From a virus: DNA of 64,000 nucleotides. A program made the translations under genes and the position numbers. Every line of letters starts with the position of its first letter. The first letter of the stretch is position 1. Of the stretch, positions 1-64,000 are shown piece after piece. The DNA lies in the IMG/VR virus record IMGVR_UViG_3300046171_000173, positions 1 to 64,000 of that record. One strand, given 5' to 3'. Below the pieces are notes generated by a model. That model ran no database searches and was not told where the DNA came from. It saw only the letters and a program-made list of their open reading frames with translations.

Positions 1-2247
1 ATGAATACTTTTAGTCAAGTTATTCTTTTGATATAGATTAAAAGATGCACCCCGACATGTATGGGTGCCTTTATAGATCTGTGGTGATGATACTTCTAAC
101 ATCAGATGCAGTCGAGGAATGCTATCTCTTCTGGTGGTAAGTGTTTTAAATTCTGACGAGACTTATCAATAAAATCAATCACTTCATCTTCTGTTCCATT
201 CATCATAATCTTGAGTGCATCTTTAATCATTGTCGACAAGGTGCAGGTGTTGATGATTTAACTGCCTCAATACCCATCATCTTTAGTTTAGGTTCTTCAT
301 ATCTAACACCCTCACTATCCCATACATTTAAGAATATATCTTTTCTTTGCAGTCCATATACCACGATCAGCAATGTTCTCCCTCTTCATAACCATCTTTT
401 GATCATAAGCATTTACATACTTGGCCAACGTTCATAAGAACTTTCAATATAAGGTTCAAATTCATCTTCACACACCTTATTAAGGAACGAGACAATGCTT
501 CAGTAGTTTTCTCTCTCCCTTTGTATACAGTCTCAACCAAATCACCCAGATTAAGATAAATGGAATCAGTATCTGAAGCAATAACATAGTCAACCTCCTC
601 TGTTTTAAGAATCTTGTTTAGATAGTCATTCATTTTGTTTTCTATCCAACGGATAGAAACTTGACCAGATAGTGTAATAGCTTCTGCGTTGGCAAGTTTG
701 TAATAGCGAAAATATTGATTACCAATAGCACCATAAGCACTATTAAGGGATATCTTTTTTGCCATTTGAATATTATTACATCTGGCAATCTCTTTCTCAA
801 GAGCAACGGTTGGGGTTTTTTCATACTGCTTCTTTGCCTCAATCATTTTCTTTTTAAAGACTACACGATCTCCATACATCTTATCCATAAGTTCTGGTAA
901 AAACCCACGAACATCTTTACGATACTGTGCACCATTAGCACAAGTAGCATAGTCTTTACTAATATCTATCTCCTGATTAAGTATCTTATCAACAGTAGCA
1001 GAGGGTTGCCTTTGATCAATAAGAGTTTCTGGAGAAATATTATACTGCATAATCAAATGCGGATATAGAGAGTTAAGGTCAAAACTCACCACCCAATCAT
1101 ACTTTCCGGGAATTGGTTCTTTAACATATGCACCTGCATACTTTTCATTCTTTTGTGATCGATTCTTTGGAGGAATAACAATATTTCTTTTTTTAAAGAT
1201 AATTATAGATGATGGTATCCCACATACGAACCTGCGAGAATACATCAACATAGTTTGCTTTTGCATCATATGCCATTGTAATAGCAAGTTCAATCAACCT
1301 TCATCTTATCTTCCAAGCGGTCAACAAGTTCCACATCAATGATGTTGTATTCAACAAACTTCTGCCAACCTTGTGTATAAAAGTCCTTGAATGTATCAAA
1401 CTCCTGAGTGATCAAGTTTCTTCTGTCCCAATTCAACGCTTGCAATATAATCCAAACGATATGATTCTTGTGCTTTATAAGTAAACTTCTTATAAAGATT
1501 TAAATAATCAAGTTGAGTAATGCCACCAACATCATATGCAATGTTCTTACGACCTGCAATATAAATCTCATCTTCAGTAACAAGGCCCCAAGGAGAAAGT
1601 CTCTTCATTAACTTAGAACCAAGAACTCTTTCTAATCTACGCGATAGATAGGGGATATCATATAATTCAATGTTCCAACCTGTAATTACTTCTGGAGTAT
1701 TCTCTTCAATCATCCACCAGTTGATAAAAGCATTTAGAAGTTCATACTCTGAATTGAATGACTTGTAAATGACATTATCTTGTTTGTTATTAAATGGCCC
1801 CTGACCCCATGTGCGAATCTGTTTTGTTGTATAGTCCTGTATTGATATAAGTAGTATTTCTTCTGCCGAAGATTCTACATCAGGGAATCCATTCTCAGAC
1901 TTCACCTCAATATCAAGTGTAGTTAATTTAATCTTGCTTATATCAAACTTGACTTCTGGTTCCGGATACATCTCAGAGATGTATTGATAGATATATCTGT
2001 CATTTCCGTAGATATCAAAATTCTGTACACCATCATATCTTTTGAAGAACTCACGACAATCACGAACTGAACCGGGATTGATTGGTTCAACAGATTCACC
2101 AGTAAGAGTCTTATACTTAGTATTCTTTTTTGAAGAGACGAAAAGAGTTGGGGCAAAAGATTCTCGTACCATGAAATGTTTACCATTCTCATAACCACGA
2201 ACTAAAAAATTATTTCCAACTAATTGAACATTAGTATAGAATCTCAT
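1..2247 (-). CDS. 43: DNA polymerase gp43 (family B), 3' end outside window, frameshifted
   Basis: Replicative DNA polymerase of the T4 replisome. The N-terminal exonuclease half (2247 to 1396) shows TLDIEVK (exo I), ITGWNIELYDIPYL (exo II) and LDYLNLYKKF. The polymerase half shows SFDLNSLYPHLIMQYNISPE (motif A), KISLNSAYGAIGNQYFRYY (motif B) and the catalytic ASDTDSIYLN (motif C). The frame is broken near 1404, 1297, 1209, 485 and 415 and again between 400 and 1. In each case a one-base correction restores polymerase sequence, including a C-terminal ASDVRSIITTDLYKGTH-like stretch running off the window edge. The start at 2247 overlaps the upstream EndoVII-like gene by 4 bases. Homopolymer-type indels argue for sequencing error, not a split or inactive polymerase. 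Confidence 0.93.
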
Positions 2248-2657
2248 TGTTTCCCCTCAAGATATACAATTATTTTTTTGATGCCCTCTATATCATCACC
2301 ATGCAAACCCATAGATGTATTACATTTTTTACATATCCAACCACGAAACTCTTCTTTGACTGAATCATGATCAAAACACACACCTGACATTTCTTTATCA
2401 TGAGTCATTGAAATGCCACAACATTCACAGGGAGTTCCTGCAGGAGGTTTTGTATATGTTCCTTTTTTCTTGATAGCAACTCTTTTAGTCCTATCAGAAT
2501 GTGTCCGACATGATATACAGATCTTACGACGAAATCTTTGTGAACCATAACAATTCCAACCAAAAGCATCAATAGGTTTTATCTCCCCACATTTATTACA
2601 CTTTCGAGTTGAATCCTCTTCTAATTCAATTCCAAGTGCTTCAGCAAGTGCATTCAT
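2244..2657 (-). CDS. Endonuclease VII-family HNH nuclease with N-terminal zinc ribbon
   Basis: Protein of 137 residues. The C-terminal half carries CECCG followed by CFDHD and RGWICKKCNTSMGLHGD, the layout of the T4 endonuclease VII family (zinc-binding cysteines with a DHD catalytic core). The N-terminal half has a second zinc ribbon, RKCNKCGEIKPIDAF followed by CISC, absent from T4 gp49 but common in stand-alone phage EndoVII-type proteins. It lies directly upstream of gene 43, overlapping its start by 4 bases, and begins one base from the end of an Sm-like gene. It may resolve branched DNA or be a free-standing homing-type nuclease. The sequence does not decide which. Confidence 0.8.
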   Translation of the reverse strand: MNALAEALGIELEEDSTRKCNKCGEIKPIDAFGWNCYGSQRFRRKICISCRTHSDRTKRVAIKKKGTYTKPPAGTPCECCGISMTHDKEMSGVCFDHDSVKEEFRGWICKKCNTSMGLHGDDIEGIKKIIVYLEGKQ

Positions 2658-2920
2658 CAGGCAATCAAATCAAGATACTCAGCCAGTATAGCAGATGTTG
2701 GAGTAACTAGTGTAAGAATACTGTCAGAATGTATCATCATTTCAGTCTGTGATGTATAATCCAACCAAGTTTCTAGTTTATATTCATCATTTTCTTTGAC
2801 CATTTTATATGGTTTGATCATTTTACAATCAGGGCCACCAAGTTCGGTATCCATTTCCATGATCTGTGATATCAATAAATCACCATTCTTAAGTAGTAAG
2901 CAATTAATAATCTGATCCAT
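2657..2920 (-). CDS. Small Sm-like (LSm-type) phage protein, paralog A
   Basis: Protein of 87 residues. It has the pattern LLLKNGDLLISQI, then a KMIKPYKMV strand and a LETWLDYT strand, ending in ILTLVTPTSAILAEYL. This is the short beta-barrel layout (LxxGxxIIAxx, then a xxxPxxV strand, then a W-containing strand) shared with three other genes here at 2904, 10919 and 25408. Sm-like proteins have been described from putative cyanophage DNA; assignment here rests on motif layout only. It overlaps the preceding paralog by 17 bases, suggesting translational coupling. An RNA-binding role is inference from the fold name. Confidence 0.6.
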   Translation of the reverse strand: MDQIINCLLLKNGDLLISQIMEMDTELGGPDCKMIKPYKMVKENDEYKLETWLDYTSQTEMMIHSDSILTLVTPTSAILAEYLDLIA

Positions 2921-3212
2921 TTATCTTCTCCGTATACATTTTTTTGACGCTTTCAATTGGTTCGACTAAGGCAACTACCTGATTTACAGATACAGGTACA
3001 TCTTCCTCATCACTAATTATAATCCAACTTGTCAGTGTAATTTCAACTGATGTCTTTGGATCTTTTTCTTCAGTGAGATATACAGGTGAGTTTATAACAA
3101 CCTTATGAGGTTTATTAAACAGATATGCGATTGGTTTATCTTCAGATACGATTTCTTTCATATCTGCAATAATCTGATCACCTGATTGAAGAACTGCAAG
3201 TTTGATTGACAT
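2904..3212 (-). CDS. Small Sm-like (LSm-type) phage protein, paralog B
   Basis: Protein of 102 residues starting MSIKLAVLQSGDQIIADMKE, the most typical N-terminus of the Sm-like family in this window. A FNKPHKVVI strand, an ITLTSWIIISD strand and VNQVVALVEP follow. It is the first gene of a small unit (paralog B, paralog A, EndoVII-like, gene 43) that starts just downstream of a sigma70-like promoter at 3306-3333. Tandem, overlapping paralogs suggest duplication, or two subunits of one hetero-oligomeric ring. Function is not known from sequence. Confidence 0.62.
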   Translation of the reverse strand: MSIKLAVLQSGDQIIADMKEIVSEDKPIAYLFNKPHKVVINSPVYLTEEKDPKTSVEITLTSWIIISDEEDVPVSVNQVVALVEPIESVKKMYTEKINGSDY

Positions 3213-3305
3213 CTTTAATAATAATTAAAATGGTAGATTCCTATAGCCGCTATTCCTGAACCTACCAAAGGGGAACACCGCAGCCAGTATTTCTCTGACT
3301 CTTTT

Positions 3306-3333
3306 ATTATACCATAAAAAAAGGGATCGTCAA
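3306..3333 (-). promoter_or_regulatory. sigma70-like promoter inside a terminator
   Basis: On the minus strand TTGACG is followed by a 16-base spacer and a perfect TATAAT. The -35 box is the loop and 3' stem of the terminator of the 3339-3656 gene, and the spacer is its U-tract. It would drive the operon from 3212 down to gene 43. Host sigma70 use for early phage genes fits. Confidence 0.65.
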
Positions 3334-3340
3334 GATCCCT
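3316..3340 (-). terminator. Rho-independent terminator after the 3339-3656 gene
   Basis: Minus strand AGGGATC-TTGAC-GATCCCT followed by seven T residues. This is a 7-bp perfect stem with a 5-base loop. The stem begins at the stop codon of the upstream gene. The hairpin doubles as the -35/spacer region of the promoter at 3306-3333. Confidence 0.75.
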
Positions 3341-3656
3341 AAAGTATTGCTTTCATAATAAACTCATTAGATAGTATAGGATCACCAAATAGATCTAATT
3401 GTATTTGATCTGCATCTACCTCAACATCATCCTTATTCTTACGACAATGCAACCAGTAATAAGTACCATTCTCCCTCTTATAGAAGAAACTGGTGTTGTG
3501 TGAGTCTAGACATGCTACATGAAGCACACATGGATATGTTACCTTACGATTTGGATCTGGTTTGGTTGACTTACCCATGCTTCCATACATGGGTTCTTTA
3601 CCACTACCGTGAGCAGAAGGTGTGTCTCTTATGACATGCCAATCATAACCTGTCAT
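3339..3656 (-). CDS. Conserved cyanophage hypothetical protein
   Basis: Protein of 105 residues, not recognised as an enzyme. It begins MTGYDWHVIRDTPSAHGSGK and ends DLFGDPILSNEFIMKAIL. It contains YPCVLHVACLDSHN and a WLHCRKNKDD segment with Cys and His but no complete zinc-finger pattern. It follows hsp20 by two bases, so both are probably cotranscribed, and is closed by the terminator at 3316-3340. Soluble, no membrane segment. Confidence 0.6.
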   Translation of the reverse strand: MTGYDWHVIRDTPSAHGSGKEPMYGSMGKSTKPDPNRKVTYPCVLHVACLDSHNTSFFYKRENGTYYWLHCRKNKDDVEVDADQIQLDLFGDPILSNEFIMKAIL

Positions 3657-3658
3657 AT

Positions 3659-4093
3659 TTAAAGGTAATCCTTTCTTGCATGATGATCTGGTACTATCTT
3701 ACCCAACTTAACGGTAAGAAGTCCATCTTTGAATTGAACCTCTCGGACTTCAACATCTTCTGAAAGTGCCCATTCTCTTGTGAAAGATCTCTGAGCCAGT
3801 CCTTGATGGACATACTCGGATCCTGTCTCCTTAGTTTCTTTCTGTCCCTCAACAATAAGTTTTCCATATTCAGTGTAGACCTTAAGTTCTTTTTTACCAA
3901 ATCCTGCAAGAGCAATCTCAAGTAATGACTCAACATTATTTACATGAATTAGATTGTAAGGTGGATAGTTTGTTGCGGTTTCGTAACTATTAAAAAAGCG
4001 GTCAAGGTAATCATCCATACCAATCCCGTTCTTTGAAATTATTTTCATCAACTCTGGTAAGTTTGCAGAGTGATATCTCTGTAGTGAAGTCAT
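3659..4093 (-). CDS. hsp20: Small heat-shock protein Hsp20 (alpha-crystallin domain)
   Basis: Protein of 144 residues. NYPPYNLIHVNN opens the alpha-crystallin domain, followed by LEIALAGFGKKELKVY, the GQKETKE segment, YVHQGLAQRSFTREWAL and the closing FKDGLLTVKL (the I/V-x-I/V-like groove strand). Length and order fit the IbpA-type Hsp20 that is a hallmark of T4-like cyanophages. The predicted role is an ATP-independent holdase protecting phage or host proteins. It lies between regA and the 3339 gene, with an AAGGAGA ribosome site just before the start. The leader contains a UUCG-capped hairpin at 4121-4139. Confidence 0.9.
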   Translation of the reverse strand: MTSLQRYHSANLPELMKIISKNGIGMDDYLDRFFNSYETATNYPPYNLIHVNNVESLLEIALAGFGKKELKVYTEYGKLIVEGQKETKETGSEYVHQGLAQRSFTREWALSEDVEVREVQFKDGLLTVKLGKIVPDHHARKDYL

Positions 4094-4120
4094 AGTTCTC
4101 CTTTTAAGCGAGTGTAAATT

Positions 4121-4139
4121 ATGTCCCCGAAGGCGACAT
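4121..4139 (-). promoter_or_regulatory. UUCG-capped hairpin in the hsp20 leader
   Basis: Minus strand ATGTCGCC-TTCG-GGGGACAT folds as an 8-bp stem with one internal G/G mismatch and a stable UUCG loop. It lies about 30 bases upstream of the hsp20 start and is not followed by a U-tract. An mRNA-stability or processing element is more likely than a terminator. Confidence 0.45.
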
Positions 4140-4159
4140 TACTATTTAACCATATAAAC

Positions 4160-4186
4160 ATTATAAAGGGGATGTTGAATCCCCTA
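4160..4186 (-). terminator. Probable terminator after regA
   Basis: Minus strand GGGGAT-TCAAC-ATCCCC followed by TTTATAATG, just past the regA stop. A 6-bp GC-rich stem with a weak U-tract, so read-through into hsp20 is plausible. Confidence 0.55.
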
Positions 4187-4191
4187 CTTTT

Positions 4192-4632
4192 TTATTCAGT
4201 TTCTTCTACCTTTTTCTTCTTACTTCCTATATTATACTTTGTTTCCAATATCCATTCACCCTTATCCTTATAAGATAATACTTTGATTTGATTTAAAGGT
4301 GCTACATCTTGTATAGAATCGGCACTTACAATACCAACAAGTCCCCAATCTACCAATAATTGTGCTATGCGATTTCTTCTTTGTACATCATTTGAAGTAA
4401 GATTGGCATGCTTACCATCTAATGCAAATAATTCTTTGAAGTGTACTAAAAAATACCTTCCCTGTTTGTGTAAAATATGACAAGACTGATATATTTTCTT
4501 TTCTTTTCTTGATGCAACACCAATACGAGTCAGTGTTTCTCTCACCTTGAGAAAATCATCTGGTTCATTTAATGTCACTTCAACCATTTGGTTTGGATCC
4601 CAATTCACCTGTGGTTCCTTAAGAACACTCAT
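4192..4632 (-). CDS. regA: RegA translational repressor
   Basis: Protein of 146 residues. VEVTLNEPDDFLKVRETLTR, IYQSCHILHKQGRYFLVHF, RRNRIAQLLVDWGLV and EWILETKYNIGS line up closely with T4 RegA (122 residues). RegA binds ribosome-binding regions of early phage mRNAs and represses their translation. It carries an N-terminal extension (about 15 residues) and a Lys/Glu-rich tail relative to T4. It sits in the T4 position between 62 and 43, overlapping the gene 62 stop by 4 bases. Confidence 0.92.
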   Translation of the reverse strand: MSVLKEPQVNWDPNQMVEVTLNEPDDFLKVRETLTRIGVASRKEKKIYQSCHILHKQGRYFLVHFKELFALDGKHANLTSNDVQRRNRIAQLLVDWGLVGIVSADSIQDVAPLNQIKVLSYKDKGEWILETKYNIGSKKKKVEETE

Positions 4633-5009
4633 TGTCTTCCTCCAATATCAAGTTTAGATTTAATAAAATTCAGTTGTTCTTGTGTAAGAATCTTTAGAAT
4701 CTGTTCCGCTTTTGCATTACTACATTCATAGTATGTCTTGACACTATCAAGTTCTTTGATTTTGTCTTTACGAAGCCAAGGAGAAAACCTTCGTTTTTTC
4801 CTCACTATATGTATAAAAAAGTCATGTTGCATCTTCTTTGGTAGAAATGGATACTTATTCATTTCATTTGCAAACATAACTGTGTCAAGATGTCCTGATA
4901 AACACTTGTTAATTATGAAGGAAGGATATTCTTTTTCTATTGATGGATCTTCATCAATTTGATTATTTTTGTTTAGGTTGATCGAGTTCAACCAGTCTTT
5001 CAGTTCCAT
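4629..5009 (-). CDS. 62: Clamp-loader small subunit gp62
   Basis: Sliding-clamp loader subunit that works with gp44 to load gp45. Visible signatures are [46 protein letters not shown] and ILTQEQLNFIKSKL, typical of cyanophage gp62. The ORF is open to 5069, but those N-terminal residues do not resemble gp62, so I place the start at the ATG of MELKDW (5009). That still lies inside the end of gcvP (overlap 47 bases). The separation from gene 44 by a 6-kb cargo block is unusual, because the two are adjacent in T4. Confidence 0.88.
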   Translation of the reverse strand: MELKDWLNSINLNKNNQIDEDPSIEKEYPSFIINKCLSGHLDTVMFANEMNKYPFLPKKMQHDFFIHIVRKKRRFSPWLRKDKIKELDSVKTYYECSNAKAEQILKILTQEQLNFIKSKLDIGGRQ

Positions 5010-7750
5010 CAGTTTCATTATCAAAGTAGGAAGAACATGAGCAGACAAGATTACGATCACCGTAAACATTATCTATTCTTGCTACTGCAGGCCAAAACTT
5101 ACTAGTTTGTTCTACAGGATATGCTGCTTGTTCTCTGGTATAATTATACACCCATTCTGTTGAACTTACAACCCTTGCAGTATGTGGTGAATTCTTCACT
5201 ATCTCAGGTATTGCAAATATTTCTCTCTTAATCATCTCCATTGCTTTTGCAAATCTTTTCAATTCATCTAAAGATTCTGATTCAGTTGGTTCAACCATCA
5301 TCGTATTTGCAACTGGCCATGATAATGTAGGTGCATGAAACCATAGTCCATTAATCTCTTTGCAATATCCTCTGCAGTAACAGGGAAATTACGACAATCA
5401 AATATACATTCATGTGCGATTCGATCATTATCTCCTCGATATAATACTTTAAAATATGGATCAATTTGATGTGCCAACCAGTTAGCAGATAGTAAAGATA
5501 CTTCACTTGCCTTTCTGAGTCCTTCTCCACCCATCATTCTTATATACATCCAACTGATAGGTAAAATTGATGCACTACCATATTCTGCTGATGATACTCG
5601 ATGAGTCACAAAAGGTGTTAGATGTTCTGCAACACCAATCGGGCCAACTCCGGGGCCTCCACCACCGTGAGGAATACAGAATGTCTTATGTAAGTTAAGG
5701 TGACATACATCTGCACCATAGTCACATGGTTTTGCAAGACCAACCTGTGCATTTAGATTTGCACCATCAAGATATACCTGACCACCATTCTCATGAACGA
5801 TTCTACAAATATCTTTGATAGTTGGTTCAAATACACCATGAGTCGATGGGTATGTAATCATAATACATGAAAGTTCAAATGTATTCATGATTGCTTTCTT
5901 CTCTAAATCTTTTAAATCAATATTTCCACTATCATCACACTTGACTGGAACTATCTTCATGCCCGCCATGACAGCACTTGCAGGATTAGTTCCATGTGCA
6001 CTCTCCGGTATAAGACAAACATTTCTCTTATCATCATCGTTACTTCTATGGTAATCTTGTATTGCTAATAGACCTGCATACTCTCCTTGTGATCCTGCAT
6101 TTGGTTGTAGTGATATAGAATCAAATCCTGTGATCTCACATAACCATCCTTTTAATTCCTTGATAATAATATCATAACCAATTGTTTGAGATGCTGGTGC
6201 AAATGGATGAATGTTTGCAAACTCTGGCCATGAAACTGGCATCAGTTCTGATGCTGCATTTAATTTCATAGTACAACTACCAAGTGGCATCATACCATTT
6301 ACTAATGAGAAATCTTTTGAAACTAACTCATTAATATATCTCATCATATTTGTTTCACTATGATAATTGTTAAATACTTCTTGAGTCAACCAAGGTTTAG
6401 TTCTCTCTGGCACACCTAACCAATGATAATCTCCGATTGAATCGATCACATGATCAATAGTGTCAAATTTATTTGTAATATCTAATTGAGAATCTACAAG
6501 TTGCTTTTAGTTCTTCTAAGTGTCGTACATTCATCTAGTGTAATTAAAGTGTGACCGTCTTCATAACTAACATTGAATCCTTCTAAAGCAAGGAAACTTT
6601 TAAATCGAACAGTATCAAATCCTTCAGACTCATCAACTTCTATCCCACACCATGCTAATGCCTTTTGTAGGGTTTGCCTATATCTTAATACTCTGGTTGC
6701 TATTCTTTTCAGACCTTCCGCACCGTGGTAAGCAGCGTAAAAACCTGCCATATTTGCGAGGAGTGCTTGAGCAGTGCATATATTGGATGTTGCTTTGTCT
6801 CGTCTTATGTGTTGTTCCCTTGTCTGTAATGCTAGTCGTAGTGCTTTATTACCTTGGGAGTCTAGAGACTGCCCTACAATTCGTCCGGGAATCTTTCTCT
6901 TATACTTTTCACTTATTGCAAAGAATGCTGCATGAGGCCCACCAAATCCCATAGGTATACCAAACCTTTGCATACTACCAACTGCAATATCAAAACCCAT
7001 CTCCCCTACAGGTTTCATTAACACCTGTGCCATTGGGTCTACAACCGCAATCTTCATACACTTATATACATCTGCAATACGAATAAGTGCATTCGGATCA
7101 CGAAGTCTACCTTTATTATTTGGTAACTGAACTAATAATCCAAAAGCATCATCAAAATCTTCTAGTGCTGCTACAGTATGCCAATCAAGTAATTTTATTT
7201 CTATCCCTAAAGGTTTTGCTCTTGTTTCTAATACTTGTAATGTTTGAGGAAATACTTCACTATCAACCAAAAATACATTTTTCTTAGATGCACTATGAGC
7301 AAGTAACATTGCTTCTGCTGCTGCAGTTCCTTCATCTAACAAAGATGCATTTGCTATTGGCAACCCAGTAAGTTCTGTAATCAGTGTTTGATAATTAAAT
7401 AATGCTTCTAATCTACCCTGAGATATCTCTGCCTGATATGGTGTATAAGATGTATACCATGCAGGATTCTCAAAAACATTTCTTTGTATTACTGGTGGTG
7501 TAATTGTACCATAGTATCCTTGACCAATTAAGACTCTTTTAACTCTATTCTGACTTGCTATTTCTTTTAATTCAGTAAGTGCCTCTTGCTCACTACACCC
7601 ATCAGGTAGTTTATAATCCCCTCTTAATAATATAGAATCTGGAACTATTTGTCTGACAAGTTCATCCAAACTAGAAAGACCCAAATCCTCTAGCATTTGA
7701 GTCTGTTCTGCCTCTGATGGGCCGATGTGTCTAGAAATAAATTCTGTCAT
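4963..7750 (-). CDS. gcvP: Glycine decarboxylase (glycine cleavage P-protein), frameshifted
   Basis: PLP-dependent P-protein of the glycine cleavage system, which decarboxylates glycine and passes the aminomethyl group to the H-protein lipoyl arm. The N-terminal half opens with FISRHIGPS and runs through [20 protein letters not shown] and GGPHAAFFA. The C-terminal half has the PLP-lysine motif [18 protein letters not shown], and the tail reads YTREQAAYP and [10 protein letters not shown]. The total is about 929 residues, near family size (about 950). Single-base indels near 6518, 6500 and 5340 split it into three frames; correcting them gives a continuous P-protein with no internal deletion. 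No gcvT, gcvH or lpd is in the window, so it would have to use host partners. It is embedded between genes 44 and 62. Confidence 0.9.
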
Positions 7751-8007
7751 TAAATACCTTGATCTTTTTGACTTTTAAAGAAATCTGATAATGTTGATTG
7801 TAATTGACCCTCATTTTCTTTTGGATCTAATTTATTATAACCTTTAATTTTTTTCCAATCATTATACATTGCCTGTAAGAACCAACTTGAAGCAAGACTA
7901 TCTGCTCCTGATTCTAATAATTGAACTTGTCTTGAAGATAGTTGACGAGATTTGATGTCAATATATTCTGATCTCCAGTTAGAGTCATCGTAAAGTGGTG
8001 TTGCCAT
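7750..8007 (-). CDS. Conserved hypothetical protein, 85 aa
   Basis: Starts [20 protein letters not shown] and ends [13 protein letters not shown]; contains [33 protein letters not shown]. Soluble and probably helical. I do not recognise a domain. Its stop overlaps the gcvP start by one base (TAATG) and its start abuts the capsid-targeted-type gene at 8007, so it is part of the tightly packed cargo operon. Confidence 0.6.
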
Positions 8008-8495
8008 TATCCGTATGTAAAAGTTTTTCCTTTGATTTGTGATTGACCTTCTGGGTTTTTACCCTGTGGTTTGAATTTACCTAATTTAACATTTTTTGCT
8101 TTGCCCAATCCACCTTTGCGTGTTGCTGATAGTGTACCAGTTTTTTTCGTTTGTGTCAACACAGAGTCCTGTCCATACTTTTTACCAAGTGCCTTTACAG
8201 TTTTCTTAAACTTTCTCTTACCCATCTTACCTGATGAGACAACATGACTTCTCTCTTTAACTTTTTTCTCTTCACCAGTCTTCTTATCTTTCTCCATATA
8301 TGAACCAGTTACTTTCGTAGCACCACCTAGACCTTTACCACGAATATCTTTATCTAATTGCTTTGCTCTTGCACTATTTTCCTTTGCAGACTTACCTGCT
8401 CTGGATGCAGACAATGCGGCCATTCCACCTTTATCAGACTTGCTTTTTATTCGAGCAAGACTACTCTCGTGTATAAACTCCTTAAATGTCTTCAT
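8007..8495 (-). CDS. Lys/Gly-rich protein with capsid-targeting-like N-terminus
   Basis: About 162 residues, strongly basic (Lys, Arg, Gly, Ser), no cysteine. I take the internal ATG (8495) as start because it yields MKTFKEFIHESS. This closely matches the T4 capsid targeting sequence MKTYQEFIAEA of internal proteins IPI-IPIII. IHE followed by S fits the gp21 cleavage rule (L/I-x-E). The body contains ERSHVVSSGKMGKRKFKKTV, KKYGQDSVLTQ and a GQSQIKGKTFTYG end. Size and charge resemble T4 internal head proteins ejected with DNA. Packaging is inference; the function after delivery is unknown. Confidence 0.6.
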   Translation of the reverse strand: MKTFKEFIHESSLARIKSKSDKGGMAALSASRAGKSAKENSARAKQLDKDIRGKGLGGATKVTGSYMEKDKKTGEEKKVKERSHVVSSGKMGKRKFKKTVKALGKKYGQDSVLTQTKKTGTLSATRKGGLGKAKNVKLGKFKPQGKNPEGQSQIKGKTFTYG

Positions 8496-8521
8496 CCCTT
8501 GCAACAGTTTTTAAGTATTTA

Positions 8522-9661
8522 TTATCTAATGATTTGTATGTCATCATCCTGTGTCCATAGTTCTACCTTATCTCTAAATCTACCTTCTGCCTTTAACTTA
8601 TCATATCTTTTAGTTGCTTTCTTCTTCCACCATGTAAGTATGTTCTCAAGATGAAACTTATCCCAGTTTTGACCATGAACTAATTTATCTTGTTCACCAT
8701 TAATAACTTCACGAACATTTGCATAACCATAATCAGATATGTAGAATCTCTTCTTTTGAGTTAGATTGAGAGCCATATCAATAATGCCTGTAAACTGTTC
8801 CAATTCATTTTTCATATCATACTCTTTCATAGAGTTTTTAATTATAGATATCATCTTTGATTGTCTCTTCATCTTCTTAGAAGATGCTTTATTATCAGTC
8901 AATGGAGTATTATCATTCCATTCTTTAAAACGATTATGTAATTTATGAAATGCATCATCATGAAGCAATGGAGTAAATTTACTTTCAGTTAATCCTTTGT
9001 ATCTCATGAATGGTTTTAAACCATCATACTGAGATGCCGATGTTGTAGATCCATACAAAGATGTTGTTTCAAATAATGCAATCTCTTTATCAAATACTTT
9101 AGATATAGTTTCTCTAGCAAAATGTGAACAACATAATAATGCTAACAATTTACCACCAAGATAATTATATCCAAATGGTTGCGAGGGAACAATCACAAAA
9201 CCCATCGCAGTATGTCTATTCATTAAACTTAGATTAGCTGGTTTACCTAACCAAAGATTTCTAGGTTTGGAATTGATTGTAGGAGAACCAAATCGGATAA
9301 ATCCAATAAGTTTCTTTGTATTCTTTTCATATACCATCCAACGCAACTCTCTACCGGGAATATTTGCTTCATTATTATGAGATGATACAGCACCCAACAT
9401 TGTCTTATAATAATCTTGAGGTAAACCATTTTGAAATCTATCACCGACAAAACGAATATCAAACTCCATATCGTTTGGATGAATATCTTCATTTAAAAAT
9501 TCATCTTCAAAAGATGTAAGTGCACTAAAACTTTTAATAGTTTCTTTTTTAACATATCTAAGGTAATCTTCTATATTTCCCATACGAGAAAAATACTGTA
9601 TAAACTCATCAGCAGCCCATAGAGTATTATCTTTAGAAATAAGATTAATCGTCATGGTCAT
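8522..9661 (-). CDS. DUF4338/DruA-like protein
   Basis: Protein of 379 residues. The central block GRELRWMVYEKNTKKLIGFI, FVIVPSQPFGYNYLGGKLLA and LLCCSHFARE, followed by FETTSLYG and YDGLKPFMRYKG, has the organisation of the DUF4338 family, which includes DruA of the Druantia anti-phage system. The N-terminal 100 residues and the C-terminal 140 residues (basic, ending WTQDDDIQIIR) are not recognised. Biochemical activity is unknown. In a phage a role in competition with other phages or in DNA metabolism is possible but unproven. Start either 9661 or the second Met at 9655; both overlap the end of the PsbN-like gene. Confidence 0.55.
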   Translation of the reverse strand: MTMTINLISKDNTLWAADEFIQYFSRMGNIEDYLRYVKKETIKSFSALTSFEDEFLNEDIHPNDMEFDIRFVGDRFQNGLPQDYYKTMLGAVSSHNNEANIPGRELRWMVYEKNTKKLIGFIRFGSPTINSKPRNLWLGKPANLSLMNRHTAMGFVIVPSQPFGYNYLGGKLLALLCCSHFARETISKVFDKEIALFETTSLYGSTTSASQYDGLKPFMRYKGLTESKFTPLLHDDAFHKLHNRFKEWNDNTPLTDNKASSKKMKRQSKMISIIKNSMKEYDMKNELEQFTGIIDMALNLTQKKRFYISDYGYANVREVINGEQDKLVHGQNWDKFHLENILTWWKKKATKRYDKLKAEGRFRDKVELWTQDDDIQIIR

Positions 9662-9791
9662 CCCAAGGGTCTGTTAAATCTTCATTGGCAAAGAATCCTT
9701 TATAGATTCCATAACCTGTGAGTAATACCATCATTATAGCAATAGAAATGACAGTTGTATACTCCGGTGAATATGATGCATGCGGAATCAT
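9645..9791 (-). CDS. PsbN-like 48-aa membrane protein
   Basis: A short ORF with one hydrophobic segment (TTVISIAIMMVLLTGYGIY) and the acidic tail LTDPWDDHDD. This matches the layout of cyanobacterial PsbN: a TVLSI-type start, a TG-x-x-x-Y helix end, then L-x-DP-x-DDHxD. PsbN is a thylakoid protein needed for photosystem II assembly or repair. Its start overlaps the stop of the 9788 gene (ATGA), which supports real translation. Homology is by eye over 40 residues, so moderate confidence. Confidence 0.55.
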   Translation of the reverse strand: MIPHASYSPEYTTVISIAIMMVLLTGYGIYKGFFANEDLTDPWDDHDD

Positions 9792-9976
9792 TTAAATCTC
9801 CATTCTCTTTCATCTAAAACTTCATTAATAAGTTCTTTTAATTCTTTCTTAAGAGTGTCAGATAGAAGATTCATTTCATTCTTTACCATAGGTGGAATAG
9901 CATCACGCTGTTCTTGAAGTGATTTACCGCCACTCTTCTCAGATCCAAATGACATTCCTTGAGTATCAATCTTCAT
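9788..9976 (-). CDS. Small conserved protein, helical C-terminus
   Basis: Protein of 62 residues, MKIDTQGMSFGSEKSGGKSL followed by a charged helix KNEMNLLSDTLKKELKELIN ending DEREWRFK. The C-terminal half is predicted coiled coil. No known domain. It overlaps the membrane-protein gene upstream by 11 bases and the PsbN-like gene downstream by 4 bases, placing it in a coupled chain. Confidence 0.5.
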   Translation of the reverse strand: MKIDTQGMSFGSEKSGGKSLQEQRDAIPPMVKNEMNLLSDTLKKELKELINEVLDEREWRFK

Positions 9977-10232
9977 AATTTTCTATTGTTTCCCAAATGA
10001 TATAGTCATCAGGATTAACCATTGGCATATATCCTCCACTATTTCTTCTTGGTATAGTAATAATATCAATAGTCTCTTCAAACCATCTATTCATTGATTT
10101 TGCCATCTGACGATATCCAGTGCCGACATAGACTTGGCCTGCAACAACTGCGACTGTTGCTATACCCCAGAATAAGTAATAACTTGACGATTTCATTTGT
10201 GCTTTTCTTTTTGTGAATGTTGATTTAGTCAT
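9966..10232 (-). CDS. Small membrane protein, one N-terminal TM helix
   Basis: The ORF is open to 10265, but the ATG at 10232 (MTKSTFTKRKAQMKSSS) overlaps the upstream zinc-ribbon stop and is the better start, giving 88 residues. A basic N-terminus precedes YYLFWGIATVAVVAGQVYVG (one membrane helix), then YRQMAKSMNRWFEE and an acidic end IIWETIENYED. Orientation is probably N-in by the positive-inside rule. Function unknown; membrane placement next to a PsbN-like protein is suggestive only. Confidence 0.6.
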   Translation of the reverse strand: MTKSTFTKRKAQMKSSSYYLFWGIATVAVVAGQVYVGTGYRQMAKSMNRWFEETIDIITIPRRNSGGYMPMVNPDDYIIWETIENYED

Positions 10233-10383
10233 TTTGATCTTCACGCGGATAATAGACCTCAACATAAGAATTACATTGAGGACATGATAAATTTGTAACT
10301 ATACTATACTCTGGAGTCATGTCCATGTCAAGGTCATGATCCCCACCCCAGATTAATTCAGTGTTACAGTGCCAACAGTTCAT
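10225..10383 (-). CDS. Two-CxxC zinc-ribbon mini-protein
   Basis: A 52-residue ORF: MNCWHCNTELIWGGDHDLD and, after a spacer, NLSCPQCNSYVEVY. Two CxxC pairs about 34 residues apart form a typical zinc ribbon. The start overlaps the pyrE stop (ATGA) and the stop overlaps the next start, so it is coupled to both neighbours. Function not known. Confidence 0.65.
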   Translation of the reverse strand: MNCWHCNTELIWGGDHDLDMDMTPEYSIVTNLSCPQCNSYVEVYYPREDQND

Positions 10384-10919
10384 TCAATAATATCCTCTAA
10401 TTTGTATAGAGAAATAAATTCTATCTTATTATTTTCCCATATGATGTGATCATCTTGTCTATCAACGATTGCAACAACACGATTCACAATGTAACCTGCA
10501 TCACGCAATACATTTACTGCTTTGATTGCACTACTACCTGTTGTAGTTACATCTTCTAATACTGTAACGATAGATCCTTCAGGTGGCTTGTTACCTTCAA
10601 TAACTTCTTTTGTTCCATATCCTTTCGGATTCTTTCTTACGATCAAAGCATCAATATGTTTACCAGAGTAGTATGCTTTCTGTGCGATACCACAAACTAA
10701 AGGATCAGCACCAAGAGTAAGTCCACCAACTGCTACAGATTTATCTTCCACATGCTCTATCATTAAATGTGATAGAAGTGCATTTCCCTCACAGGATAAA
10801 GTAACAGGTTTACAGTTAATATAATGCTCCGATTCTTTACCAGAAGATAAGGTAAATTTACCTTTCTTGTATGCTCTTTCTCTTAGAAGATGTAGTAATG
10901 TCTTTCTATGATTTTCCAT
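10380..10919 (-). CDS. pyrE: Orotate phosphoribosyltransferase
   Basis: Converts orotate and PRPP to orotidine 5'-phosphate in pyrimidine synthesis. The 179 residues include KKGKFTLSSGKESEHYINCK at the N-terminus, a GLTLGADPL loop and the PRPP-binding motif VTVLEDVTTTGSS (residues about 117-129). It is slightly shorter than bacterial PyrE (about 200) but has both ends. pyrE is known in cyanophages. Here it lies between an Sm-like gene and the zinc-ribbon gene, in the cargo block between 44 and 62, consistent with boosting nucleotide supply during replication. Confidence 0.9.
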   Translation of the reverse strand: MENHRKTLLHLLRERAYKKGKFTLSSGKESEHYINCKPVTLSCEGNALLSHLMIEHVEDKSVAVGGLTLGADPLVCGIAQKAYYSGKHIDALIVRKNPKGYGTKEVIEGNKPPEGSIVTVLEDVTTTGSSAIKAVNVLRDAGYIVNRVVAIVDRQDDHIIWENNKIEFISLYKLEDIIE

Positions 10920-11203
10920 CAGAGAATTAATTGTTTAGTTGGTTTTGATATCTTACCAAACATTGAATTGTATTGTTCGATAATCTCATCTTGAGGATCT
11001 CCAATATAAACCACATATTTTTTAGTGACTTCAAGTTTATCTTTTTGAAGTAAAGGAGACCAAGGAGCAAATGCAATTTGTCCTTGTTTTTGTGACGGTA
11101 CTGCCACAATCGGATCAGTGATTGTTATTGAATCAGTGTCCTCTTTTGTAATGTCAGCGATTACATCTTCGCCAGACCACATACGAATTAATTTTACAGT
11201 CAT
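10919..11203 (-). CDS. Small Sm-like (LSm-type) phage protein, paralog C
   Basis: Protein of 94 residues starting MTVKLIRMWSGEDVIADITK, followed by ITITDPIVAVPSQ, QIAFAPWSPLL and KYVVYIGDP. It matches paralog B in the N-terminal xKLxxxxSGxxVIAD signature and in the later W-containing strand. The C-terminus EQYNSMFGKI is helical. It overlaps gene 44 by 4 bases upstream and pyrE by one base downstream. Confidence 0.65.
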   Translation of the reverse strand: MTVKLIRMWSGEDVIADITKEDTDSITITDPIVAVPSQKQGQIAFAPWSPLLQKDKLEVTKKYVVYIGDPQDEIIEQYNSMFGKISKPTKQLIL

Positions 11204-12141
11204 TTGAATTCACACTCCACCATAATTTCGGTTAAACAAGCTAATAGGTTAATTTCCTGATCTGCCACAAATGCTACTTGGTATTGATATTTAGCCAAAA
11301 CAAGAATGGCAGCAGGAATAGAACTAGCGACCAAGGTTTCATACAAACTATCGTAAATGCGACGAAACAATAAAGTGGTATCATTATCCAAGTTAGTGTT
11401 GACCCATTTACGGACTTCAGAAAAGTTTTTTTCCTTAAGACTCTTAGTAAGTTCATTAATTGAAACATCAGAAAAGGACGCTAGAATGCCGGAATCTATT
11501 TCACCTCCGACTGAGTATCTTTGACACTCGTTGAGGACTCTCCTCCAGTCAGGAAAGTGTTTACTGATTAACTCAGCAACAACTTTCTTATCACTCTTTA
11601 TGTTCTCTTTGTCAAGAATATAATTAATCCTTGCAAAGAACTGTGCTGCTATTGTTGGTTTGTCTTTTTTATTAACAGAGAAGTCAACAACAGAGCACCG
11701 TGAATGGAGAGGAGAGATGATCTTATTTTTGTAGTTGCAGGTAAAGATAAATCTACAGTTCCTAGAGAATTCCTCAATAGACGCTCTGAGAAGGAGTTGT
11801 ACATCGGAAGTGGTATTGTCTGCTTCATCAATGATGATGACTTTATGTTTTGAGTCACTCGTAAGAGAGACGGTAGATGCGAAGTTCTTTGCGTTGTTCC
11901 GAACAGTGTCCAGAAAGCGTCCTTCATCCGATCCATTAATGACATAGTAGTCTGCTCCAAGTTGATTGCATAATGCCTTTGCTACAGTTGTCTTACCAAT
12001 CCCCGGTGGGCCTGATAATAACATATTTGGTATCTCACCAGCAGTTAAGAAATCTTGAAATGTTTTCTTAATACCTTGAGGTAAGATACACTCATCAATT
12101 GTTTTGGGTCTGTATTTTTCAACCCATATAAAGTCACTCAT
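11200..12141 (-). CDS. 44: Clamp-loader large subunit gp44
   Basis: AAA+ ATPase of the sliding-clamp loader. WVEKYRPKTIDECIL, the Walker A GPPGIGKTT, the Walker B VIIIDEADN and the arginine-finger motif HSRC are all present, followed by the lid and collar domain. About 313 residues, as in T4 (319). The ORF opens at 12147, but MSDFIWVEKY at 12141 is the likelier start; it overlaps the previous gene by 4 bases. It would assemble with gp62 and load gp45. Confidence 0.95.
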   Translation of the reverse strand: MSDFIWVEKYRPKTIDECILPQGIKKTFQDFLTAGEIPNMLLSGPPGIGKTTVAKALCNQLGADYYVINGSDEGRFLDTVRNNAKNFASTVSLTSDSKHKVIIIDEADNTTSDVQLLLRASIEEFSRNCRFIFTCNYKNKIISPLHSRCSVVDFSVNKKDKPTIAAQFFARINYILDKENIKSDKKVVAELISKHFPDWRRVLNECQRYSVGGEIDSGILASFSDVSINELTKSLKEKNFSEVRKWVNTNLDNDTTLLFRRIYDSLYETLVASSIPAAILVLAKYQYQVAFVADQEINLLACLTEIMVECEFK

Positions 12142-12672
12142 AACCAAGCAGGTTTACGATCTGGTTTCCTAAGATAATTATCGCATACCCAAGGTTTAGA
12201 TGCAATGTATCTTTTATACTTAGTTAGAATATCAATACTTGAATCATGCTTTGAACTGATCAGGGCCTGCAAAAGCAAATGGTGTTGCTTCCTTGTGACA
12301 TAGTAATGTCTTACCAGTTCTTTTCTCAAATACTTCTTCTGCTGCATTCATTGCAGTTTGGCATGAATGTACTTTACCATATCTGGTTTCATACTCATTC
12401 AACAATGCAAATCCATGCTGAATCAACCATGCAGTATTGGCAAAACTTTCTGCTGCCCATATTGTACATGGATGTCCACGGAAAGCACCCTTCTCAGTAT
12501 TGTAAGGTGTGCCATCTTTCTTAGGTAGTAAATCATTACCCCAGTTGTAATACCACTTAGAGAAGACTACTGCCAACATTTGGCATGTCTCCAATGGCAT
12601 CTTGACCACATGTTTATCAGGCAACACTTGTGCTGATAAGTCTGGGTCGGGATCAGTAACAAAAATATTCAT
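12138..12672 (-). CDS. Conserved cyanophage protein, Pyr_excise-like, frameshifted
   Basis: N-terminal part MNIFVTDPDPDLSAQVLPDK then HVVKMPLETCQMLAVVF, KGAFRGHPCTIWAAES and AWLIQHGFALLNEYETRYGK. The start resembles the PF03013 pyrimidine-dimer excision family layout (short acidic start, then DKHVVKM), which is common in cyanophages. A single-base break near 12248 separates QFK from the in-phase continuation HDSSIDILTKYKRY and KPWVCDNYLRKPDRKPAWL, giving about 178 residues. A DNA repair role is inferred, not shown. It lies directly upstream of gene 44. Confidence 0.65.
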
Positions 12673-12678
12673 GTCCTT

Positions 12679-12706
12679 ATTATATCACATGATTTATTTT
12701 TTGCAA
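12679..12706 (-). promoter_or_regulatory. sigma70-like promoter, possibly leaderless
   Basis: Minus strand TTGCAA, 16-base spacer, TATAAT. The -10 box ends only 6 bases before the ATG of the 12672 gene (TATAATAAGGACATG), so the predicted transcript starts at or next to the start codon although an AAGGA ribosome site is present. Confidence 0.5.
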
Positions 12707-12707
12707 A

Positions 12708-14136
12708 TTATTTACTATCTGCTTTATCAAATGGCATATATTCAATACGAAAAGTTCTGTTTACTTCAAATGATCTACCAAATTGATCTGTTTTTGTAAT
12801 TGGTTTTAAGTTTTCAACAATGTGTTTCATAGTTGGTTCAAACCTTTCTTTCTTTCCTTTGGTAGTTGTATTACCGTCCCATTTCTCTCTATTCTCAACA
12901 GGGTCTGCTTTTAGGCCATCGCCATGGTGTATTAGACATATTATATGTTGTTTATCTGAATTTTTTAAAATCTCCTCATGAGTTTGCACATAAAGTGATT
13001 TCCAACCACCACTCGATCCTGTAATTACTAATGTATTTTCATCAGACAATTCTGTTTCCTTTTTAATTAGGTTGTCATAATCATCAGGGTGAGTTTTTTT
13101 ATTGTATATGATAGCAGTTCTATATGTTGATTTTTGTTGCTTTCTTTTATGTTCAATTTCTGAGTCTTTTATAATCGAATTAGGCTGTGTTTATATGAAA
13201 ACCATAATCTTGAACTAATAAGTCTTTATTTCTTTTACTATCAAAAGGAATTTTGTGATGTTGATAATCATAAATTAAATCTTTTATTACATCACCCTTA
13301 CTAATTTCATCAGTTCTTTCTCTATTAATTTTATTAAATAAATTTCCTATGTGTCTTCTATCTCTTTCTTTCAATTTATGTAATTTCTCAAACCACTCTG
13401 GTATTATAATCACTTTACATTTAGTTATTGAAGATACCAATAACGCAGCTTTTAATGTGCAATTGCCATTACCAATTTTTAAATCACTTTCCCATATTAA
13501 AATATAATTAGCACCTAATGCATCACCTTTATCTCTCATATATCCAGCTATGTCAGTGATATGTCTAGCATTTTCCTTTTCTCTTACTTGAACATATCCA
13601 AGCGTTTTTAAATATAATTTATCCCATAAATCAATCATGAAATCTAGGTTAAGTTCCATAGTTTTTAAATCTTCTTTAGTATAATCTTTGGGATTTTTTA
13701 CCATCTCATCATACTCTTTAACATCTCTGTATAATAAATCTGCAATAGCTCTGTTTAAAGGTTCTTTCCACGCAGTTTTAGTAACAGCTTTGTTAAAGTA
13801 CTCAGGATTTTTTATAACATCTTTTTCTTTCTGCAATTTATGTTCCGAATTTAACATATCCTCATATGTTCCAATATCTAATAATTTTAATTCCATCTTA
13901 GTTCCACTAGAAAACAAGTCTTTAAATTCGTCGCTAGTTGAACTACCCCAATAGGATCCATCAAATGGTCTTTCAGAACGAGTTTTCAATTTGCGGGATC
14001 CCGGATACTTAACATTAAAATATCTTCCTTCTTCAACAACTCTAAATTGATAGAGATATGCTCCAATTTTTTCCCAATCCACCTCTCTTTCATCTAAGAT
14101 AGATGTATCTATTTTAACTATTGATTCTGGCTTCAT
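12708..14136 (-). CDS. Putative GIY-YIG-like endonuclease with unknown C-terminal region, frameshifted
   Basis: First part (14136-13180, 318 aa): YLYQFRVVEEGRYFNVKYPG, DGSYWGSS and LLDIGTYEDMLNSEHKLQ followed by NPEYFNKA. This resembles the GIY-YIG homing-endonuclease layout (YLY, then YxGSG, E and P-Y-x-N), but the YIG half is not clear, so the call is tentative. Beyond it lie NYILIWESDLKIGNGNC and VIIIPEWFEKLH. Near 13187 the frame breaks; the next frame runs on without a start (SEIEHKRKQQKSTYR, ENTLVITGSSGGWKSLY, ICLIHHGDG) to 12708, giving about 475 residues in total. The region is more AT-rich than its neighbours, compatible with recent insertion. Confidence 0.5.
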
Positions 14137-14173
14137 ATTAAAACTGAGGGTATATTCATTTTAGCACAAGTGT

Positions 14174-14637
14174 TTACGATGTGCAAGTAATTTGATCATT
14201 GACTAATCTATCATTTAGAACTCTTTTCATCAGTTCAAGAGTTATCTGTTGTGGTCTTTGTTTCCAACCATACCACACACTCTTCTTACCTTTTGAATGT
14301 GGTGGAACTTTTGATCTCAAATAATATTGATCTTCAGTTACATCATATATTGTACTTCCGTCCTGCAACCACCAATGTTTTTCATCTCGAAAATCAACAG
14401 CACTAAAAGGAACAAGTTTATCAGTATTCATTAAAAAGAAAAGAGCTTGTGATGAATGATAACAATGACCATAAAATTTATATTTTTGAACATCAGTAGC
14501 ATACTTCAATCTCTTACCTTTTAAAAGATCTCCTGATAGATTTTCTTGTATCTTTACGATAACATCGTCAATCTCATCGTAAGGATAGGGTTCAAAGGTA
14601 AGAGTTCTCGTCTCTAATACTTCATTACCATCATACC
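14174..14637 (-). CDS. Conserved cyanophage hypothetical protein
   Basis: The recognisable core is YGHCYHSSQALFFLMNTD, FRDEKHWWLQDGSTIYDVT and WYGWKQRPQQITLELMKRV. The ORF has only a TTG start at 14509, but the frame is open upstream (TRTLTFEPYPYDEIDDVIVK). A one-base correction near 14635 joins it to an ATG (MKVLETRTL). The longer form is probably correct, about 153 residues. The Cys, His and Trp-rich core suggests an enzyme-like fold, but I cannot name it. Confidence 0.55.
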
Positions 14638-14916
14638 TAGTTTCTTTGTACTACTTTCATTCTTTAACTCCTTTACATACTCCTCTCTACCATCTTTAGT
14701 AAATACTTTCTTCTCATAGTCAAAGTAAGGATGTGGTTGGGCATTTTCAAAAGGATTCTTCGATACATTTTTCAATACAATAAATTTATCCTTTGCAAAA
14801 GTTCCCGCAAGTTGAACTTCAATATCATCACCATCTTTCCAGTTTATTTGACCCTTTAGATTAGTGTGAAGCATAGCCTCTTGTATCTGATCAATAATTT
14901 CTTGAGTTAGTTTCAT
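14614..14916 (-). CDS. Conserved hypothetical protein, 100 aa
   Basis: MKLTQEIIDQIQEAMLHTNL followed by GQINWKDGDDIEVQLAGTF and FENAQPHPYFDYEKKVF. It is soluble, with no recognised domain. It starts inside the stop of the 56-residue gene upstream (ATGA) and runs into the start region of the next gene, as part of the small-gene cluster between gp45 and gp44. Confidence 0.55.
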   Translation of the reverse strand: MKLTQEIIDQIQEAMLHTNLKGQINWKDGDDIEVQLAGTFAKDKFIVLKNVSKNPFENAQPHPYFDYEKKVFTKDGREEYVKELKNESSTKKLGMMVMKY

Positions 14917-15086
14917 TCTTCAATTTCAAAGTGCCATTTAATATGTTTTATATAATCGAATGTACAACCAATATCTTTATCGCATTGAATATCATATTTC
15001 CTATCACAAAGGAATCTTCTTAGTTCTTCTATATTAGCAAAAGAACCTTGAGATTCAAAATCTTCGTTGTATAGAATGTACTTCAT
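14913..15086 (-). CDS. Small protein, 57 aa
   Basis: MKYILYNEDFESQGSFANIE, then ELRRFLCDRKYDIQCDKDIG and FDYIKHIKWHFEIEE. Both ends overlap neighbours by 4 bases (ATGA), the usual sign of coupled translation in this genome. No known domain. Confidence 0.5.
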   Translation of the reverse strand: MKYILYNEDFESQGSFANIEELRRFLCDRKYDIQCDKDIGCTFDYIKHIKWHFEIEE

Positions 15087-15169
15087 TTCTTTTTAAACAC
15101 TCCTAATTTTGTTAAAAGATAAAGTGCTAATGCTGTCCAGAAAACAACTTCTAATCCAATGTTATTCAT
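15083..15169 (-). CDS. Single-helix mini-membrane protein, 28 aa
   Basis: MNNIGLEVVFWTALALYLLT followed by KLGVFKKK. This is one hydrophobic helix with a basic C-terminal tail. It overlaps the upstream stop and the downstream start. Very short, so confidence is limited, but the coupling on both sides supports translation. Confidence 0.4.
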   Translation of the reverse strand: MNNIGLEVVFWTALALYLLTKLGVFKKK

Positions 15170-15362
15170 TTTCGTACTTGGTTAAATCACATTCAACTAA
15201 GGGTAAACTTTCTCCTTTTAATGGTATTGGTTCACCTACTTTTTCCTGCAGTTGTTTTAATTTTTTAGCACCTTCTCCTTTATCATAAGGGATAGGTGCA
15301 TTTCTCACACAAACTCTAATCATTTGCATTTCTTCTGCAGTAAAAAAGATTTCCTTTTGCAT
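15162..15362 (-). CDS. Small conserved protein, 66 aa
   Basis: MQKEIFFTAEEMQMIRVCVR, NAPIPYDKGEGAKKLKQLQ and LPLVECDLTKYENE. It starts on the last base of the gp45 stop (TAATG), so it is coupled to gp45. No known domain. Confidence 0.5.
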   Translation of the reverse strand: MQKEIFFTAEEMQMIRVCVRNAPIPYDKGEGAKKLKQLQEKVGEPIPLKGESLPLVECDLTKYENE

Positions 15363-16028
15363 TACTCAAAGGTAGAATCTGGTTCCAATGCTATGTAGTA
15401 AGTTAGATTTAATTTACTATTCGTAAACTTAGATAGTAACTTAGATGATACAATTACATCGTATGAACCGGGAATAATTCTGATGTTTTCTACTTTAAAG
15501 TTAAAAGTAAAACTCTTATCAGTTTCACCTACAATAACTGCATATTCATTTGATGTATCATTCTTCTTGTCACGAACAATCAGTTTGACTACACCTGCCC
15601 CACCCACTACTGCAAGATCAGGTAATTGATAAACTGCAGCAGCCCTTAAGTAGTTTCTCTAATGAATTACTATCAAGTTGGAAACATGCATCTTGAGATG
15701 GTAGAGATATCTCCTTCTCAGGTGGTGCAATAATAACTTGTGGATCTGCAAAGAAATATTTAACTTTTCTTCTTCCTTCACGAATCGTAAGATGAGTCTC
15801 CTCAGAAAAATCTAGGTCTGGATCTTGATGTAAACTCAATCCATTTAGAAACTGATTCAGATCATATATTGCAACATCTCTTGGGAAGTCTTCTGGTATC
15901 TCTGCTTCAGCAAGAATATTCTTTGCAACAGATATCGTGCGAAGTTGATTACCTTTCTTCACAAGAATTGAATTATTAATTCCTGCAAAATTCTTAAGGA
16001 TACCTAAAGTGTTGTCACTCAAATTCAT
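15362..16028 (-). CDS. 45: Sliding clamp gp45, frameshifted
   Basis: DNA polymerase processivity clamp and, in T4, the mobile activator of late transcription with gp55. The N-terminal part shows MNLSDNTLGILKNFAGINNS, VAIYDLNQFLNGLSL and FFADPQVIIAPPEK. The C-terminal part shows FNFKVENIRIIPGSYDVIVS and LTYYIALEPDSTFE, matching the T4 gp45 end (YVVALEADST). An extra G near 15645 (AAGGGCT for AAGGCT) breaks the frame; correction reads LLKAAAVYQLPDLAVVGGAG. The corrected length is about 221 residues (T4: 228). I prefer MNLSDNT as start over the MTM two codons upstream. Confidence 0.93.
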
Positions 16029-16039
16029 TGTCATAATTG

Positions 16040-16645
16040 TTAAGGCATTTGTTCAAAATTTCCTGATGGCATTGATGGTTCGCCATAGTGATTATCGAAG
16101 TGTAATAATAGCATAGCATAATGTATCACTTTCATCAAGTCCTTCTTATTCTTTCCGTCTTTGTTTCCATATCTACTTCCATACTTAAGTATGTTTGCTT
16201 GACAGAATCCAGCTGCAAGTTCCTTTGATGCCATGAGATCGATTGTTTGAACATTGCGAAACTCATGAGACTTACCTGTGTAATGTCCTTTATATGTTTG
16301 AGATACATATTCCTCAATGTCTTTTAGAATTTCTTCTTCGTGATATTTGAAATAATGTGCCATGTTTTTGTTGTCTAATTCCTTTAATTGTTCTTGATGA
16401 AACTGTCTTGTCCACCCATCATTATATGATGAGTTTGCATTTGTAAAATGATGTGCTCGTTGATCGTCTATATCTGCCATGTATTTGTCATAGTAGTTGT
16501 TTTCATAATCAAGACCATCATCTTCATAAGCAGTATTACCTGCTCCGACTTTAGTGTCGATAATCGGATACTCTTCGTCCATAGTTCCGTTCAAAGCCTC
16601 CCACGCTAAACTCCATGCATTAACCATATGTGAAAAGAAATTCAT
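16040..16645 (-). CDS. DUF3310-like protein
   Basis: Protein of 201 residues. The C-terminal third, VQTIDLMASKELAAGFCQAN followed by ILKYGSRYGNKDGKNKKDLM and KVIHYAMLLLHF, has the DUF3310 pattern (GNxIKYxxRxGxKxGxxxDLxK), the family of the phage T7 gp1.7 nucleotide kinase. The N-terminal acidic Tyr/Asn-rich region (DDGLDYENNYYDKYMADIDD) is unrecognised. It overlaps the PebS gene end; a second Met at 16627, overlapping the PebS stop, is an alternative start. Confidence 0.6.
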   Translation of the reverse strand: MNFFSHMVNAWSLAWEALNGTMDEEYPIIDTKVGAGNTAYEDDGLDYENNYYDKYMADIDDQRAHHFTNANSSYNDGWTRQFHQEQLKELDNKNMAHYFKYHEEEILKDIEEYVSQTYKGHYTGKSHEFRNVQTIDLMASKELAAGFCQANILKYGSRYGNKDGKNKKDLMKVIHYAMLLLHFDNHYGEPSMPSGNFEQMP

Positions 16646-17237
16646 TTACAAGACTCTCTGCTTTTTCTTTACCAAACTTACCACTCAGATATCCTGATAC
16701 TGGATCAAGTTTAGTCATGTAAGCATCAAAGTCTTTATAGACACTAGTGTCTTCACCAGTGGGTTTCTCTAATTCTAACATCTCTTTATACTTTGTCAAG
16801 TAGGTTTGGAACATATCTAAATGTTCGTCCACCTCATCCATTGTACATTTGGCAATATAAACATTCTCAGAGAAATGATTTCCGGGTTCAAAGAACCGAT
16901 AATCACCTTGACTCTTGGGTAAACCATCTACTGAAAACAAATGGTTCTCTACAGGATGTTGGAAGTCAAAGACAATAATGACCTTCTTGTCAAAGAATCC
17001 CATAAGATCCATACCAAAACATGGAAGATTACTGCCTGTTTTAGGATAGATGATGTTGTTGTATATGCTAGACTTTTCATTCCAAATCTCCACTACTCTT
17101 GACTTGATTATGAAATCATGTTCATAGACTTTCGCAGAAAGCACAGTACCCTTGGCCTCCCAATCTGCCCAAGGATGAGCAAACTGGAGATCAAAGGTAT
17201 CATGTAATGCTTTCTTGTAGTTACCCCACAGATTCAT
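16620..17237 (-). CDS. pebS: Ferredoxin-dependent bilin reductase, PebS type
   Basis: Phage phycoerythrobilin synthase makes phycoerythrobilin from biliverdin IXalpha in two ferredoxin-dependent reductions. The 205 residues contain NIIYPKTGSNLPCFGMDLMG, VIIVFDFQHPVENHLFSVDG, YRFFEPGNHFSENV and YLTKYKEMLELEKPTGEDT, then VYKDFDAYMTKLDPVSGYL. These track PebS of Prochlorococcus phage P-SSM2 almost block for block. The catalytic aspartates of the family map to D77 (FGMD) and the KDFD pair near 169-171. The N-terminus is about 28 residues shorter than P-SSM2 PebS; an AAGGAG ribosome site 5 bases before the ATG supports this start. PcyX-type reductases are the alternative. No heme oxygenase gene is in the window. 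Confidence 0.88.
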   Translation of the reverse strand: MNLWGNYKKALHDTFDLQFAHPWADWEAKGTVLSAKVYEHDFIIKSRVVEIWNEKSSIYNNIIYPKTGSNLPCFGMDLMGFFDKKVIIVFDFQHPVENHLFSVDGLPKSQGDYRFFEPGNHFSENVYIAKCTMDEVDEHLDMFQTYLTKYKEMLELEKPTGEDTSVYKDFDAYMTKLDPVSGYLSGKFGKEKAESLVNEFLFTYG

Positions 17238-18360
17238 CGGACTCCTTGTCGAAATCTACATCTGCATCTACTTTATCATACAATTCCATAAATGACTGTT
17301 TTGTTTCATCATCGAAACGATTAACACAGTTTTGAATCGCTTTTGCTTTATCTTTAAAGATAGAGTATGCACGAATGATATGAACAAGTCTACGAGTACT
17401 TACGATCTCTTCGATACCACCATCATAAAATGTACGACGGATGATGTCTGCCCAGTCTACAAGTTTCTTAATGAATCCATCATCATGAACACCAACACTT
17501 GCAGAGTGAAGACGCAACATCTTCTCTTCAATCTTAACATGAGGATATGATTGCTCAAAGGTCACAGGGAATCTCTCAAGGAATGCTTCGTTCAATACAT
17601 TAGTACCGATGAATCTACCATCCTCAGATCCTTTACCTTTGGTGTTTGCAGTAGCAATGATATTGAATCCTGCAGCAGGTTTTACCCACTTTCCTATCTT
17701 CTTCAAGAAGACACCTTTGCCCTCAAGAATAGATTGTAAACATAGATCTTGTTAGATGCTAGATCGATCTCATCTAGAAGGAGTACAGCTCTCCCCTCTC
17801 CAAAGATTCGATAACTGGGCCCATTGTGCCACACAGTATTGCCATCAACAAGACGAAACCCACCAATAAGATCGTCTTCATCTGTTTCTATCGTGATATT
17901 CACGCGAATTAACTCTCTATTTAGTTGGGCACATGCCTGTTCAACAGAGAATGTTTTACCGTTACCTGACAATCCAGTGATGAATGTAGGATAGAATAAC
18001 TTGGACTGAATAATCTTTTTGACATCAGCAAATGGGCCAAACTTTACAAATGTCTCATCCTTCATAGGGACTAAGTTTTGTGCAAGTGGTGCTACAACTG
18101 CAGGTGCTGCTGCAGGGTGCTACAAATGCTGCTTCAATCTCTTCTACTACTTGTTGTGTAACTTCAAGATTCCACTTACCTTTTGTTACTTTAAATTCTT
18201 TCAGTTTCTTAGTAACTGTCTGATATGTAATATCATTCATTGCACACCATGCACGAACTTCTGGTGTGGTAAACTCTGAACCATATTGAGATCTTAGACC
18301 ATCAATAATTTCTTCACGAGTCATTTTGATTTCAAAAGGGACGAATGTTTTTTTTGTCAT
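17221..18360 (-). CDS. cobS: CobS-like AAA+ (MoxR-type) ATPase, frameshifted
   Basis: Cyanophage CobS homolog; bacterial CobS is the AAA+ subunit of cobaltochelatase. The N-terminal helical domain VPFEIKMTREEIIDGLRSQY is followed by TFITGLSGNGKTFSVEQACA (Walker A), NITIETDEDDLIGGFRLVDG, VLLLDEIDLASNK (Walker B) and NIIATANTKGKGSEDGRFIG. Breaks near 18115 (extra C), about 17828 and 17796 and about 17745 each need one or two bases to restore the family sequence. The corrected length is about 380 residues. Its C-terminus overlaps pebS by 17 bases. The adjacent upstream gene is a CobT-like VWA protein, its likely partner. Confidence 0.88.
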
Positions 18361-18388
18361 GATAAAGGGGTTTCTTTGTTATGTACTT

Positions 18389-18416
18389 ATTATAGTCGAT
18401 AACAACACCCTTACAA
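18389..18416 (-). promoter_or_regulatory. sigma70-like promoter upstream of cobS
   Basis: Minus strand TTGTAA, 16-base spacer, TATAAT, about 30 bases before the cobS start and directly after the hairpin terminator at 18420-18447. Would give cobS, pebS and the DUF3310-like gene their own start. Confidence 0.5.
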
Positions 18417-18419
18417 CAA

Positions 18420-18447
18420 AAAGTGGACAGTTTGTTGACTGTCCACT
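18420..18447 (-). terminator. Strong hairpin terminator after the CobT-like gene
   Basis: Minus strand AGTGGACAGT-CAACAA-ACTGTCCACT followed by TTTTTG. This is a 10-bp perfect stem right after the CobT-like stop. A degenerate copy of the same sequence lies on the other side of the gene at 20705-20730. Confidence 0.8.
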
Positions 18448-18452
18448 ATTTA

Positions 18453-20648
18453 TTAAGCAACCATCTCAATAAACTTACTCAGAATCTTTTTATTCATCTT
18501 CTTATTCTTAAGACTTTTCTTAAATGCACTTCTGATCTGAGACTTAGTTGCATCTTCTTGAACCTCGAACTCAGACTCATTTCCAAGTGCCGATGCAGAT
18601 ATTCCAAGATATACTCTGTAACCCACATCTTCCATGATAAGAGTCCTAGTTCTTTTCCATGATTCTAGAAGTTTCTCAACTTTAGGATCGTTGTAATCAT
18701 CACTATTCTGTTGAATAAAGTACTTAGCATCTCTACCTTCCATAACTCGAATACCAACAAAATTTACATTTGGCAATTCATCTGAAATGTTACGAAGTAA
18801 CATCTTAGTGTAATCATGATACTGATATCCACAGTTATATGTCTTACCAGTTTTACGATTACGAAGAACACATCCGTCATTGAAACTACCTTTACCAAAG
18901 TAAGATTCACCCATAAGAGATCTATGAATTGTTCTATGATATTCAAGTTGATATCCTTCACCGTCAGTTAGAATTACACAGTTTACTTTCTCGACTTTAT
19001 TGTTTGCCTTGAACTGAGGAATAAGTTTATGTAAAGCCACGATTGTTTCATTCAATGGTGTTCCAGATAATGACATTCCGTAAGGTGTCACATCTCTACC
19101 ATGATAGTTTCTCATTGAATTTACAATACGAAATACATTGTATAGTTGATCATTGAGTTCTCTTGCACGAACTTTACTTGAGAAAAGATTCATCAAAGAA
19201 AACTTACTATCAATATGTACCATATTATCTTTTGCATCATATAACTCAGGAAAATTATTGAACTCGTCAGTATTTGGAAAACATGTAGTGAAGGCATAAA
19301 CTTCAAATGGGATTTGAACTTTCTTACAGAACCAAATTAGATTGTATAACTGCTTGATAGTGTCCATCATTACATTTGCCATTGAACCAGACCAATCAAG
19401 TATGAATACGAGGCCATGATTCTTACCTTCTGGAATCACAGATACCTTTTTGAATAAGTCTTCGTTGTACTTATAAGTATGTAACTTAGTTGTATCAAGA
19501 ATACCAGTACGACTTACGGTAGCACGAGCATATGCAGATGCAGACTTCTTACACTCAAACTCTTTGACAAGATAGTTGACTTCCTTTTGTGCAGACTTCT
19601 TGAACTTATTATAATCCTCTTCTGTGTCCTTTAAAAATTTGTCAAGAGAACTATCATATAAAGATCCTCTAAACATAGGGTCATATGAATTAAATCTATC
19701 AGATTCTTTTTTTAGTTGTTCAGCAACATCAATCATCTTTTCTGCACAAAGTTCATGTATCTTTTTGTTTGAGATAATAACTTTGTCAATATCAAGATCA
19801 GGCAACTCAAGATATACATTCTCTCTGCTACCTTCGTTTGTAAGATTCTTAAGTGACTCTTCAAGACTCTCAACTGTCTCTGCAGATACTTCTTCAACAC
19901 CAGTATGTCCACCTACATGATTATCAACTTTGATCTCAGTCTCTTCCTGTATTTCACCATCGTCATCTGCATCCTCATCAGATTCATCTGATTGATTCAT
20001 TGGTATTTCCATACCTTCACCATCTTCATCACCATCACCATTCATTTCAATATCAAAATCCATATCAAGATCTTCTACCTTCTCCTGATCCTTTCTCTTC
20101 TCTTCTGAAAGACAGTAATCATATAATGCTTTAGCAGCCTTAAGTGCATCTTCAAATGTTTCACATAAATCAATCTTGTTTACAAAGAACATCTCATCAG
20201 AACTAAATGGAATATCATAGTAAGTACCAATCTTATAGTGTAGATTCACACGGTCAGCAAGCATCATCTCAGATATGTTTTTCTTCTTGACTTGAAAGAA
20301 ATCATCATTGTGCAACTCAGTGTATCCTTTATAGAATGTCTTTGAGATACCATCATATCTTCTCTTCATCAACTTCTCAATACGAGCATCTTCAACTATG
20401 TTTACAAAACTTGGATGTACATCATATTCTTTCCACCACTCTTCATCGGGTGTATATAATGCATGACCAACCTCATGACTTACAAGCATATCAATCACAT
20501 TCTCAGATGCCTTATCCCAAAGTGGTAGAGTCAATACTCTTGTCTGTACATTGAATTGTGCAGTCTCTACTTTCTTATGCTCAACAACCAAGTCTTCTGT
20601 AGCAAGTAGTCTAGCAAGTTGTGATTTGATTTCGTGTCTGATGGTCAT
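18453..20648 (-). CDS. CobT-like protein: HExxH metallopeptidase-like plus VWA domain
   Basis: Intact 731-residue protein. Residues 58-62 are HEVGH, followed by ALYTPDEEWW and IVEDARIEKL, a gluzincin-like zinc site (HExxH plus downstream ED). A middle acidic stretch (about 190-260, rich in D and E) precedes a C-terminal VWA domain with the MIDAS start DWSGSM at 418-423 and VILTDGEGYQLEY. This is the cyanophage peptidase/CobT class. Together with the CobS-like ATPase downstream it forms a MoxR-ATPase plus VWA pair, a combination that in bacteria acts in metal insertion or protein maturation. Whether the zinc site is proteolytic is unknown. Confidence 0.85.
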   Translation of the reverse strand: MTIRHEIKSQLARLLATEDLVVEHKKVETAQFNVQTRVLTLPLWDKASENVIDMLVSHEVGHALYTPDEEWWKEYDVHPSFVNIVEDARIEKLMKRRYDGISKTFYKGYTELHNDDFFQVKKKNISEMMLADRVNLHYKIGTYYDIPFSSDEMFFVNKIDLCETFEDALKAAKALYDYCLSEEKRKDQEKVEDLDMDFDIEMNGDGDEDGEGMEIPMNQSDESDEDADDDGEIQEETEIKVDNHVGGHTGVEEVSAETVESLEESLKNLTNEGSRENVYLELPDLDIDKVIISNKKIHELCAEKMIDVAEQLKKESDRFNSYDPMFRGSLYDSSLDKFLKDTEEDYNKFKKSAQKEVNYLVKEFECKKSASAYARATVSRTGILDTTKLHTYKYNEDLFKKVSVIPEGKNHGLVFILDWSGSMANVMMDTIKQLYNLIWFCKKVQIPFEVYAFTTCFPNTDEFNNFPELYDAKDNMVHIDSKFSLMNLFSSKVRARELNDQLYNVFRIVNSMRNYHGRDVTPYGMSLSGTPLNETIVALHKLIPQFKANNKVEKVNCVILTDGEGYQLEYHRTIHRSLMGESYFGKGSFNDGCVLRNRKTGKTYNCGYQYHDYTKMLLRNISDELPNVNFVGIRVMEGRDAKYFIQQNSDDYNDPKVEKLLESWKRTRTLIMEDVGYRVYLGISASALGNESEFEVQEDATKSQIRSAFKKSLKNKKMNKKILSKFIEMVA

Positions 20649-20682
20649 GGGGTTTCTTATCTGATATACCTATAATAACAAC

Positions 20683-20706
20683 AAAACCGCCCCCTGAGAC
20701 GGTTAA
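20683..20706 (-). terminator. Probable terminator after the 20734 gene
   Basis: Minus strand AACCGTCT-CAGG-GGGCGGTT followed by TTGTTG. The stem is 8 bp including G-U pairs; the T-run is short. Lies between the 20734 gene and the CobT-like gene. Confidence 0.55.
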
Positions 20707-20730
20707 GTGGACACTTTGTCAACTGTCTAT
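20705..20730. repeat. Imperfect copy of the 18420 hairpin sequence
   Basis: AAGTGGACACTTTGTCAACT here compares with AAGTGGACAGTTTGTTGACT at 18420, and the match continues as TGTC. It is a direct imperfect repeat flanking the CobT-like gene on its 5' side; the other copy is on its 3' side. Here the hairpin potential is weaker, and TTGACA (minus strand) is a consensus -35 without a clear -10. Confidence 0.5.
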
Positions 20731-20733
20731 ATG

Positions 20734-21036
20734 TTAATCCCTTTGCCTCCAATCGTCTGATCGTTTATCATTTCGGAACCAATCTGCTATATCATCAGCT
20801 CCACCGAAACCCTTTTTATGTTTCCTTGGATCCGAGTCTCCTATATCCAAGTACTTAAGAAAAGTTGAGTCATCATCCGTTTTTAATCTTCTTGCCGAAC
20901 TTAACATTCCTCTTGCTGATGTGTTTGCCTTTGATAATTTCTCTGCCCATATCATATCTTCCAAGTTTACTTCTTGTCCTGCTGCGATTGCTTTGCAGAT
21001 TCCTTCTAGTCTTAAACGGTATTGAGTGGATAGCAT
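20734..21036 (-). CDS. Conserved cyanophage hypothetical protein, 100 aa
   Basis: MLSTQYRLRLEGICKAIAAG, then VNLEDMIWAEKLSKANTSAR and an acidic to basic tail ending DDIADWFRNDKRSDDWRQRD. It is helical at the N-terminus. The pattern is widespread in T4-like cyanophages as far as I can recall, with no assigned role. It sits 8 bases after the epimerase stop. Confidence 0.6.
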   Translation of the reverse strand: MLSTQYRLRLEGICKAIAAGQEVNLEDMIWAEKLSKANTSARGMLSSARRLKTDDDSTFLKYLDIGDSDPRKHKKGFGGADDIADWFRNDKRSDDWRQRD

Positions 21037-21044
21037 AGATCAGT

Positions 21045-21755
21045 TTATATGTCCAAAATATTTATTGTTGGTCTCCAACCAAGTTCTTTTAATTTCGTGA
21101 TATCCGCACATGTAGTGTCTCTTTCACCCGGAGTTTCCTCTTTTATGGGTAAATATCCCATACCCATCTTAGTTGCAAGATCAATAACTGCTACAGGATT
21201 AGCAGTTCCTACATCTAGTACTCCAGTATAATCATTTTCTGCAAGAAGTGCAATTGCAGATACAATATCCTTGACATGTATCCAATCTCTCTTATGTCTT
21301 GTGAGATATGTAGCAGTCTTGTCCTCTAGCATCCGATATAACATATCTGGACGACTTACCTTTTCTGCATACACATTAAAGAATCTCATGCCTACACTAT
21401 TTGGTGGTGCTTGGATTTCATTTACTTTCTTTGTAATACCATATGCATTGATCCACCATTCATATACAGATGCAGAACTTGCATATAAACATCTTACATT
21501 ATTCTTCCTACAATACTCAAATATAGGAATTGATTTGGTAACATTGTTTTCCCAAAATGCGTCAGGATTTTCAATGGCCTCACGAATTGCAGCATTCGCT
21601 GCAAGGTGTACCACCAAATCATATTTCTTATCTGTTTTAAAATCACCAAGATCATGTGGAATATCATAACCATCAACCTGATGTCCTTGTTGTATAAAAT
21701 ATTCATACACATGACTTCCAATAAAACCAAGATGTCCAGTAACTAAGATCTTCAT
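21045..21755 (-). CDS. NAD-dependent epimerase/dehydratase (extended SDR)
   Basis: Protein of 236 residues. The Rossmann nucleotide motif is TGHLGFIGS at the N-terminus, followed by YDLVVHLAANAAIREAIENP, YASSASVYEW (catalytic Ser/Thr region) and the YGITKK motif (YxxxK). VGMRFFNVYAEKVSRPDMLY and HVKDIVSAI follow. It is shorter than UDP-glucose 4-epimerases (about 310-330), lacking much of the substrate-binding domain. Probable nucleotide-sugar epimerase or dehydratase; the substrate is not predictable. It overlaps gene 46 by 4 bases. Confidence 0.85.
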   Translation of the reverse strand: MKILVTGHLGFIGSHVYEYFIQQGHQVDGYDIPHDLGDFKTDKKYDLVVHLAANAAIREAIENPDAFWENNVTKSIPIFEYCRKNNVRCLYASSASVYEWWINAYGITKKVNEIQAPPNSVGMRFFNVYAEKVSRPDMLYRMLEDKTATYLTRHKRDWIHVKDIVSAIALLAENDYTGVLDVGTANPVAVIDLATKMGMGYLPIKEETPGERDTTCADITKLKELGWRPTINILDI

Positions 21756-23464
21756 GTAATCCTCCGACTAAATCCACGAACTTTATCAAACTTCATAAGA
21801 TTATCAAACTTATCATGTAAGTCTGACTTATGAGATATAACAAATATATTAGCATCTTTAATGATGAATCGAATAATCTTCATAAATTCATCAACACCAA
21901 ATCCATCAAGAGAACTATCAAATACCTCATCCATAATTAATAGATTAGTATTTACAGAGTTCTTAACTCTTGCTACCTCTCTCCATGTAAATAAAAGTGC
22001 TAAGTCAATTCTCATCTTCTCACCTTCACTAAATGAAGCATAAGAAAAATCTTCATGTATTGGTGACTCTACCGTTTCATTAAACTCTTCGTCCAACTTA
22101 AAGTTGATATAGAAATCCATCATCTGCAGATAACGATTAACCTGCTGATTGATAAGCGGTAGATATTTTCGTATTATCTTAGTCTTGACTCCATCATCTT
22201 TAAGTAAGGAATATGCAAAGTCGTGATGAACTATATCCTGATTTCTTTCAGAAAGTTTTTCATCAGTTGTCTTGAGACTAGTCTTAAACTCTTCTAACTT
22301 CTCATGCTCAGTATTTCTGTTTTTAAACTGCTCGGTAATCGTTTGAATTTCTGATTCAAGTTCTCTAATCTGTTTTTGGTTGATAGAGATGTGAGTATTG
22401 TTTTTAGAAATGCCATTATTGAGTTTAGAAATCTCCTTTGTTAGTTTGACAAACTGACGCTCTTTTTCTTTTTCTTCTTCGATTGTTTTCTCTAAGTCTT
22501 CAAAACCTTTCTTAAGTTTCTTAGCCTCAGATTGAGCATCTTCAATCTTATTTAAGCGAAAGTCTTCTTCTATATGCTGTGTACAGGTAGGACAAACCGT
22601 ATTCTCTTTGAAAAACTTATGTTCTTTGGTAATGGTAGATACCTTATTTGATATCTGTCCTTTAAAATTGTTCAGTTTGGACAGTTTCTTGTCAGCACCT
22701 ACAAACTTTTCTTGACTCTTAGTAAGATCAGTAACTTGATTTTCTAAGTCACTATTGACCAAAACATAATTATCTGATTCAGATATTAAAGTGTCTATCT
22801 TCCTTTTATTTGAGTTGATGCTGTTTTTACTTTGATTTTCAAGTTCTTTAATAAACTTATCTTGCATTTTAATTTTATCATCTAAGTTCTCTTTCTTTAA
22901 ACTTAATGATCTAACCTGTTCTTTTTGTATTCTTAGTTTATCTTTCAGTAAATTATTCATAAAAGAAAAGATACGAATATCAAGCAGATCTTCAATGACA
23001 TCACGACGAACTGAACTTGACAGTTGCATAAAAGGCACAAAGGTACTACTTCCGAGTATGACTATCTGTGTAAATGATCTATAATTTACTTTGAGTATAT
23101 TATCTTCTAATATTTTTTGATTTGATCGATCGTCAGCCTGTCGATGTAAAGGTTCTCCATTGACTTCAATATCAAATATATTTGGTTTGATGCCTCTTCG
23201 GACTACATATTCTCTTGCGTTTACATCAAACTCTAGTTCAACTAAGCAATCTCTTTCATTGACTGTGTTAAGTAATTGTAATTTATTAATCTTACGAAAT
23301 GGTTTGTTGAATAAAACAAAGGTCAGTGCATCTAACAAAGTGCTCTTTCCTGAACCATTGTGACCAATTATTAAGTTTGTATTCTTTTCAAGGAAGTCAA
23401 TCTCTGTCCAGTGGTCTCCTGTTGACAGAAAGTTCTTCCATTTAATCTTCTTGAACTTTATCAT
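21752..23464 (-). CDS. 46: Recombination endonuclease subunit gp46 (SbcC/Rad50-like)
   Basis: ATPase subunit of the gp46-gp47 nuclease that degrades host DNA and resects ends for recombination-dependent replication. Intact 570 residues: Walker A NLIIGHNGSGKSTLLDAL, a long coiled coil, the zinc hook CPTC, the signature motif SFSEGEKMRIDLAL and Walker B NLLIMDEVFDSSLDG. It ends VRGFSRRIT. It overlaps the DUF3110-like gene by 23 bases and is separated from gene 47 by that gene. Confidence 0.95.
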   Translation of the reverse strand: MIKFKKIKWKNFLSTGDHWTEIDFLEKNTNLIIGHNGSGKSTLLDALTFVLFNKPFRKINKLQLLNTVNERDCLVELEFDVNAREYVVRRGIKPNIFDIEVNGEPLHRQADDRSNQKILEDNILKVNYRSFTQIVILGSSTFVPFMQLSSSVRRDVIEDLLDIRIFSFMNNLLKDKLRIQKEQVRSLSLKKENLDDKIKMQDKFIKELENQSKNSINSNKRKIDTLISESDNYVLVNSDLENQVTDLTKSQEKFVGADKKLSKLNNFKGQISNKVSTITKEHKFFKENTVCPTCTQHIEEDFRLNKIEDAQSEAKKLKKGFEDLEKTIEEEKEKERQFVKLTKEISKLNNGISKNNTHISINQKQIRELESEIQTITEQFKNRNTEHEKLEEFKTSLKTTDEKLSERNQDIVHHDFAYSLLKDDGVKTKIIRKYLPLINQQVNRYLQMMDFYINFKLDEEFNETVESPIHEDFSYASFSEGEKMRIDLALLFTWREVARVKNSVNTNLLIMDEVFDSSLDGFGVDEFMKIIRFIIKDANIFVISHKSDLHDKFDNLMKFDKVRGFSRRIT

Positions 23465-23726
23465 TATTAGTTGGAATCACAAGGTCATCGGGTGTGATGA
23501 CAGCATACTTATAATTATACATGCTACAGGTCTTTATGGCAAGGTCATCATCAACTTCGATGATATCCATTTTACGATCTGCATCAATTTCTAAATCTTG
23601 TAGCATCAATTTATATCTTTCAGCATCATCCTCTTCTTCAAATAGAAAGAGAACTTTATCACCATTCGAGTCTTGAACAGCAAAAGCACCATCATCTCTA
23701 CGGTGTTTGAGTGAAAGAAGGAACAT
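23442..23726 (-). CDS. DUF3110-like protein
   Basis: Protein of 94 residues: MFLLSLKHRRDDGAFAVQDS, VLFLFEEEDDAERYKLMLQD and ITPDDLVIPTNN. The VLxFEDExDAxRYxxxLExxxF layout is that of DUF3110, a small protein family mainly of cyanobacteria. It is placed between 47 and 46, overlapping both, so it is coexpressed with the nuclease. Role unknown. Confidence 0.6.
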   Translation of the reverse strand: MFLLSLKHRRDDGAFAVQDSNGDKVLFLFEEEDDAERYKLMLQDLEIDADRKMDIIEVDDDLAIKTCSMYNYKYAVITPDDLVIPTNNDKVQED

Positions 23727-24760
23727 TATTCTACCTCGCAGGCTTGTCTGTACAGATCACGAAAAATGTTTTTTACAATTCCTTTGTCAAACTCAATCTC
23801 AGATTCATCAATATAACGGTTTAAAATTGAAATTGTATTTTCATCTTCTTCAATATCGAAGTCTTGATTTTCAATAATTGCAAAGTTTTCAACAATTTTT
23901 AAATCATGAACTCCTGAACGATATAACTTATCGATAAATTTTTGGAATTCTTTTGGATCTGATTTCTTACGAACAATAACTTTTACAATTTTATTTTGAT
24001 ATTCAGTTGTATTAAACAACTTATGATTAGTATCTTCATAATATACATTATAAAACAATTTATAAGGATTGTTAATTGGAGTATGTTCTAAAGTATCAGT
24101 ATCAAACAATGTAAACCCTCTAGGATCATTTACATCATTCCAAAACATCTCATATGGATTACCTAGATAATGTATTTTACCGTCACTCGAACGAGTATGA
24201 AAGTGTCCTGAAAATACATCGTCAAACTTATCAAAGACCTTAACATCCATACCATCTTCCATCATATGACCGCGAGTTGCCTTAAATCCATTTAACTCAA
24301 GATGTCCCATTGCAATCTTAGATTTGGAATTTTGAATTGCTTCAAGACTTTCATCATGATTATCAACACTTATCCAAGGTAAAAGAAGAATATTTAATCC
24401 ATCAATATTAATATCAGTTGCCTTTGAATATGTTGTTATGTTATCATAATCAGTTAATAATAACTCAGGTGAATTTATTTCGTTTGTATTTTTGTAGTAA
24501 CAGTCATGGTTTCCAGTGATTGCATGAACCTTATATTTCTTCATTGGTTCAAATACAACTCTCTTGGCCCACTCTAGACTATAGTAATCAATCGACTTTC
24601 GACTATCAAATACATCACCCATATGGATAATAGTATCAATTCCTTCTGCTTCCAACGAGGGGAAAAATACATTCTTGTAAAATAATTCAAAATAGTCATG
24701 TAAAAGTTTTGATCCCTTACGAGCACCGTAATGAGTATCTGTTATAATAGCAACTCTCAT
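23726..24760 (-). CDS. 47: Recombination endonuclease subunit gp47 (SbcD/Mre11-like)
   Basis: Metal-dependent nuclease partner of gp46. The 344 residues carry the calcineurin-type phosphoesterase motifs DTHYGARKGS, HMGDVFDSRK, ITGNHDCYYKN, MGHLELNG and FSGHFHTRSS in order. Size is close to T4 gp47 (339). Start overlaps the gene 55 stop by 4 bases. Confidence 0.95.
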   Translation of the reverse strand: MRVAIITDTHYGARKGSKLLHDYFELFYKNVFFPSLEAEGIDTIIHMGDVFDSRKSIDYYSLEWAKRVVFEPMKKYKVHAITGNHDCYYKNTNEINSPELLLTDYDNITTYSKATDINIDGLNILLLPWISVDNHDESLEAIQNSKSKIAMGHLELNGFKATRGHMMEDGMDVKVFDKFDDVFSGHFHTRSSDGKIHYLGNPYEMFWNDVNDPRGFTLFDTDTLEHTPINNPYKLFYNVYYEDTNHKLFNTTEYQNKIVKVIVRKKSDPKEFQKFIDKLYRSGVHDLKIVENFAIIENQDFDIEEDENTISILNRYIDESEIEFDKGIVKNIFRDLYRQACEVE

Positions 24761-25233
24761 CTATTTTTCTTCTGTGCAATATTGTCCTTAATTGTATTAT
24801 ACTCAGACATTGCTCCTGTCAATGCTCCATCTTCAACTGTCATGACTTCATCAAATCCAGTCTTTTCAATAATCTTATTCTTAATATCTAATTGCTTCTT
24901 CTCCTTCTGTATGCGTCTTAGAAAGGCATAATGAATAATCTGTGTAAAGTATGCAAAAGGATTGCGAGACTTCTCTGGATCGAAATTATGAATGTATTGT
25001 ACACAGTTCTCAATACCATCAGATATCATATCATCACGAAACATGTAGTTTACAAAGTTTGGTTTATATGACAGGTGTGTTGCGATCTTTAGAAAACAGG
25101 ATCCAAGGTAATTGGTAATTCTAGGCTTCGGTAGATCTTTCTCTTTTGCAATAGCAACTTTCTCTCGATAGACTATCAATGCCTCTAAGAGTTCTTTGTT
25201 ATTTACATAGTGTTCAGACTTCTTTCTAGGCAT
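24757..25233 (-). CDS. 55: Late-transcription sigma factor gp55
   Basis: Redirects host RNA polymerase to T4-type late promoters (TATAAATA). The 158 residues include KPRITNYLGSCFLKIATHLS, FRDDMISDGIENCVQYIHNF and NPFAYFTQIIHYAFLRRIQK (region 2-like, binding RNA polymerase and the -10 element). It is slightly shorter than T4 gp55 (185). Upstream is a sigma70-like promoter preceded by six TTGTCA repeats, consistent with middle or early expression. The matching late promoters are seen across the head and tail genes here. Confidence 0.93.
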   Translation of the reverse strand: MPRKKSEHYVNNKELLEALIVYREKVAIAKEKDLPKPRITNYLGSCFLKIATHLSYKPNFVNYMFRDDMISDGIENCVQYIHNFDPEKSRNPFAYFTQIIHYAFLRRIQKEKKQLDIKNKIIEKTGFDEVMTVEDGALTGAMSEYNTIKDNIAQKKNR

Positions 25234-25261
25234 GACATCTTAATTGTCTTAACTATATTCT

Positions 25262-25289
25262 ATTATAGCATATTTATTTTGATTGACAA
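25262..25289 (-). promoter_or_regulatory. sigma70-like promoter of gene 55
   Basis: Minus strand TTGTCA, 16-base spacer, TATAAT, about 30 bases before the gene 55 start. The -35 box is the last of six TTGTCA copies. Confidence 0.65.
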
Positions 25290-25360
25290 GTTTAGTGACA
25301 AGATGACAATTATTTCAGTTTTATGAGGTGACAAGGTGACAAACTTAACATACTTGACAA
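25284..25360 (-). repeat. Six TTGTCA repeats upstream of gene 55
   Basis: TGACAA on the plus strand at 25284, 25296, 25304, 25329, 25337 and 25355, all in the same orientation, four of them followed by G. Start-to-start spacing is 12, 8, 25, 8 and 18 bases. The intervening sequence is not conserved. It looks like an operator array or repeated -35 elements. Confidence 0.6.
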
Positions 25361-25407
25361 GACCTTCAAATACATGTACAATAACCTTTGTGAGGTTTGA
25401 AGGGTAA

Positions 25408-25842
25408 TTAAGACTCTTTTGAATCAGATTTAAAGAGCTCTTCAAGAGATTCTCTTTTCTTCTCTACACTAGATATATAACCTAATTTGGGGTCTCCTGA
25501 TAATTTAATTTTACCTTTTTTAGATCTTGATTCTATAACAGCATCATCTTCTTCGTCTTTCTCATCAATATATTGCTTATAAATTTTAATAAGTTTTTGA
25601 TCATGACACTCGATCATTGTAATTACTTTATCCATTTTGAGAACAAACATATCTTCATCACTATGTTCCATCCAAGGAGTTACCTTAATATAGTTTAAGT
25701 GATTCATTTGACTTAGTGTCTTCATTTTAATAGGATTATGTAAAATCAAAATAGGCTCATCATCACTCTCGTCTACACAAACGAGAGCAAATATCTCTTC
25801 TCCTGAGACTAGTTTGAGAATGCTGTAAAATTCGTCACCCAT
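25408..25842 (-). CDS. Sm-like (LSm-type) protein with acidic/basic tail, paralog D
   Basis: The ORF opens at 25887, but the ATG at 25842 (MGDEFYSILKLVSGEEIFAL) lies two bases after the uvsW stop and gives the family N-terminus, so I choose it; 144 residues. ILILHNPIKM and IKVTPWMEHSDEDMFVLKMD match the later strands of the other three paralogs. A 50-residue charged tail (QYIDEKDEEDD, then SRSKKGKIKL) is unique to this copy. It lies between uvsW and gene 55, separated from the latter by the TTGTCA repeats. Confidence 0.62.
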   Translation of the reverse strand: MGDEFYSILKLVSGEEIFALVCVDESDDEPILILHNPIKMKTLSQMNHLNYIKVTPWMEHSDEDMFVLKMDKVITMIECHDQKLIKIYKQYIDEKDEEDDAVIESRSKKGKIKLSGDPKLGYISSVEKKRESLEELFKSDSKES

Positions 25843-25843
25843 A

Positions 25844-27304
25844 TTACTTAAATGAAATGTTGATGAGATCATAATTAAATTTCTCATAGTTATAGATCTT
25901 TAGTCTTTCTATGAGATGATTGAGTGTGTAATTGCGTCTTGTCTTGTAAGTAGTGTCATCTGCAATATCATATAAAGTTGCTTTTGTTTTGTTATTCCCT
26001 TTCCGAAGAACACGACCTATAGATTGTAGATTCCTAATTCTTGATTTAGAGGGAGAAGCGAAAATGATATTATGAAGGTTTTTAATGTTAATTCCTGTAG
26101 AGAAAGTTCCATATGATGCAACTATTATAGCATTGTTTTGAAGTTCAGTAATTTCCCGAACCTTCTCTCGATCCTCGGCATCCACACCACCATGAACAAA
26201 AAAAGTTTGACGCTGTTCAAGTACATTACTATTTATGAGGTCAAATAAAACCCTTCCGTGACCTTCAACTCTTGAAAAGAGTATAAGTGTATTACCTTTA
26301 AGATCAAGTGCAAGATTTCTTATAAAATTATTTCTTTTTTCACTATTAATTATAAACTGTATTTCATCTTCAAATGTTTCAAACTTTTGTGGTGGATGCT
26401 TAAGTAACAAAATGTTAATGTCAAGTTTTGCAACATGACCTTTGGTCATGAGGTCTTTCGTCCCTATAATCTTGTATGAGGGCCCGAATAAACCCTCTAG
26501 AACCCACTTGTGAGTCTGCGTACCATCCAATGTGCCAGTAAATCCAAACCGATACTTTGCATGGTCAAGTTTTGTCATTATAGATATTAATGACTTTGAT
26601 TTAAATTGGTGCGCCTCATCCCCAACAACAACAGAGAATCGCTCAAAATACTTTCTGGGGAGTTTGTAGATTGATTGCCAAGTAGTAATAATGACTTGAG
26701 AGTCTGTCTCTCTTTCTTTTCCTGCGTAAATTTTATGACAAAATGAACCTACATCCCAACCATAGTCTGCAAAATCTTTATACATCTGTTCTACTAACGA
26801 AGTCGTCGGAACGACTATCAGAGTATTTTCACCTCGCTCAACATAATATCTCACAATCGAGTATATCATCAGAGACTTACCTGAAGCAGTTGGGGATATC
26901 AACAACTTTCTATTATGTCTTAAAGCGTCGTATACTCCCTCAATTTGATAATCACGGGGAGCATACTTACTAATTGATGTTATATAATCTTTGACACCCT
27001 CATATGAGATGTGCTCATTGACTTCAAATGGTGTGCCATAATATTCGTTGTCTACAAATGAATAACTATATTCGTGATCTTTACAAAATTTCTGTATCTT
27101 ATCTAAAAGTCCAACATATATCTGCCCATTATTTACATTAAAGAGTCGAATCTTTCCATCCCAGTATCTTTTGCGATACTGTGGCATAAACTTAGCCCCC
27201 GGTAGTTCAAATGTAAACTGGTCTGACAGTTCATAGAACACATGAGGATCTGAGTCTATCTGAAGATAAACTTCATTCTTCTTCAATATTGTCAAATGAG
27301 ACAT
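25844..27304 (-). CDS. uvsW: UvsW DNA helicase
   Basis: SF2 helicase that unwinds R-loops and branched recombination intermediates. Of 486 residues, the N-terminal domain ends at YAPRDYQIEGVYDAL (Q motif). Then come LLISPTASGKSLMIYS (Walker A), VVGDEAHQF (DEAH), RFGFTGT, TLILFSRVEGHGRVLFD and IGRVLRKGNNKTKA (motif VI). T4 UvsW has 502. The start is placed at MSHLTILKK (27304), not at the GTG of the longer ORF. A 7-bp hairpin covers the ribosome-site region immediately upstream. Confidence 0.95.
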   Translation of the reverse strand: MSHLTILKKNEVYLQIDSDPHVFYELSDQFTFELPGAKFMPQYRKRYWDGKIRLFNVNNGQIYVGLLDKIQKFCKDHEYSYSFVDNEYYGTPFEVNEHISYEGVKDYITSISKYAPRDYQIEGVYDALRHNRKLLISPTASGKSLMIYSIVRYYVERGENTLIVVPTTSLVEQMYKDFADYGWDVGSFCHKIYAGKERETDSQVIITTWQSIYKLPRKYFERFSVVVGDEAHQFKSKSLISIMTKLDHAKYRFGFTGTLDGTQTHKWVLEGLFGPSYKIIGTKDLMTKGHVAKLDINILLLKHPPQKFETFEDEIQFIINSEKRNNFIRNLALDLKGNTLILFSRVEGHGRVLFDLINSNVLEQRQTFFVHGGVDAEDREKVREITELQNNAIIVASYGTFSTGINIKNLHNIIFASPSKSRIRNLQSIGRVLRKGNNKTKATLYDIADDTTYKTRRNYTLNHLIERLKIYNYEKFNYDLINISFK

Positions 27305-27306
27305 GA

Positions 27307-27325
27307 CTATAGGAATCACCTATAG
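27307..27325 (-). promoter_or_regulatory. Inverted repeat over the uvsW ribosome-binding region
   Basis: Minus strand CTATAGG-TGATT-CCTATAG, a perfect 7-bp stem with a 5-base loop ending two bases before the uvsW ATG. The only purine-rich ribosome-site candidate (AGG) is in the stem. Could block or time translation. Confidence 0.55.
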
Positions 27326-27335
27326 TTATTTATTA
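27326..27335 (-). promoter_or_regulatory. T4-type late promoter upstream of uvsW
   Basis: Minus strand TAATAAATAA, overlapping the deformylase stop and about 20 bases before the uvsW start. It is near the late consensus TATAAATA, so uvsW may be boosted late, as in T4. Confidence 0.5.
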
Positions 27336-27776
27336 CTCCTTTCTCTGAGTGAAATTGATACCTTCCATATGATCAAACTCATGTAAAAAGACTCTTGCAG
27401 GAAATCCATCTAATTTTACTTTATGATCAACTTTATTTTCATCTTCATACTTTACAACAATTTTTTCTGGCCTTAAAATATTAAAAGATTCGTCAGGAAA
27501 AGATAAACATCCCTCTTCACACCAAACCTTTTTATCATATGTCTTGACGATTCTTGGGTTAAAACATGTGATTGTTTCTTCTGTTTCCATATCGATCATC
27601 ATTATAAACACTCTTTCATTGATACCAATCTGATTCGCGGACAAACCAACCCCTTCATGATGAATCATATTTTCACGAAGTATTTTACTCATCTCCACAC
27701 GATCTAAGTCGTAACTACATTTTGTTACCTTTTCATGTAGTATCGGATGAGTATTGGGTGTTAGTTGTAATATCAT
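27333..27776 (-). CDS. def: Peptide deformylase
   Basis: Removes formyl groups from nascent proteins; known in cyanophages. All three metal-site motifs are present: GVGLSANQIG, EGCLSFP (Cys ligand) and HEFDHMEG (two His ligands plus catalytic Glu). The start at 27776 (MILQLTPNTHPILHE) overlaps the uvsY stop as TAATG and is preferred over the longer ORF start at 27803. It gives 147 residues, compact compared with bacterial enzymes (about 165-170). Confidence 0.93.
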   Translation of the reverse strand: MILQLTPNTHPILHEKVTKCSYDLDRVEMSKILRENMIHHEGVGLSANQIGINERVFIMMIDMETEETITCFNPRIVKTYDKKVWCEEGCLSFPDESFNILRPEKIVVKYEDENKVDHKVKLDGFPARVFLHEFDHMEGINFTQRKE

Positions 27777-28204
27777 TAGAATCCTGATTGAAATCTCTGC
27801 CACTCGATGGCATTTTTGATCTGATATGTGCGACCTGATATATTTCTGATTATCTCCTCAAGAAATTTGAGTGTGACATCATAATACCTTATCTTCATAT
27901 CAACCTGACTCATTTTCTCATCTGCATCCAAATATCTTTGAATTGCATCTTTTTCTCTAACCTTAAAACTAAAAGGTTCTTCAACATAAACCTCTGCAGG
28001 TGCTTTGCCAGTATAGTAATTATGCCTATCAAGTTTGACTTTACTATATTGTTCTCTTGCTTTTTCACGCAGTAGTGTAATTGTATTGTAGATTGTATAA
28101 TACTTTGCGTGTAATTGAGGTATTTTTAATGACTCATCATGTAGGTTATCAGGGTCAATGACAGCATCACGCTCCCACATTTCCTGAATTTTGTCAAGGT
28201 TCAT
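27776..28204 (-). CDS. uvsY: UvsY recombination mediator
   Basis: Loads the UvsX recombinase on gp32-coated ssDNA. Of 142 residues, MNLDKIQEMWERDAVIDPDN, SLKIPQLHAKYYTIYN, KVREKDAIQRYLDADE and RTYQIKNAIEWQRFQSGF are cyanophage UvsY blocks. T4 UvsY has 137. Start overlaps the preceding structural gene by 4 bases. Confidence 0.92.
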   Translation of the reverse strand: MNLDKIQEMWERDAVIDPDNLHDESLKIPQLHAKYYTIYNTITLLREKAREQYSKVKLDRHNYYTGKAPAEVYVEEPFSFKVREKDAIQRYLDADEKMSQVDMKIRYYDVTLKFLEEIIRNISGRTYQIKNAIEWQRFQSGF

Positions 28205-28758
28205 AAAAGATTGCCAGATGTATCAACTATATTATACACAGTATAGCGGAAAGATGCACTTGCTGTAAAGTAGTTGATATCTGTTTCTGTTGCATCGAAG
28301 TTTAAAGAGGTAATTGATACTGGAAATAAGTTCTTAAATTTAACAATTGCCACATCACGAAGGTTACTGCTCAAGATATGAAGTCCACCATCACAAAACT
28401 GCTCCTCTAGGTCACGAATACCATCTGTATCGGTTGTCTTTTTAATAAACTGTTGTGGTGTTTCGGGAAATCCAAGTCCTGTCAACCAATTATGTACTGA
28501 CATGTAGTTCTCCATGTTCTCATCAACAAGAAAACGAATGTCCAAATCACCATAAGTTAGTTTCTCACCGGGAACATCTATATTCTTTAAGTAAGATGGT
28601 TGTTGATATGTTCCTAAGTTTATCTCTGGTATTGATGCAGAGTTGCAGAAGAAATCAATCTTTGGAAATTTTGCAAGAGAAAACTTGAACCCAACTGGTG
28701 AGAGAAAATTACGATTACCAATTTGTCCGGCAAGTGCACCGCGAGATGATGAAGTCAT
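28201..28758 (-). CDS. Tail-tube-like virion structural protein
   Basis: Protein of 185 residues: SPVGFKFSLAKFPKIDFFCN, SIPEINLGTYQQPSYLKNID, VPGEKLTYGDLDIRFLVDE and NYMSVHNWLTGLGFPE. The strand pattern (G-x-K-L-T-Y-x-D-L-x-I-x-F-x-V-D-E, then a helix with xxWL) resembles that of gp19 in this window (GDRTFDTWTVTVINDVD, then EKWMDFIN). A tail-tube-fold protein, perhaps a tube initiator or terminator, is therefore likely. It is conserved in cyanophages near uvsY. Intact frame. Confidence 0.6.
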   Translation of the reverse strand: MTSSSRGALAGQIGNRNFLSPVGFKFSLAKFPKIDFFCNSASIPEINLGTYQQPSYLKNIDVPGEKLTYGDLDIRFLVDENMENYMSVHNWLTGLGFPETPQQFIKKTTDTDGIRDLEEQFCDGGLHILSSNLRDVAIVKFKNLFPVSITSLNFDATETDINYFTASASFRYTVYNIVDTSGNLL

Positions 28759-29072
28759 TTTTTAGTTTTCTTTTTCATTGAATTAATAAATTTGCGATAA
28801 ATTGCTGCTTCTGCAGTTTTACCCATCACCCGTGCTCTCTGCTCCATTGCGATGGCTGCCTGAATCTTGTGAGCATGGCCTCGATTTGATTTTCTAATTT
28901 TCGCAACACTGGATCTTGCTGTTGATTCATCTTTGAATCCAAGTCCATGAATTGTTCCTTTTGGATCTTCATCTGTATATAAGTCTGAATGTTTTTTAGA
29001 TTTTGCTGGTTGTCCCTTCTTTCTTGGGATTCTTGGATTAGAAGACTCTAAAAACTGTTGAAGTGTTTTCAT
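28755..29072 (-). CDS. Basic protein with capsid-targeting-like N-terminus
   Basis: Protein of 105 residues, MKTLQQFLESSNPRIPRKKG, then DLYTDEDPKGTIHGLGFKD, NRGHAHKIQAAIAMEQRARV and a basic end INSMKKKTKK. The first ten residues resemble the T4 capsid targeting sequence (MKTYQEFIAE), although FLES lacks an exact L/I-x-E cleavage triplet. The GHAHKIQAAIAMEQRA block is a widely spread small domain of large phages without assigned role. It overlaps both neighbours by 4 bases. Confidence 0.55.
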   Translation of the reverse strand: MKTLQQFLESSNPRIPRKKGQPAKSKKHSDLYTDEDPKGTIHGLGFKDESTARSSVAKIRKSNRGHAHKIQAAIAMEQRARVMGKTAEAAIYRKFINSMKKKTKK

Positions 29073-29368
29073 TCACCTCCACCTCCTCCATTGCCTCCAC
29101 CACCATTACCACCACCGTTTCCACCACCATTTCCACCGTTTCCGTTACCGCCATTGCCACCATTGCCATTTCCGTTACCATTACCATTTCCGTTACCATT
29201 ACCACTATCTGAGCGATTATCTCCACCACGATAATACCTCCCACCAAAACTAGGATAATACTTATATCGTTTTGTTGGAACGCAACTCTTTAGTTTTGAA
29301 TCGAATCTGTATCCTTTAGGGCACTTTGCTGATTGTGCCTCATCCAGAAACTGGTCTAGATTTTTCAT
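29069..29368 (-). CDS. Capsid-targeting-like N-terminus, Cys motif and Gly/Asn-rich tail
   Basis: Protein of 99 residues in three parts. MKNLDQFLDEAQ is similar to the T4 capsid targeting sequence and contains LDE before A, a match to the gp21 rule. Next is CPKGYRFDSKLKSC, a two-cysteine motif that recurs in the mosaic protein at 41118-43477. From about residue 53 a low-complexity tail is almost only Gly and Asn. Glycine-rich tails can be flexible linkers or adhesive. Function unknown. Confidence 0.55.
   Translation of the reverse strand: MKNLDQFLDEAQSAKCPKGYRFDSKLKSCVPTKRYKYYPSFGGRYYRGGDNRSDSGNGNGNGNGNGNGNGGNGGNGNGGNGGGNGGGNGGGGNGGGGGE
29075..29210. repeat. Low-complexity Gly/Asn codon repeat
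   Basis: Tandem, imperfect hexanucleotide repeats (plus strand CCATTA, CCATTG, CCACCA and CCACCG variants) encoding GN and GG units. Length is likely to vary between strains by slippage. Confidence 0.7.
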
Positions 29369-29526
29369 TAGTCATTAAGAATCATGTAGTACCATTCTTC
29401 ACTCATACCACCAATAATGGTATCGGCATCAGTTTTATTTACAGCATAGTTTTCTGTAACAAGGTAGTCTACAATCTTTTCGTAAGCTTTATGTGCTTCT
29501 TTTAATTCTCTAGGTGATGGTTTCAT
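29368..29526 (-). CDS. Small protein, 52 aa
   Basis: MKPSPRELKEAHKAYEKIVD, YLVTENYAVNKTDADTII and SEEWYYMILND. Helical start; stop overlaps the next start (TAATG). This sequence type is common in cyanophage small-gene clusters; no known function. Confidence 0.5.
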   Translation of the reverse strand: MKPSPRELKEAHKAYEKIVDYLVTENYAVNKTDADTIIGGMSEEWYYMILND

Positions 29527-29551
29527 GGCACTATTAGTTTTAAGTATTTAG

Positions 29552-29736
29552 TTATTCAGTAACGACAGTAAATCCTTCCCAACCACCGTTCTTCCCATCT
29601 GTGTTTGTAGTTAGATATGTTGGATTATTTGTGTACTGTTTTCTTTCACTGTATGTGTCAGACCATCTTTTTCACCCATGTAGTAAACATCTACAGATGA
29701 ATTAAGTTGACTTGGTTTCTTGATGTGATAAGGCAT
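29552..29736 (-). CDS. Small protein, about 61 aa, frameshifted
   Basis: MPYHIKKPSQLNSSVDVYYM is followed by a break in an A-run near 29677. Adding one A gives GEKRWSDTYSERKQYTNN and a C-terminus GKNGGWEGFTVVTE. Both halves are in register with one correction, so it is probably intact in the phage. Confidence 0.5.
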
Positions 29737-29851
29737 CGTTCTTCAATTGATTTTTAACTTTTTTTGCGTACATAATCTCCCCTTTCGAGTATAAAAATGG
29801 ATTCTTTTTTGCTCGTTTAAGGATTAATTTGGTTGCTTTTCTATCATTCAT
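29702..29851 (-). CDS. Small basic protein, 49 aa
   Basis: MNDRKATKLILKRAKKNPFL, YSKGEIMYAKKVKNQLKN, then DALSHQETKST. It is lysine-rich and overlaps the following gene by 35 bases in another frame. A TATAAATA late promoter sits just upstream. Confidence 0.45.
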   Translation of the reverse strand: MNDRKATKLILKRAKKNPFLYSKGEIMYAKKVKNQLKNDALSHQETKST

Positions 29852-29856
29852 ATAGG

Positions 29857-29864
29857 TATTTATA
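29857..29864 (-). promoter_or_regulatory. T4-type late promoter
   Basis: Perfect TATAAATA on the minus strand, right after the terminator at 29872-29895. It would restart late transcription into the small genes, the two tagged genes and uvsY. Confidence 0.6.
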
Positions 29865-29871
29865 CGAAGAC

Positions 29872-29895
29872 AAAAAAAGAGGAGGTCTCCCTCCC
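29872..29895 (-). terminator. Rho-independent terminator
   Basis: Minus strand GGAGG-GAGA-CCTCC followed by TCTTTTTTTG. A 5-bp GC stem closed by a GNRA-type loop and a seven-T run. Ends the unit containing the 29917 gene. Confidence 0.7.
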
Positions 29896-29916
29896 TTCTC
29901 TTAAACCTTTAGTGCA

Positions 29917-30096
29917 TTATGCAAATACCTCTCTACAAATGCGTTTACATGTATTTTGATTATCATCACACTCGATCAAACACTCGTAGTATTCCTCGAC
30001 TAAATCGTTCCTAGATTCATATTTGGAGCTAGACAACTGATTGTATGAAATTAAATTGTGCATTACCTGACCTCTGATGACTACTTTCCTACCCAT
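29917..30096 (-). CDS. Small acidic Cys-containing protein, 59 aa
   Basis: MGRKVVIRGQVMHNLISYNQ, then a C-terminal half EEYYECLIECDDNQNTCKRI and CREVFA with four cysteines spaced C-x3-C-x6-C-x3-C, a helical hairpin-like CHCH-type spacing. Intact, followed by a clear terminator. Confidence 0.5.
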   Translation of the reverse strand: MGRKVVIRGQVMHNLISYNQLSSSKYESRNDLVEEYYECLIECDDNQNTCKRICREVFA

Positions 30097-30210
30097 AACA
30101 AAAGGGGTTTTTAGTGCATTGTTCTCTCCGCAATGACAAAATTATTTATGCAAATTAGGTCTGTATTCACTGATACTTAGTAACAAAAATTTATGCCTAC
30201 GAGTTTATAC

Positions 30211-30570
30211 CTACTGATTCTTTTGAAGTCTCTCTACAACAGTTGATGCTTGCATTGGTGCGACATCATTTAGTCCATTTGCATCAAACCAAGGTGCATC
30301 TTCCCAACTAAATCCTTCTCCAAATGTATTATCAGGTGCGACAACATACCAATGACACTTTGCATCTGGTATATCTACAGCACAAACTGCCCAATCATCT
30401 GCCCACTGGGGCACTTGCACATACATCACTGGTAAATGATTTGCATGTGCCGGTGAAGCCGCAAATGTGATTATGAATAAAACTAGACTTATGAAAATTC
30501 TAGGAATATACCTTACCGATATAGGACGCTTGTATGCCTCCATAACATCGTGGTAATTCAGGTGATTCAC
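30211..30570 (-). CDS. Putative exported protein with signal peptide
   Basis: Protein of 119 residues. After a basic N-region (YKRPISVRYIPR) a hydrophobic core IFISLVLFIITFAASPAHA ends at a canonical AHA/N signal-peptidase site. The mature part (about 77 residues) has two cysteines flanking VDIPDAK, YVVAPDNTFGEGF and an acidic Trp-rich segment. It overlaps the upstream gene by 4 bases and lies downstream of gp23, so it is probably made late. Periplasmic or membrane-exported; function unknown. The homolog is not recognised. Confidence 0.6.
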   Translation of the reverse strand: MNHLNYHDVMEAYKRPISVRYIPRIFISLVLFIITFAASPAHANHLPVMYVQVPQWADDWAVCAVDIPDAKCHWYVVAPDNTFGEGFSWEDAPWFDANGLNDVAPMQASTVVERLQKNQ

Positions 30571-30755
30571 TTTTTCTCTCCTTTTCTAGGGTTATTTAGA
30601 TTCCAAGTATTAATATTAAAAACATCTAGATATACCCATTTAGCATAATGAACACCTCTATAACACAGGAGAGCAAAGACCCTCTCTGGATTATGGATAT
30701 CTTCATCATATTCTGGAACTTCTGGTCGTTCCCAATTTACATTGATGTGTAACAT
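30567..30755 (-). CDS. Conserved small protein, 62 aa
   Basis: MLHINVNWERPEVPEYDEDI, RVFALLCYRGVHYAKWVYLD and a basic end NNPRKGEKK. It is preceded by a very strong AGGAGG ribosome site and a late promoter, and coupled to the exported-protein gene. No known domain. Confidence 0.55.
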   Translation of the reverse strand: MLHINVNWERPEVPEYDEDIHNPERVFALLCYRGVHYAKWVYLDVFNINTWNLNNPRKGEKK

Positions 30756-30778
30756 TTGTCTTTACCTCCTGTAACAAT

Positions 30779-30786
30779 TATTTATT
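30779..30786 (-). promoter_or_regulatory. Late promoter plus strong ribosome site
   Basis: Minus strand AATAAATA, then AGGAGG at 30765-30770, before the ATG at 30755. Lies between the gp23 terminator and the 30567 gene. Confidence 0.5.
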
Positions 30787-30804
30787 GTTAGGAGATCTTG
30801 ACAT

Positions 30805-30832
30805 AAAAAAAAGACCCCCGAAGGAGTCTTTT
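30805..30832 (-). terminator. Strong terminator after major capsid gene 23
   Basis: Minus strand AAAAGACTCC-TTCG-GGGGTCTTTT with eight T residues from the stem end. UUCG loop, 10-bp stem with one G-U pair. Efficient by design of stem, loop and U-tract. Confidence 0.85.
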
Positions 30833-30853
30833 GAAGAAATATAAGCGTCTTGC

Positions 30854-32281
30854 TTACATTAGGTTTTGAACTTTAACTCTTCTGTAGTAACGGTTAGCGT
30901 TAACAGAAAGTCTACCAAGACCTTGAGTTGTTCCTTCAGCAAATGGGTTAGCAACCATACCATATCTGGTTTTGAAACCAATTTTTGGTTGGAATGTATC
31001 CTGACCAACTGCTCTAACCATCTGAAGTGGTACATATGGGCAGTAGAATAGTCCTGCATCGTAAGGTGAAGAACCTTTGTATCCTACAACATAGTACTGA
31101 TCAGCAGCTAAGTTTGCAGCAAATGGGTCAATGTACACTCTGTACTTACCTTGAAGTATACCAGCAAATGTATTGCCTGTATCATCAACATTAAGGTTAG
31201 CATTAAGTGCTGGAGTGTAATCTAGAACTCCTGCCATTGTGAGTGCAGATGCAACATCAGCAGAGCAGAGGATCATGTTACCCTTTCCACGACGAGTTCT
31301 TTGTGCTATAGCGTTAGCATCTCTCTCGATTTGGAAGATAAGTCCTTTGAACTTCTCAACTGACCAACGACCGTTGCTATCAGTATCTAAGTCGAACGCA
31401 CCGGCAGTTGCCACATTAGTCTGTGCTCCAGACTCAGCAACCTTATAGATTGTTCTAATAACTTCTCTGTTGATTTCAGCAAGTATCTCTGTTGAAAGGA
31501 TATTTGCTAGTTCTGCTTCAGCATTCAATCCATGAATTGCCTTAAGATCTTGAGCAAGTTCTAAACTGTACTCTGCCTTTAGTGCTCTGGATTTCGCTGT
31601 AACGGTGACTTTCTCGATTGAGAATGCCATCTCGTTGAACAGTTGACCTGATTCACCTAGTGCTTCAGCGTCTTCTGTATCCATACCACGACCAACTGGG
31701 TATGTTGCTGCACCTTGACCACTTTCAGGGTTTAAGGCAGCAGGGTTTGATGCTTGTACACCACCTGTTGTACCGAAACCAACTGTTGCGCCAGTTGTAG
31801 CACCTTCATTCTGTGTGTAACCAGCAGATATATCTGCGCCACCGTCAGGATGCTGAGATGAGAACGCTGTGTCTGGTTCGTTGAATAGTGCTTCAGCTCC
31901 ACTTTGGTTAGTGAATCTGGATCTCATTGCGAAAATAAGTCCTGTTGGGCCGCTCATTGGTTGTACACCAGCTAGGTCATATGCGACCAAGTTTGGCATA
32001 GAACGACGGATAAGACTTATGAGTACTGGGTCGAAACCAGCAACTGGGCCGGCAGCTGTTGCGCCAGCAGAGAAACCAGCAGTTGCACCAGATGAACCGG
32101 TTGTTACTGTAGGTTGCTCAGATAAGAATTCACGCTCTTCGCGTTGTGTTTGCTCTTGGTTCTCTAAAAGAACTGCTGTGACCATTCTTCTATGGTTGTC
32201 TTTGATTGGATCTAGTCCATCATAGTCTAGAAGCGGGGCCCACTTTTCTACAAGAGCTTCCTGATTAATAGGGGCTTGCAT
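30854..32281 (-). CDS. 23: Major capsid protein gp23
   Basis: HK97-fold major head protein, intact, 475 residues. EKWAPLLDYDGLDPIKDNHR, the processing-site region EREFLSEQPTVTTG, LIRRSMPNLVAYDLAGVQPM, SGPTGLIFAMRSRF and QMVRAVGQDTFQPKIGFKTR are gp23 blocks. LSE before Q fits the gp21 cleavage rule, so the N-terminal 55 or so residues would be removed on maturation. A Gly/Ala/Thr-rich variable region (about 150-195) is the surface insert. It ends at a strong terminator. Confidence 0.97.
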   Translation of the reverse strand: MQAPINQEALVEKWAPLLDYDGLDPIKDNHRRMVTAVLLENQEQTQREEREFLSEQPTVTTGSSGATAGFSAGATAAGPVAGFDPVLISLIRRSMPNLVAYDLAGVQPMSGPTGLIFAMRSRFTNQSGAEALFNEPDTAFSSQHPDGGADISAGYTQNEGATTGATVGFGTTGGVQASNPAALNPESGQGAATYPVGRGMDTEDAEALGESGQLFNEMAFSIEKVTVTAKSRALKAEYSLELAQDLKAIHGLNAEAELANILSTEILAEINREVIRTIYKVAESGAQTNVATAGAFDLDTDSNGRWSVEKFKGLIFQIERDANAIAQRTRRGKGNMILCSADVASALTMAGVLDYTPALNANLNVDDTGNTFAGILQGKYRVYIDPFAANLAADQYYVVGYKGSSPYDAGLFYCPYVPLQMVRAVGQDTFQPKIGFKTRYGMVANPFAEGTTQGLGRLSVNANRYYRRVKVQNLM

Positions 32282-32328
32282 TTAAGAGTTACCTTTTTTT
32301 AAGTTTGTTTGAATGTATAATGTAAAAA

Positions 32329-33450
32329 TCACTTTTTAGACACACGGTTTAATGTCTGAAGATATGCTTCCATTGAACTGGATATATCCTGATAGGTTGG
32401 AGTGTTTGTCTCTTCAGATAAATTCTCCGACTTGTCTCTTTGAGATCCAGCATTACTTGGGAAATAAGATTCCTTAAGTGTTACTAGTTTCTCACGATAG
32501 TCTGACTCACTTTCAAACTCAACTTTTTCTACAAGGGTTGCAAGTTTTTCTTTCTGTGTTGATGCTAATCCTTCGGTTACTTCACCAAAGACTACATCTG
32601 CAGATGACTCGGCTAATCTCCTGTTTAGAGCAACATTCTTTTCGATTTGCTCATTGAGTTTACCTTCCATTTCATCAAGTTTATCTACCATGCTTTCGAT
32701 AACATCATATTTGTCTTCAGGTACGGATACATAATGTTCTTCAAAAAGACTCTTCATTCCAGTTAAGAATGAATCAGTCATTTCTGACTTGAGACCGGAT
32801 TCAACAGCAATTTGATTGTCTGCGATCCATTCGTCAGACACATACTCAAGGTATGCATCGACTCTTTCTTCAAGTTCAGATTTAATAGCAGCAACTTCTT
32901 CAATGAGTTGCTCTTCATATTGAGCTTGAACGCTCTCTTTAACATCAGCAAGTTTAGACTTGATTGCTGCTTCAAAGATTGTTCTTGCCTTATTTTGAAA
33001 TTCTTCTGAAAGTTCTTCGCCTTCTAGAAGTGCATTAACATCTGCTTCGATGTCAATCTCTTCTTCAACGATTTCTTCTTCAGTTTCTTCAGTTGTTTCT
33101 TCTTCAGCAACGACTTCTTGAGTTTCCTCAACTTCAGTTGTTTCTTCTTCAGAAACTACCTCATCAGTCTTTGCTTCATCTTCAGCGACAACTTCGCCTT
33201 CGGAAGATTCATCTTCTTCCTTCATGCCCGCTGGACTTGGATCTGCAGGTTTTGCACCTTTAGAGACAATATCCTTAACCTGTTTTAAGGTTGTTCCGGG
33301 TGTTTTCAACTTGTTAGAATCATCATCAGGTTTTGAATTTTCGGGAGTAGGGCCTCCTAAATCTTCAACCGATGCTTGATTCGGAGTTGATAGAGCAAGT
33401 TTTGGCATTGGATCTGCCGATTTTGCCCCTTTGGTTACTACATTTTCCAT
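32329..33450 (-). CDS. 22: Prohead core scaffold gp22
   Basis: Intact 373 residues. Residues about 75-140 are almost only E, T and V (acidic). The conserved core IDIEADVNALLEGEELSEEF then QNKARTIFEAAIKSKLADV, a long helical region and ESDYREKLVTLKESYF are typical of cyanophage gp22. The scaffold is degraded by gp21 during maturation. A TATAAATA late promoter is 54 bases upstream of the start. Confidence 0.92.
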   Translation of the reverse strand: MENVVTKGAKSADPMPKLALSTPNQASVEDLGGPTPENSKPDDDSNKLKTPGTTLKQVKDIVSKGAKPADPSPAGMKEEDESSEGEVVAEDEAKTDEVVSEEETTEVEETQEVVAEEETTEETEEEIVEEEIDIEADVNALLEGEELSEEFQNKARTIFEAAIKSKLADVKESVQAQYEEQLIEEVAAIKSELEERVDAYLEYVSDEWIADNQIAVESGLKSEMTDSFLTGMKSLFEEHYVSVPEDKYDVIESMVDKLDEMEGKLNEQIEKNVALNRRLAESSADVVFGEVTEGLASTQKEKLATLVEKVEFESESDYREKLVTLKESYFPSNAGSQRDKSENLSEETNTPTYQDISSSMEAYLQTLNRVSKK

Positions 33451-33503
33451 TTCGTGTTAATTTTGACCAGCGGACATTTGAATATTAGATTTTAAATAAT
33501 CTG

Positions 33504-33515
33504 TATTTATTTATA
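33504..33515 (-). promoter_or_regulatory. T4-type late promoter upstream of gene 22
   Basis: Minus strand TATAAATAAATA, overlapping two late-box registers, lies just before the gp21 stop and drives 22 and 23. Confidence 0.7.
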
Positions 33516-33518
33516 ATG

Positions 33519-34173
33519 TTACAGATTTGCTAAGAAATCTTGGAATAATCCAAGTTTATGTTCATCTAAAACATTTTGATCAACTAAAGTGTTAATCTTA
33601 TTTTTTGTTTGTGAAGCAAGTTGTTCACGAAGGATTCCTCCTTCCCAAACCCACTCTTTTCCTTCCATGATTCCAGATACAAAAGCATCAGGGTGCTGAT
33701 GGATCAGCAACGATGTCAGCAGCAGTTGCTAACATGAAATCTTCACCAACAACTTTGCATCCAGATGCAGTGTCTTCTTTCAATGATCCGACACCACGAG
33801 ACGAGACACCGAGGGTGACTCCTTCACCAATAAGATTTGATGCAATCTTACCCATTGGTGTTGAAAGTATTTGTGCCTTACCAACAAAGTTTTTACCTTC
33901 TTGACGAAGTGATGTAATCTTATGAGATACTCGATCTAGATTAACTGTTGGGCCATCTGGATGTCCAAGTTCTCCAAGTGCTCTTCCTTTCTGAACAAAA
34001 CTTTCGTTATAACGATTTACTTCTCTTGCAAGAGTATTTACAGGGTATAATCTACCGTTACGATTTTTGATATCTCCTTGTAAGAAAACACCTTCGATAT
34101 ACATTTTTTTATTACCGCCTTTTCCTTCAACGATAAATTTAACCTTTTGGACTTCTTCGGTAATTAGTTTCAT
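33519..34173 (-). CDS. 21: Prohead protease gp21, frameshifted
   Basis: Serine protease that cleaves scaffold, capsid and internal proteins after L/I-x-E. GRALGELGHPDGPTVNLDR holds the catalytic His, and LGVSSRGVGSL the catalytic Ser. A single-base break near 33695 separates PSAP from the continuation DAFVSGIMEGKEWVWEGG ending GLFQDFLANL. The corrected length is about 217 residues (T4: 212). Confidence 0.93.
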
Positions 34174-34177
34174 TTTC

Positions 34178-34453
34178 TTAATTTGTGTATCCTACTTTTG
34201 ATCCTTTAACTGCAGCATTAGCAGCAAAAATAAAATGACCAGATTGCTTTTCAACTAATGCACTTTCTGTTCTCATTAGAGTGAAAGATCCAACAGTTGT
34301 TCCACCTTGAGTTTCTACAATAGTTACTAAATGATCAGCACCTGTTGCTGTATTAACTAAACGAACTACAGTGGCATTATCAAAAGTTGATGCACTACCT
34401 GACCCAGTTGGTAAAGCAGCTGCTTCCGCACCTTTAATTAATAGTCTAGTCAT
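34178..34453 (-). CDS. Small prohead-region protein, 91 aa
   Basis: MTRLLIKGAEAAALPTGSGS, ATVVRLVNTATGADHLVTIV and GSFTLMRTESALVEKQSG. It is beta-rich and Ser/Thr/Ala-rich, without cysteine. It occupies the position of T4 gene 68 between 67 and 21, but does not resemble gp68 in sequence. It is probably a structural or prohead-associated protein, coupled to gp67 by an 8-base overlap. Confidence 0.6.
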   Translation of the reverse strand: MTRLLIKGAEAAALPTGSGSASTFDNATVVRLVNTATGADHLVTIVETQGGTTVGSFTLMRTESALVEKQSGHFIFAANAAVKGSKVGYTN

Positions 34454-34632
34454 CTTCTTCCTCTTGTGGTTCAGTATCTACTTCACTTTCATCGTCAAAC
34501 ATTCCGTTACCAACTGAAGGTCGAATGTCTTCAACCTTTCTTAGCAGCTTTCTGATATAATAGATCTTTTAATTCATCTGAAATCTTTGCAGCATCAGAA
34601 TCCTTTGCAATCATGTCAATAATGTTTTCCAT
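34446..34632 (-). CDS. 67: gp67-like prohead core protein, frameshifted
   Basis: MENIIDMIAKDSDAAKISDE then LKDLLYQKAAKK, followed near 34545 by a one-base break and VEDIRPSVGNGMFDDESEVD and an acidic end TEPQEEEDD. About 61 residues. Position between 20 and the head genes, a short helical start and an acidic tail all match T4 gp67 (80 residues, acidic tail). Confidence 0.7.
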
Positions 34633-34653
34633 ATTTTAAATAGGTATATATTT

Positions 34654-34661
34654 TATTTATA
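34654..34661 (-). promoter_or_regulatory. T4-type late promoter inside the end of gene 20
   Basis: Perfect TATAAATA on the minus strand spanning the gene 20 stop, 22 bases before the gp67 start. Confidence 0.55.
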
Positions 34662-36335
34662 TCTCTGCTTTTTTGGTATCATTTGCTAGTTCTGCATCTG
34701 TTACTGCTGCTTGACCTTCTAGATCATCTTCAACTGGCACATCGCCTAAATCTCCACCTGCAATTGGTTCACCAGTTATTGGGTCAACTTGTGAAGGATC
34801 TGGTAAAATTCCATCCTTGATTTCTTGTTCGATTTGTGCATCAATCTCTTCAATTTCAGTGTCAGATTGACGAAGAACTTTCTTACGAAGATACTCTGTT
34901 GAATAGTACTTACCAAGATATGGTTCGACAGTTGCAGCAAGACCTAATCTCTCATTCATCATTTCTGATTCTTTAAGTTCTGCAAACTGATTATCGTATA
35001 AGAAATCATACTGAATATGATCACTCATCTTCTCCCAATCTTCTGGAGTAACAATGTTCTTAAGAATCAATTGAGTTCTCAACATGTCATTAAACATGTT
35101 ACCAAATCTCTTTCTTAATCTTCCAACAAACTTACTAAACTTAAGTTCATCTCTTAATATTTCAGATGATCTTCCTAAGTTAAATCCACCATCAGATGCG
35201 ATTCTAGATTCTGGAACACCTAATGCACGATATAGTTTCTTTTGGAAGTATTCAATATCTGTAAGTTCACCTAAGTTTTGTCCACCGGGAAGTGTTGATA
35301 TCTCAGTTCCTCTTCCACCTTCTCTTCTTGGCAACCAGAAATCTTCCATCATAGACATGAACTTACGATCATCTCTAACTTCACCAGTTTGTGCATTATA
35401 ACTTAACTTATTACGATAGCGACTCATTACCTCTTTAAGGTACTGTTCTGCTTTTACTTTTGGAAGATTACCAACATCAATATAAAATATTCTTCTTTCT
35501 GGTGCTCTTGATAATCTGTAGATAACAAGACTATCTTCAATCATTCTTAATTGATTTAAGTGCCTTGATTGCTTTATGTAAGTATGATAAACAAGTTCCT
35601 TTATTACGATCAAATAAACCGGAGGTTACATAAGTTATTGAATCTTTAGCAATCTTAATGTTCTTTTCACGACCTGATGCAACGGGTGACATAACACCTA
35701 TTGGATAGTTAGGTTTTGGTGTATAAACATAATATTCTTCAATATCTGGATATGCAGATGTATTAACACTCTTAAGATTACTATAATCAACTAAACCATT
35801 TCCGGGTTTTGTATTACTGTCTTTCTTCTCTTGCCTAACGAATTTCATCTTCATCGGGTCAATATATCTTAATTCTTGTATTCCATCTTGAGGTCTCTTA
35901 ACATCAATAACCTTCATGTAATATAATCTTCCATCTACATACCAGTTTCTAAAAATCTCATGAGACTTTTTATCAAAGTCCATGATTTCTTTTAGATGTC
36001 TAAATTCTCCTCTAATTCTATCTTTTAAACTATCACTTGCATTTACATTAGATAACTCAATTTCAATTGGAGAATCATATAGATCACTTACAATTGCTTC
36101 ATTTACAACATCTTCAATCGCATTGTCCGCTTCTGGATGCAATGCCATCTCACGATATCTTTTAATAAGATCGTACTCGGTCTTATATACTCCTTCTATA
36201 TCTACATACTGTCCATAAAATCCAGACTGTATAAAATAGTCAACCCCGTCCTCATTATTCTGAGGCACAGGGGCGACTACTGAATCGGGCTTTCTTACCT
36301 GAATCATCAATGGAGAAACCGAAAAGTTTAGGCAT
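34657..36335 (-). CDS. 20: Portal vertex protein gp20, frameshifted
   Basis: Dodecameric portal through which DNA enters. The true start is MPKLFGFSIDD at 36335, behind two late promoters. One break near 36303 joins to KPDSVVAPVPQNNEDGVDYF. A second near 35560 (KAIKALKSIKND) joins NQLRMIEDSLVIYRLSRAPE. Downstream RRIFYIDVGNLPKVKAEQYL, GRGTEISTLPGGQNLGELTD and YRALGVPESRIASDGGFNLG are portal hallmarks, used as cyanophage diversity markers. Corrected length about 559 residues (T4: 524). Both breaks are one base. Confidence 0.95.
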
Positions 36336-36344
36336 CGTATAACA

Positions 36345-36372
36345 CTATTTATTTCTATTATACACTATTTAT
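36345..36372 (-). promoter_or_regulatory. Two tandem late promoters upstream of gene 20
   Basis: The sequence ATAAATAGTGT (minus strand) occurs twice, 20 bases apart (two helical turns), in the 19-20 gap. Both are late-box variants. Confidence 0.55.
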
Positions 36373-36388
36373 CAAATAAATCAACTTC

Positions 36389-36976
36389 TTAGTTGATCGC
36401 CTCTCCTCCGGCATTAGCTCCGGTGCCCTTGATTGCTTCCCACCATTGAACTTGGAATTCAACAGTAAACTCTTCAACGCTATCAACTGTCTCGTAAGAT
36501 AGGTCAATTGCACTGATATTTGTTGGGAATATATCGTGGAACTTATAGGTTCTAAGTGTAGAACCGTCACGGTCTAATTGGTGAACATATGCATCTGGTT
36601 GATACAATGCTGGATCTTGTGCTCCAGTTGCATCTTCCATACTATTAATGAAGTCCATCCATTTTTCCATTGCGGAACGAATGGAGAAGTCAACATCATT
36701 AATAACTGTTACTGTCCATGTATCAAAGGTTCTGTCACCAGCAATCTTAAGTATCCTACCTCTGAAGTTAACTTCAATAGGTGTGATATTTGACGCAGGT
36801 AATAGAGCAGCCTTAACTAAGAACCTTGATTTTTCTTTTACATCATTCTCGATCGCGATTGGATCGGGGAATGCTAATTCCACCTCAAAGAGATTCGGTC
36901 TTGCACCGCCACCGGCCATCTTGCTCTTGAAGTCGGTGATCGTTCTAAGTGGTGGTCTGTTAAATTGGGTTGCCAT
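36389..36976 (-). CDS. 19: Tail tube protein gp19
   Basis: Intact 195 residues. GGGARPNLFEVELAFPDP, ALLPASNITPIEVNFRGRIL, KIAGDRTFDTWTVTVINDVD and HDIFPTNISAIDLSYE match the T4 gp19 blocks (ARPNLFQVEI, GDRTFDDWTVTVMND, GLWPTNVGELQLDWD). It is longer than T4 (163 residues) by an N-terminal arm and a short Gly/Ala tail. Confidence 0.95.
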   Translation of the reverse strand: MATQFNRPPLRTITDFKSKMAGGGARPNLFEVELAFPDPIAIENDVKEKSRFLVKAALLPASNITPIEVNFRGRILKIAGDRTFDTWTVTVINDVDFSIRSAMEKWMDFINSMEDATGAQDPALYQPDAYVHQLDRDGSTLRTYKFHDIFPTNISAIDLSYETVDSVEEFTVEFQVQWWEAIKGTGANAGGEAIN

Positions 36977-36995
36977 TTTTGTTAATTACCTCTAG

Positions 36996-39159
36996 TTAAA
37001 CAGTTCCAATAACTTCATCGAACGAGATGCCAGTTCTTGTGGCAACGAATGTAAGACCAATAAAGTTAATTGACCTTGCAGGTTTAATGAAGATGTCTGC
37101 GACAAACTCATTACTATCTATGATGGCAGCAGTGTTATTTGTTTCATCACAAACAACTCTGAAATCAAAGATACCTCGTTTAGACTGAACATCACGAAGG
37201 AATGGTTCAACAATGTTCACAAAGTTCGTTCTTGTGATTTCATCGTTAAACTCAAAGAGTTGGTCTCTTGCAGCAGCGGAAATTGCTTCTTCAATGAAGA
37301 TAAACAATCTACGAACATTGATACGATCAAATGCTGATGCTTTACCGAAACCGGTTTTATCACCGAATAGGATGATTCCTGCTCCGGGTGAAAAGATCAC
37401 AGGGTTGATTCTATTACCATATAGAACATCTCTCTGTGTTTGATTAGGTGTATATGCAAGTTTAACTGCATTTAAAATTCCACCTCTCGCTGTTCCCGCT
37501 GGTGAGAACCAAGGGAAGTTGTTGATGTCATTTCTTGCACATGTTCCACCAATATCACCATTTAATGGGATATATCTGAATGTGTCAGAGAATCTATCGA
37601 ACATATACTTGTATCCACTATCGAATACCGCATATGAAGATGATGTAAGTGGTGCATAGAATCCAACCACATTACTTGTCATATCAGCAGCAGAGTTTAG
37701 TGTTCCTGTTCCGACTGCAGAGTCGTTAAGGAATGATCCTCTGTTTGGTGAGATGAATGCTACAACATCTTTTCTTAACTCAGCAATTGAGATAAGTTTG
37801 TTTGCTAATGCTTGTGCATCTGCTTGTGGGTAGTTTGCAGAACCCATGAGTAAGAAGTCAATATCAAACTCTTCCTTGTTTTCAAACAAGTCATATCCTG
37901 CAGTAATTCCACCTAAACTTGCACTCATTGCACCTGCTGTCAAGGTAGCAGCACCGTTATAGTTCTCTCCACCTGTAAGAGTCTTTGTTAAAACTCCAGA
38001 TCCAGCGAAAGAAATACCTTGTGCATCTTGATCCCATGCGACATCAGTTTGCTTAGTGAATCCACCAGCTACAAATGCAGTAGTTGTGATTCCAGATGAT
38101 GCAAGTGTTGGGCCACCCATACCAAATATATTGGATGAGTTATTGTAAATATACTTTCTCCAGTAGGATGGTGATCCAGCAGAGAACTCAGCATCTTTTG
38201 CTTTTGAAAGTCCTAAGTGCTTCTCAAGAACTGTACCAGCATTTCCTGTTACTGTTCCTTTGTCATCGATGACTACAACATGAACTTCATCAAATCTTGA
38301 ACTTCTTGCTGTTGCATAAGATGATGTTCCGGGTCTTTCTGCAATTGTATTCCAGTTGATAGTAGAGTTACTTAAAGTAATCTTCTGCTGATCAAACCAG
38401 TCTAAAGGTGTTGCTGCAGTTGTTGTGCTACCACCACCTGTGTTAGCAGACATACCGTAACTAATTACACCAGCACCGAATTTGTAAACTCCACCGGGTT
38501 GATAATCCTTTGTAGTCTCAATACCTGCATTAGATACATGAGATACAAACTTAACACCGATTGCACTACTGTTTACTTCAGTAATGATTCCTTTAAAGTA
38601 ACCATCAAGTAAAGAAGTTGTACCAGCACCGGGTAAAACTGTTCCTGAAGGAACTGCTTGAGTTACACCAGCACCAACTGTTAAGGTTGTTATACCTGCA
38701 GTTACTATCTGATCTGCTTTACCGTCAATTATGCAAACTTTAATATCGTTTGCCCAAGAACCGGGGTTTCTTGCTGCGACAACTGTATTTGATAAAGCAT
38801 TGAGATCATAACCTTTGTTATTATAATCTTGTGTACTTAATATTTTTATCTCAGGCGAACCATCGTCAGTTGCATTTGCTAGGTCGCTATCGTCCGATCT
38901 CACAACACTTAAGATACCACCATATGAAAGATATGATGAAGCAGTCAACCAATATTCATAGTGCTTGTCTATGTCTAGTGGTTCACCGAATGTATCAATT
39001 AAGTCTTGTTCGTTTTCAATCGTAGTAGGTTCATTGACCGGGCCCCTTTTGGAAAGGAGCAACAATACCAGCAGCCTTAGTGGTTGCGGTATCGACTCTA
39101 CCAATGGTAAGGTCAACTTCTCTAACAACGAGTCCGGGAGATGCTAAATTTAGAGGCAT
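36996..39159 (-). CDS. 18: Tail sheath protein gp18, frameshifted near N-terminus
   Basis: Contractile sheath. The true start MPLNLASPGLVVREVDLTIG at 39159 is typical of cyanophage gp18. An extra base in the G/C run near 39045 shifts it before GPVNEPTTIENEQDLIDTFG. The rest is intact, with TYLSYGG-like, NPVIFSPGAGIILFGDKTGF, NVRRLFIFIEEAISAAARDQ and NFVNIVEPFLRDVQSKRGIF. About 720 residues (T4: 659). Confidence 0.95.
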
Positions 39160-39194
39160 CTTGTATTCTCCGTAATGTCCAGAATTAATCTGAA

Positions 39195-39205
39195 ATTATT
39201 TATTA
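39195..39205 (-). promoter_or_regulatory. T4-type late promoter upstream of gene 18
   Basis: Minus strand TAATAAATAAT, 36 bases before the gp18 ATG. Confidence 0.55.
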
Positions 39206-39240
39206 AAACCCATGTTTATAGTGGGGAAACAGTGCATGAA

Positions 39241-39462
39241 CTACCAATCTGGGTATTCCCATTTGTTATTAATCGTCTTTTTAGTCCTTTTAACTCTTAG
39301 TTTAGTACAATCTTTACATTCGTATGAATATGAGGATAAAGTGGTTCGATTTCTTCTTGTTACATAAAAATCTTCCATAAGAGTCTTAACAACTCCGCAT
39401 GACCTACATTTTCTTTCTGTAAATAATAGATGTTCTAATTCAACTTGATCATCTAAATCCAC
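39241..39462 (-). CDS. Zinc-ribbon orphan protein between 17 and 18
   Basis: The ORF is open to 39477, but a GTG at 39462 overlapping the gp17 stop (TAGTG) is the natural start, giving about 73 residues. LFTERKCRSCGVVKTLMEDF then SYECKDCTKL is a two-CxxC ribbon of the same type as the N-terminal ribbon of the EndoVII-like protein at 2244-2657, but without a nuclease core. It could be a nuclease remnant or a stand-alone DNA/RNA-binding module. Confidence 0.55.
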   Translation of the reverse strand: MDLDDQVELEHLLFTERKCRSCGVVKTLMEDFYVTRRNRTTLSSYSYECKDCTKLRVKRTKKTINNKWEYPDW

Positions 39463-41110
39463 TAGTAATAATCCCACATATATGATCGATCACCATATTC
39501 ATCCACCTGCCAAGTATCACCCTGACCATCAGTAAAGGAAGTTTCATCTAAACCATCTTGAATAAATCCGAATGGTGCCATATCTTGTTCAATTTGATTT
39601 CTTTGTTCTTCATATAATCTCTTTCGTATATCATTATCAGTCATTTCTTTGAAATAATCTTGTGCAACTAACCATGCAAATATAACTAAACACATTGCTA
39701 AGTCATCATTACAACCCTCTTCTGCCTCAAAAGAGTTATGTTTTTGTGAAAAAGTAGTCAATTCTGATATGATTTCATAATCCTTCACGAGTATTTTATC
39801 ATCCTCAAGTAAAGTTTTGAGGTTTGAGCATCCTAATTTCTTAACAGCAGCAGTAGTTCTGACACCTAACTGTGTCTTTTTACCGGAAAATCCTGTTCCT
39901 ACTACCTGTCCTGCACGACCTCTCATGGATGCCATGAGTAAATTATCATATTCAAGATCATAATGAATGATACTTGCAACCTGATCTCCGATATCATTTA
40001 CCTTCAACTAAAAGAAAAGCATCATTATATCCTTTTGCAACATCATAAATGACGCTAGGAAATAACATTGGTTTTATTTCGTTATTTTTATATTTGGCAA
40101 CTATATTGTATGGAAAATTAGTTATATCTACAACTATAAATGCTGAATAGTCATTGCCCAATCCACGAGCCACATCAACTGTAATTAAATACTGGTGATT
40201 AGGTATAGGTCTTTCATGCACATCTAATCCGGCATTTTTAGTTATTGGGTTTCTCATATACTAAGTTTTTAAGTTTAGCAGGATTAATAAGTGTATTGAC
40301 AGATCCTAAGAACTCACATTCAAACTCAACTTTAAATTGTTGCTCTGATGTGTTTGCAATTGTTTGATCTCTCCATTCTTCATCTCTCCCCGGAACTTCT
40401 GACCAATGAACTTCTGTTGGTACATATTCATTTTTACCTCTTTCTGAGTCATGCCACATACGGTAGAAATGATTCATACCTCGTGGTGTCGAGACTATTA
40501 TGACTTTGGTGCTTTGGCCAGAAGAAATAGTAGGATAAACAGAGGCAAAGAAGTCGTCAGCAATGTGATTCGGGATAAAAGCGAACTCGTCGAGAAAGAT
40601 GACATTATAGGAACCGCCTCGGACAGCAGATGAAGAAGTAGAGTTAGCTGATATTTTGGATCCATTTTCTAATTCCAGAGAACCTTTATTCCATGCAATA
40701 ATACCCTGTTGCATCCATTTTGGCAAGTTTTCGTATGCCAACTGTAATCTGCCTAATAAATCACGGGCAGTTGATGCTTTGTTTGCAAGTATTGCAATGT
40801 TTACATTATCATTAAAAACAGCATAATGTAATAAGTATGATACACAAGTCGTTGACTTTCCAGTCTGACGAGGCATTTTACAGATATTGAATCTACTCTC
40901 GTGGAAATTTCTAATTAATTTCTCTTGGAAATCATAGAGACTAAAAGGAACTAGTCCACTATCAAGAGAAACTATCTTAATATATTTTCTTGCAAAATAA
41001 ACTGGATCTTCCTTACATCGCACAAACTCAAGTATTTGATCTTGAGTAAAGTTGATTGCAGTGTTTGCTTTTTTTAGATTCGGATTTCCAAGGTAAACAT
41101 TATCAGACAT
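39462..41110 (-). CDS. 17: Terminase large subunit gp17, frameshifted
   Basis: Packaging motor and headful nuclease. The ATPase part has NICKMPRQTGKSTTCVSYLL (Walker A), NVIFLDEFAF (Walker B) and the coupling motif IIVSTPRG. The RNase H-like nuclease part has LITVDVARGLGNDYSAFIVV (first Asp), LLVEGKVNDIG and EGCNDDLAMCLVI (last Asp pair). Breaks near 40250 and 40000, each one base, separate three frames. Total about 549 residues (T4: 610). Four-base-type junctions to the neighbours and late-operon location are as in other cyanophages. Confidence 0.95.
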
Positions 41111-41117
41111 AATTTAA

Positions 41118-43477
41118 TCAGCAGTTCCAGCGTCTTCGTGCTTGTCTTAATCGACTATCCGGATCTTTTGCTGCTTTTGGAAACTTTTTCATTTGCCCTG
41201 CACTTCGTGCACAGTAACTTTTTCTTCTATTCGATGCTTTAGAACCTTTCTTTAATTTGGAAGGTTCTGTAGTTACAGCAGTCTTTAATTTTGATCCGGG
41301 ATTTTTACGACGATATGCTTCGACACCTTTTTGTGTCATTCCAGCACCTGATTTTGTGGGTCTCTTGTGTCCAGACTTGACACTCATACCCTTCATATCG
41401 TCTTCAGATAACTTTTTTACTTCGTCCTTACCCTCATAACCTATTTCATCTCTCCAGTTTACCATAGATTCACCGACTTTTTTCTTCACACAGTTTGGAT
41501 ATCTCTTACCAAACATAGTTTTCATACCTTTCTTCTCATAACCTTTCCAGCACTTTTCATCTAGATTCTCTTCCTTCATACCTTTTTTCTTTTTCTTAGC
41601 AACCATTAAGTCCATGATTCTCTGTTTCTTAGAGATTGCAATTGCTGCCTGTTGTGCAGGATTCATTGCTTCACTTGTGACACCTGCTTTTGATCTTTCT
41701 TTTTCAGAGATGCTCTTAATGATCATCTTTAACTTTGCTCTCTTACCATATGGATTTGGTTTTTTATTATCAAATCCTGCCATTGCACCTTTTGGTTTAC
41801 CATCTCCTTTAAAGATACCGTATGATGCACCTTCAGCAGTTGTAGTGGTATGATCTTCATCAGGAGTGTTTGTTGCAAGATTTTTTGCTTTTTGTTTTTT
41901 AGAGATCTTTGGGCCACCTATCGGATCGCCATACTCATCTCTTTTCATTTCACCTAAATCAGTTCTCCAATCAGAAGGATTAAGTGGTTCTGGTTTGATG
42001 ATATCTACTGCTTCAACTTCAGTAAACTTGATATCGTCTTTCTTCCAATCTTGAACTAACAATTCACTCTCAATCACACTGTTTTCTTTCATGTGATCTG
42101 CTGCCTTGTATAAGGGTTTACCAGTCTTCACACTCTTTTTACCTGCCTTATAATCCTGATATGCTTTGGTATTTGCTTTTTTATCAGCGTTAGTTACAGT
42201 CATTGGCATTTCTAATCCCTCTGACTTATTACCCCAGTTTGCAGCACCTACTTTACGACACTTAACTAATGCACCTGATGCATATGCACTTGGCCATACA
42301 GAGTATCTTGACTTAACTTTATGATAGCAAGCATCTTTAGATCCACTACCTTTACCTTTCTTATCTTTTACTTCACTAATAATATCATATATTGTTCCTG
42401 TTTCTGAACGATACTTTTCTTTTGGTTCATTTGGTATTACATACTCAACACTAAGTTCGTCTCCAACTTCTACATTGTTCTCTGCAAACCATCCACGATT
42501 TACTTCGATTGCTAATTCAATCGCACCTTCTGAATATACTGGACTGGATTATTTGGTTCTAATTCTTTAATACTTTCGATAACACCATCTTCTCTGATAA
42601 ATGCAATATCAAGAGGAATCTTAGTTTCAGTCATATGAAAAGACTGTTGTGCAATATTATCAAATACAAAAAGCATACCGCCATCTGTATCTAAACTTTC
42701 ACGGAACATTAATCCTTGTTTGAAATCTAAAGAACTCTTGTGGAAGTTCTAATCTCAAAGGTAATGTTGTAAATTCTTCTTTCATTTTTTTCTTTGGATC
42801 AGTTGATACCATTGTTGGTGCTGCTGCACCTGATTTTTGTGGTTGACCGGGATCTGCTGCTCTTTTTCTTCTTGCAGCACTATCTCTTTCCTTATCACTC
42901 ATAGATGATCTCTTTGATGAAGAGGTACATTTAGGAGTTGTTTTTTGACCGGGTTGGCGAGCACAAGGGCTTACCATCATATTTACCACCAACTTGAACC
43001 CAACCTTTTACTTTGCGTCCAGACTTAGTAGTTCCACTTGATTTACCAAACCAAGCACGAAGACCTTCTTCGTTAACTTCTTTACTATCAAGATAATCTG
43101 CAGCAGTATCTAAGTAATCAGATGCCTTAGTTATCTTTGATTGAACCCATGCCTTGAAATTGTCTTTCTTGCGTGAATGTTTGACAATCCTCTTAGATGC
43201 TCTACCTGCAGTCTTCAATTGATTACGAATCATTTCTGGTTCATGATCACCATGCTTATCTTCATTCATTGCTTTTTCTAAATCATCTGCTTGTTTTGCA
43301 TGTGTTTTAGAACCACTCTTTAGTTTTTTAACCAAATGTTTTATAAATGGTTTATCTTTTTTATCTAAAGTTTCTTTCATAAGGAAACCATCATCACGAA
43401 CGAATAGATCCTTCGGGAATTGGTTTACACTTCTGATCAGTGTTGCAATAGTAATATCCTTTTTTACAGGATTTCAT
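41118..43477 (-). CDS. Mosaic Cys-motif protein with embedded DUF192 and DUF6321-like end, frameshifted
   Basis: One long gene (about 785 residues after correcting breaks near 43402, 42965, 42735 and 42545) between 16 and 17. Order of parts: MKSCKKGYYYCNTDQKC; a helical, basic region (KPFIKHLVKKLKSGSK); WVQVGGKYDGKPCARQPGQK; a DUF192 domain (GLMFRESLDTDGGMLFVFDN, IPLDIAFIREDG, EVNRGWFAENNVEVGD); CYHKVKSRYSVWPSAYASG; CWKGYEKKGMKTMFGKRYP; and a DUF6321-like end (GMTQKGVEAYRRKNPGSKLK to RRRWNC). Several short modules are bounded by two cysteines. The start overlaps the gp16 stop as TAATG. Function unknown; strongly basic, so DNA binding or head packaging is possible. Confidence 0.6.
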
Positions 43478-43914
43478 TATTCAGTAGTTTCTGAGTCATT
43501 ATTATTTAGAATACCTTGTTTTAGTAATTTTGACAACTCGCTTGTAGATCCAACAAATAAGGCATTATTCGTGACATTATTTTGTGTTTTAGTACCCTCT
43601 TCATCTATATCTTTCATCTTCTTCTGAAGATCCATCAACTTATCTGTACTATCTGCAACTGATTTAATTAACTGTCCTGCAACTTCATATGCTCTTGGAC
43701 TTGCACTTTCACCAGCAACTTCCATAATACCATTGATTGCTTCTTGTCCCTTTTCAATTAGAGAATATAATTGACCTCTTGTATACTTATAATCTTTCTC
43801 AACATCATTCTTTTTTAAAGCAACATTAGGTAAATCAGGTTTTGATTCATCTTTTTTTATAATCGATGTTTCAACATTTAAAGATTTTTCAATATCACCA
43901 AAATTAGTGTTCAT
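43477..43914 (-). CDS. 16: Terminase small subunit gp16
   Basis: DNA-recognition subunit of the packaging motor. 145 residues, intact. DYKYTRGQLYSLIEKGQEAI and PRAYEVAGQLIKSVADSTDK then LMDLQKKMKDI match the central coiled-coil block of T4 gp16 (YEVAGQLIKTVAETNEKLL). N- and C-terminal regions are divergent as in other T4-like phages. Confidence 0.92.
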   Translation of the reverse strand: MNTNFGDIEKSLNVETSIIKKDESKPDLPNVALKKNDVEKDYKYTRGQLYSLIEKGQEAINGIMEVAGESASPRAYEVAGQLIKSVADSTDKLMDLQKKMKDIDEEGTKTQNNVTNNALFVGSTSELSKLLKQGILNNNDSETTE

Positions 43915-44960
43915 TATGAGTCTGTCCTTGTTGCAGGATTGAATTGTAATGAATCAGTAAAGATACTGGAAGATTCACTAAATCCAAAATCGTCACCAAT
44001 ATCTATAAGATTATCATCTGCTGTAGTTAATTTATTAACCTTTGCCTGTTCAAGATGCTCGACTTTAAGTGTTCTATCAAATCCTCTTTTAACGACCAAA
44101 GTAGGTTGCATCAGGTTTTTCTTTCACCTGCATTACCTCACTATCAATTACAATACGATCTCCAACAGAGAAGTTGGATGTATCATTTACTGTTATTCTA
44201 ACTGCTGTTGCTGAGATGTTAAATGTTAGAACTTCTGTATTCGCACCATCATAATCTTTAACTGCTTTTGGTGTAGCAACATAACGAAGTTCTCTTCTCT
44301 TATTCTCACGATCCATGTTAGTGTGATAATCCAACTGAACCTTCTTAATAAGTCCTTCAGGAGTATCAGCAACAGGGCCGAATAGATAAGTTTTAGCAGT
44401 AAAACTGAGTGTGTATATTAATGCTCTTCTTGTTGCAAAATCTCCTTCGTAATCATCTTGAATGATATATTATCTAATACAACACTAATATCTCTTTTCT
44501 CTCCAATGACACTTACTAAGTCTACAGTTAAATTAAAAGATGGTTGAAAGAATGGTAGTATTTGTTCAACTATCTGAAGTCCATCATCGTTTAGTTTAAC
44601 TAAGACATTTAATTCAAAACCAATATTATATGGAACTGGCATGAAAACTTTTCTTAAATTTGTTCCATCAGATGCTTTGAATGTTTGTGTAATTGATGAT
44701 TTTCTTGTTGCATCATAAGCAATGTTTGTCATCTCAAAAGACATTCTAGGTAATGTAATTTGAGTTGCACGATTTAAATCAGGTTGTTGTTCAATTCTTG
44801 CTAAAAACTTTTGCATTGGGCCGTATGCCAAAGCAACTTTCATATCGCTAATTGATTTACCAGTATTATCCTTATGACGTATATGAATATCATTGAACAA
44901 TGTTCCAAACGATATAACCGTCTTTCTAAGTATTTCGTGATAAAAATAAGTGCCTAACAT
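43914..44960 (-). CDS. 15: Tail terminator / sheath stabiliser gp15, frameshifted
   Basis: Tail-completion ring binding the top of the sheath. The first part MLGTYFYHEILRKTVISFGT, LFNDIHIRHKD, VALAYGPMQKFLARIEQQP and LPRMSFEMTNIAYDATRK is T4 gp15-like. Breaks near 44440 and 44105 interrupt IYTLSFTAKTYLFGPVADTP, GLIKKVQLDYH and the cyanophage-specific C-terminal domain ending FTDSLQFNPATRTDS. Corrected length about 349 residues (T4: 272). The same frame relation on both sides shows it is one gene. Confidence 0.88.
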
Positions 44961-46624
44961 TAATATGTACCAAATGGGTTAGTTTCTGCAAAATCAATGA
45001 TGTTATCTGCCTCAAGTTCAAATTCATCATTATCACTGTATGCATCGTATATATCTTCCTGTTGATATTGGCGAACATTGTATGCAACAAATGATGTTGT
45101 ACCTATGGATATTGATGTAGTTGTTACACCAGTGTTTATAGATGGATCGGCAATGGTTATTTGACTATTTCCAATTCCTATTATTGTAACCCCAAGTCCA
45201 ATGACATTATCAATCGCTGATACTGCAGCACCAACTGTTAAACCGGTGGTGTTAACACCTGTCAATACTGTGGTAGATATACCAATTACTGTTGTTTTAT
45301 CACTAGAAGGGACAAAAATTGTTTTATATGATCTATGTCCTGTTCCGGCATCGATGCCAATTTGAATTCTAACTTCTTCACCCGGAATAAATCCATTCAC
45401 TGTTGATCCAATTCCAACATTAGAAATCTTAAGAACCTTAGTATCTGCATCCCATGATTTGACTCTTGCTTCTGTATGTGATGTCTGACCAACAATAAGA
45501 TCATTAAGTAAGTAATTACCACGACCAGTAATAATATTTGGATCTCCGATTGTAACTGCTGGTGCAACTGTATATCCAACTCCGGGGTTAACGGGTCTTA
45601 TAGACGATACTTTCGCATTTCCGACATCAACCACCACTGATGCAGTTGCAGTCGTTCCAGCACCGCTAGGCCCTGCAATGGTGACAGTTGGTTGTGTAGT
45701 ATATCCTGATCCTTCTGCAGTAATCGTATATGATATCACACCTCTTCCAGATGTTGTCAATCCACAAGTTGCGATTGCTCCACTTCCACCACCACCAATA
45801 ATACTAATATCAGGTGCAACGGTATATCCAGCACCTGCGTTTGTTAGTACAAGTTCTTTAATTGAGAAGACACCATTCCTTTCAGTTGTGATTGCAACAG
45901 CAGATGCGTTTACACCTGTTGCAGATCTTGAAGTTGAAATGAATACTGTTGGTAATGATGTATAACCAGATCCATCATTAAGTATTGTGAGTGAATTTAG
46001 ATATCCTGATTGAGCAGGTGCAAGAGTTGCAGATGCAGTCGCTGTTGCACCTGACCCAACAAGATTGAGTGTTGTAATAAATCCTTGATCTTCAACCTCA
46101 GAATCAATTATATCTAAACCAGTATCAATAACCTCATCCTCATATTCAAAGAGTTCACATTGAAGTTGATAAACATAGTTCTTACCTAACTGATAGAAAG
46201 GTTGTTCATGTTCTACAAACTTAACTTCAAATAATCTTGATCCTAATGGGAAGAATATTAAATCACCCTCTCTTGGTCTTGATCCCAATTCATAATCAGA
46301 TGGATCTAAAAATGGAGCAATAAAATCTGTAAATCTTTCTTGCGATATTGTAAGTGTAACCTCATCCTTCAAACTTACACCAAACTTCGTCATAATATCA
46401 CCAGCACCTGAATATCCCTCATATGTATTCACATATGCTTCCAATAAAAAATTATCATCAAATTTAGATGATTGTACCTCTTCTATAATTGATGTTTTGT
46501 TTACAAATTTTCTCGGAATATAAGTAATCTCCACCCCATAAATTTGCAGTTGCTCATTTATGAGATTTTGTATTAATCTCTGTTCACCGGGAGATCCTTG
46601 TAGAAAAAAGGGATTGAGTGCCAT
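44960..46624 (-). CDS. 14: Neck protein gp14 with inserted GYT-repeat domain
   Basis: Head-completion neck protein. MALNPFFLQGSPGEQRLIQN, EITYIPRKFVNKTSIIEEVQ and LIFFPLGSRLFEVKFVEHEQ are gp14 core blocks, and the C-terminal NIIDFAETNPFGTY is typical. Between about residues 200 and 520 sits a Gly/Thr/Ser-rich insert with four GxGYT repeats (near 219, 265, 307 and 349). This doubles the size over T4 (256). Such inserts are beta-rich and probably exposed on the neck. Intact frame, 554 residues. Confidence 0.9.
   Translation of the reverse strand: MALNPFFLQGSPGEQRLIQNLINEQLQIYGVEITYIPRKFVNKTSIIEEVQSSKFDDNFLLEAYVNTYEGYSGAGDIMTKFGVSLKDEVTLTISQERFTDFIAPFLDPSDYELGSRPREGDLIFFPLGSRLFEVKFVEHEQPFYQLGKNYVYQLQCELFEYEDEVIDTGLDIIDSEVEDQGFITTLNLVGSGATATASATLAPAQSGYLNSLTILNDGSGYTSLPTVFISTSRSATGVNASAVAITTERNGVFSIKELVLTNAGAGYTVAPDISIIGGGGSGAIATCGLTTSGRGVISYTITAEGSGYTTQPTVTIAGPSGAGTTATASVVVDVGNAKVSSIRPVNPGVGYTVAPAVTIGDPNIITGRGNYLLNDLIVGQTSHTEARVKSWDADTKVLKISNVGIGSTVNGFIPGEEVRIQIGIDAGTGHRSYKTIFVPSSDKTTVIGISTTVLTGVNTTGLTVGAAVSAIDNVIGLGVTIIGIGNSQITIADPSINTGVTTTSISIGTTSFVAYNVRQYQQEDIYDAYSDNDEFELEADNIIDFAETNPFGTY
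45580..46010. repeat. Four GxGYT protein repeats in gp14
   Basis: Units of about 43 residues: NDGSGYTSLPTVFIS, NAGAGYTVAPDISII, AEGSGYTTQPTVTIA and NPGVGYTVAPAVTIG. Related GYT units also occur in gp8, DUF4815 and the gp7-like protein. Confidence 0.8.
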
Positions 46625-46629
46625 ACATT

Positions 46630-47487
46630 CTACCCGATAAAGTCAAGAGGAGGTAACTCGTATTCGAGTTGCATCTTCTGTTTGATTGCATCTAATTCTC
46701 TTTGGCCATCGTCATATATTTCTCTTCCGTTTAACTCCAATCCACCCGGAAGTTTAACTCCTCTAAACTTAATTAAATTCTGACCCCACTGTCTTTTTAG
46801 TAATGCAGTAAAATACATCTTTAAAAATGGATCATTGTAAACCTTTGTAAAAGTATTTGGATCTAAAATTCTTTGGCAGTCAATAACTATAAAATCACCA
46901 GCATTTATGGAGTTATAATCCATGTCAAGATATAAACGATTTTGTTTTTTATTAAATCTTATTTGTTTTTCTGGTGTAAGTAAAAAATCAATATCTTCAA
47001 GATATGATTTTGTCATTGAATACTGCATAAGTTCAACTGAGTTGAAATAATACAAGTCATTCAAAAATAACTGATATTTAATACTGAACATACCACCAGA
47101 TATTGAACTACTATCAAACTTAAATATTTTTTCAATTCCAATTACAGAATCTGGAATCTGAATAAAGTTTGAGTTCTCGACAAAACTTGATGTAGTAGTA
47201 CCATATCCACTTATTGTGGTAGAAGTACCTGTTGTTGTTACAATACCTGCAGTTGTAGTAGCATCTGTTTCAGATGTGGCCTTACCTCTATCAATTTCAT
47301 CTTGAGTAAACTCGTGTTTGAGAAACATTTCCTCAACACCATCAAAATGTCTTTCATTAAAGACTTGTATCGAATCATCCAACAAGTCATCAATCTGATC
47401 ATCATCAATATTAATTTCCAGCACGGGAGCACCTAGTTGCCTAAGTCCGTAGTCAATTAATCCTTGTCTTGATGATGGTTGTGCCAT
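46630..47487 (-). CDS. 13: Neck protein gp13
   Basis: Head-completion protein. Intact 285 residues: SSRQGLIDYGLRQLGAPVLE, VFNERHFDGVEEMFLKHEFT, LNDLYYFNSVELMQYSMTKS, LIKFRGVKLPGGLELNGREI and a PPLDFIG end are cyanophage gp13 blocks. A short Thr-rich insert (TTTAGIVTTTGTSTTISGYG) is at about 75-95. Starts one base after the coiled-coil gene upstream. Confidence 0.93.
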   Translation of the reverse strand: MAQPSSRQGLIDYGLRQLGAPVLEINIDDDQIDDLLDDSIQVFNERHFDGVEEMFLKHEFTQDEIDRGKATSETDATTTAGIVTTTGTSTTISGYGTTTSSFVENSNFIQIPDSVIGIEKIFKFDSSSISGGMFSIKYQLFLNDLYYFNSVELMQYSMTKSYLEDIDFLLTPEKQIRFNKKQNRLYLDMDYNSINAGDFIVIDCQRILDPNTFTKVYNDPFLKMYFTALLKRQWGQNLIKFRGVKLPGGLELNGREIYDDGQRELDAIKQKMQLEYELPPLDFIG

Positions 47488-47699
47488 TATTCTGCTTCTA
47501 CCTCAGATGCTAGGTTTTCATACTTAGTTTGCCACTCAAGTGCTTCTGCTGCCAATTGAGTTTTCTCATCATTAAAGTCTGTCATTACAGTTGTCAATTT
47601 CGCTTCCAAAAGAATATTTTGGTTAGTTAATGTAGAAATCTTTTGATTATAAATTTTAATCAAAGTGTTTACATCAACATCATTATTAGAGTTTGTCAT
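47487..47699 (-). CDS. Small coiled-coil protein, 70 aa
   Basis: TLIKIYNQKISTLTNQNILL, EAKLTTVMTDFNDEKTQLAA, then WQTKYENLASEVEAE. Heptad-rich along most of its length. It overlaps the gp13 start by one base. A scaffold or whisker-like role is possible; position between a fiber-like gene and gp13 (where T4 has wac) is suggestive only. Confidence 0.5.
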   Translation of the reverse strand: MTNSNNDVDVNTLIKIYNQKISTLTNQNILLEAKLTTVMTDFNDEKTQLAAEALEWQTKYENLASEVEAE

Positions 47700-47707
47700 T
47701 GTTTAGG

Positions 47708-49384
47708 CTAGAAAGTTCCCCCGTCGATCGTTGTTGTCCACATGGGTTTGCTAGTGTATGTAGTCGAGACAGCAGAAGGTGTTTTTCCAGTACCAGCACC
47801 GTTCAATATAAGATCAGCAGAAGTGTTAAATGTTCCAGTTACACCAATCAATGTAACAGTGGTTCCAGATGATGATGTCTTTACAACACCTTGCTGTGTT
47901 CCACCACCTGCTTGGGTAACTAAATCACCAGCAGTTACTGCTTGAGAACTACCTAATGTAATTGCAATCTCTGTAACAGCAGTTAATAACTGAGTTGAAG
48001 TAATTGTTGCTGCACTTGGAGCAGTGGTTGAGTTCTGTAAACCAGCATTATCAAAGTATACAATACCATGAGTTGCAAAGTCGCCAGACTGATAGTAGAT
48101 ACCTTTGATATCTAAATTACCTCTTGTACCTGTTACAACTTCATTTGTAACTGTTGCATCAGGGATGTATGTGAAACTTCTTGCTGGTGCAGAACTGTTT
48201 TCACCAGTTCCGTCATTATATCCAAAGAAACCTATTTTAGTGTTGGCAGTACCAGCAGCAGTATTATAGTTGAATGAAATACCACGATCTGTGTTTGTAT
48301 CATATGCATGAGTAACAGTCAACTGAGTTGTTGTTACAATACCTGCAGTTGTATTATTACTAATAAAGATTGTACCAAGACCAACTCCACCAGCTGGAGG
48401 AATATATGAATGAACTGAACTGTTACTTGGAATACTTGAACTTCCTGTAACAACATCACCTGTGTTAACACCAACTACAGAATCTATTACAATTGTAGAT
48501 GATCCAGATCCAACTGTTGTCATTACAGTTCTGATACTAGTAACATCACCAACCTTCATGATTGCATCATTTAGAGTTGCAGTTGTGGAGTTAACAGTAG
48601 TTGTCGTTCCATCAACTTGTAAGTCACCTTTGATGATAACTGTACCTTCATTACTTAATCCATCTGGATACGGGTCAATGAATAGTTGATTTCCACCACC
48701 TGCTCTTGTTGCAATTATATTGGATGAAATACCAATATTATCAACTTCAATTCCACCTGTGATTGCAAGTTTGCCACCAAAAGTTGAAATACCAGTTACA
48801 TTTAAGTTTCCACCAATATTAACATTCTTCTCTACACCTAATCCACCCTCTGTAAATATTGAACCTGTATCCTTACTATTTGATTGAGTTGCAATATTAA
48901 TTCTTACATCAGCACCAGTTATATTTAATTGATCTGTACCATTTTCATCATATTCAATTTTTGAATCCTTACTTGTACCAAATGTCAAGAAAGTATCATC
49001 AGGAATAACAACTTCACCTGATCCATTTGGATCAATGGTTATATCTCCATCAGTATTAGATGAGGATAATGTATTTAAATCAAGTGTTAAGTTATCTACA
49101 TTCCACTGGTCAACTTTTCTATTCTGATCTAATATCGCAACAAATCCGTTGGACGCTGTAGTTGGGTTTGATTGACTGGCAACCAATCCTGGCCCATGTG
49201 CCATTAAGTCTGTGAAATATCTACCACCAACGACATCCACATTACCTGCGTTGTCACCGACAAATAGTCTTTCACCTTTATTCGCTTGTGTTCCAGCTCC
49301 GATGGTTAAACCAAGTTCACCGAAATTAAGACTCGAAGGAGCAGTTGCACCCGTCGATCTTTTTACTCGTATAATGCTGGCCAT
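47708..49384 (-). CDS. Fiber-like virion structural protein, 558 aa
   Basis: The N-terminus IIRVKRSTGATAPSSLNFGE then LGLTIGAGTQANKGERLFVG is a conserved cyanophage structural start. The body is Gly/Thr/Ser/Asn/Val-rich with beta repeats (GDITIDPNGSGEVVIPDD, NIGGNLNVTGISTFGGKLAI). It ends MWTTTIDGGTF, similar to the end of the next gene (LDINGGSF). A tail-fiber or whisker part is likely. Host range function cannot be read from sequence. Confidence 0.65.
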   Translation of the reverse strand: MASIIRVKRSTGATAPSSLNFGELGLTIGAGTQANKGERLFVGDNAGNVDVVGGRYFTDLMAHGPGLVASQSNPTTASNGFVAILDQNRKVDQWNVDNLTLDLNTLSSSNTDGDITIDPNGSGEVVIPDDTFLTFGTSKDSKIEYDENGTDQLNITGADVRINIATQSNSKDTGSIFTEGGLGVEKNVNIGGNLNVTGISTFGGKLAITGGIEVDNIGISSNIIATRAGGGNQLFIDPYPDGLSNEGTVIIKGDLQVDGTTTTVNSTTATLNDAIMKVGDVTSIRTVMTTVGSGSSTIVIDSVVGVNTGDVVTGSSSIPSNSSVHSYIPPAGGVGLGTIFISNNTTAGIVTTTQLTVTHAYDTNTDRGISFNYNTAAGTANTKIGFFGYNDGTGENSSAPARSFTYIPDATVTNEVVTGTRGNLDIKGIYYQSGDFATHGIVYFDNAGLQNSTTAPSAATITSTQLLTAVTEIAITLGSSQAVTAGDLVTQAGGGTQQGVVKTSSSGTTVTLIGVTGTFNTSADLILNGAGTGKTPSAVSTTYTSKPMWTTTIDGGTF

Positions 49385-49612
49385 TTAAAAACTTCCTCCG
49401 TTAATGTCCAAATTCTGTGTTGCTCCCGGTGTTAACTCAAGAGTTGCTGTAAATTTTGCTGTTGTTGCATCATAAACAAGAACCATTCCGTTTTGTGGGT
49501 CGGTTACTTCCACATCAGACAAACCCGCTAGGGTTCCACTAACATTACCTGCTAGTGAAGAAACAACTTTTACAGCGTTCTGTTGTCCTACTCTGACTTT
49601 TATGTTTGCCAT
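49385..49612 (-). CDS. Small structural protein ending INGGSF
   Basis: 75 residues: MANIKVRVGQQNAVKVVSSL, LSDVEVTDPQNGMVLVYDAT and LTPGATQNLDINGGSF. It overlaps the following gene by one base. The repeat-like end shared with the 47708 gene suggests a common assembly signal or a conserved C-terminal strand. Confidence 0.55.
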   Translation of the reverse strand: MANIKVRVGQQNAVKVVSSLAGNVSGTLAGLSDVEVTDPQNGMVLVYDATTAKFTATLELTPGATQNLDINGGSF

Positions 49613-49956
49613 TAGCGTGTGACTCCTTGCCTTACTAAAACGGATCCTTCCACAACTCGTGTGACTTCACCTGCACTATCGGACACGACTACATCATAGA
49701 CATATCGGCCGGGTTTAATTGAAGCAGTTGTAGTACTTGTCAACCCAATCTGTATTTTTCCTAGTGATGCATCTGCTACAGATGCTGTAAATGTACCCGC
49801 AATGCCTGTACTCCCTGCATGCTTTCTCATTTGTGATGAGATAGTGAATCCAGCGATATCTAAGGCAGAATTAGAAGATACATTCTCTAATTCAAATTGT
49901 TGTTGGAATGTTGAACCTGTATTAATTACAAGGTTACTGACATATACTGCTGCCAT
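49612..49956 (-). CDS. Small structural protein, Ig/BppU-like strand pattern
   Basis: 114 residues: MAAVYVSNLVINTGSTFQQQ, LDIAGFTISSQMRKHAGSTG and IKPGRYVYDVVVSDSAGEVT then VEGSVLVRQGVTR. The layout (long beta strands, then PGRYVYDV and VEGxVxVxxGVTR) is seen in baseplate upper-protein-like domains of phages. Late promoter upstream at 49985. Confidence 0.6.
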   Translation of the reverse strand: MAAVYVSNLVINTGSTFQQQFELENVSSNSALDIAGFTISSQMRKHAGSTGIAGTFTASVADASLGKIQIGLTSTTTASIKPGRYVYDVVVSDSAGEVTRVVEGSVLVRQGVTR

Positions 49957-49984
49957 CTATTCAATAATATGATGATCTATGTTA

Positions 49985-49992
49985 TATTTATA
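49985..49992 (-). promoter_or_regulatory. T4-type late promoter
   Basis: Perfect TATAAATA on the minus strand, 29 bases before the 49612-49956 gene, likely start of the unit running through 13 to 17. Confidence 0.6.
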
Positions 49993-50010
49993 TTTGATAT
50001 ATTCCGAGTA

Positions 50011-50211
50011 TTAGGACTGCTTATTAACTAATTCACTAAGTAGTGATTTTAGTAGATCAATTTCATCTCTCATCTCATCAAGACGATCTTGTTGAGACTG
50101 TTTTTTGATTTTTGATCTCATGTACATATTATATCCTGTGTTATCACAATTTATAATTGCACCTGATTTTTCATCTCGATAGAGATGTTTATGTCCTTCT
50201 ACTGGAATCAT
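50011..50211 (-). CDS. Small protein with coiled-coil end, 66 aa
   Basis: MIPVEGHKHLYRDEKSGAII, NCDNTGYNMYMRSKIKKQSQ and DEMRDEIDLLKSLLSELVNK. It has a short beta head and a C-terminal coiled coil. It overlaps the DUF4815 gene end by 4 bases. Common in cyanophage tail operons; function not assigned. Confidence 0.55.
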   Translation of the reverse strand: MIPVEGHKHLYRDEKSGAIINCDNTGYNMYMRSKIKKQSQQDRLDEMRDEIDLLKSLLSELVNKQS

Positions 50212-53200
50212 GCTAAAGCAATTACTCTAAGATCTTTGAACTTAGGTGCTTCTGCTTCATTGGTTCCGTTAAATACGATTTTAATTTGGAATCCAGTGAA
50301 CTCAGTTAAATCATCAGCAGTAAACTGATAATCTACAAACTCACCACTTGTGCTAGCTGGAACCTTAGAATCTGCACGACCAGTATTCTTAGATGCGTCA
50401 ACTACCAAATCTCCAAATCCATCACCATCTGTGTCTGTTAAGTTATCGAATCCGGGGAACAATTCATATGATTGCTCAATACCTTCCGAATCGGGTCTGA
50501 ATAACTTAAACAGTGTTCTGAAATCAGCAGATGTCTTTCTATCAGAACTAATTAAAACTTTAATTGATGTCGCTGGTTGCTTTAAGTCCACACGGTTGGA
50601 AATATATATTCCCGAATGTGGATCACCAACATTTAGGTTGACCCTTTCATCATTTGCATAATCTGATACAGGTTTATTTAACCTGCTCCTACCAAAGATA
50701 AGAGAACCATTCATAGTATCTACAACAGGTGATAGATTTTCATCAGTTGTTGTAAATCTCATTGATAATGTGGTTGATCTATTTTTTGGTAAATCTGTCA
50801 ATCTCGCTGTCTCATTGACAGGAGAAGCAACTAATCTTGTAGATGTCAATGGATTAATCTTATTCAATTCAATGCTCTCATAACCTTGATCTAAGAATGA
50901 AATCTCAGAACCACCAGCACTGGTTCCACTTACAGTTCTGATTTGAGAACTTAAAGTCGTCTTTCCTGGCTGGAGGGTGTTGAATCTTGGGAATACACTA
51001 TTGAATTGTATATTCTTAGATGCATGTATTTCAGTTCCACCACCAGATCTTTCATCAGTGAAAGATGCCATGATATCATTTGCTGATAAATCAGGCAATC
51101 CTGTTCTACCAGATCCTCTTGGAACTTCAATATAGTAATTATCAATATCTTTCTTACTTGCAAGTAAGGCAGAACTTGGCATATCATGAGTAGTGTTAAT
51201 ACCAGTCAATGATAAACCATTAAACTGATAACTGAATGATAGACTTCCAATAGCATGCTCACGAATTGCTGATCCATTGATTCCTCTTTCTGCAATTCCG
51301 ATTGATGTAATTCCAATTGAATCGTATCTTATAATTTCGTTATTTACCTGTACATATCCTCTTGAAGTTGTAATACCCTCAAATGTTGCAAATTTACTAG
51401 TATTTGCAGCACCGACTACAATGAAGTTATCAGTTAAACCAAGTTCAGCAGTTAAAGGTGCAGGTTCGGTTGTTGGTGAAACATTTGATATCTCAACTTT
51501 ATTATTTCCAGCAGACATACCATGACCATACTGAGATACTTCAAGTACATTACCAGTAAATAGATCACTTACCACTGTATTACTTGTAATATCTACAGCA
51601 CCTGATTGTGGTACAGCACCATTAATAACTAAATCTTGTCCAAGTGTGTAATTTTCTCCTTGTACATTAGTTAGATATAGTGTATCTACTCCAGTTATAG
51701 CATCAATACTAATTTGTGCACCACCACCAGAAACCATATCTGCAGTTGTAAGTCCAACAAGGTCTCCTTTTGAATACCCATGTCCTTTTTTACTAGATGT
51801 GATTGATACTGCACTTGGAACTCCACTGGTAACTGTTACAATACCAGTCGCACTCGATCCAGCACCGGTGATTGCAAATAAATTAACATTCGTATAAACT
51901 CCATCTGAATATCCAGCACCTACTCGTGAAACAGTCAATGCATTATTAGATGTTGCGATTTCAGATCCGACTCTTTCAAGAGTTCCCATTGGTGCAGTGG
52001 CAGATGCACTACCTTCAGAAATTTTAACTCCAGATACTAAACTATTAACTGTAGCACTTGTAGTTGTTTTTGTAATACCAAGTTTAAGTTTTCTTGGATA
52101 TGCTTTAACAGCATTATTAAGAAGATCAGGAACTAACTGACTCTCATAATTTAATTCTGGATTATAGAAGAATGCTGTTGCGTCAGTTGTAGTAAACTTA
52201 GCCTTATTCAATTTGATCTTCATATCCTCAAACTGACTAGGTGTCCAAATACTACCATTCTGAGATTTGAATAAACTACCACCAATATACTGTTGAGATA
52301 CAATTACACTTTCAGAATCTGGTAATGCTTGTGTTTCGATCGTAGGATCTCCCATTCTTGAAATCCATGCCTCATAACTATTTGAAGTTGGTGCTAATAA
52401 TACAATACAATATTCCTTTCCACCTTCTAAGAATAGAGGTGATGGGAATTTAACATTAGTTGCTAATGATGCATCCTCAGATATATTAACTTGAGAAGGA
52501 TCTAATACAACTTGAGCAAATTCTTGAACCTGAATTAAAGTTGGAGTTCCTAATTCCATAGTTCTGACTTGAACAGTCAATTGCTCTTTGACATCTTTTG
52601 ATCTCATAAAGATATCAACAGATGTTAGGAAACATCCTGTCTCATCAACTGTAAATGATTGTGCTAACGGATCACCATTATCTACAAATACTGTTCTTAT
52701 AATTGTATTTGTAATAATTACAGGAGGTGGAGGAGCTGGAAGATTTCTTATAACAACTTCTGTCTGCCTTAGAGTATCTACAACACCACTTGTTCTATAA
52801 GTAGCATCTGCTGAACTTATTGAAGGTGCTCCGATGTCTGCAAGAGCGTTTGTGCTACTTGAAGTTATTCTAAATGTTTTCTCACCATTCTTAAATCTTA
52901 CTGATGGAACAGGTGTTGATAATGGATCTCTAAAGAAGAATGATCCTTGCAAACTACCTACATTATCAGAAATTAATCTTATGTTTGATACGGTTGCGGT
53001 TGCACCACTTGTTTTACCAACCAACTTGATTCCATTTTTAATATAACCAAAGAATCTACCTTGTGCTTCTTCAGTTAAAGATGCAATATCCACATTAACA
53101 ATTGTTGATGATGCAGAATAAGTAGTCGCTAAAGTTACTGATGTATTATAAGGATTTGATCCAAAAGTTGATGACGGTGCTGATATACTACCTGCTTTAT

Positions 53201-56200
53201 GATTTGGTTGGCATGTTCTAAATGAAATTAATCTATTTGTGCCCTCAAAACCTTCTACAGTTTCATTAATCTGGAATACACCAGAATTCATTGTAATTTC
53301 AATTAGTTTAGGAATAATATCTAATCCACTTGAACTATCGAAGAAAGGATAAAATCTTGTATTTGATTTGATACTTGATGCATTAAATCCAACATTTCGT
53401 GAACGAATATGTGTATCTGGTTCACTACTTACAAGAACTTGTGATGTGAATGTGTCTGCTCTATCACCAAATACAGTTCTTGTTCCATCACTTAATATTA
53501 TATTTCTTGTCCATGTATCTGCACTTGGATTTAGCACCACACCACCCTTAAATACAATCTGAGCAAATGGGTTTACATTTTCAACTCTTGATGCTAATGG
53601 TTGATTTAATAGTATATCTTCTTCATAATCTAGTGTAATTAGATCACCAGTCTTTTTAACTCCTGAGTCTAATAAAGTTAAATCTGAAGAAAAATCAGCA
53701 GTTGTTGAGTCAATTGATGGATCTAAGGCTAATTCTGGTTTAACTGAGTAAAAATCAGTTGGTACAATCAACTCTTCTTTTGCAGAATCAACATCTGATT
53801 TGCAATCAGGGTTTGCTAAATCAAATAATGAATTATTTTTAAAGTCATCTACGAAGAATCCAGACTTAAATCTTGATAGTCCATCAGCATCTTGAACTTG
53901 GAATGTTTTTGTATCAAGTTCCAATAAACTTAATGATGTTATTTCTTCTAAGTTAGAAACTCTATCTTCAATTTTACCAATATCTCTCATGGTAAATCTA
54001 CGATTATCAACTACTGTAATTACAACATCATCTACATCATATAAGTATGCTGGCATTTCAATCGTTGCGACTGTCATACCTGTTTCAATATCTTCAGGAG
54101 TCACAGAATTTTCTGATGAAATACCTTTTATTATTTGAAATTCACCTTTAGTATATGCTTGATTAATATTAGCAGATGGATCAAGTATTAACTTATCAGT
54201 TCTTGGAAGATAGAAACTATAACCAATCTTTGATGCCTCATTTGGAGTAACAACTAATGTCGGATTGACACCTGCAGATGAGAAGTTTCTGTTTGTAAAA
54301 TCAAATGGTGATGAAGTTGTAGCAGTAAACTCTGCAACTCTTGGTCTGAAATCTAAAGTATCAGTGGCCCTAATACCATTACCTAATATTGGAATATCTT
54401 TTGAATATCTTTCTTCATCATAAGATCCAACTGTATAAACATCACCAGTATCATTTGATGGTACACTGTAATGATTAACGACAACTGTAAGTCTACGATT
54501 TGGAACTCTTTCACCAGCATTTCTTACGATTCTTGAATAGTCATAGAAACTCTGTCTTTGGCCTTTATCTAGTGTATAACTTGAGGTTACATCTAAGTAA
54601 GATCCTTCTGTAATTCCTTGTAAGTTTGTAATAATATTTGATTCTTCAAATGTAACTGTTTCTCCAACTCTAAATTTATTTTGAGTTAAATATGCGATCT
54701 CCACAATTGTTGCAGAAACACGATCAGTAATCTGTGCAATCGCACCACTTGTTGATCCAATTATTTTCTCCCCTAATACTGACGCTGTATTAAGTGCCAA
54801 TCCACTTACAAATACAAGACGATCTAAAACAGGGTTGATTGTTGTAAGAGATTCAAAAACACCAACAACATTCACAACATCAGGAATATTGAGTGATATA
54901 ACCTTATCTTCAACTCTTAATCCAAATGCTGTTGTATTTTCTGTAAGACCATTTGCTGTTGATATTCCAGAATTTGTTAAAGTTACATTTATTTTTTTAC
55001 TTCTATCAAATGATTTTTGTTTAATCTTAATATCATTCTTACGAACAGTTGCATTCACAGCAACATTGGTTGCTCCTGCTCCTACAAAATTAGATCCAGT
55101 TAATCCTTGAATTGTTAATGTCTGACCATTATTTGATATTGTAACTTGATCGGATGTTAAAGGTGCAATATCACCTGCCTTTCCATGAACTGAATATCTA
55201 TCTTCATCAAAAGTCTCAAATATTGCATTTGATGCAACACCAGTATCAGTAATATTTGCAGTGAATACACCAGTCGCACCAATGGCCACACCTGTAATTT
55301 GTGTTTTGACTGATAAATCTGAGTTAGTTAGTGATACATCTGAAACATTTTTATTCTCAAGTTGTGCAAATAATCCATTTCCTTCATCTTGTATTACTGG
55401 TATTGCTTTACGGACACCTGTTGGAGTATCAGCACCTAAAGTTGCTACATTGACTCCACTTACTGCTGTAGTTGCTGCTAGTGTGAAGTGATTTTAAATC
55501 TGCACTTATCGCAGTAATTCGATGTATTCTAGGGTCTGTATCAGTGGTTTTGCTATAAGTTATATGATCACCAACTTTTAGCGATCCAAATGTTTTGCCA
55601 GCACAAGTTAATACATTTGAACCACTGATGTTTATTTCATCTGAAGGAGATAATTCTCTAATTGGTGTTGACTTTAAAACTAAATCTGCACTAAAATCAT
55701 ATCCAAATCCTGCAAATAACCCATTTGTATTCCGATAAACTGATTTAATATCCTCAAGTCTATGTGCTGTGACTGTTTTAATACTTCGAGAAACTGTAGT
55801 AAGACCATTAATTTGTATCTGTTCTCCTACAATAAATGTTCCTGAAGTATCACTTAATGTAATAGTTGCACTGTTACCACCAGCAGATGTTGCAAAACCA
55901 GAAGCACCACTACTTAGACCCTCTACGAATGCAGTATCTGGTAATTCTGTGCTTGATACTGCAGTATTTAAAACTAGACTTGTAAATGTCTGAACATCAA
56001 AAAGATAAAGATCAAATTTAGTAGACGCACCAGAATATGCAGCATCAGTATTCTCAAATGCATAAATCTTTGCGGATCCTATCTTCTGTTCCACTGGCTA
56101 AAAGTTGCATTCGCAGTTGTCTTTTCTTTGATTTCTTAATGATATTGTATTATCAATATTAATTCCTAACTTTGGTGTACCATTACATTGTTAATTTGGA

Positions 56201-57394
56201 AATTTATTTCCAAACTTAAATGGTACAGAAGATAATTCTATTTCTTTCTTATCTCTTGGTTTTTCAATATCTAATATTGTACTTACAGGTCTCTCAATAT
56301 CATATCCTCTTACATATGCCTTTCCGGGAGATACTTTTAGTGCAAATAAATCATCAGTCGGTGTTGCACCTTGGTCAGTATTTTCTCCTGAATTAAATAC
56401 ACCTTCATTTGATATACCATCATTTAAGGATTCAGCAGGTTCTATTTTGAAGTTTCCAACTGAATAGTTACCAGATTCTTCGTATGTTCTCTTTGCAAAG
56501 TAATCTTTAATTAAATTATATTGTGTTTTATTTTGAACTTTCTTTAATTCACCGTCATCAAGACGCATGATTTCAATAAAATTCTTATCATTGTAGTCTG
56601 TTAGACCTTTTTTTGATAAAGTTGTAGATATTTTTAAACGATCTGCACCCGGAGCCGCAAAGTTTGAGAATCCTCTTGCATTATCATAGAGAGAATCATC
56701 ATCATTTGCAGTTACTAATTGTTCTTCGATGAATAATCCAACTCTGTATGATGGTGTATTTGTATAAGGGTCAAGAACTAACTTATCAGCTGATACATTT
56801 ACAAAATGTCCACGAATAAAGAAAACTCCATCGGCAATAGAAACTCTACATCCAGTTGCTGATGCGCCTATGTCAACTAAAGTTGCTACAGTATCTCCTG
56901 AATTAATTAAAGTATTTCCATATACAAGAGACTCTTGTATTAAAAGATTTTCACCATCTTCTAAAAATTTTGAGGTATTATCGTTTCCTGCATCAAGATA
57001 TTTTACAAAAAATGTTAAATCTGTAATTCCTGTAGCATCATTTGGTAATGAATAATCATCAATTAATATTTTGATACCAGTGCTTTGTCCTTCTAATATT
57101 TTTCCTTTTAATTGGTCAACATATAATGATACTGGAATACCTAAATGATTAGAATTTAACTTTATCGAAAAATATTCTGAATCATATTGACTATTTCCGG
57201 GAATCACCATTGATCCCTCTTTGAACATATGACTACCGAACGATTCAATCTGATCTTGTAAGATAGATTGTAAAGTTGTTAATTCCCTTGCCTGAACAGG
57301 CTTTACCCGGATTAAATAATACCTTATAAAAGTTACTATCCTTTGAAAAATCGTCGTAATATGGATTTATATTTAAATTAGTTTTCTGTGGCAT
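50208..57394 (-). CDS. Giant DUF4815 virion protein, frameshifted
   Basis: Starts MPQKTNLNINPYYDDFSKDS at 57394, four bases after gp8. An extra base near 57300 hides KAVQARELTTLQSILQDQIE and SFGSHMFKEGSMVIPGN. DUF4815 features follow: GVFFIRGHFVNVSADKLVLD, FALKVSPGKAYVRGYDIERP and LYLFDVQTFT. Further breaks near 56180, 56128, 56100 and 55485 join the last 1693-residue frame, which ends DLRVIALA. Corrected total about 2390 residues. Cyanophages carry this large tail/baseplate protein where T4 has 9 to 12. The frame from 55289 to 50208 is open, so translation of a giant product is supported. Confidence 0.8.
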
Positions 57395-57397
57395 TTT

Positions 57398-58960
57398 TTA
57401 GAATTCCAGAATGATTTTAACATCTTCTTTTTGTCTTGAGTTCCTAGTAATAGTCGCTCTATTGTCAATGTAAATTACATCACCCGACCCTTTATTTATC
57501 TCAGGTGTAGCAAGACCATTTGTGAAAGTCACTCCGAGTCCTACATTCTTTGAACTTACTGTGGTAATACCAAGACTGAATGTAGTTTCAATTGATCCAC
57601 TAAATCCACTTGGCCCTGAAACTTGGTTTGTTGATGATTCAAATCCAAGAACTTGACCTGCAGTTGAAATACCAACATAATCTGTCTGATCAGTTGAGTT
57701 TCCAAAATATAATGATCTATCTTGAATGTATTTCATCACCTTTGTTTCTGCATCAAATGATGCAACATAACCAACTGCTTTAAGTCCACTTCCCAAAGTT
57801 TGAGTAATTTTTTCACCAATTGATGGTGTTGTACCATTTGTTGATGTGAATTTAAATGCACTTAATGATGAATAAGAATCACCAAAGTAAATTGATGTAG
57901 TTCCGATTGATGTTGGATTTTTAACCAACTCAACTTGAGCAAATTTAGTAGTTAGTGGGAAATCTTTATTATCTCCACCAAACCTTGCGTATACTAATAC
58001 ACGATCAGTTCCTAGTTCTTCATATACATTATGTCCATGTCCCTTTGATGGAGGAATAATTGGTATTAGTTTTGCTTTTGTTGAGGCATTTGCATTAATT
58101 GAACCTAAGTCAACTAATCCATAACTATAACCTTTACCACCAGAAGATACAACTGCATTTGTTATTTTACCACTTACAACATCAACTACGACTTTACCAC
58201 CAGTACCATCCCCAAGAATACTAAACTCTTGTCCTAGTCCACCAGAGTATCCTTCACCTTGATTGTCAATATAGACTTTCTTAATTTGGTTATTGTTTGT
58301 ATCAGAATCTCCATTCTCTCTTACAGATTGAATTGAAGCATCATTTGTAGTCGTCCATTCATTTGGAACTGCAATAAAGTCAGTTGAGTCAAACTTTATA
58401 ATATCACTTGGTGAAACTGTAAATAAGTATTTCCAAATATATCCATCACCACTCTCACCAGCTTTAGATGGTTCTAAGTCTGTAAATGTCGGTACATCCT
58501 GAGATGCATTACCTGTTGTGTTGATACCTGAAGAACCATTGTCTATACAAACATAAACATTAAAGTTCTCATTCATTACATAGTATCTGGCATCATATAA
58601 ACGAGATGACTGTGTAATTGGAGATGGTGAACTTACACTATAATCATGACGATACATTTCATATCTTGTTCCCTGTGTCCAATTAACTCTACGAACTAAT
58701 CTTCTCACATTCTTACCAATTACTCTTTTTCCAAATAAACTGGTATCGCCAATATGATTGACACTATTAATATTATCTACTGGGTTTGGAGTTGCTGTAT
58801 CCCATGTGGATGTTCTACCAAAGCCAACAACTGTAGGATTTGGTAAACTAACTGACACATAAAATGAACTAGATGGATCAGTACCTCCTACCCCTGTAAC
58901 TGTATCAACAAAGTTACTTGCATTTAATATTCTAAACTGATCTGTTACAACTGCTGGCAT
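57398..58960 (-). CDS. 8: Baseplate wedge protein gp8
   Basis: Intact 520 residues. VTDQFRILNASNFVDTVTGV, VVGFGRTSTWD, NVRRLVRRVNWTQGTRYEMY, SGDGYIWKYLFTVSPSDIIK and the C-terminal VIYIDNRATITRNSRQKEDV with IILEF align block for block with T4 gp8 (VTSKFRTEKMLNFYNSIG, PGDGYVWEYLFEIPP, MIYMENRPPIIMAMDQTEEI). The extra 180 residues relative to T4 (334) are a GYS/GKGYSY-containing insert and a Gly/Thr-rich middle. Strong late promoter and AGGAAAA ribosome site upstream. Confidence 0.93.
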   Translation of the reverse strand: MPAVVTDQFRILNASNFVDTVTGVGGTDPSSSFYVSVSLPNPTVVGFGRTSTWDTATPNPVDNINSVNHIGDTSLFGKRVIGKNVRRLVRRVNWTQGTRYEMYRHDYSVSSPSPITQSSRLYDARYYVMNENFNVYVCIDNGSSGINTTGNASQDVPTFTDLEPSKAGESGDGYIWKYLFTVSPSDIIKFDSTDFIAVPNEWTTTNDASIQSVRENGDSDTNNNQIKKVYIDNQGEGYSGGLGQEFSILGDGTGGKVVVDVVSGKITNAVVSSGGKGYSYGLVDLGSINANASTKAKLIPIIPPSKGHGHNVYEELGTDRVLVYARFGGDNKDFPLTTKFAQVELVKNPTSIGTTSIYFGDSYSSLSAFKFTSTNGTTPSIGEKITQTLGSGLKAVGYVASFDAETKVMKYIQDRSLYFGNSTDQTDYVGISTAGQVLGFESSTNQVSGPSGFSGSIETTFSLGITTVSSKNVGLGVTFTNGLATPEINKGSGDVIYIDNRATITRNSRQKEDVKIILEF

Positions 58961-58978
58961 TTTATTGCTTTTTTCCTA

Positions 58979-58986
58979 TATTTATA
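58979..58986 (-). promoter_or_regulatory. T4-type late promoter upstream of gene 8
   Basis: Minus strand TATAAATATAGGAAAA, a perfect late box leading into a ribosome site 10 bases before the gp8 start region. Confidence 0.6.
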
Positions 58987-58996
58987 CTAGTTTTTA

Positions 58997-61900
58997 TCAT
59001 GTTAAGTTTTTGCGGAGTGCACCAGTGTCACGAAGACCAAAAACTCTTCGTTGCAATGTTGGGAAAGTACCTATTCCAACACCAGTTGTAAGACCCTACC
59101 GTATTACCGGTAACACCGATAGCAACTGGATTTGCTCTATTAAATACACCTCCTCCACCTGCATTAAATAGTCTTCCCCATGAGAATCGACCATTTACTC
59201 CACTGTTAATACCAACAGTCACACCCAATCCAGTTGTATTTCACACCCGAATGAACATTAACTAAAATTTCAGCAACAGTTGCATTTTTAGTAATTGACT
59301 TGAATCATGTATACATTATCTGCAAAAGAAGTTCCAATTCCAACAGTATCTGCATTTGCACCACTAGTATTTAATGAAGTTACTCCATTACCTACATGAG
59401 TATCAAATATGTATATTGGATATCCAGCAACTAAATCATTAAAGTTACCTGATGCTTTTTGTAATCCAATTCTCAATCCAAGAGTTGAAACACCTACAGT
59501 AACTGTTTCAATTGCAGTGACAATACCTGAGAATCCTTGTACATTTTTAATATTAGTAATACTTTCTTTTATTACATCTGGAGTTGGTGCTAAAACTTCA
59601 GGAACATTTGTATTTGTGTAACCAAATCCAACATTATTCATTGTTACTGATGCAATAGATCCATTTGTAATGTTTCCAGTTGCAACTGCAAATGTTGAAA
59701 CTCCTGCAACTGCAAATTGAGTTGCGGCCACTCCAACTGGTGCTGCTATTGAAATACTTGTTGTCGATCCCACATAACCACTACCACCACTTGACAACAG
59801 TAATTGCAGTAACTTGACCAGTATTTGAAACTGTTGCAGTTAATGCTGCAGCAACTGGTGATATATCATTCACGACTAATACACCAATATCATTAATTTG
59901 GAAACTAGTTGCAGAATTATCTTCTTCATAATCGAAGAATTTTGCATCATCGACAAATATACTAGTTCCTTCTGCAGTACCTGTACCCTAAATCTCCTAT
60001 CAATCTTGCAGTTGGATAAATTAAAGGTTCAATTGAATCTCTTGCTTTGGATATAATATTACCACCAATCACCTTATCAACTTTTTGTTTAGTCCAATTA
60101 AGTGGTTTGAAGTTAACTTCATCAATACCGACACCAGTATAGATTTCAGTTTCAAAAGTATCTGATGTTGTAATACCAACAATTGTTCGACTTGATTGTG
60201 CAATTGTACCAGATATTGCATTATTGCTTGTAATATCAACCACATCTCCAGTCTTAACACTTTCAACAACATCAACCACTATAGTATCAACACCAGATGT
60301 TCCTTTATAGAAGAAAATTGCGACATCATCACCAGCATCTGGAGGTGAAGTAAAGTTAAATGTTGTTCCACCTTCAAAGTCATAGTCAACACCGGGATGT
60401 TGAATAACACCATTTACAAATATCAATAATAGATTTTTCATGTCTATTAATGAAGAATCTGCACTATTTCTGTCTATTTCAAAACTCAATAGTTGTGAAT
60501 TAAGTCGTATTGGGAAACGAGTACGAACTCCATCCTGTAAAGTTGTAATTGGGTCAGTATAATCAAACTCACCAAAGTCCCATGATGCAAATTCATCTGT
60601 GAATATTTCATTAACTGTCAATTCAAAATCAGTGAGAACAGCACCACGAGCAGTAACTAATCCTACTGGTTTAATTTTATCTCCTTTCTTAAATCCAAAA
60701 CCATTTCTAGCAATCTTAAATGATGATACTGTGAATAATGTTGAACCTATTCCTGTAGTTGCATTTGCACTCACATCTACTGTGACTTTTAATCCCTGAC
60801 CAGTATCTGTAGTTGCACCAATACCAAGACGAGATATACCAGTAACTTCAAGACCCTCATAAGAAGGATCTGGAATATTTAATCTTGGATTTGTATAAGA
60901 TACACCTGCACCGGCAACAGTAAAGGCCAATGTTCCACCAGCACCAACTGTAGCGGTTATACTTGCTCCATTTCCTCCTCCACCACCTTGTCCTACAAAG
61001 ACAGTGATTCGTATTAGTTGTAACCTGATCTAATAACAGTTGCAACTACCAACAATTGGATCACCAGTAGAAGAACTTGGTGTTACTCCAGATCTTGGAT
61101 ATGGATGTAAACTAGAGAAATTATCTTTAGAGCATCTGAATACAATACCACCAGTATCAATACCAACATGATTACCGACTGATAAACCATGACCTGCAAT
61201 GGTAAGTTCTAAGAATCCAGTATGAGATGTGTAAACTGCATTTGTAGCAGTTTTAGAAGTACCATTGAATATATTTGCAGCACCTGCTTGAGTTTTAATT
61301 GATCCAATACCAGAACTTGCAAATACATGTTCATACGCAATATCAGTAATACCAATCGCAACTGTTCCTCTATAACCAGATCCATGAACATCAGTTGTTC
61401 CAATTCCAACACCAGTTATCTGACCATTATCATTCTTAACTGCAGTTACAGCAGCACCCTACTAATGGTGCAATACCTTCACCACCTGTTGATCCTAATG
61501 ATACAATTACTCCACCTCTTGGTAATTGATTTAAATTAACATCATGCCTGACTAAGAATTTTTTCTCCACTTGTTGAACTAATTCCAGTGAATAAAATAT
61601 TTGTAGCGGTTGTTCCTACACCAACAAAATCATAATTGTTTCCACTATTATTTGCTGTAGTTGGTTTTTGGAATATTCCATTTAATAAAACTACAGTACT
61701 ACCAGTTTGAATACCTGTTGTATTCACACCACTGACACTCATGTTATGTGTTGCACCTATTCCAGTAAATCCATCAGAAATATCATCAAAGATTCTATTA
61801 TTTGAATAATCATTTCTTAGATATACTCTTCCATTAAATTCTGATCTTGGGAACTCCTAAGTTAGATGCATTTCGACTTACATTATTTGTTCCTTTTGGA

Positions 61901-64000
61901 GCATCTGTAAAGAATACTTTACTATCCACAATATTAAATGATCCTGTAAACTTTCTAATTGCATCACTATCTGAGTGTGTTGCTGCAGTGCTACCCAATG
62001 ATCCTCTTTCAACACCAACTAAATTAATTGCACCACCACCTGATATTGGGCCAACTGATGTTGTACCAACACCAACAGATGTTATCTTCATTAATTCAGT
62101 TCCAACTTCAAGAATATCTCCCTCTGATAATGAAGAAATACCTGCAACACTAAAGATAGTTGAGGTTGATGATATATTTCCTCCAACATTATTTGAAACT
62201 GTAGTATTAACTGGTGTAAATGCTATTGGTGATTGAATTAAACCATCAATATCAATAACAGTTTTCTCAAGTTTCTTAGTCATCTCTAACTGATGAATAT
62301 TACCAGATCCTAATGATACAAAAGTAACACCTGTTCCAGCATTAGCATTTGACTTGCTAGTTGCTAATTTAAATGTATCTTTTGTAAGTCTAATCGCAAA
62401 TACATCTGTAGGAACATTTGTATTATGTGCAGTTGTCATTGCTGTTGCAGCCAACACCAACAAATGAACTCTTAGGTGTATACTTTAATTTTTCTGCAGT
62501 TCTAAAGAAGTGATCCGTGATTGTAAAGACACCAGTTGCTGCATTTAGTGTTGATGTATCAGTTGGTCTAAACTGTTTCGAGAAAATAGGTACATTATTA
62601 GACTTTAATTCAAACTCTTTCTTATTTGCTCTATCACCATTAACTGCATTGTATTGTCTTACTTTTACAGATTCTACGACTCTACCAAATGTTAAATCTG
62701 GAGGAACATTGAATATGTCAATATCTCTGTAGAATACTTCACTATATGCTTGCACTTCTACATCACTAAATCCACTATCAGGATTAAATCTTAAGTTAAA
62801 TTAGAACCTGAGAAACTAGCAGTAAATGTTCCAATACCTGCTGTGCTTCCAATTGAAATAAATGGGTAATGCACAGTAGATGTACTAGTTCCATCATGCA
62901 TTGCAATTACTTGATGCATCGCATGTGTTGTTCCTTTAGAAACTTTAACTATACTCTTGATTGCATTATATTTGTTTGAATCAACTCCAACTATAGTTGA
63001 TAGTGCACTGACTCTCTTATAATTTGATTGTAAATTAACAGATCTTTCAGATCCAGCAAGTTGTGTTGCATCTTTAAATCTATATGTTCCAGTTCCTGCG
63101 GTTGTTGTACCAAATCCAACAGCCTTTAGCACGAACATTAACTGTATTAATTCCAGTATTAGAATATTCTAATGATAATATATTTGATTGAAGATTTGAT
63201 GTAAATGTTCCTATAAAATTAGATGAGAAGTTTGCTATATCTCCACTGTCAACATAATATTCAGTAAAGTATGAATCAGTACCATCTGTTGTTACATAGA
63301 TATCGACTAGATTTTTCTCGTCTGTAGTTGTATCTTTAACCTCAACAGTTGCATAGAAAGCAGATGTAAGTCCGACAGGTGCTGAAACAATGTTAGTAGT
63401 TACCGCTGCACCAACATTTGTACTCACACCAACAAGATTTATGAAACCAACAGCCTGCGTACCAACACCTGATAGAGTACTGTTAAATTTATTTTCATAA
63501 ACTTTAATATCTAAATCATCATCAAATGGATTAGTTGGTGTTATTCTGAGTGTGGTGGTGCTTGTTGATGCATCAGTAAACCCAATCACATCTACTATCT
63601 TGTCAGTACCAATACCTAAACTGTTTTTCTCGAATGTGAATGTATCAGTTGAATCTTTAAATACTACAACTTCATCTATTCTAATTTCATTTGTACTAGG
63701 GTTTCTTGTTTGAATTACAAAATTACCATAATCTTCAGTTAGAGGTATATCGATTCTATTATTCTAAGTGCTTTCTGCATTTGAAAATTGTGAACTAATA
63801 TCATCAATAGAAATTACACGGTTAGTTCTACACTCAATATAACTTGCAAGTTTTTTGTTCTTAAATTTAATAAATTTAGATTTTGTATTATTTTCAAGTG
63901 TATCGGTATCAATTGATAAATCAAAATTATTAATAGTGTCAACTCTTTTTTCCGTAATTAAATCTCTTGATAACACTAAAGCAGAAATAGATGATATTCC
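58997..64000 (-). CDS. Giant gp7-like baseplate/virion protein, 5' end outside window, heavily frameshifted
   Basis: The frame is open at the window edge (ISSISALVLSRDLITEKR) and ends GLRDTGALRKNLT at 58997. Successive pieces read as one product: YFTEYYVDSGDIANFSSNF, DIDIFNVPPDLTFGRVVESV, then SDSAIRKFTGS-like, SYEGLEVTGISRLGIGATTD, FADEFASWDFGEFDYTD-like and GINSGVNGRFSWGRLFNAGG. About ten single-base breaks, several of them an extra G in AGG runs (for example near 61460, 59990 and 59093). Position just before gp8 is where T4 has gene 7. Rich in GxGY-type repeats. Identity as gp7 is positional, not by motif. Confidence 0.65.

Follow-up and report, generated by a model that had tools for sequence, protein, structure and literature searches.

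A diverged psbN gene in a T4-like cyanophage and a phage-only PsbN module found fused or on a separate protein

The DNA analyzed here, a stretch of 64,000 nucleotides from the IMG/VR record IMGVR_UViG_3300046171_000173 (hereafter the window), comes from a marine cyanophage and contains a psbN gene on the minus strand that encodes a short form of PsbN with 48 amino acids. We consider it likely that this is a phage-adapted psbN derived from picocyanobacteria, which would aid the assembly of photosystem II (PSII) in the infected cell. A phage-only N-terminal module is fused to PsbN in most of these phages; in short-form phages for which the whole genome is known, it is located on a second protein, T4-GC646. 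The window gene adds to a phage family that was already known, and its reading as PsbN is correct, if not new. Neither the short form nor the occurrence of the module in fused or separate form was described in the literature that we searched.

Previous reports of psbN in cyanophages

Sullivan et al. (2010; PMC3037559) listed T4-GC163, with members in P-SSM4, P-HM1, P-HM2, P-RSM4, P-SSM7 and S-SSM7, as a possible PsbN (PF02468) and stated that it occurs in all T4-like phages isolated on Prochlorococcus, and in no others. We observed psbN in S-SSM4, S-SSM6a, S-SSM6b, S-SSM7 (the record of which itself labels the gene GC 163) and S-TIM4. Four of these, S-SSM4, S-SSM6a, S-SSM6b and S-TIM4, were isolated on Synechococcus. 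Thus, the exclusivity to Prochlorococcus phages does not hold and the published statement needs correction.

The cyanophage psbN is located outside the psbA/psbD cluster (PMC7029224, 2020). In a study from 2021, psbN was, together with psbA/D, the most abundant of the photosynthesis genes in the viral mixed-layer samples, and GDCP was also among the most abundant mixed-layer genes (PMC8940887; compare gcvP near psbN in the window). In spite of this reported abundance among the photosynthesis genes of surface-ocean viruses, nearly all phage records name it a hypothetical protein, the exceptions being P-TIM40 (RefSeq) and P-TIM68, and the P-SSM4 copy carries the inserted locus tag PSSM4_007.1. 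The remark in the first-pass annotation that the gene could be missed in cyanophage genomes was thus a fair one.

Genomic context of psbN

The source record is an incomplete virus fragment of 79.6 kb. It encodes a DNA polymerase, RegA, the clamp-loader A subunit, a gp44-like clamp loader, a tail sheath and a T4-type neck protein, which identifies the source as a T4-like cyanophage. The nearest record among those compared was the single-cell virus AG-345-L05, with approximately 76% identity over 30% of the first 24 kb.

The psbN gene is located at positions 9645–9791 and is read on the minus strand from 9791 to 9645, yielding the peptide MIPHASYSPEYTTVISIAIMMVLLTGYGIYKGFFANEDLTDPWDDHDD; the first-pass annotation named no strand. 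The plus strand of this segment contains many stop codons in the frame given, and the minus strand holds an intact ORF of 48 codons. Six bases 5' of the ATG, a Shine-Dalgarno-like GGAG can be read from the sequence (9798–9801, minus strand). The ORF directly upstream (9788–9976, minus strand; phrog_1286) encodes a soluble-looking protein of 62 amino acids, and its stop codon has 4 bases in common with the psbN start. The downstream gene (8522–9661, minus strand) encodes a DruA-like protein (PF14236, above cut-off; phrog_19197) and begins within psbN, sharing the final 17 bases of that gene. These overlaps agree with the coupled chain of genes that had been proposed. The proposal that psbN is next to another small membrane protein was only roughly right, since the one-helix protein of 99 amino acids (phrog_2000; 9966–10265, minus strand) is encoded two genes upstream, with the 62-amino-acid ORF in between. 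Contig L065, a relative, has a gene for a protein of the phrog_2000 type immediately upstream of psbN.

A gene for a gp44-type clamp loader (11200–12147, minus strand), recognized from its sequence and from annotated relatives, places psbN within the cluster of replication genes, an arrangement that is shared with P-RSM1, MbCM1 and P-TIM68. In a simple non-overlapping set of ORFs of at least 120 amino acids, all ORFs in the window are on the minus strand. The neighbours in other phages include PTOX, 6-phosphogluconate and glucose-6-phosphate dehydrogenase and transaldolase, which fit photosynthetic metabolism. In most cyanobacteria, psbN is located beside psbH on the opposite strand (PMC4823308), whereas the neighbours in the window are phage genes.

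Homology with PsbN

The Pfam profile for PsbN (PF02468) matched residues 12–48 of the window protein, reaching its last residue, with a score of 39.4 bits against a cut-off of 25 (E = 5.4e-10, or approximately 5e-7 after correction, as the window contains 920 open frames with 30 amino acids or more). The NCBIfam equivalog profile NF009650 gave 43 bits, below its cut-off of 70, as compared to 89–99 bits for four cyanobacterial PsbNs. Thus, judging from these profiles, the window protein is a homologue of PsbN that has diverged from its host counterpart. The first-pass annotation of a PsbN-like gene with 48 residues was thereby confirmed, both by the intact frame and by the significant profile match. 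The phage family profile phrog_8051 was matched at positions 22–69 of 69 (E = 1e-19), so that the first 21 positions, which are missing in the window protein, correspond to the module.

The hydropathy analysis displayed one hydrophobic helix at approximately residues 11–29 (best 19-residue Kyte-Doolittle mean of 1.75), followed by a hydrophilic, acidic tail, LTDPWDDHDD, on the predicted cytoplasmic side. The single helix, its TGYGIY end and the tail were all recovered as first described. Both the window protein and the cyanobacterial and plastid PsbNs (PF02468, NF009650) consist of one helix followed by a tail of the type L-x-DPF-[DE][DE]H-x-D, and the motif D-x(2-3)-[DE][DE]H-x-D was present in the window protein when aligned with host and phage sequences. 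The window protein differs from the host proteins in its N-terminus, MIPH, and in the lack of the FGPPS linker between helix and tail, for which the phage consensus has GFFA-N instead. The consensus is TGfgiYtaFGPPsk.L.DPFddHeD for the hosts and lagyG.YkGFFA-N.nLtDPwDDHDD for the short phage forms. The core, helix and tail are common to the window protein and the other members of T4-GC163 (phrog_8051), among which it is closest in form to those of P-RSM4 and S-SSM7, but most members carry the N-terminal module that the window protein lacks.

Conservation and phylogeny

Relatives of the window protein are encoded on more than 400 IMG/VR stretches, and the same ORF is present in many cyanophages, as had been anticipated. 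The conservation of the DDHxD tail among homologues was likewise borne out, with more than 180 phage sequences ending in [DE][DE]H.[DE]. The median pairwise dN/dS for 146 distinct phage gene sequences was 0.14, and the ratio exceeded 1 in a single one of 1913 usable pairs, from which we conclude that phage psbN is under purifying selection. We rejected gene overlap as the cause of the tail conservation, since P-RSM4 retains the acidic-histidine tail though the next gene begins after the psbN stop. We also rejected a chance or decayed ORF that merely resembles PsbN. The gene is short and one-helix proteins look alike, but such an origin is extremely improbable given the significant profile match, the purifying selection and the intact gene in six contigs with an identical protein.

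In a tree of 102 proteins and 44 columns, all phage PsbNs of the DDHxD type formed one clade (support 100/99). This clade was located among the PsbNs of marine Synechococcus and Prochlorococcus, with weak support (80/79) from only 44 columns. A phage PsbN type with a C-terminal extension was placed elsewhere in the tree, on a very long branch. This type includes PsbN-like proteins in P-SSM7 (L182:1501–1806), P-SSM2 (L181:1501–1803) and P-TIM68 (L180:2492–2830), in which the extension is rich in histidine, DEHAKMHELGIAHGHGG...

The phage-only N-terminal module

A module that is restricted to phages, MIFLSCPPVYTLPGTW, is present at the N-terminus of most phage PsbNs. These long forms begin approximately 21–28 residues before the start of the window protein, and the additional segment is strongly conserved, as in MIFLSCPPVYTLPGTWTKCNAIIPHYN... 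The module was found in none of 80 cyanobacterial psbN loci. The loci were fetched with an alignment query that included three host rows; these rows served only as bait, and the evidence consists of the fetched loci alone. They make up the host sample, as a genus-wide search of hosts yielded a single genome. The window PsbN is without the module (PxVYxLPGTW), and its ATG is immediately preceded by an in-frame stop; in close relatives, such a stop is located shortly upstream. A motif search revealed no separate module in the window, and motif and GC646 searches gave no match in the window's record or in contigs of the same phage, which are incomplete. Long PsbN has cysteines on either side of the module (SCPP...KC), but neither GC646 nor the P-SSM2/P-SSM7 type contains them, which rules out a disulphide as the general function of the module. 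A PDB sequence search with long PsbN gave no match.

The module on a separate protein

In P-RSM4, S-TIM4 and S-SSM7, PsbN is short and the module is encoded by another gene, T4-GC646 (phrog_33944; 55 amino acids). The GC646 protein (MFFASHPSVYTLPGTWEPQPDILYNPTLLISLGSTAFAIGAIVSILAVRRKRKRI in P-RSM4) shares the PSVYTLPGTW module with long phage PsbN and has a helix of its own, but lacks the PsbN core and acidic tail and ends in the basic sequence RKRKR. The link was confirmed by the PHROG profiles, as the S-SSM7 GC646 protein matched phrog_8051 from its first position (E 1e-7). The GC646 gene is located immediately upstream of a short psbN in contigs L358, L372, L373, L378, L395 and L402.

Among records longer than 170 kb, GC646 was present in all five with a short PsbN and in none of 11 with a module-bearing PsbN (p = 2e-4). 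The conservative test, without near-duplicates and records found through GC646, gave p = 0.013; both values overstate independence, as the records share ancestry. When fragments were included, a separate GC646 was absent from approximately 30 of the 31 records with a module-bearing PsbN, the exception being G032, where long PsbN and GC646 occur together. All short-form contigs that lack GC646 are incomplete, that of the window among them. Based on these counts and the tandem arrangement on some contigs, the module seems to work either fused or as a separate protein, which gives a tangible starting point for tracing a partner protein that has so far gone undescribed.

Alternatively, GC646 could be a functionally unrelated paralogue that arose from long PsbN, and its pairing with short PsbN could reflect the shared ancestry of a few phages. 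We regard this as rather unlikely. P-RSM4 and S-SSM7 adjoin in the PsbN tree, G032 encodes both proteins and the conservative test gives only p = 0.013. However, the short forms are scattered in the tree and require at least three forced changes (a few rows counted as short being cut by contig ends). Furthermore, in contigs L381, L391 and L393, a PsbN of the C-extended type is likewise without the module and has GC646 directly upstream.

Contig L349 contains two GC646-type genes and one short psbN. Another type of small one-helix protein, with a variant of the module (MIFLSNPQVWTLSGTWSD...RKRKRV), is encoded on the minus strand of L422 and L416, which suggests that phage membrane proteins with the module form a larger family. 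In a PDB sequence search, GC646 gave only weak matches to bacterial reaction-centre L chains (E of 0.2 and above), which we discounted for lack of significance.

Predicted role in PSII assembly

In tobacco, PsbN is an assembly factor and not a PSII subunit; the D1-D2 reaction centre forms poorly in psbN mutants, which also recover poorly from photoinhibition (PMC4823308). The N-terminus of the tobacco protein is lumenal and the conserved C-terminus is stromal (PMC4823308). By analogy with plant PsbN and from the distribution of charges, the phage product would be a one-helix thylakoid protein with a few lumenal residues at the N-terminus and a cytoplasmic acidic tail, DPWDDHDD; a basic residue after the helix of the window protein fits the tobacco topology. 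Since the helix and tail have been kept and the basic residue agrees with this topology, the role of phage PsbN is most likely in the building and repair of PSII in the infected cell.

We suggest that psbN was acquired long ago from picocyanobacteria and then became adapted to the phage, where it would be translated from the coupled chain of small genes within the replication cluster of T4-like cyanophages. During infection, PsbN would most likely help to bring new D1 and D2 together in the reaction centre of PSII, and photosynthesis would thereby last until lysis. In most phages, the extra module fused to the N-terminus of PsbN would be lumenal; in short-form phages for which the whole genome is known, it resides on the separate one-helix protein GC646. 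The module would lie in the lumen also in GC646, the RKRKR end of which favours a cytoplasmic C-terminus. Expression of the gene, the function in PSII and a physical partnership with the module protein are presumed here.

Several results count against an aid to PSII. The FGPPS linker has been lost and the equivalog score is far below the cut-off. Neither psbA nor psbD was found in the 79.6-kb record, which is incomplete. Moreover, in Synechocystis, mutation of psbN in addition to psbH did not aggravate the defect of the psbH mutant (PMC4823308), suggesting that PsbN may matter little in cyanobacteria. The fact that phages keep psbN under purifying selection argues for its importance in PSII upkeep during infection.

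A descendant of PsbN could also have been re-purposed, for example to hold or divert PSII assembly intermediates, to displace the host PsbN or to control the membrane or lysis. The diverged linker, the phage-only N-terminal module, the missed NCBI equivalog cut-off and the further C-terminal extension (DEHAKMHELGIAHGH...) in the P-SSM2, P-SSM7 and P-TIM68 relatives are consistent with such a change. We nevertheless find it unlikely, as the best conserved segment is the tail, which is believed to be where PsbN does its work, and the gene has been retained by phages that keep photosynthesis running.

Under the preferred reading of an aid to PSII assembly, we infer that the module is a lumenal partner of PsbN. 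Taken one step further, phage PsbN might be half of a phage-specific device for PSII assembly that consists of two parts, in which PsbN needs the phage-only lumenal module SCPPVYTLPGTW, either fused to it in the long form or on GC646 in the short form, as in the window. This is a tentative proposal, to which we attach less than even confidence. If it is true, the unsequenced part of the window phage genome should encode a GC646 protein.

Other genes in the region

The slot directly downstream of psbN is occupied by the DruA-like gene in the window and by a Dam methylase gene or other genes in other phages. The gene at 8007–8504 (minus strand) encodes an S-adenosylmethionine lyase family protein (PF23780, 70 bits) that starts with MKTFKEFIHESS, a leader that recurs in relatives; an anti-restriction function is possible. 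The gene at 10380–10919 (minus strand) resembles orotate phosphoribosyltransferase, by eye only, and is absent at the same place in the relative L020.

The gene gcvP for the glycine cleavage P protein (5298–7750, minus strand), similar to that of P-HM1 and P-HM2, is broken into two ORFs, and its end is shortened. In contigs G005, G007, G008 and G009, which encode a PsbN identical to that of the window, the same region contains an open frame of 936 amino acids. Thus, the breaks probably stem from small indels introduced into the window record during assembly or sequencing, or else are specific to the strain. The gene for DNA polymerase B (403–2247, minus strand) is likewise divided into two ORFs, for the polymerase and exonuclease parts, which fits frame breaks in the record. 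Finally, three successive ORFs that by eye resemble high-light-inducible proteins were observed in contig L063 (1180–1704), approximately 1.3 kb upstream of a short psbN.
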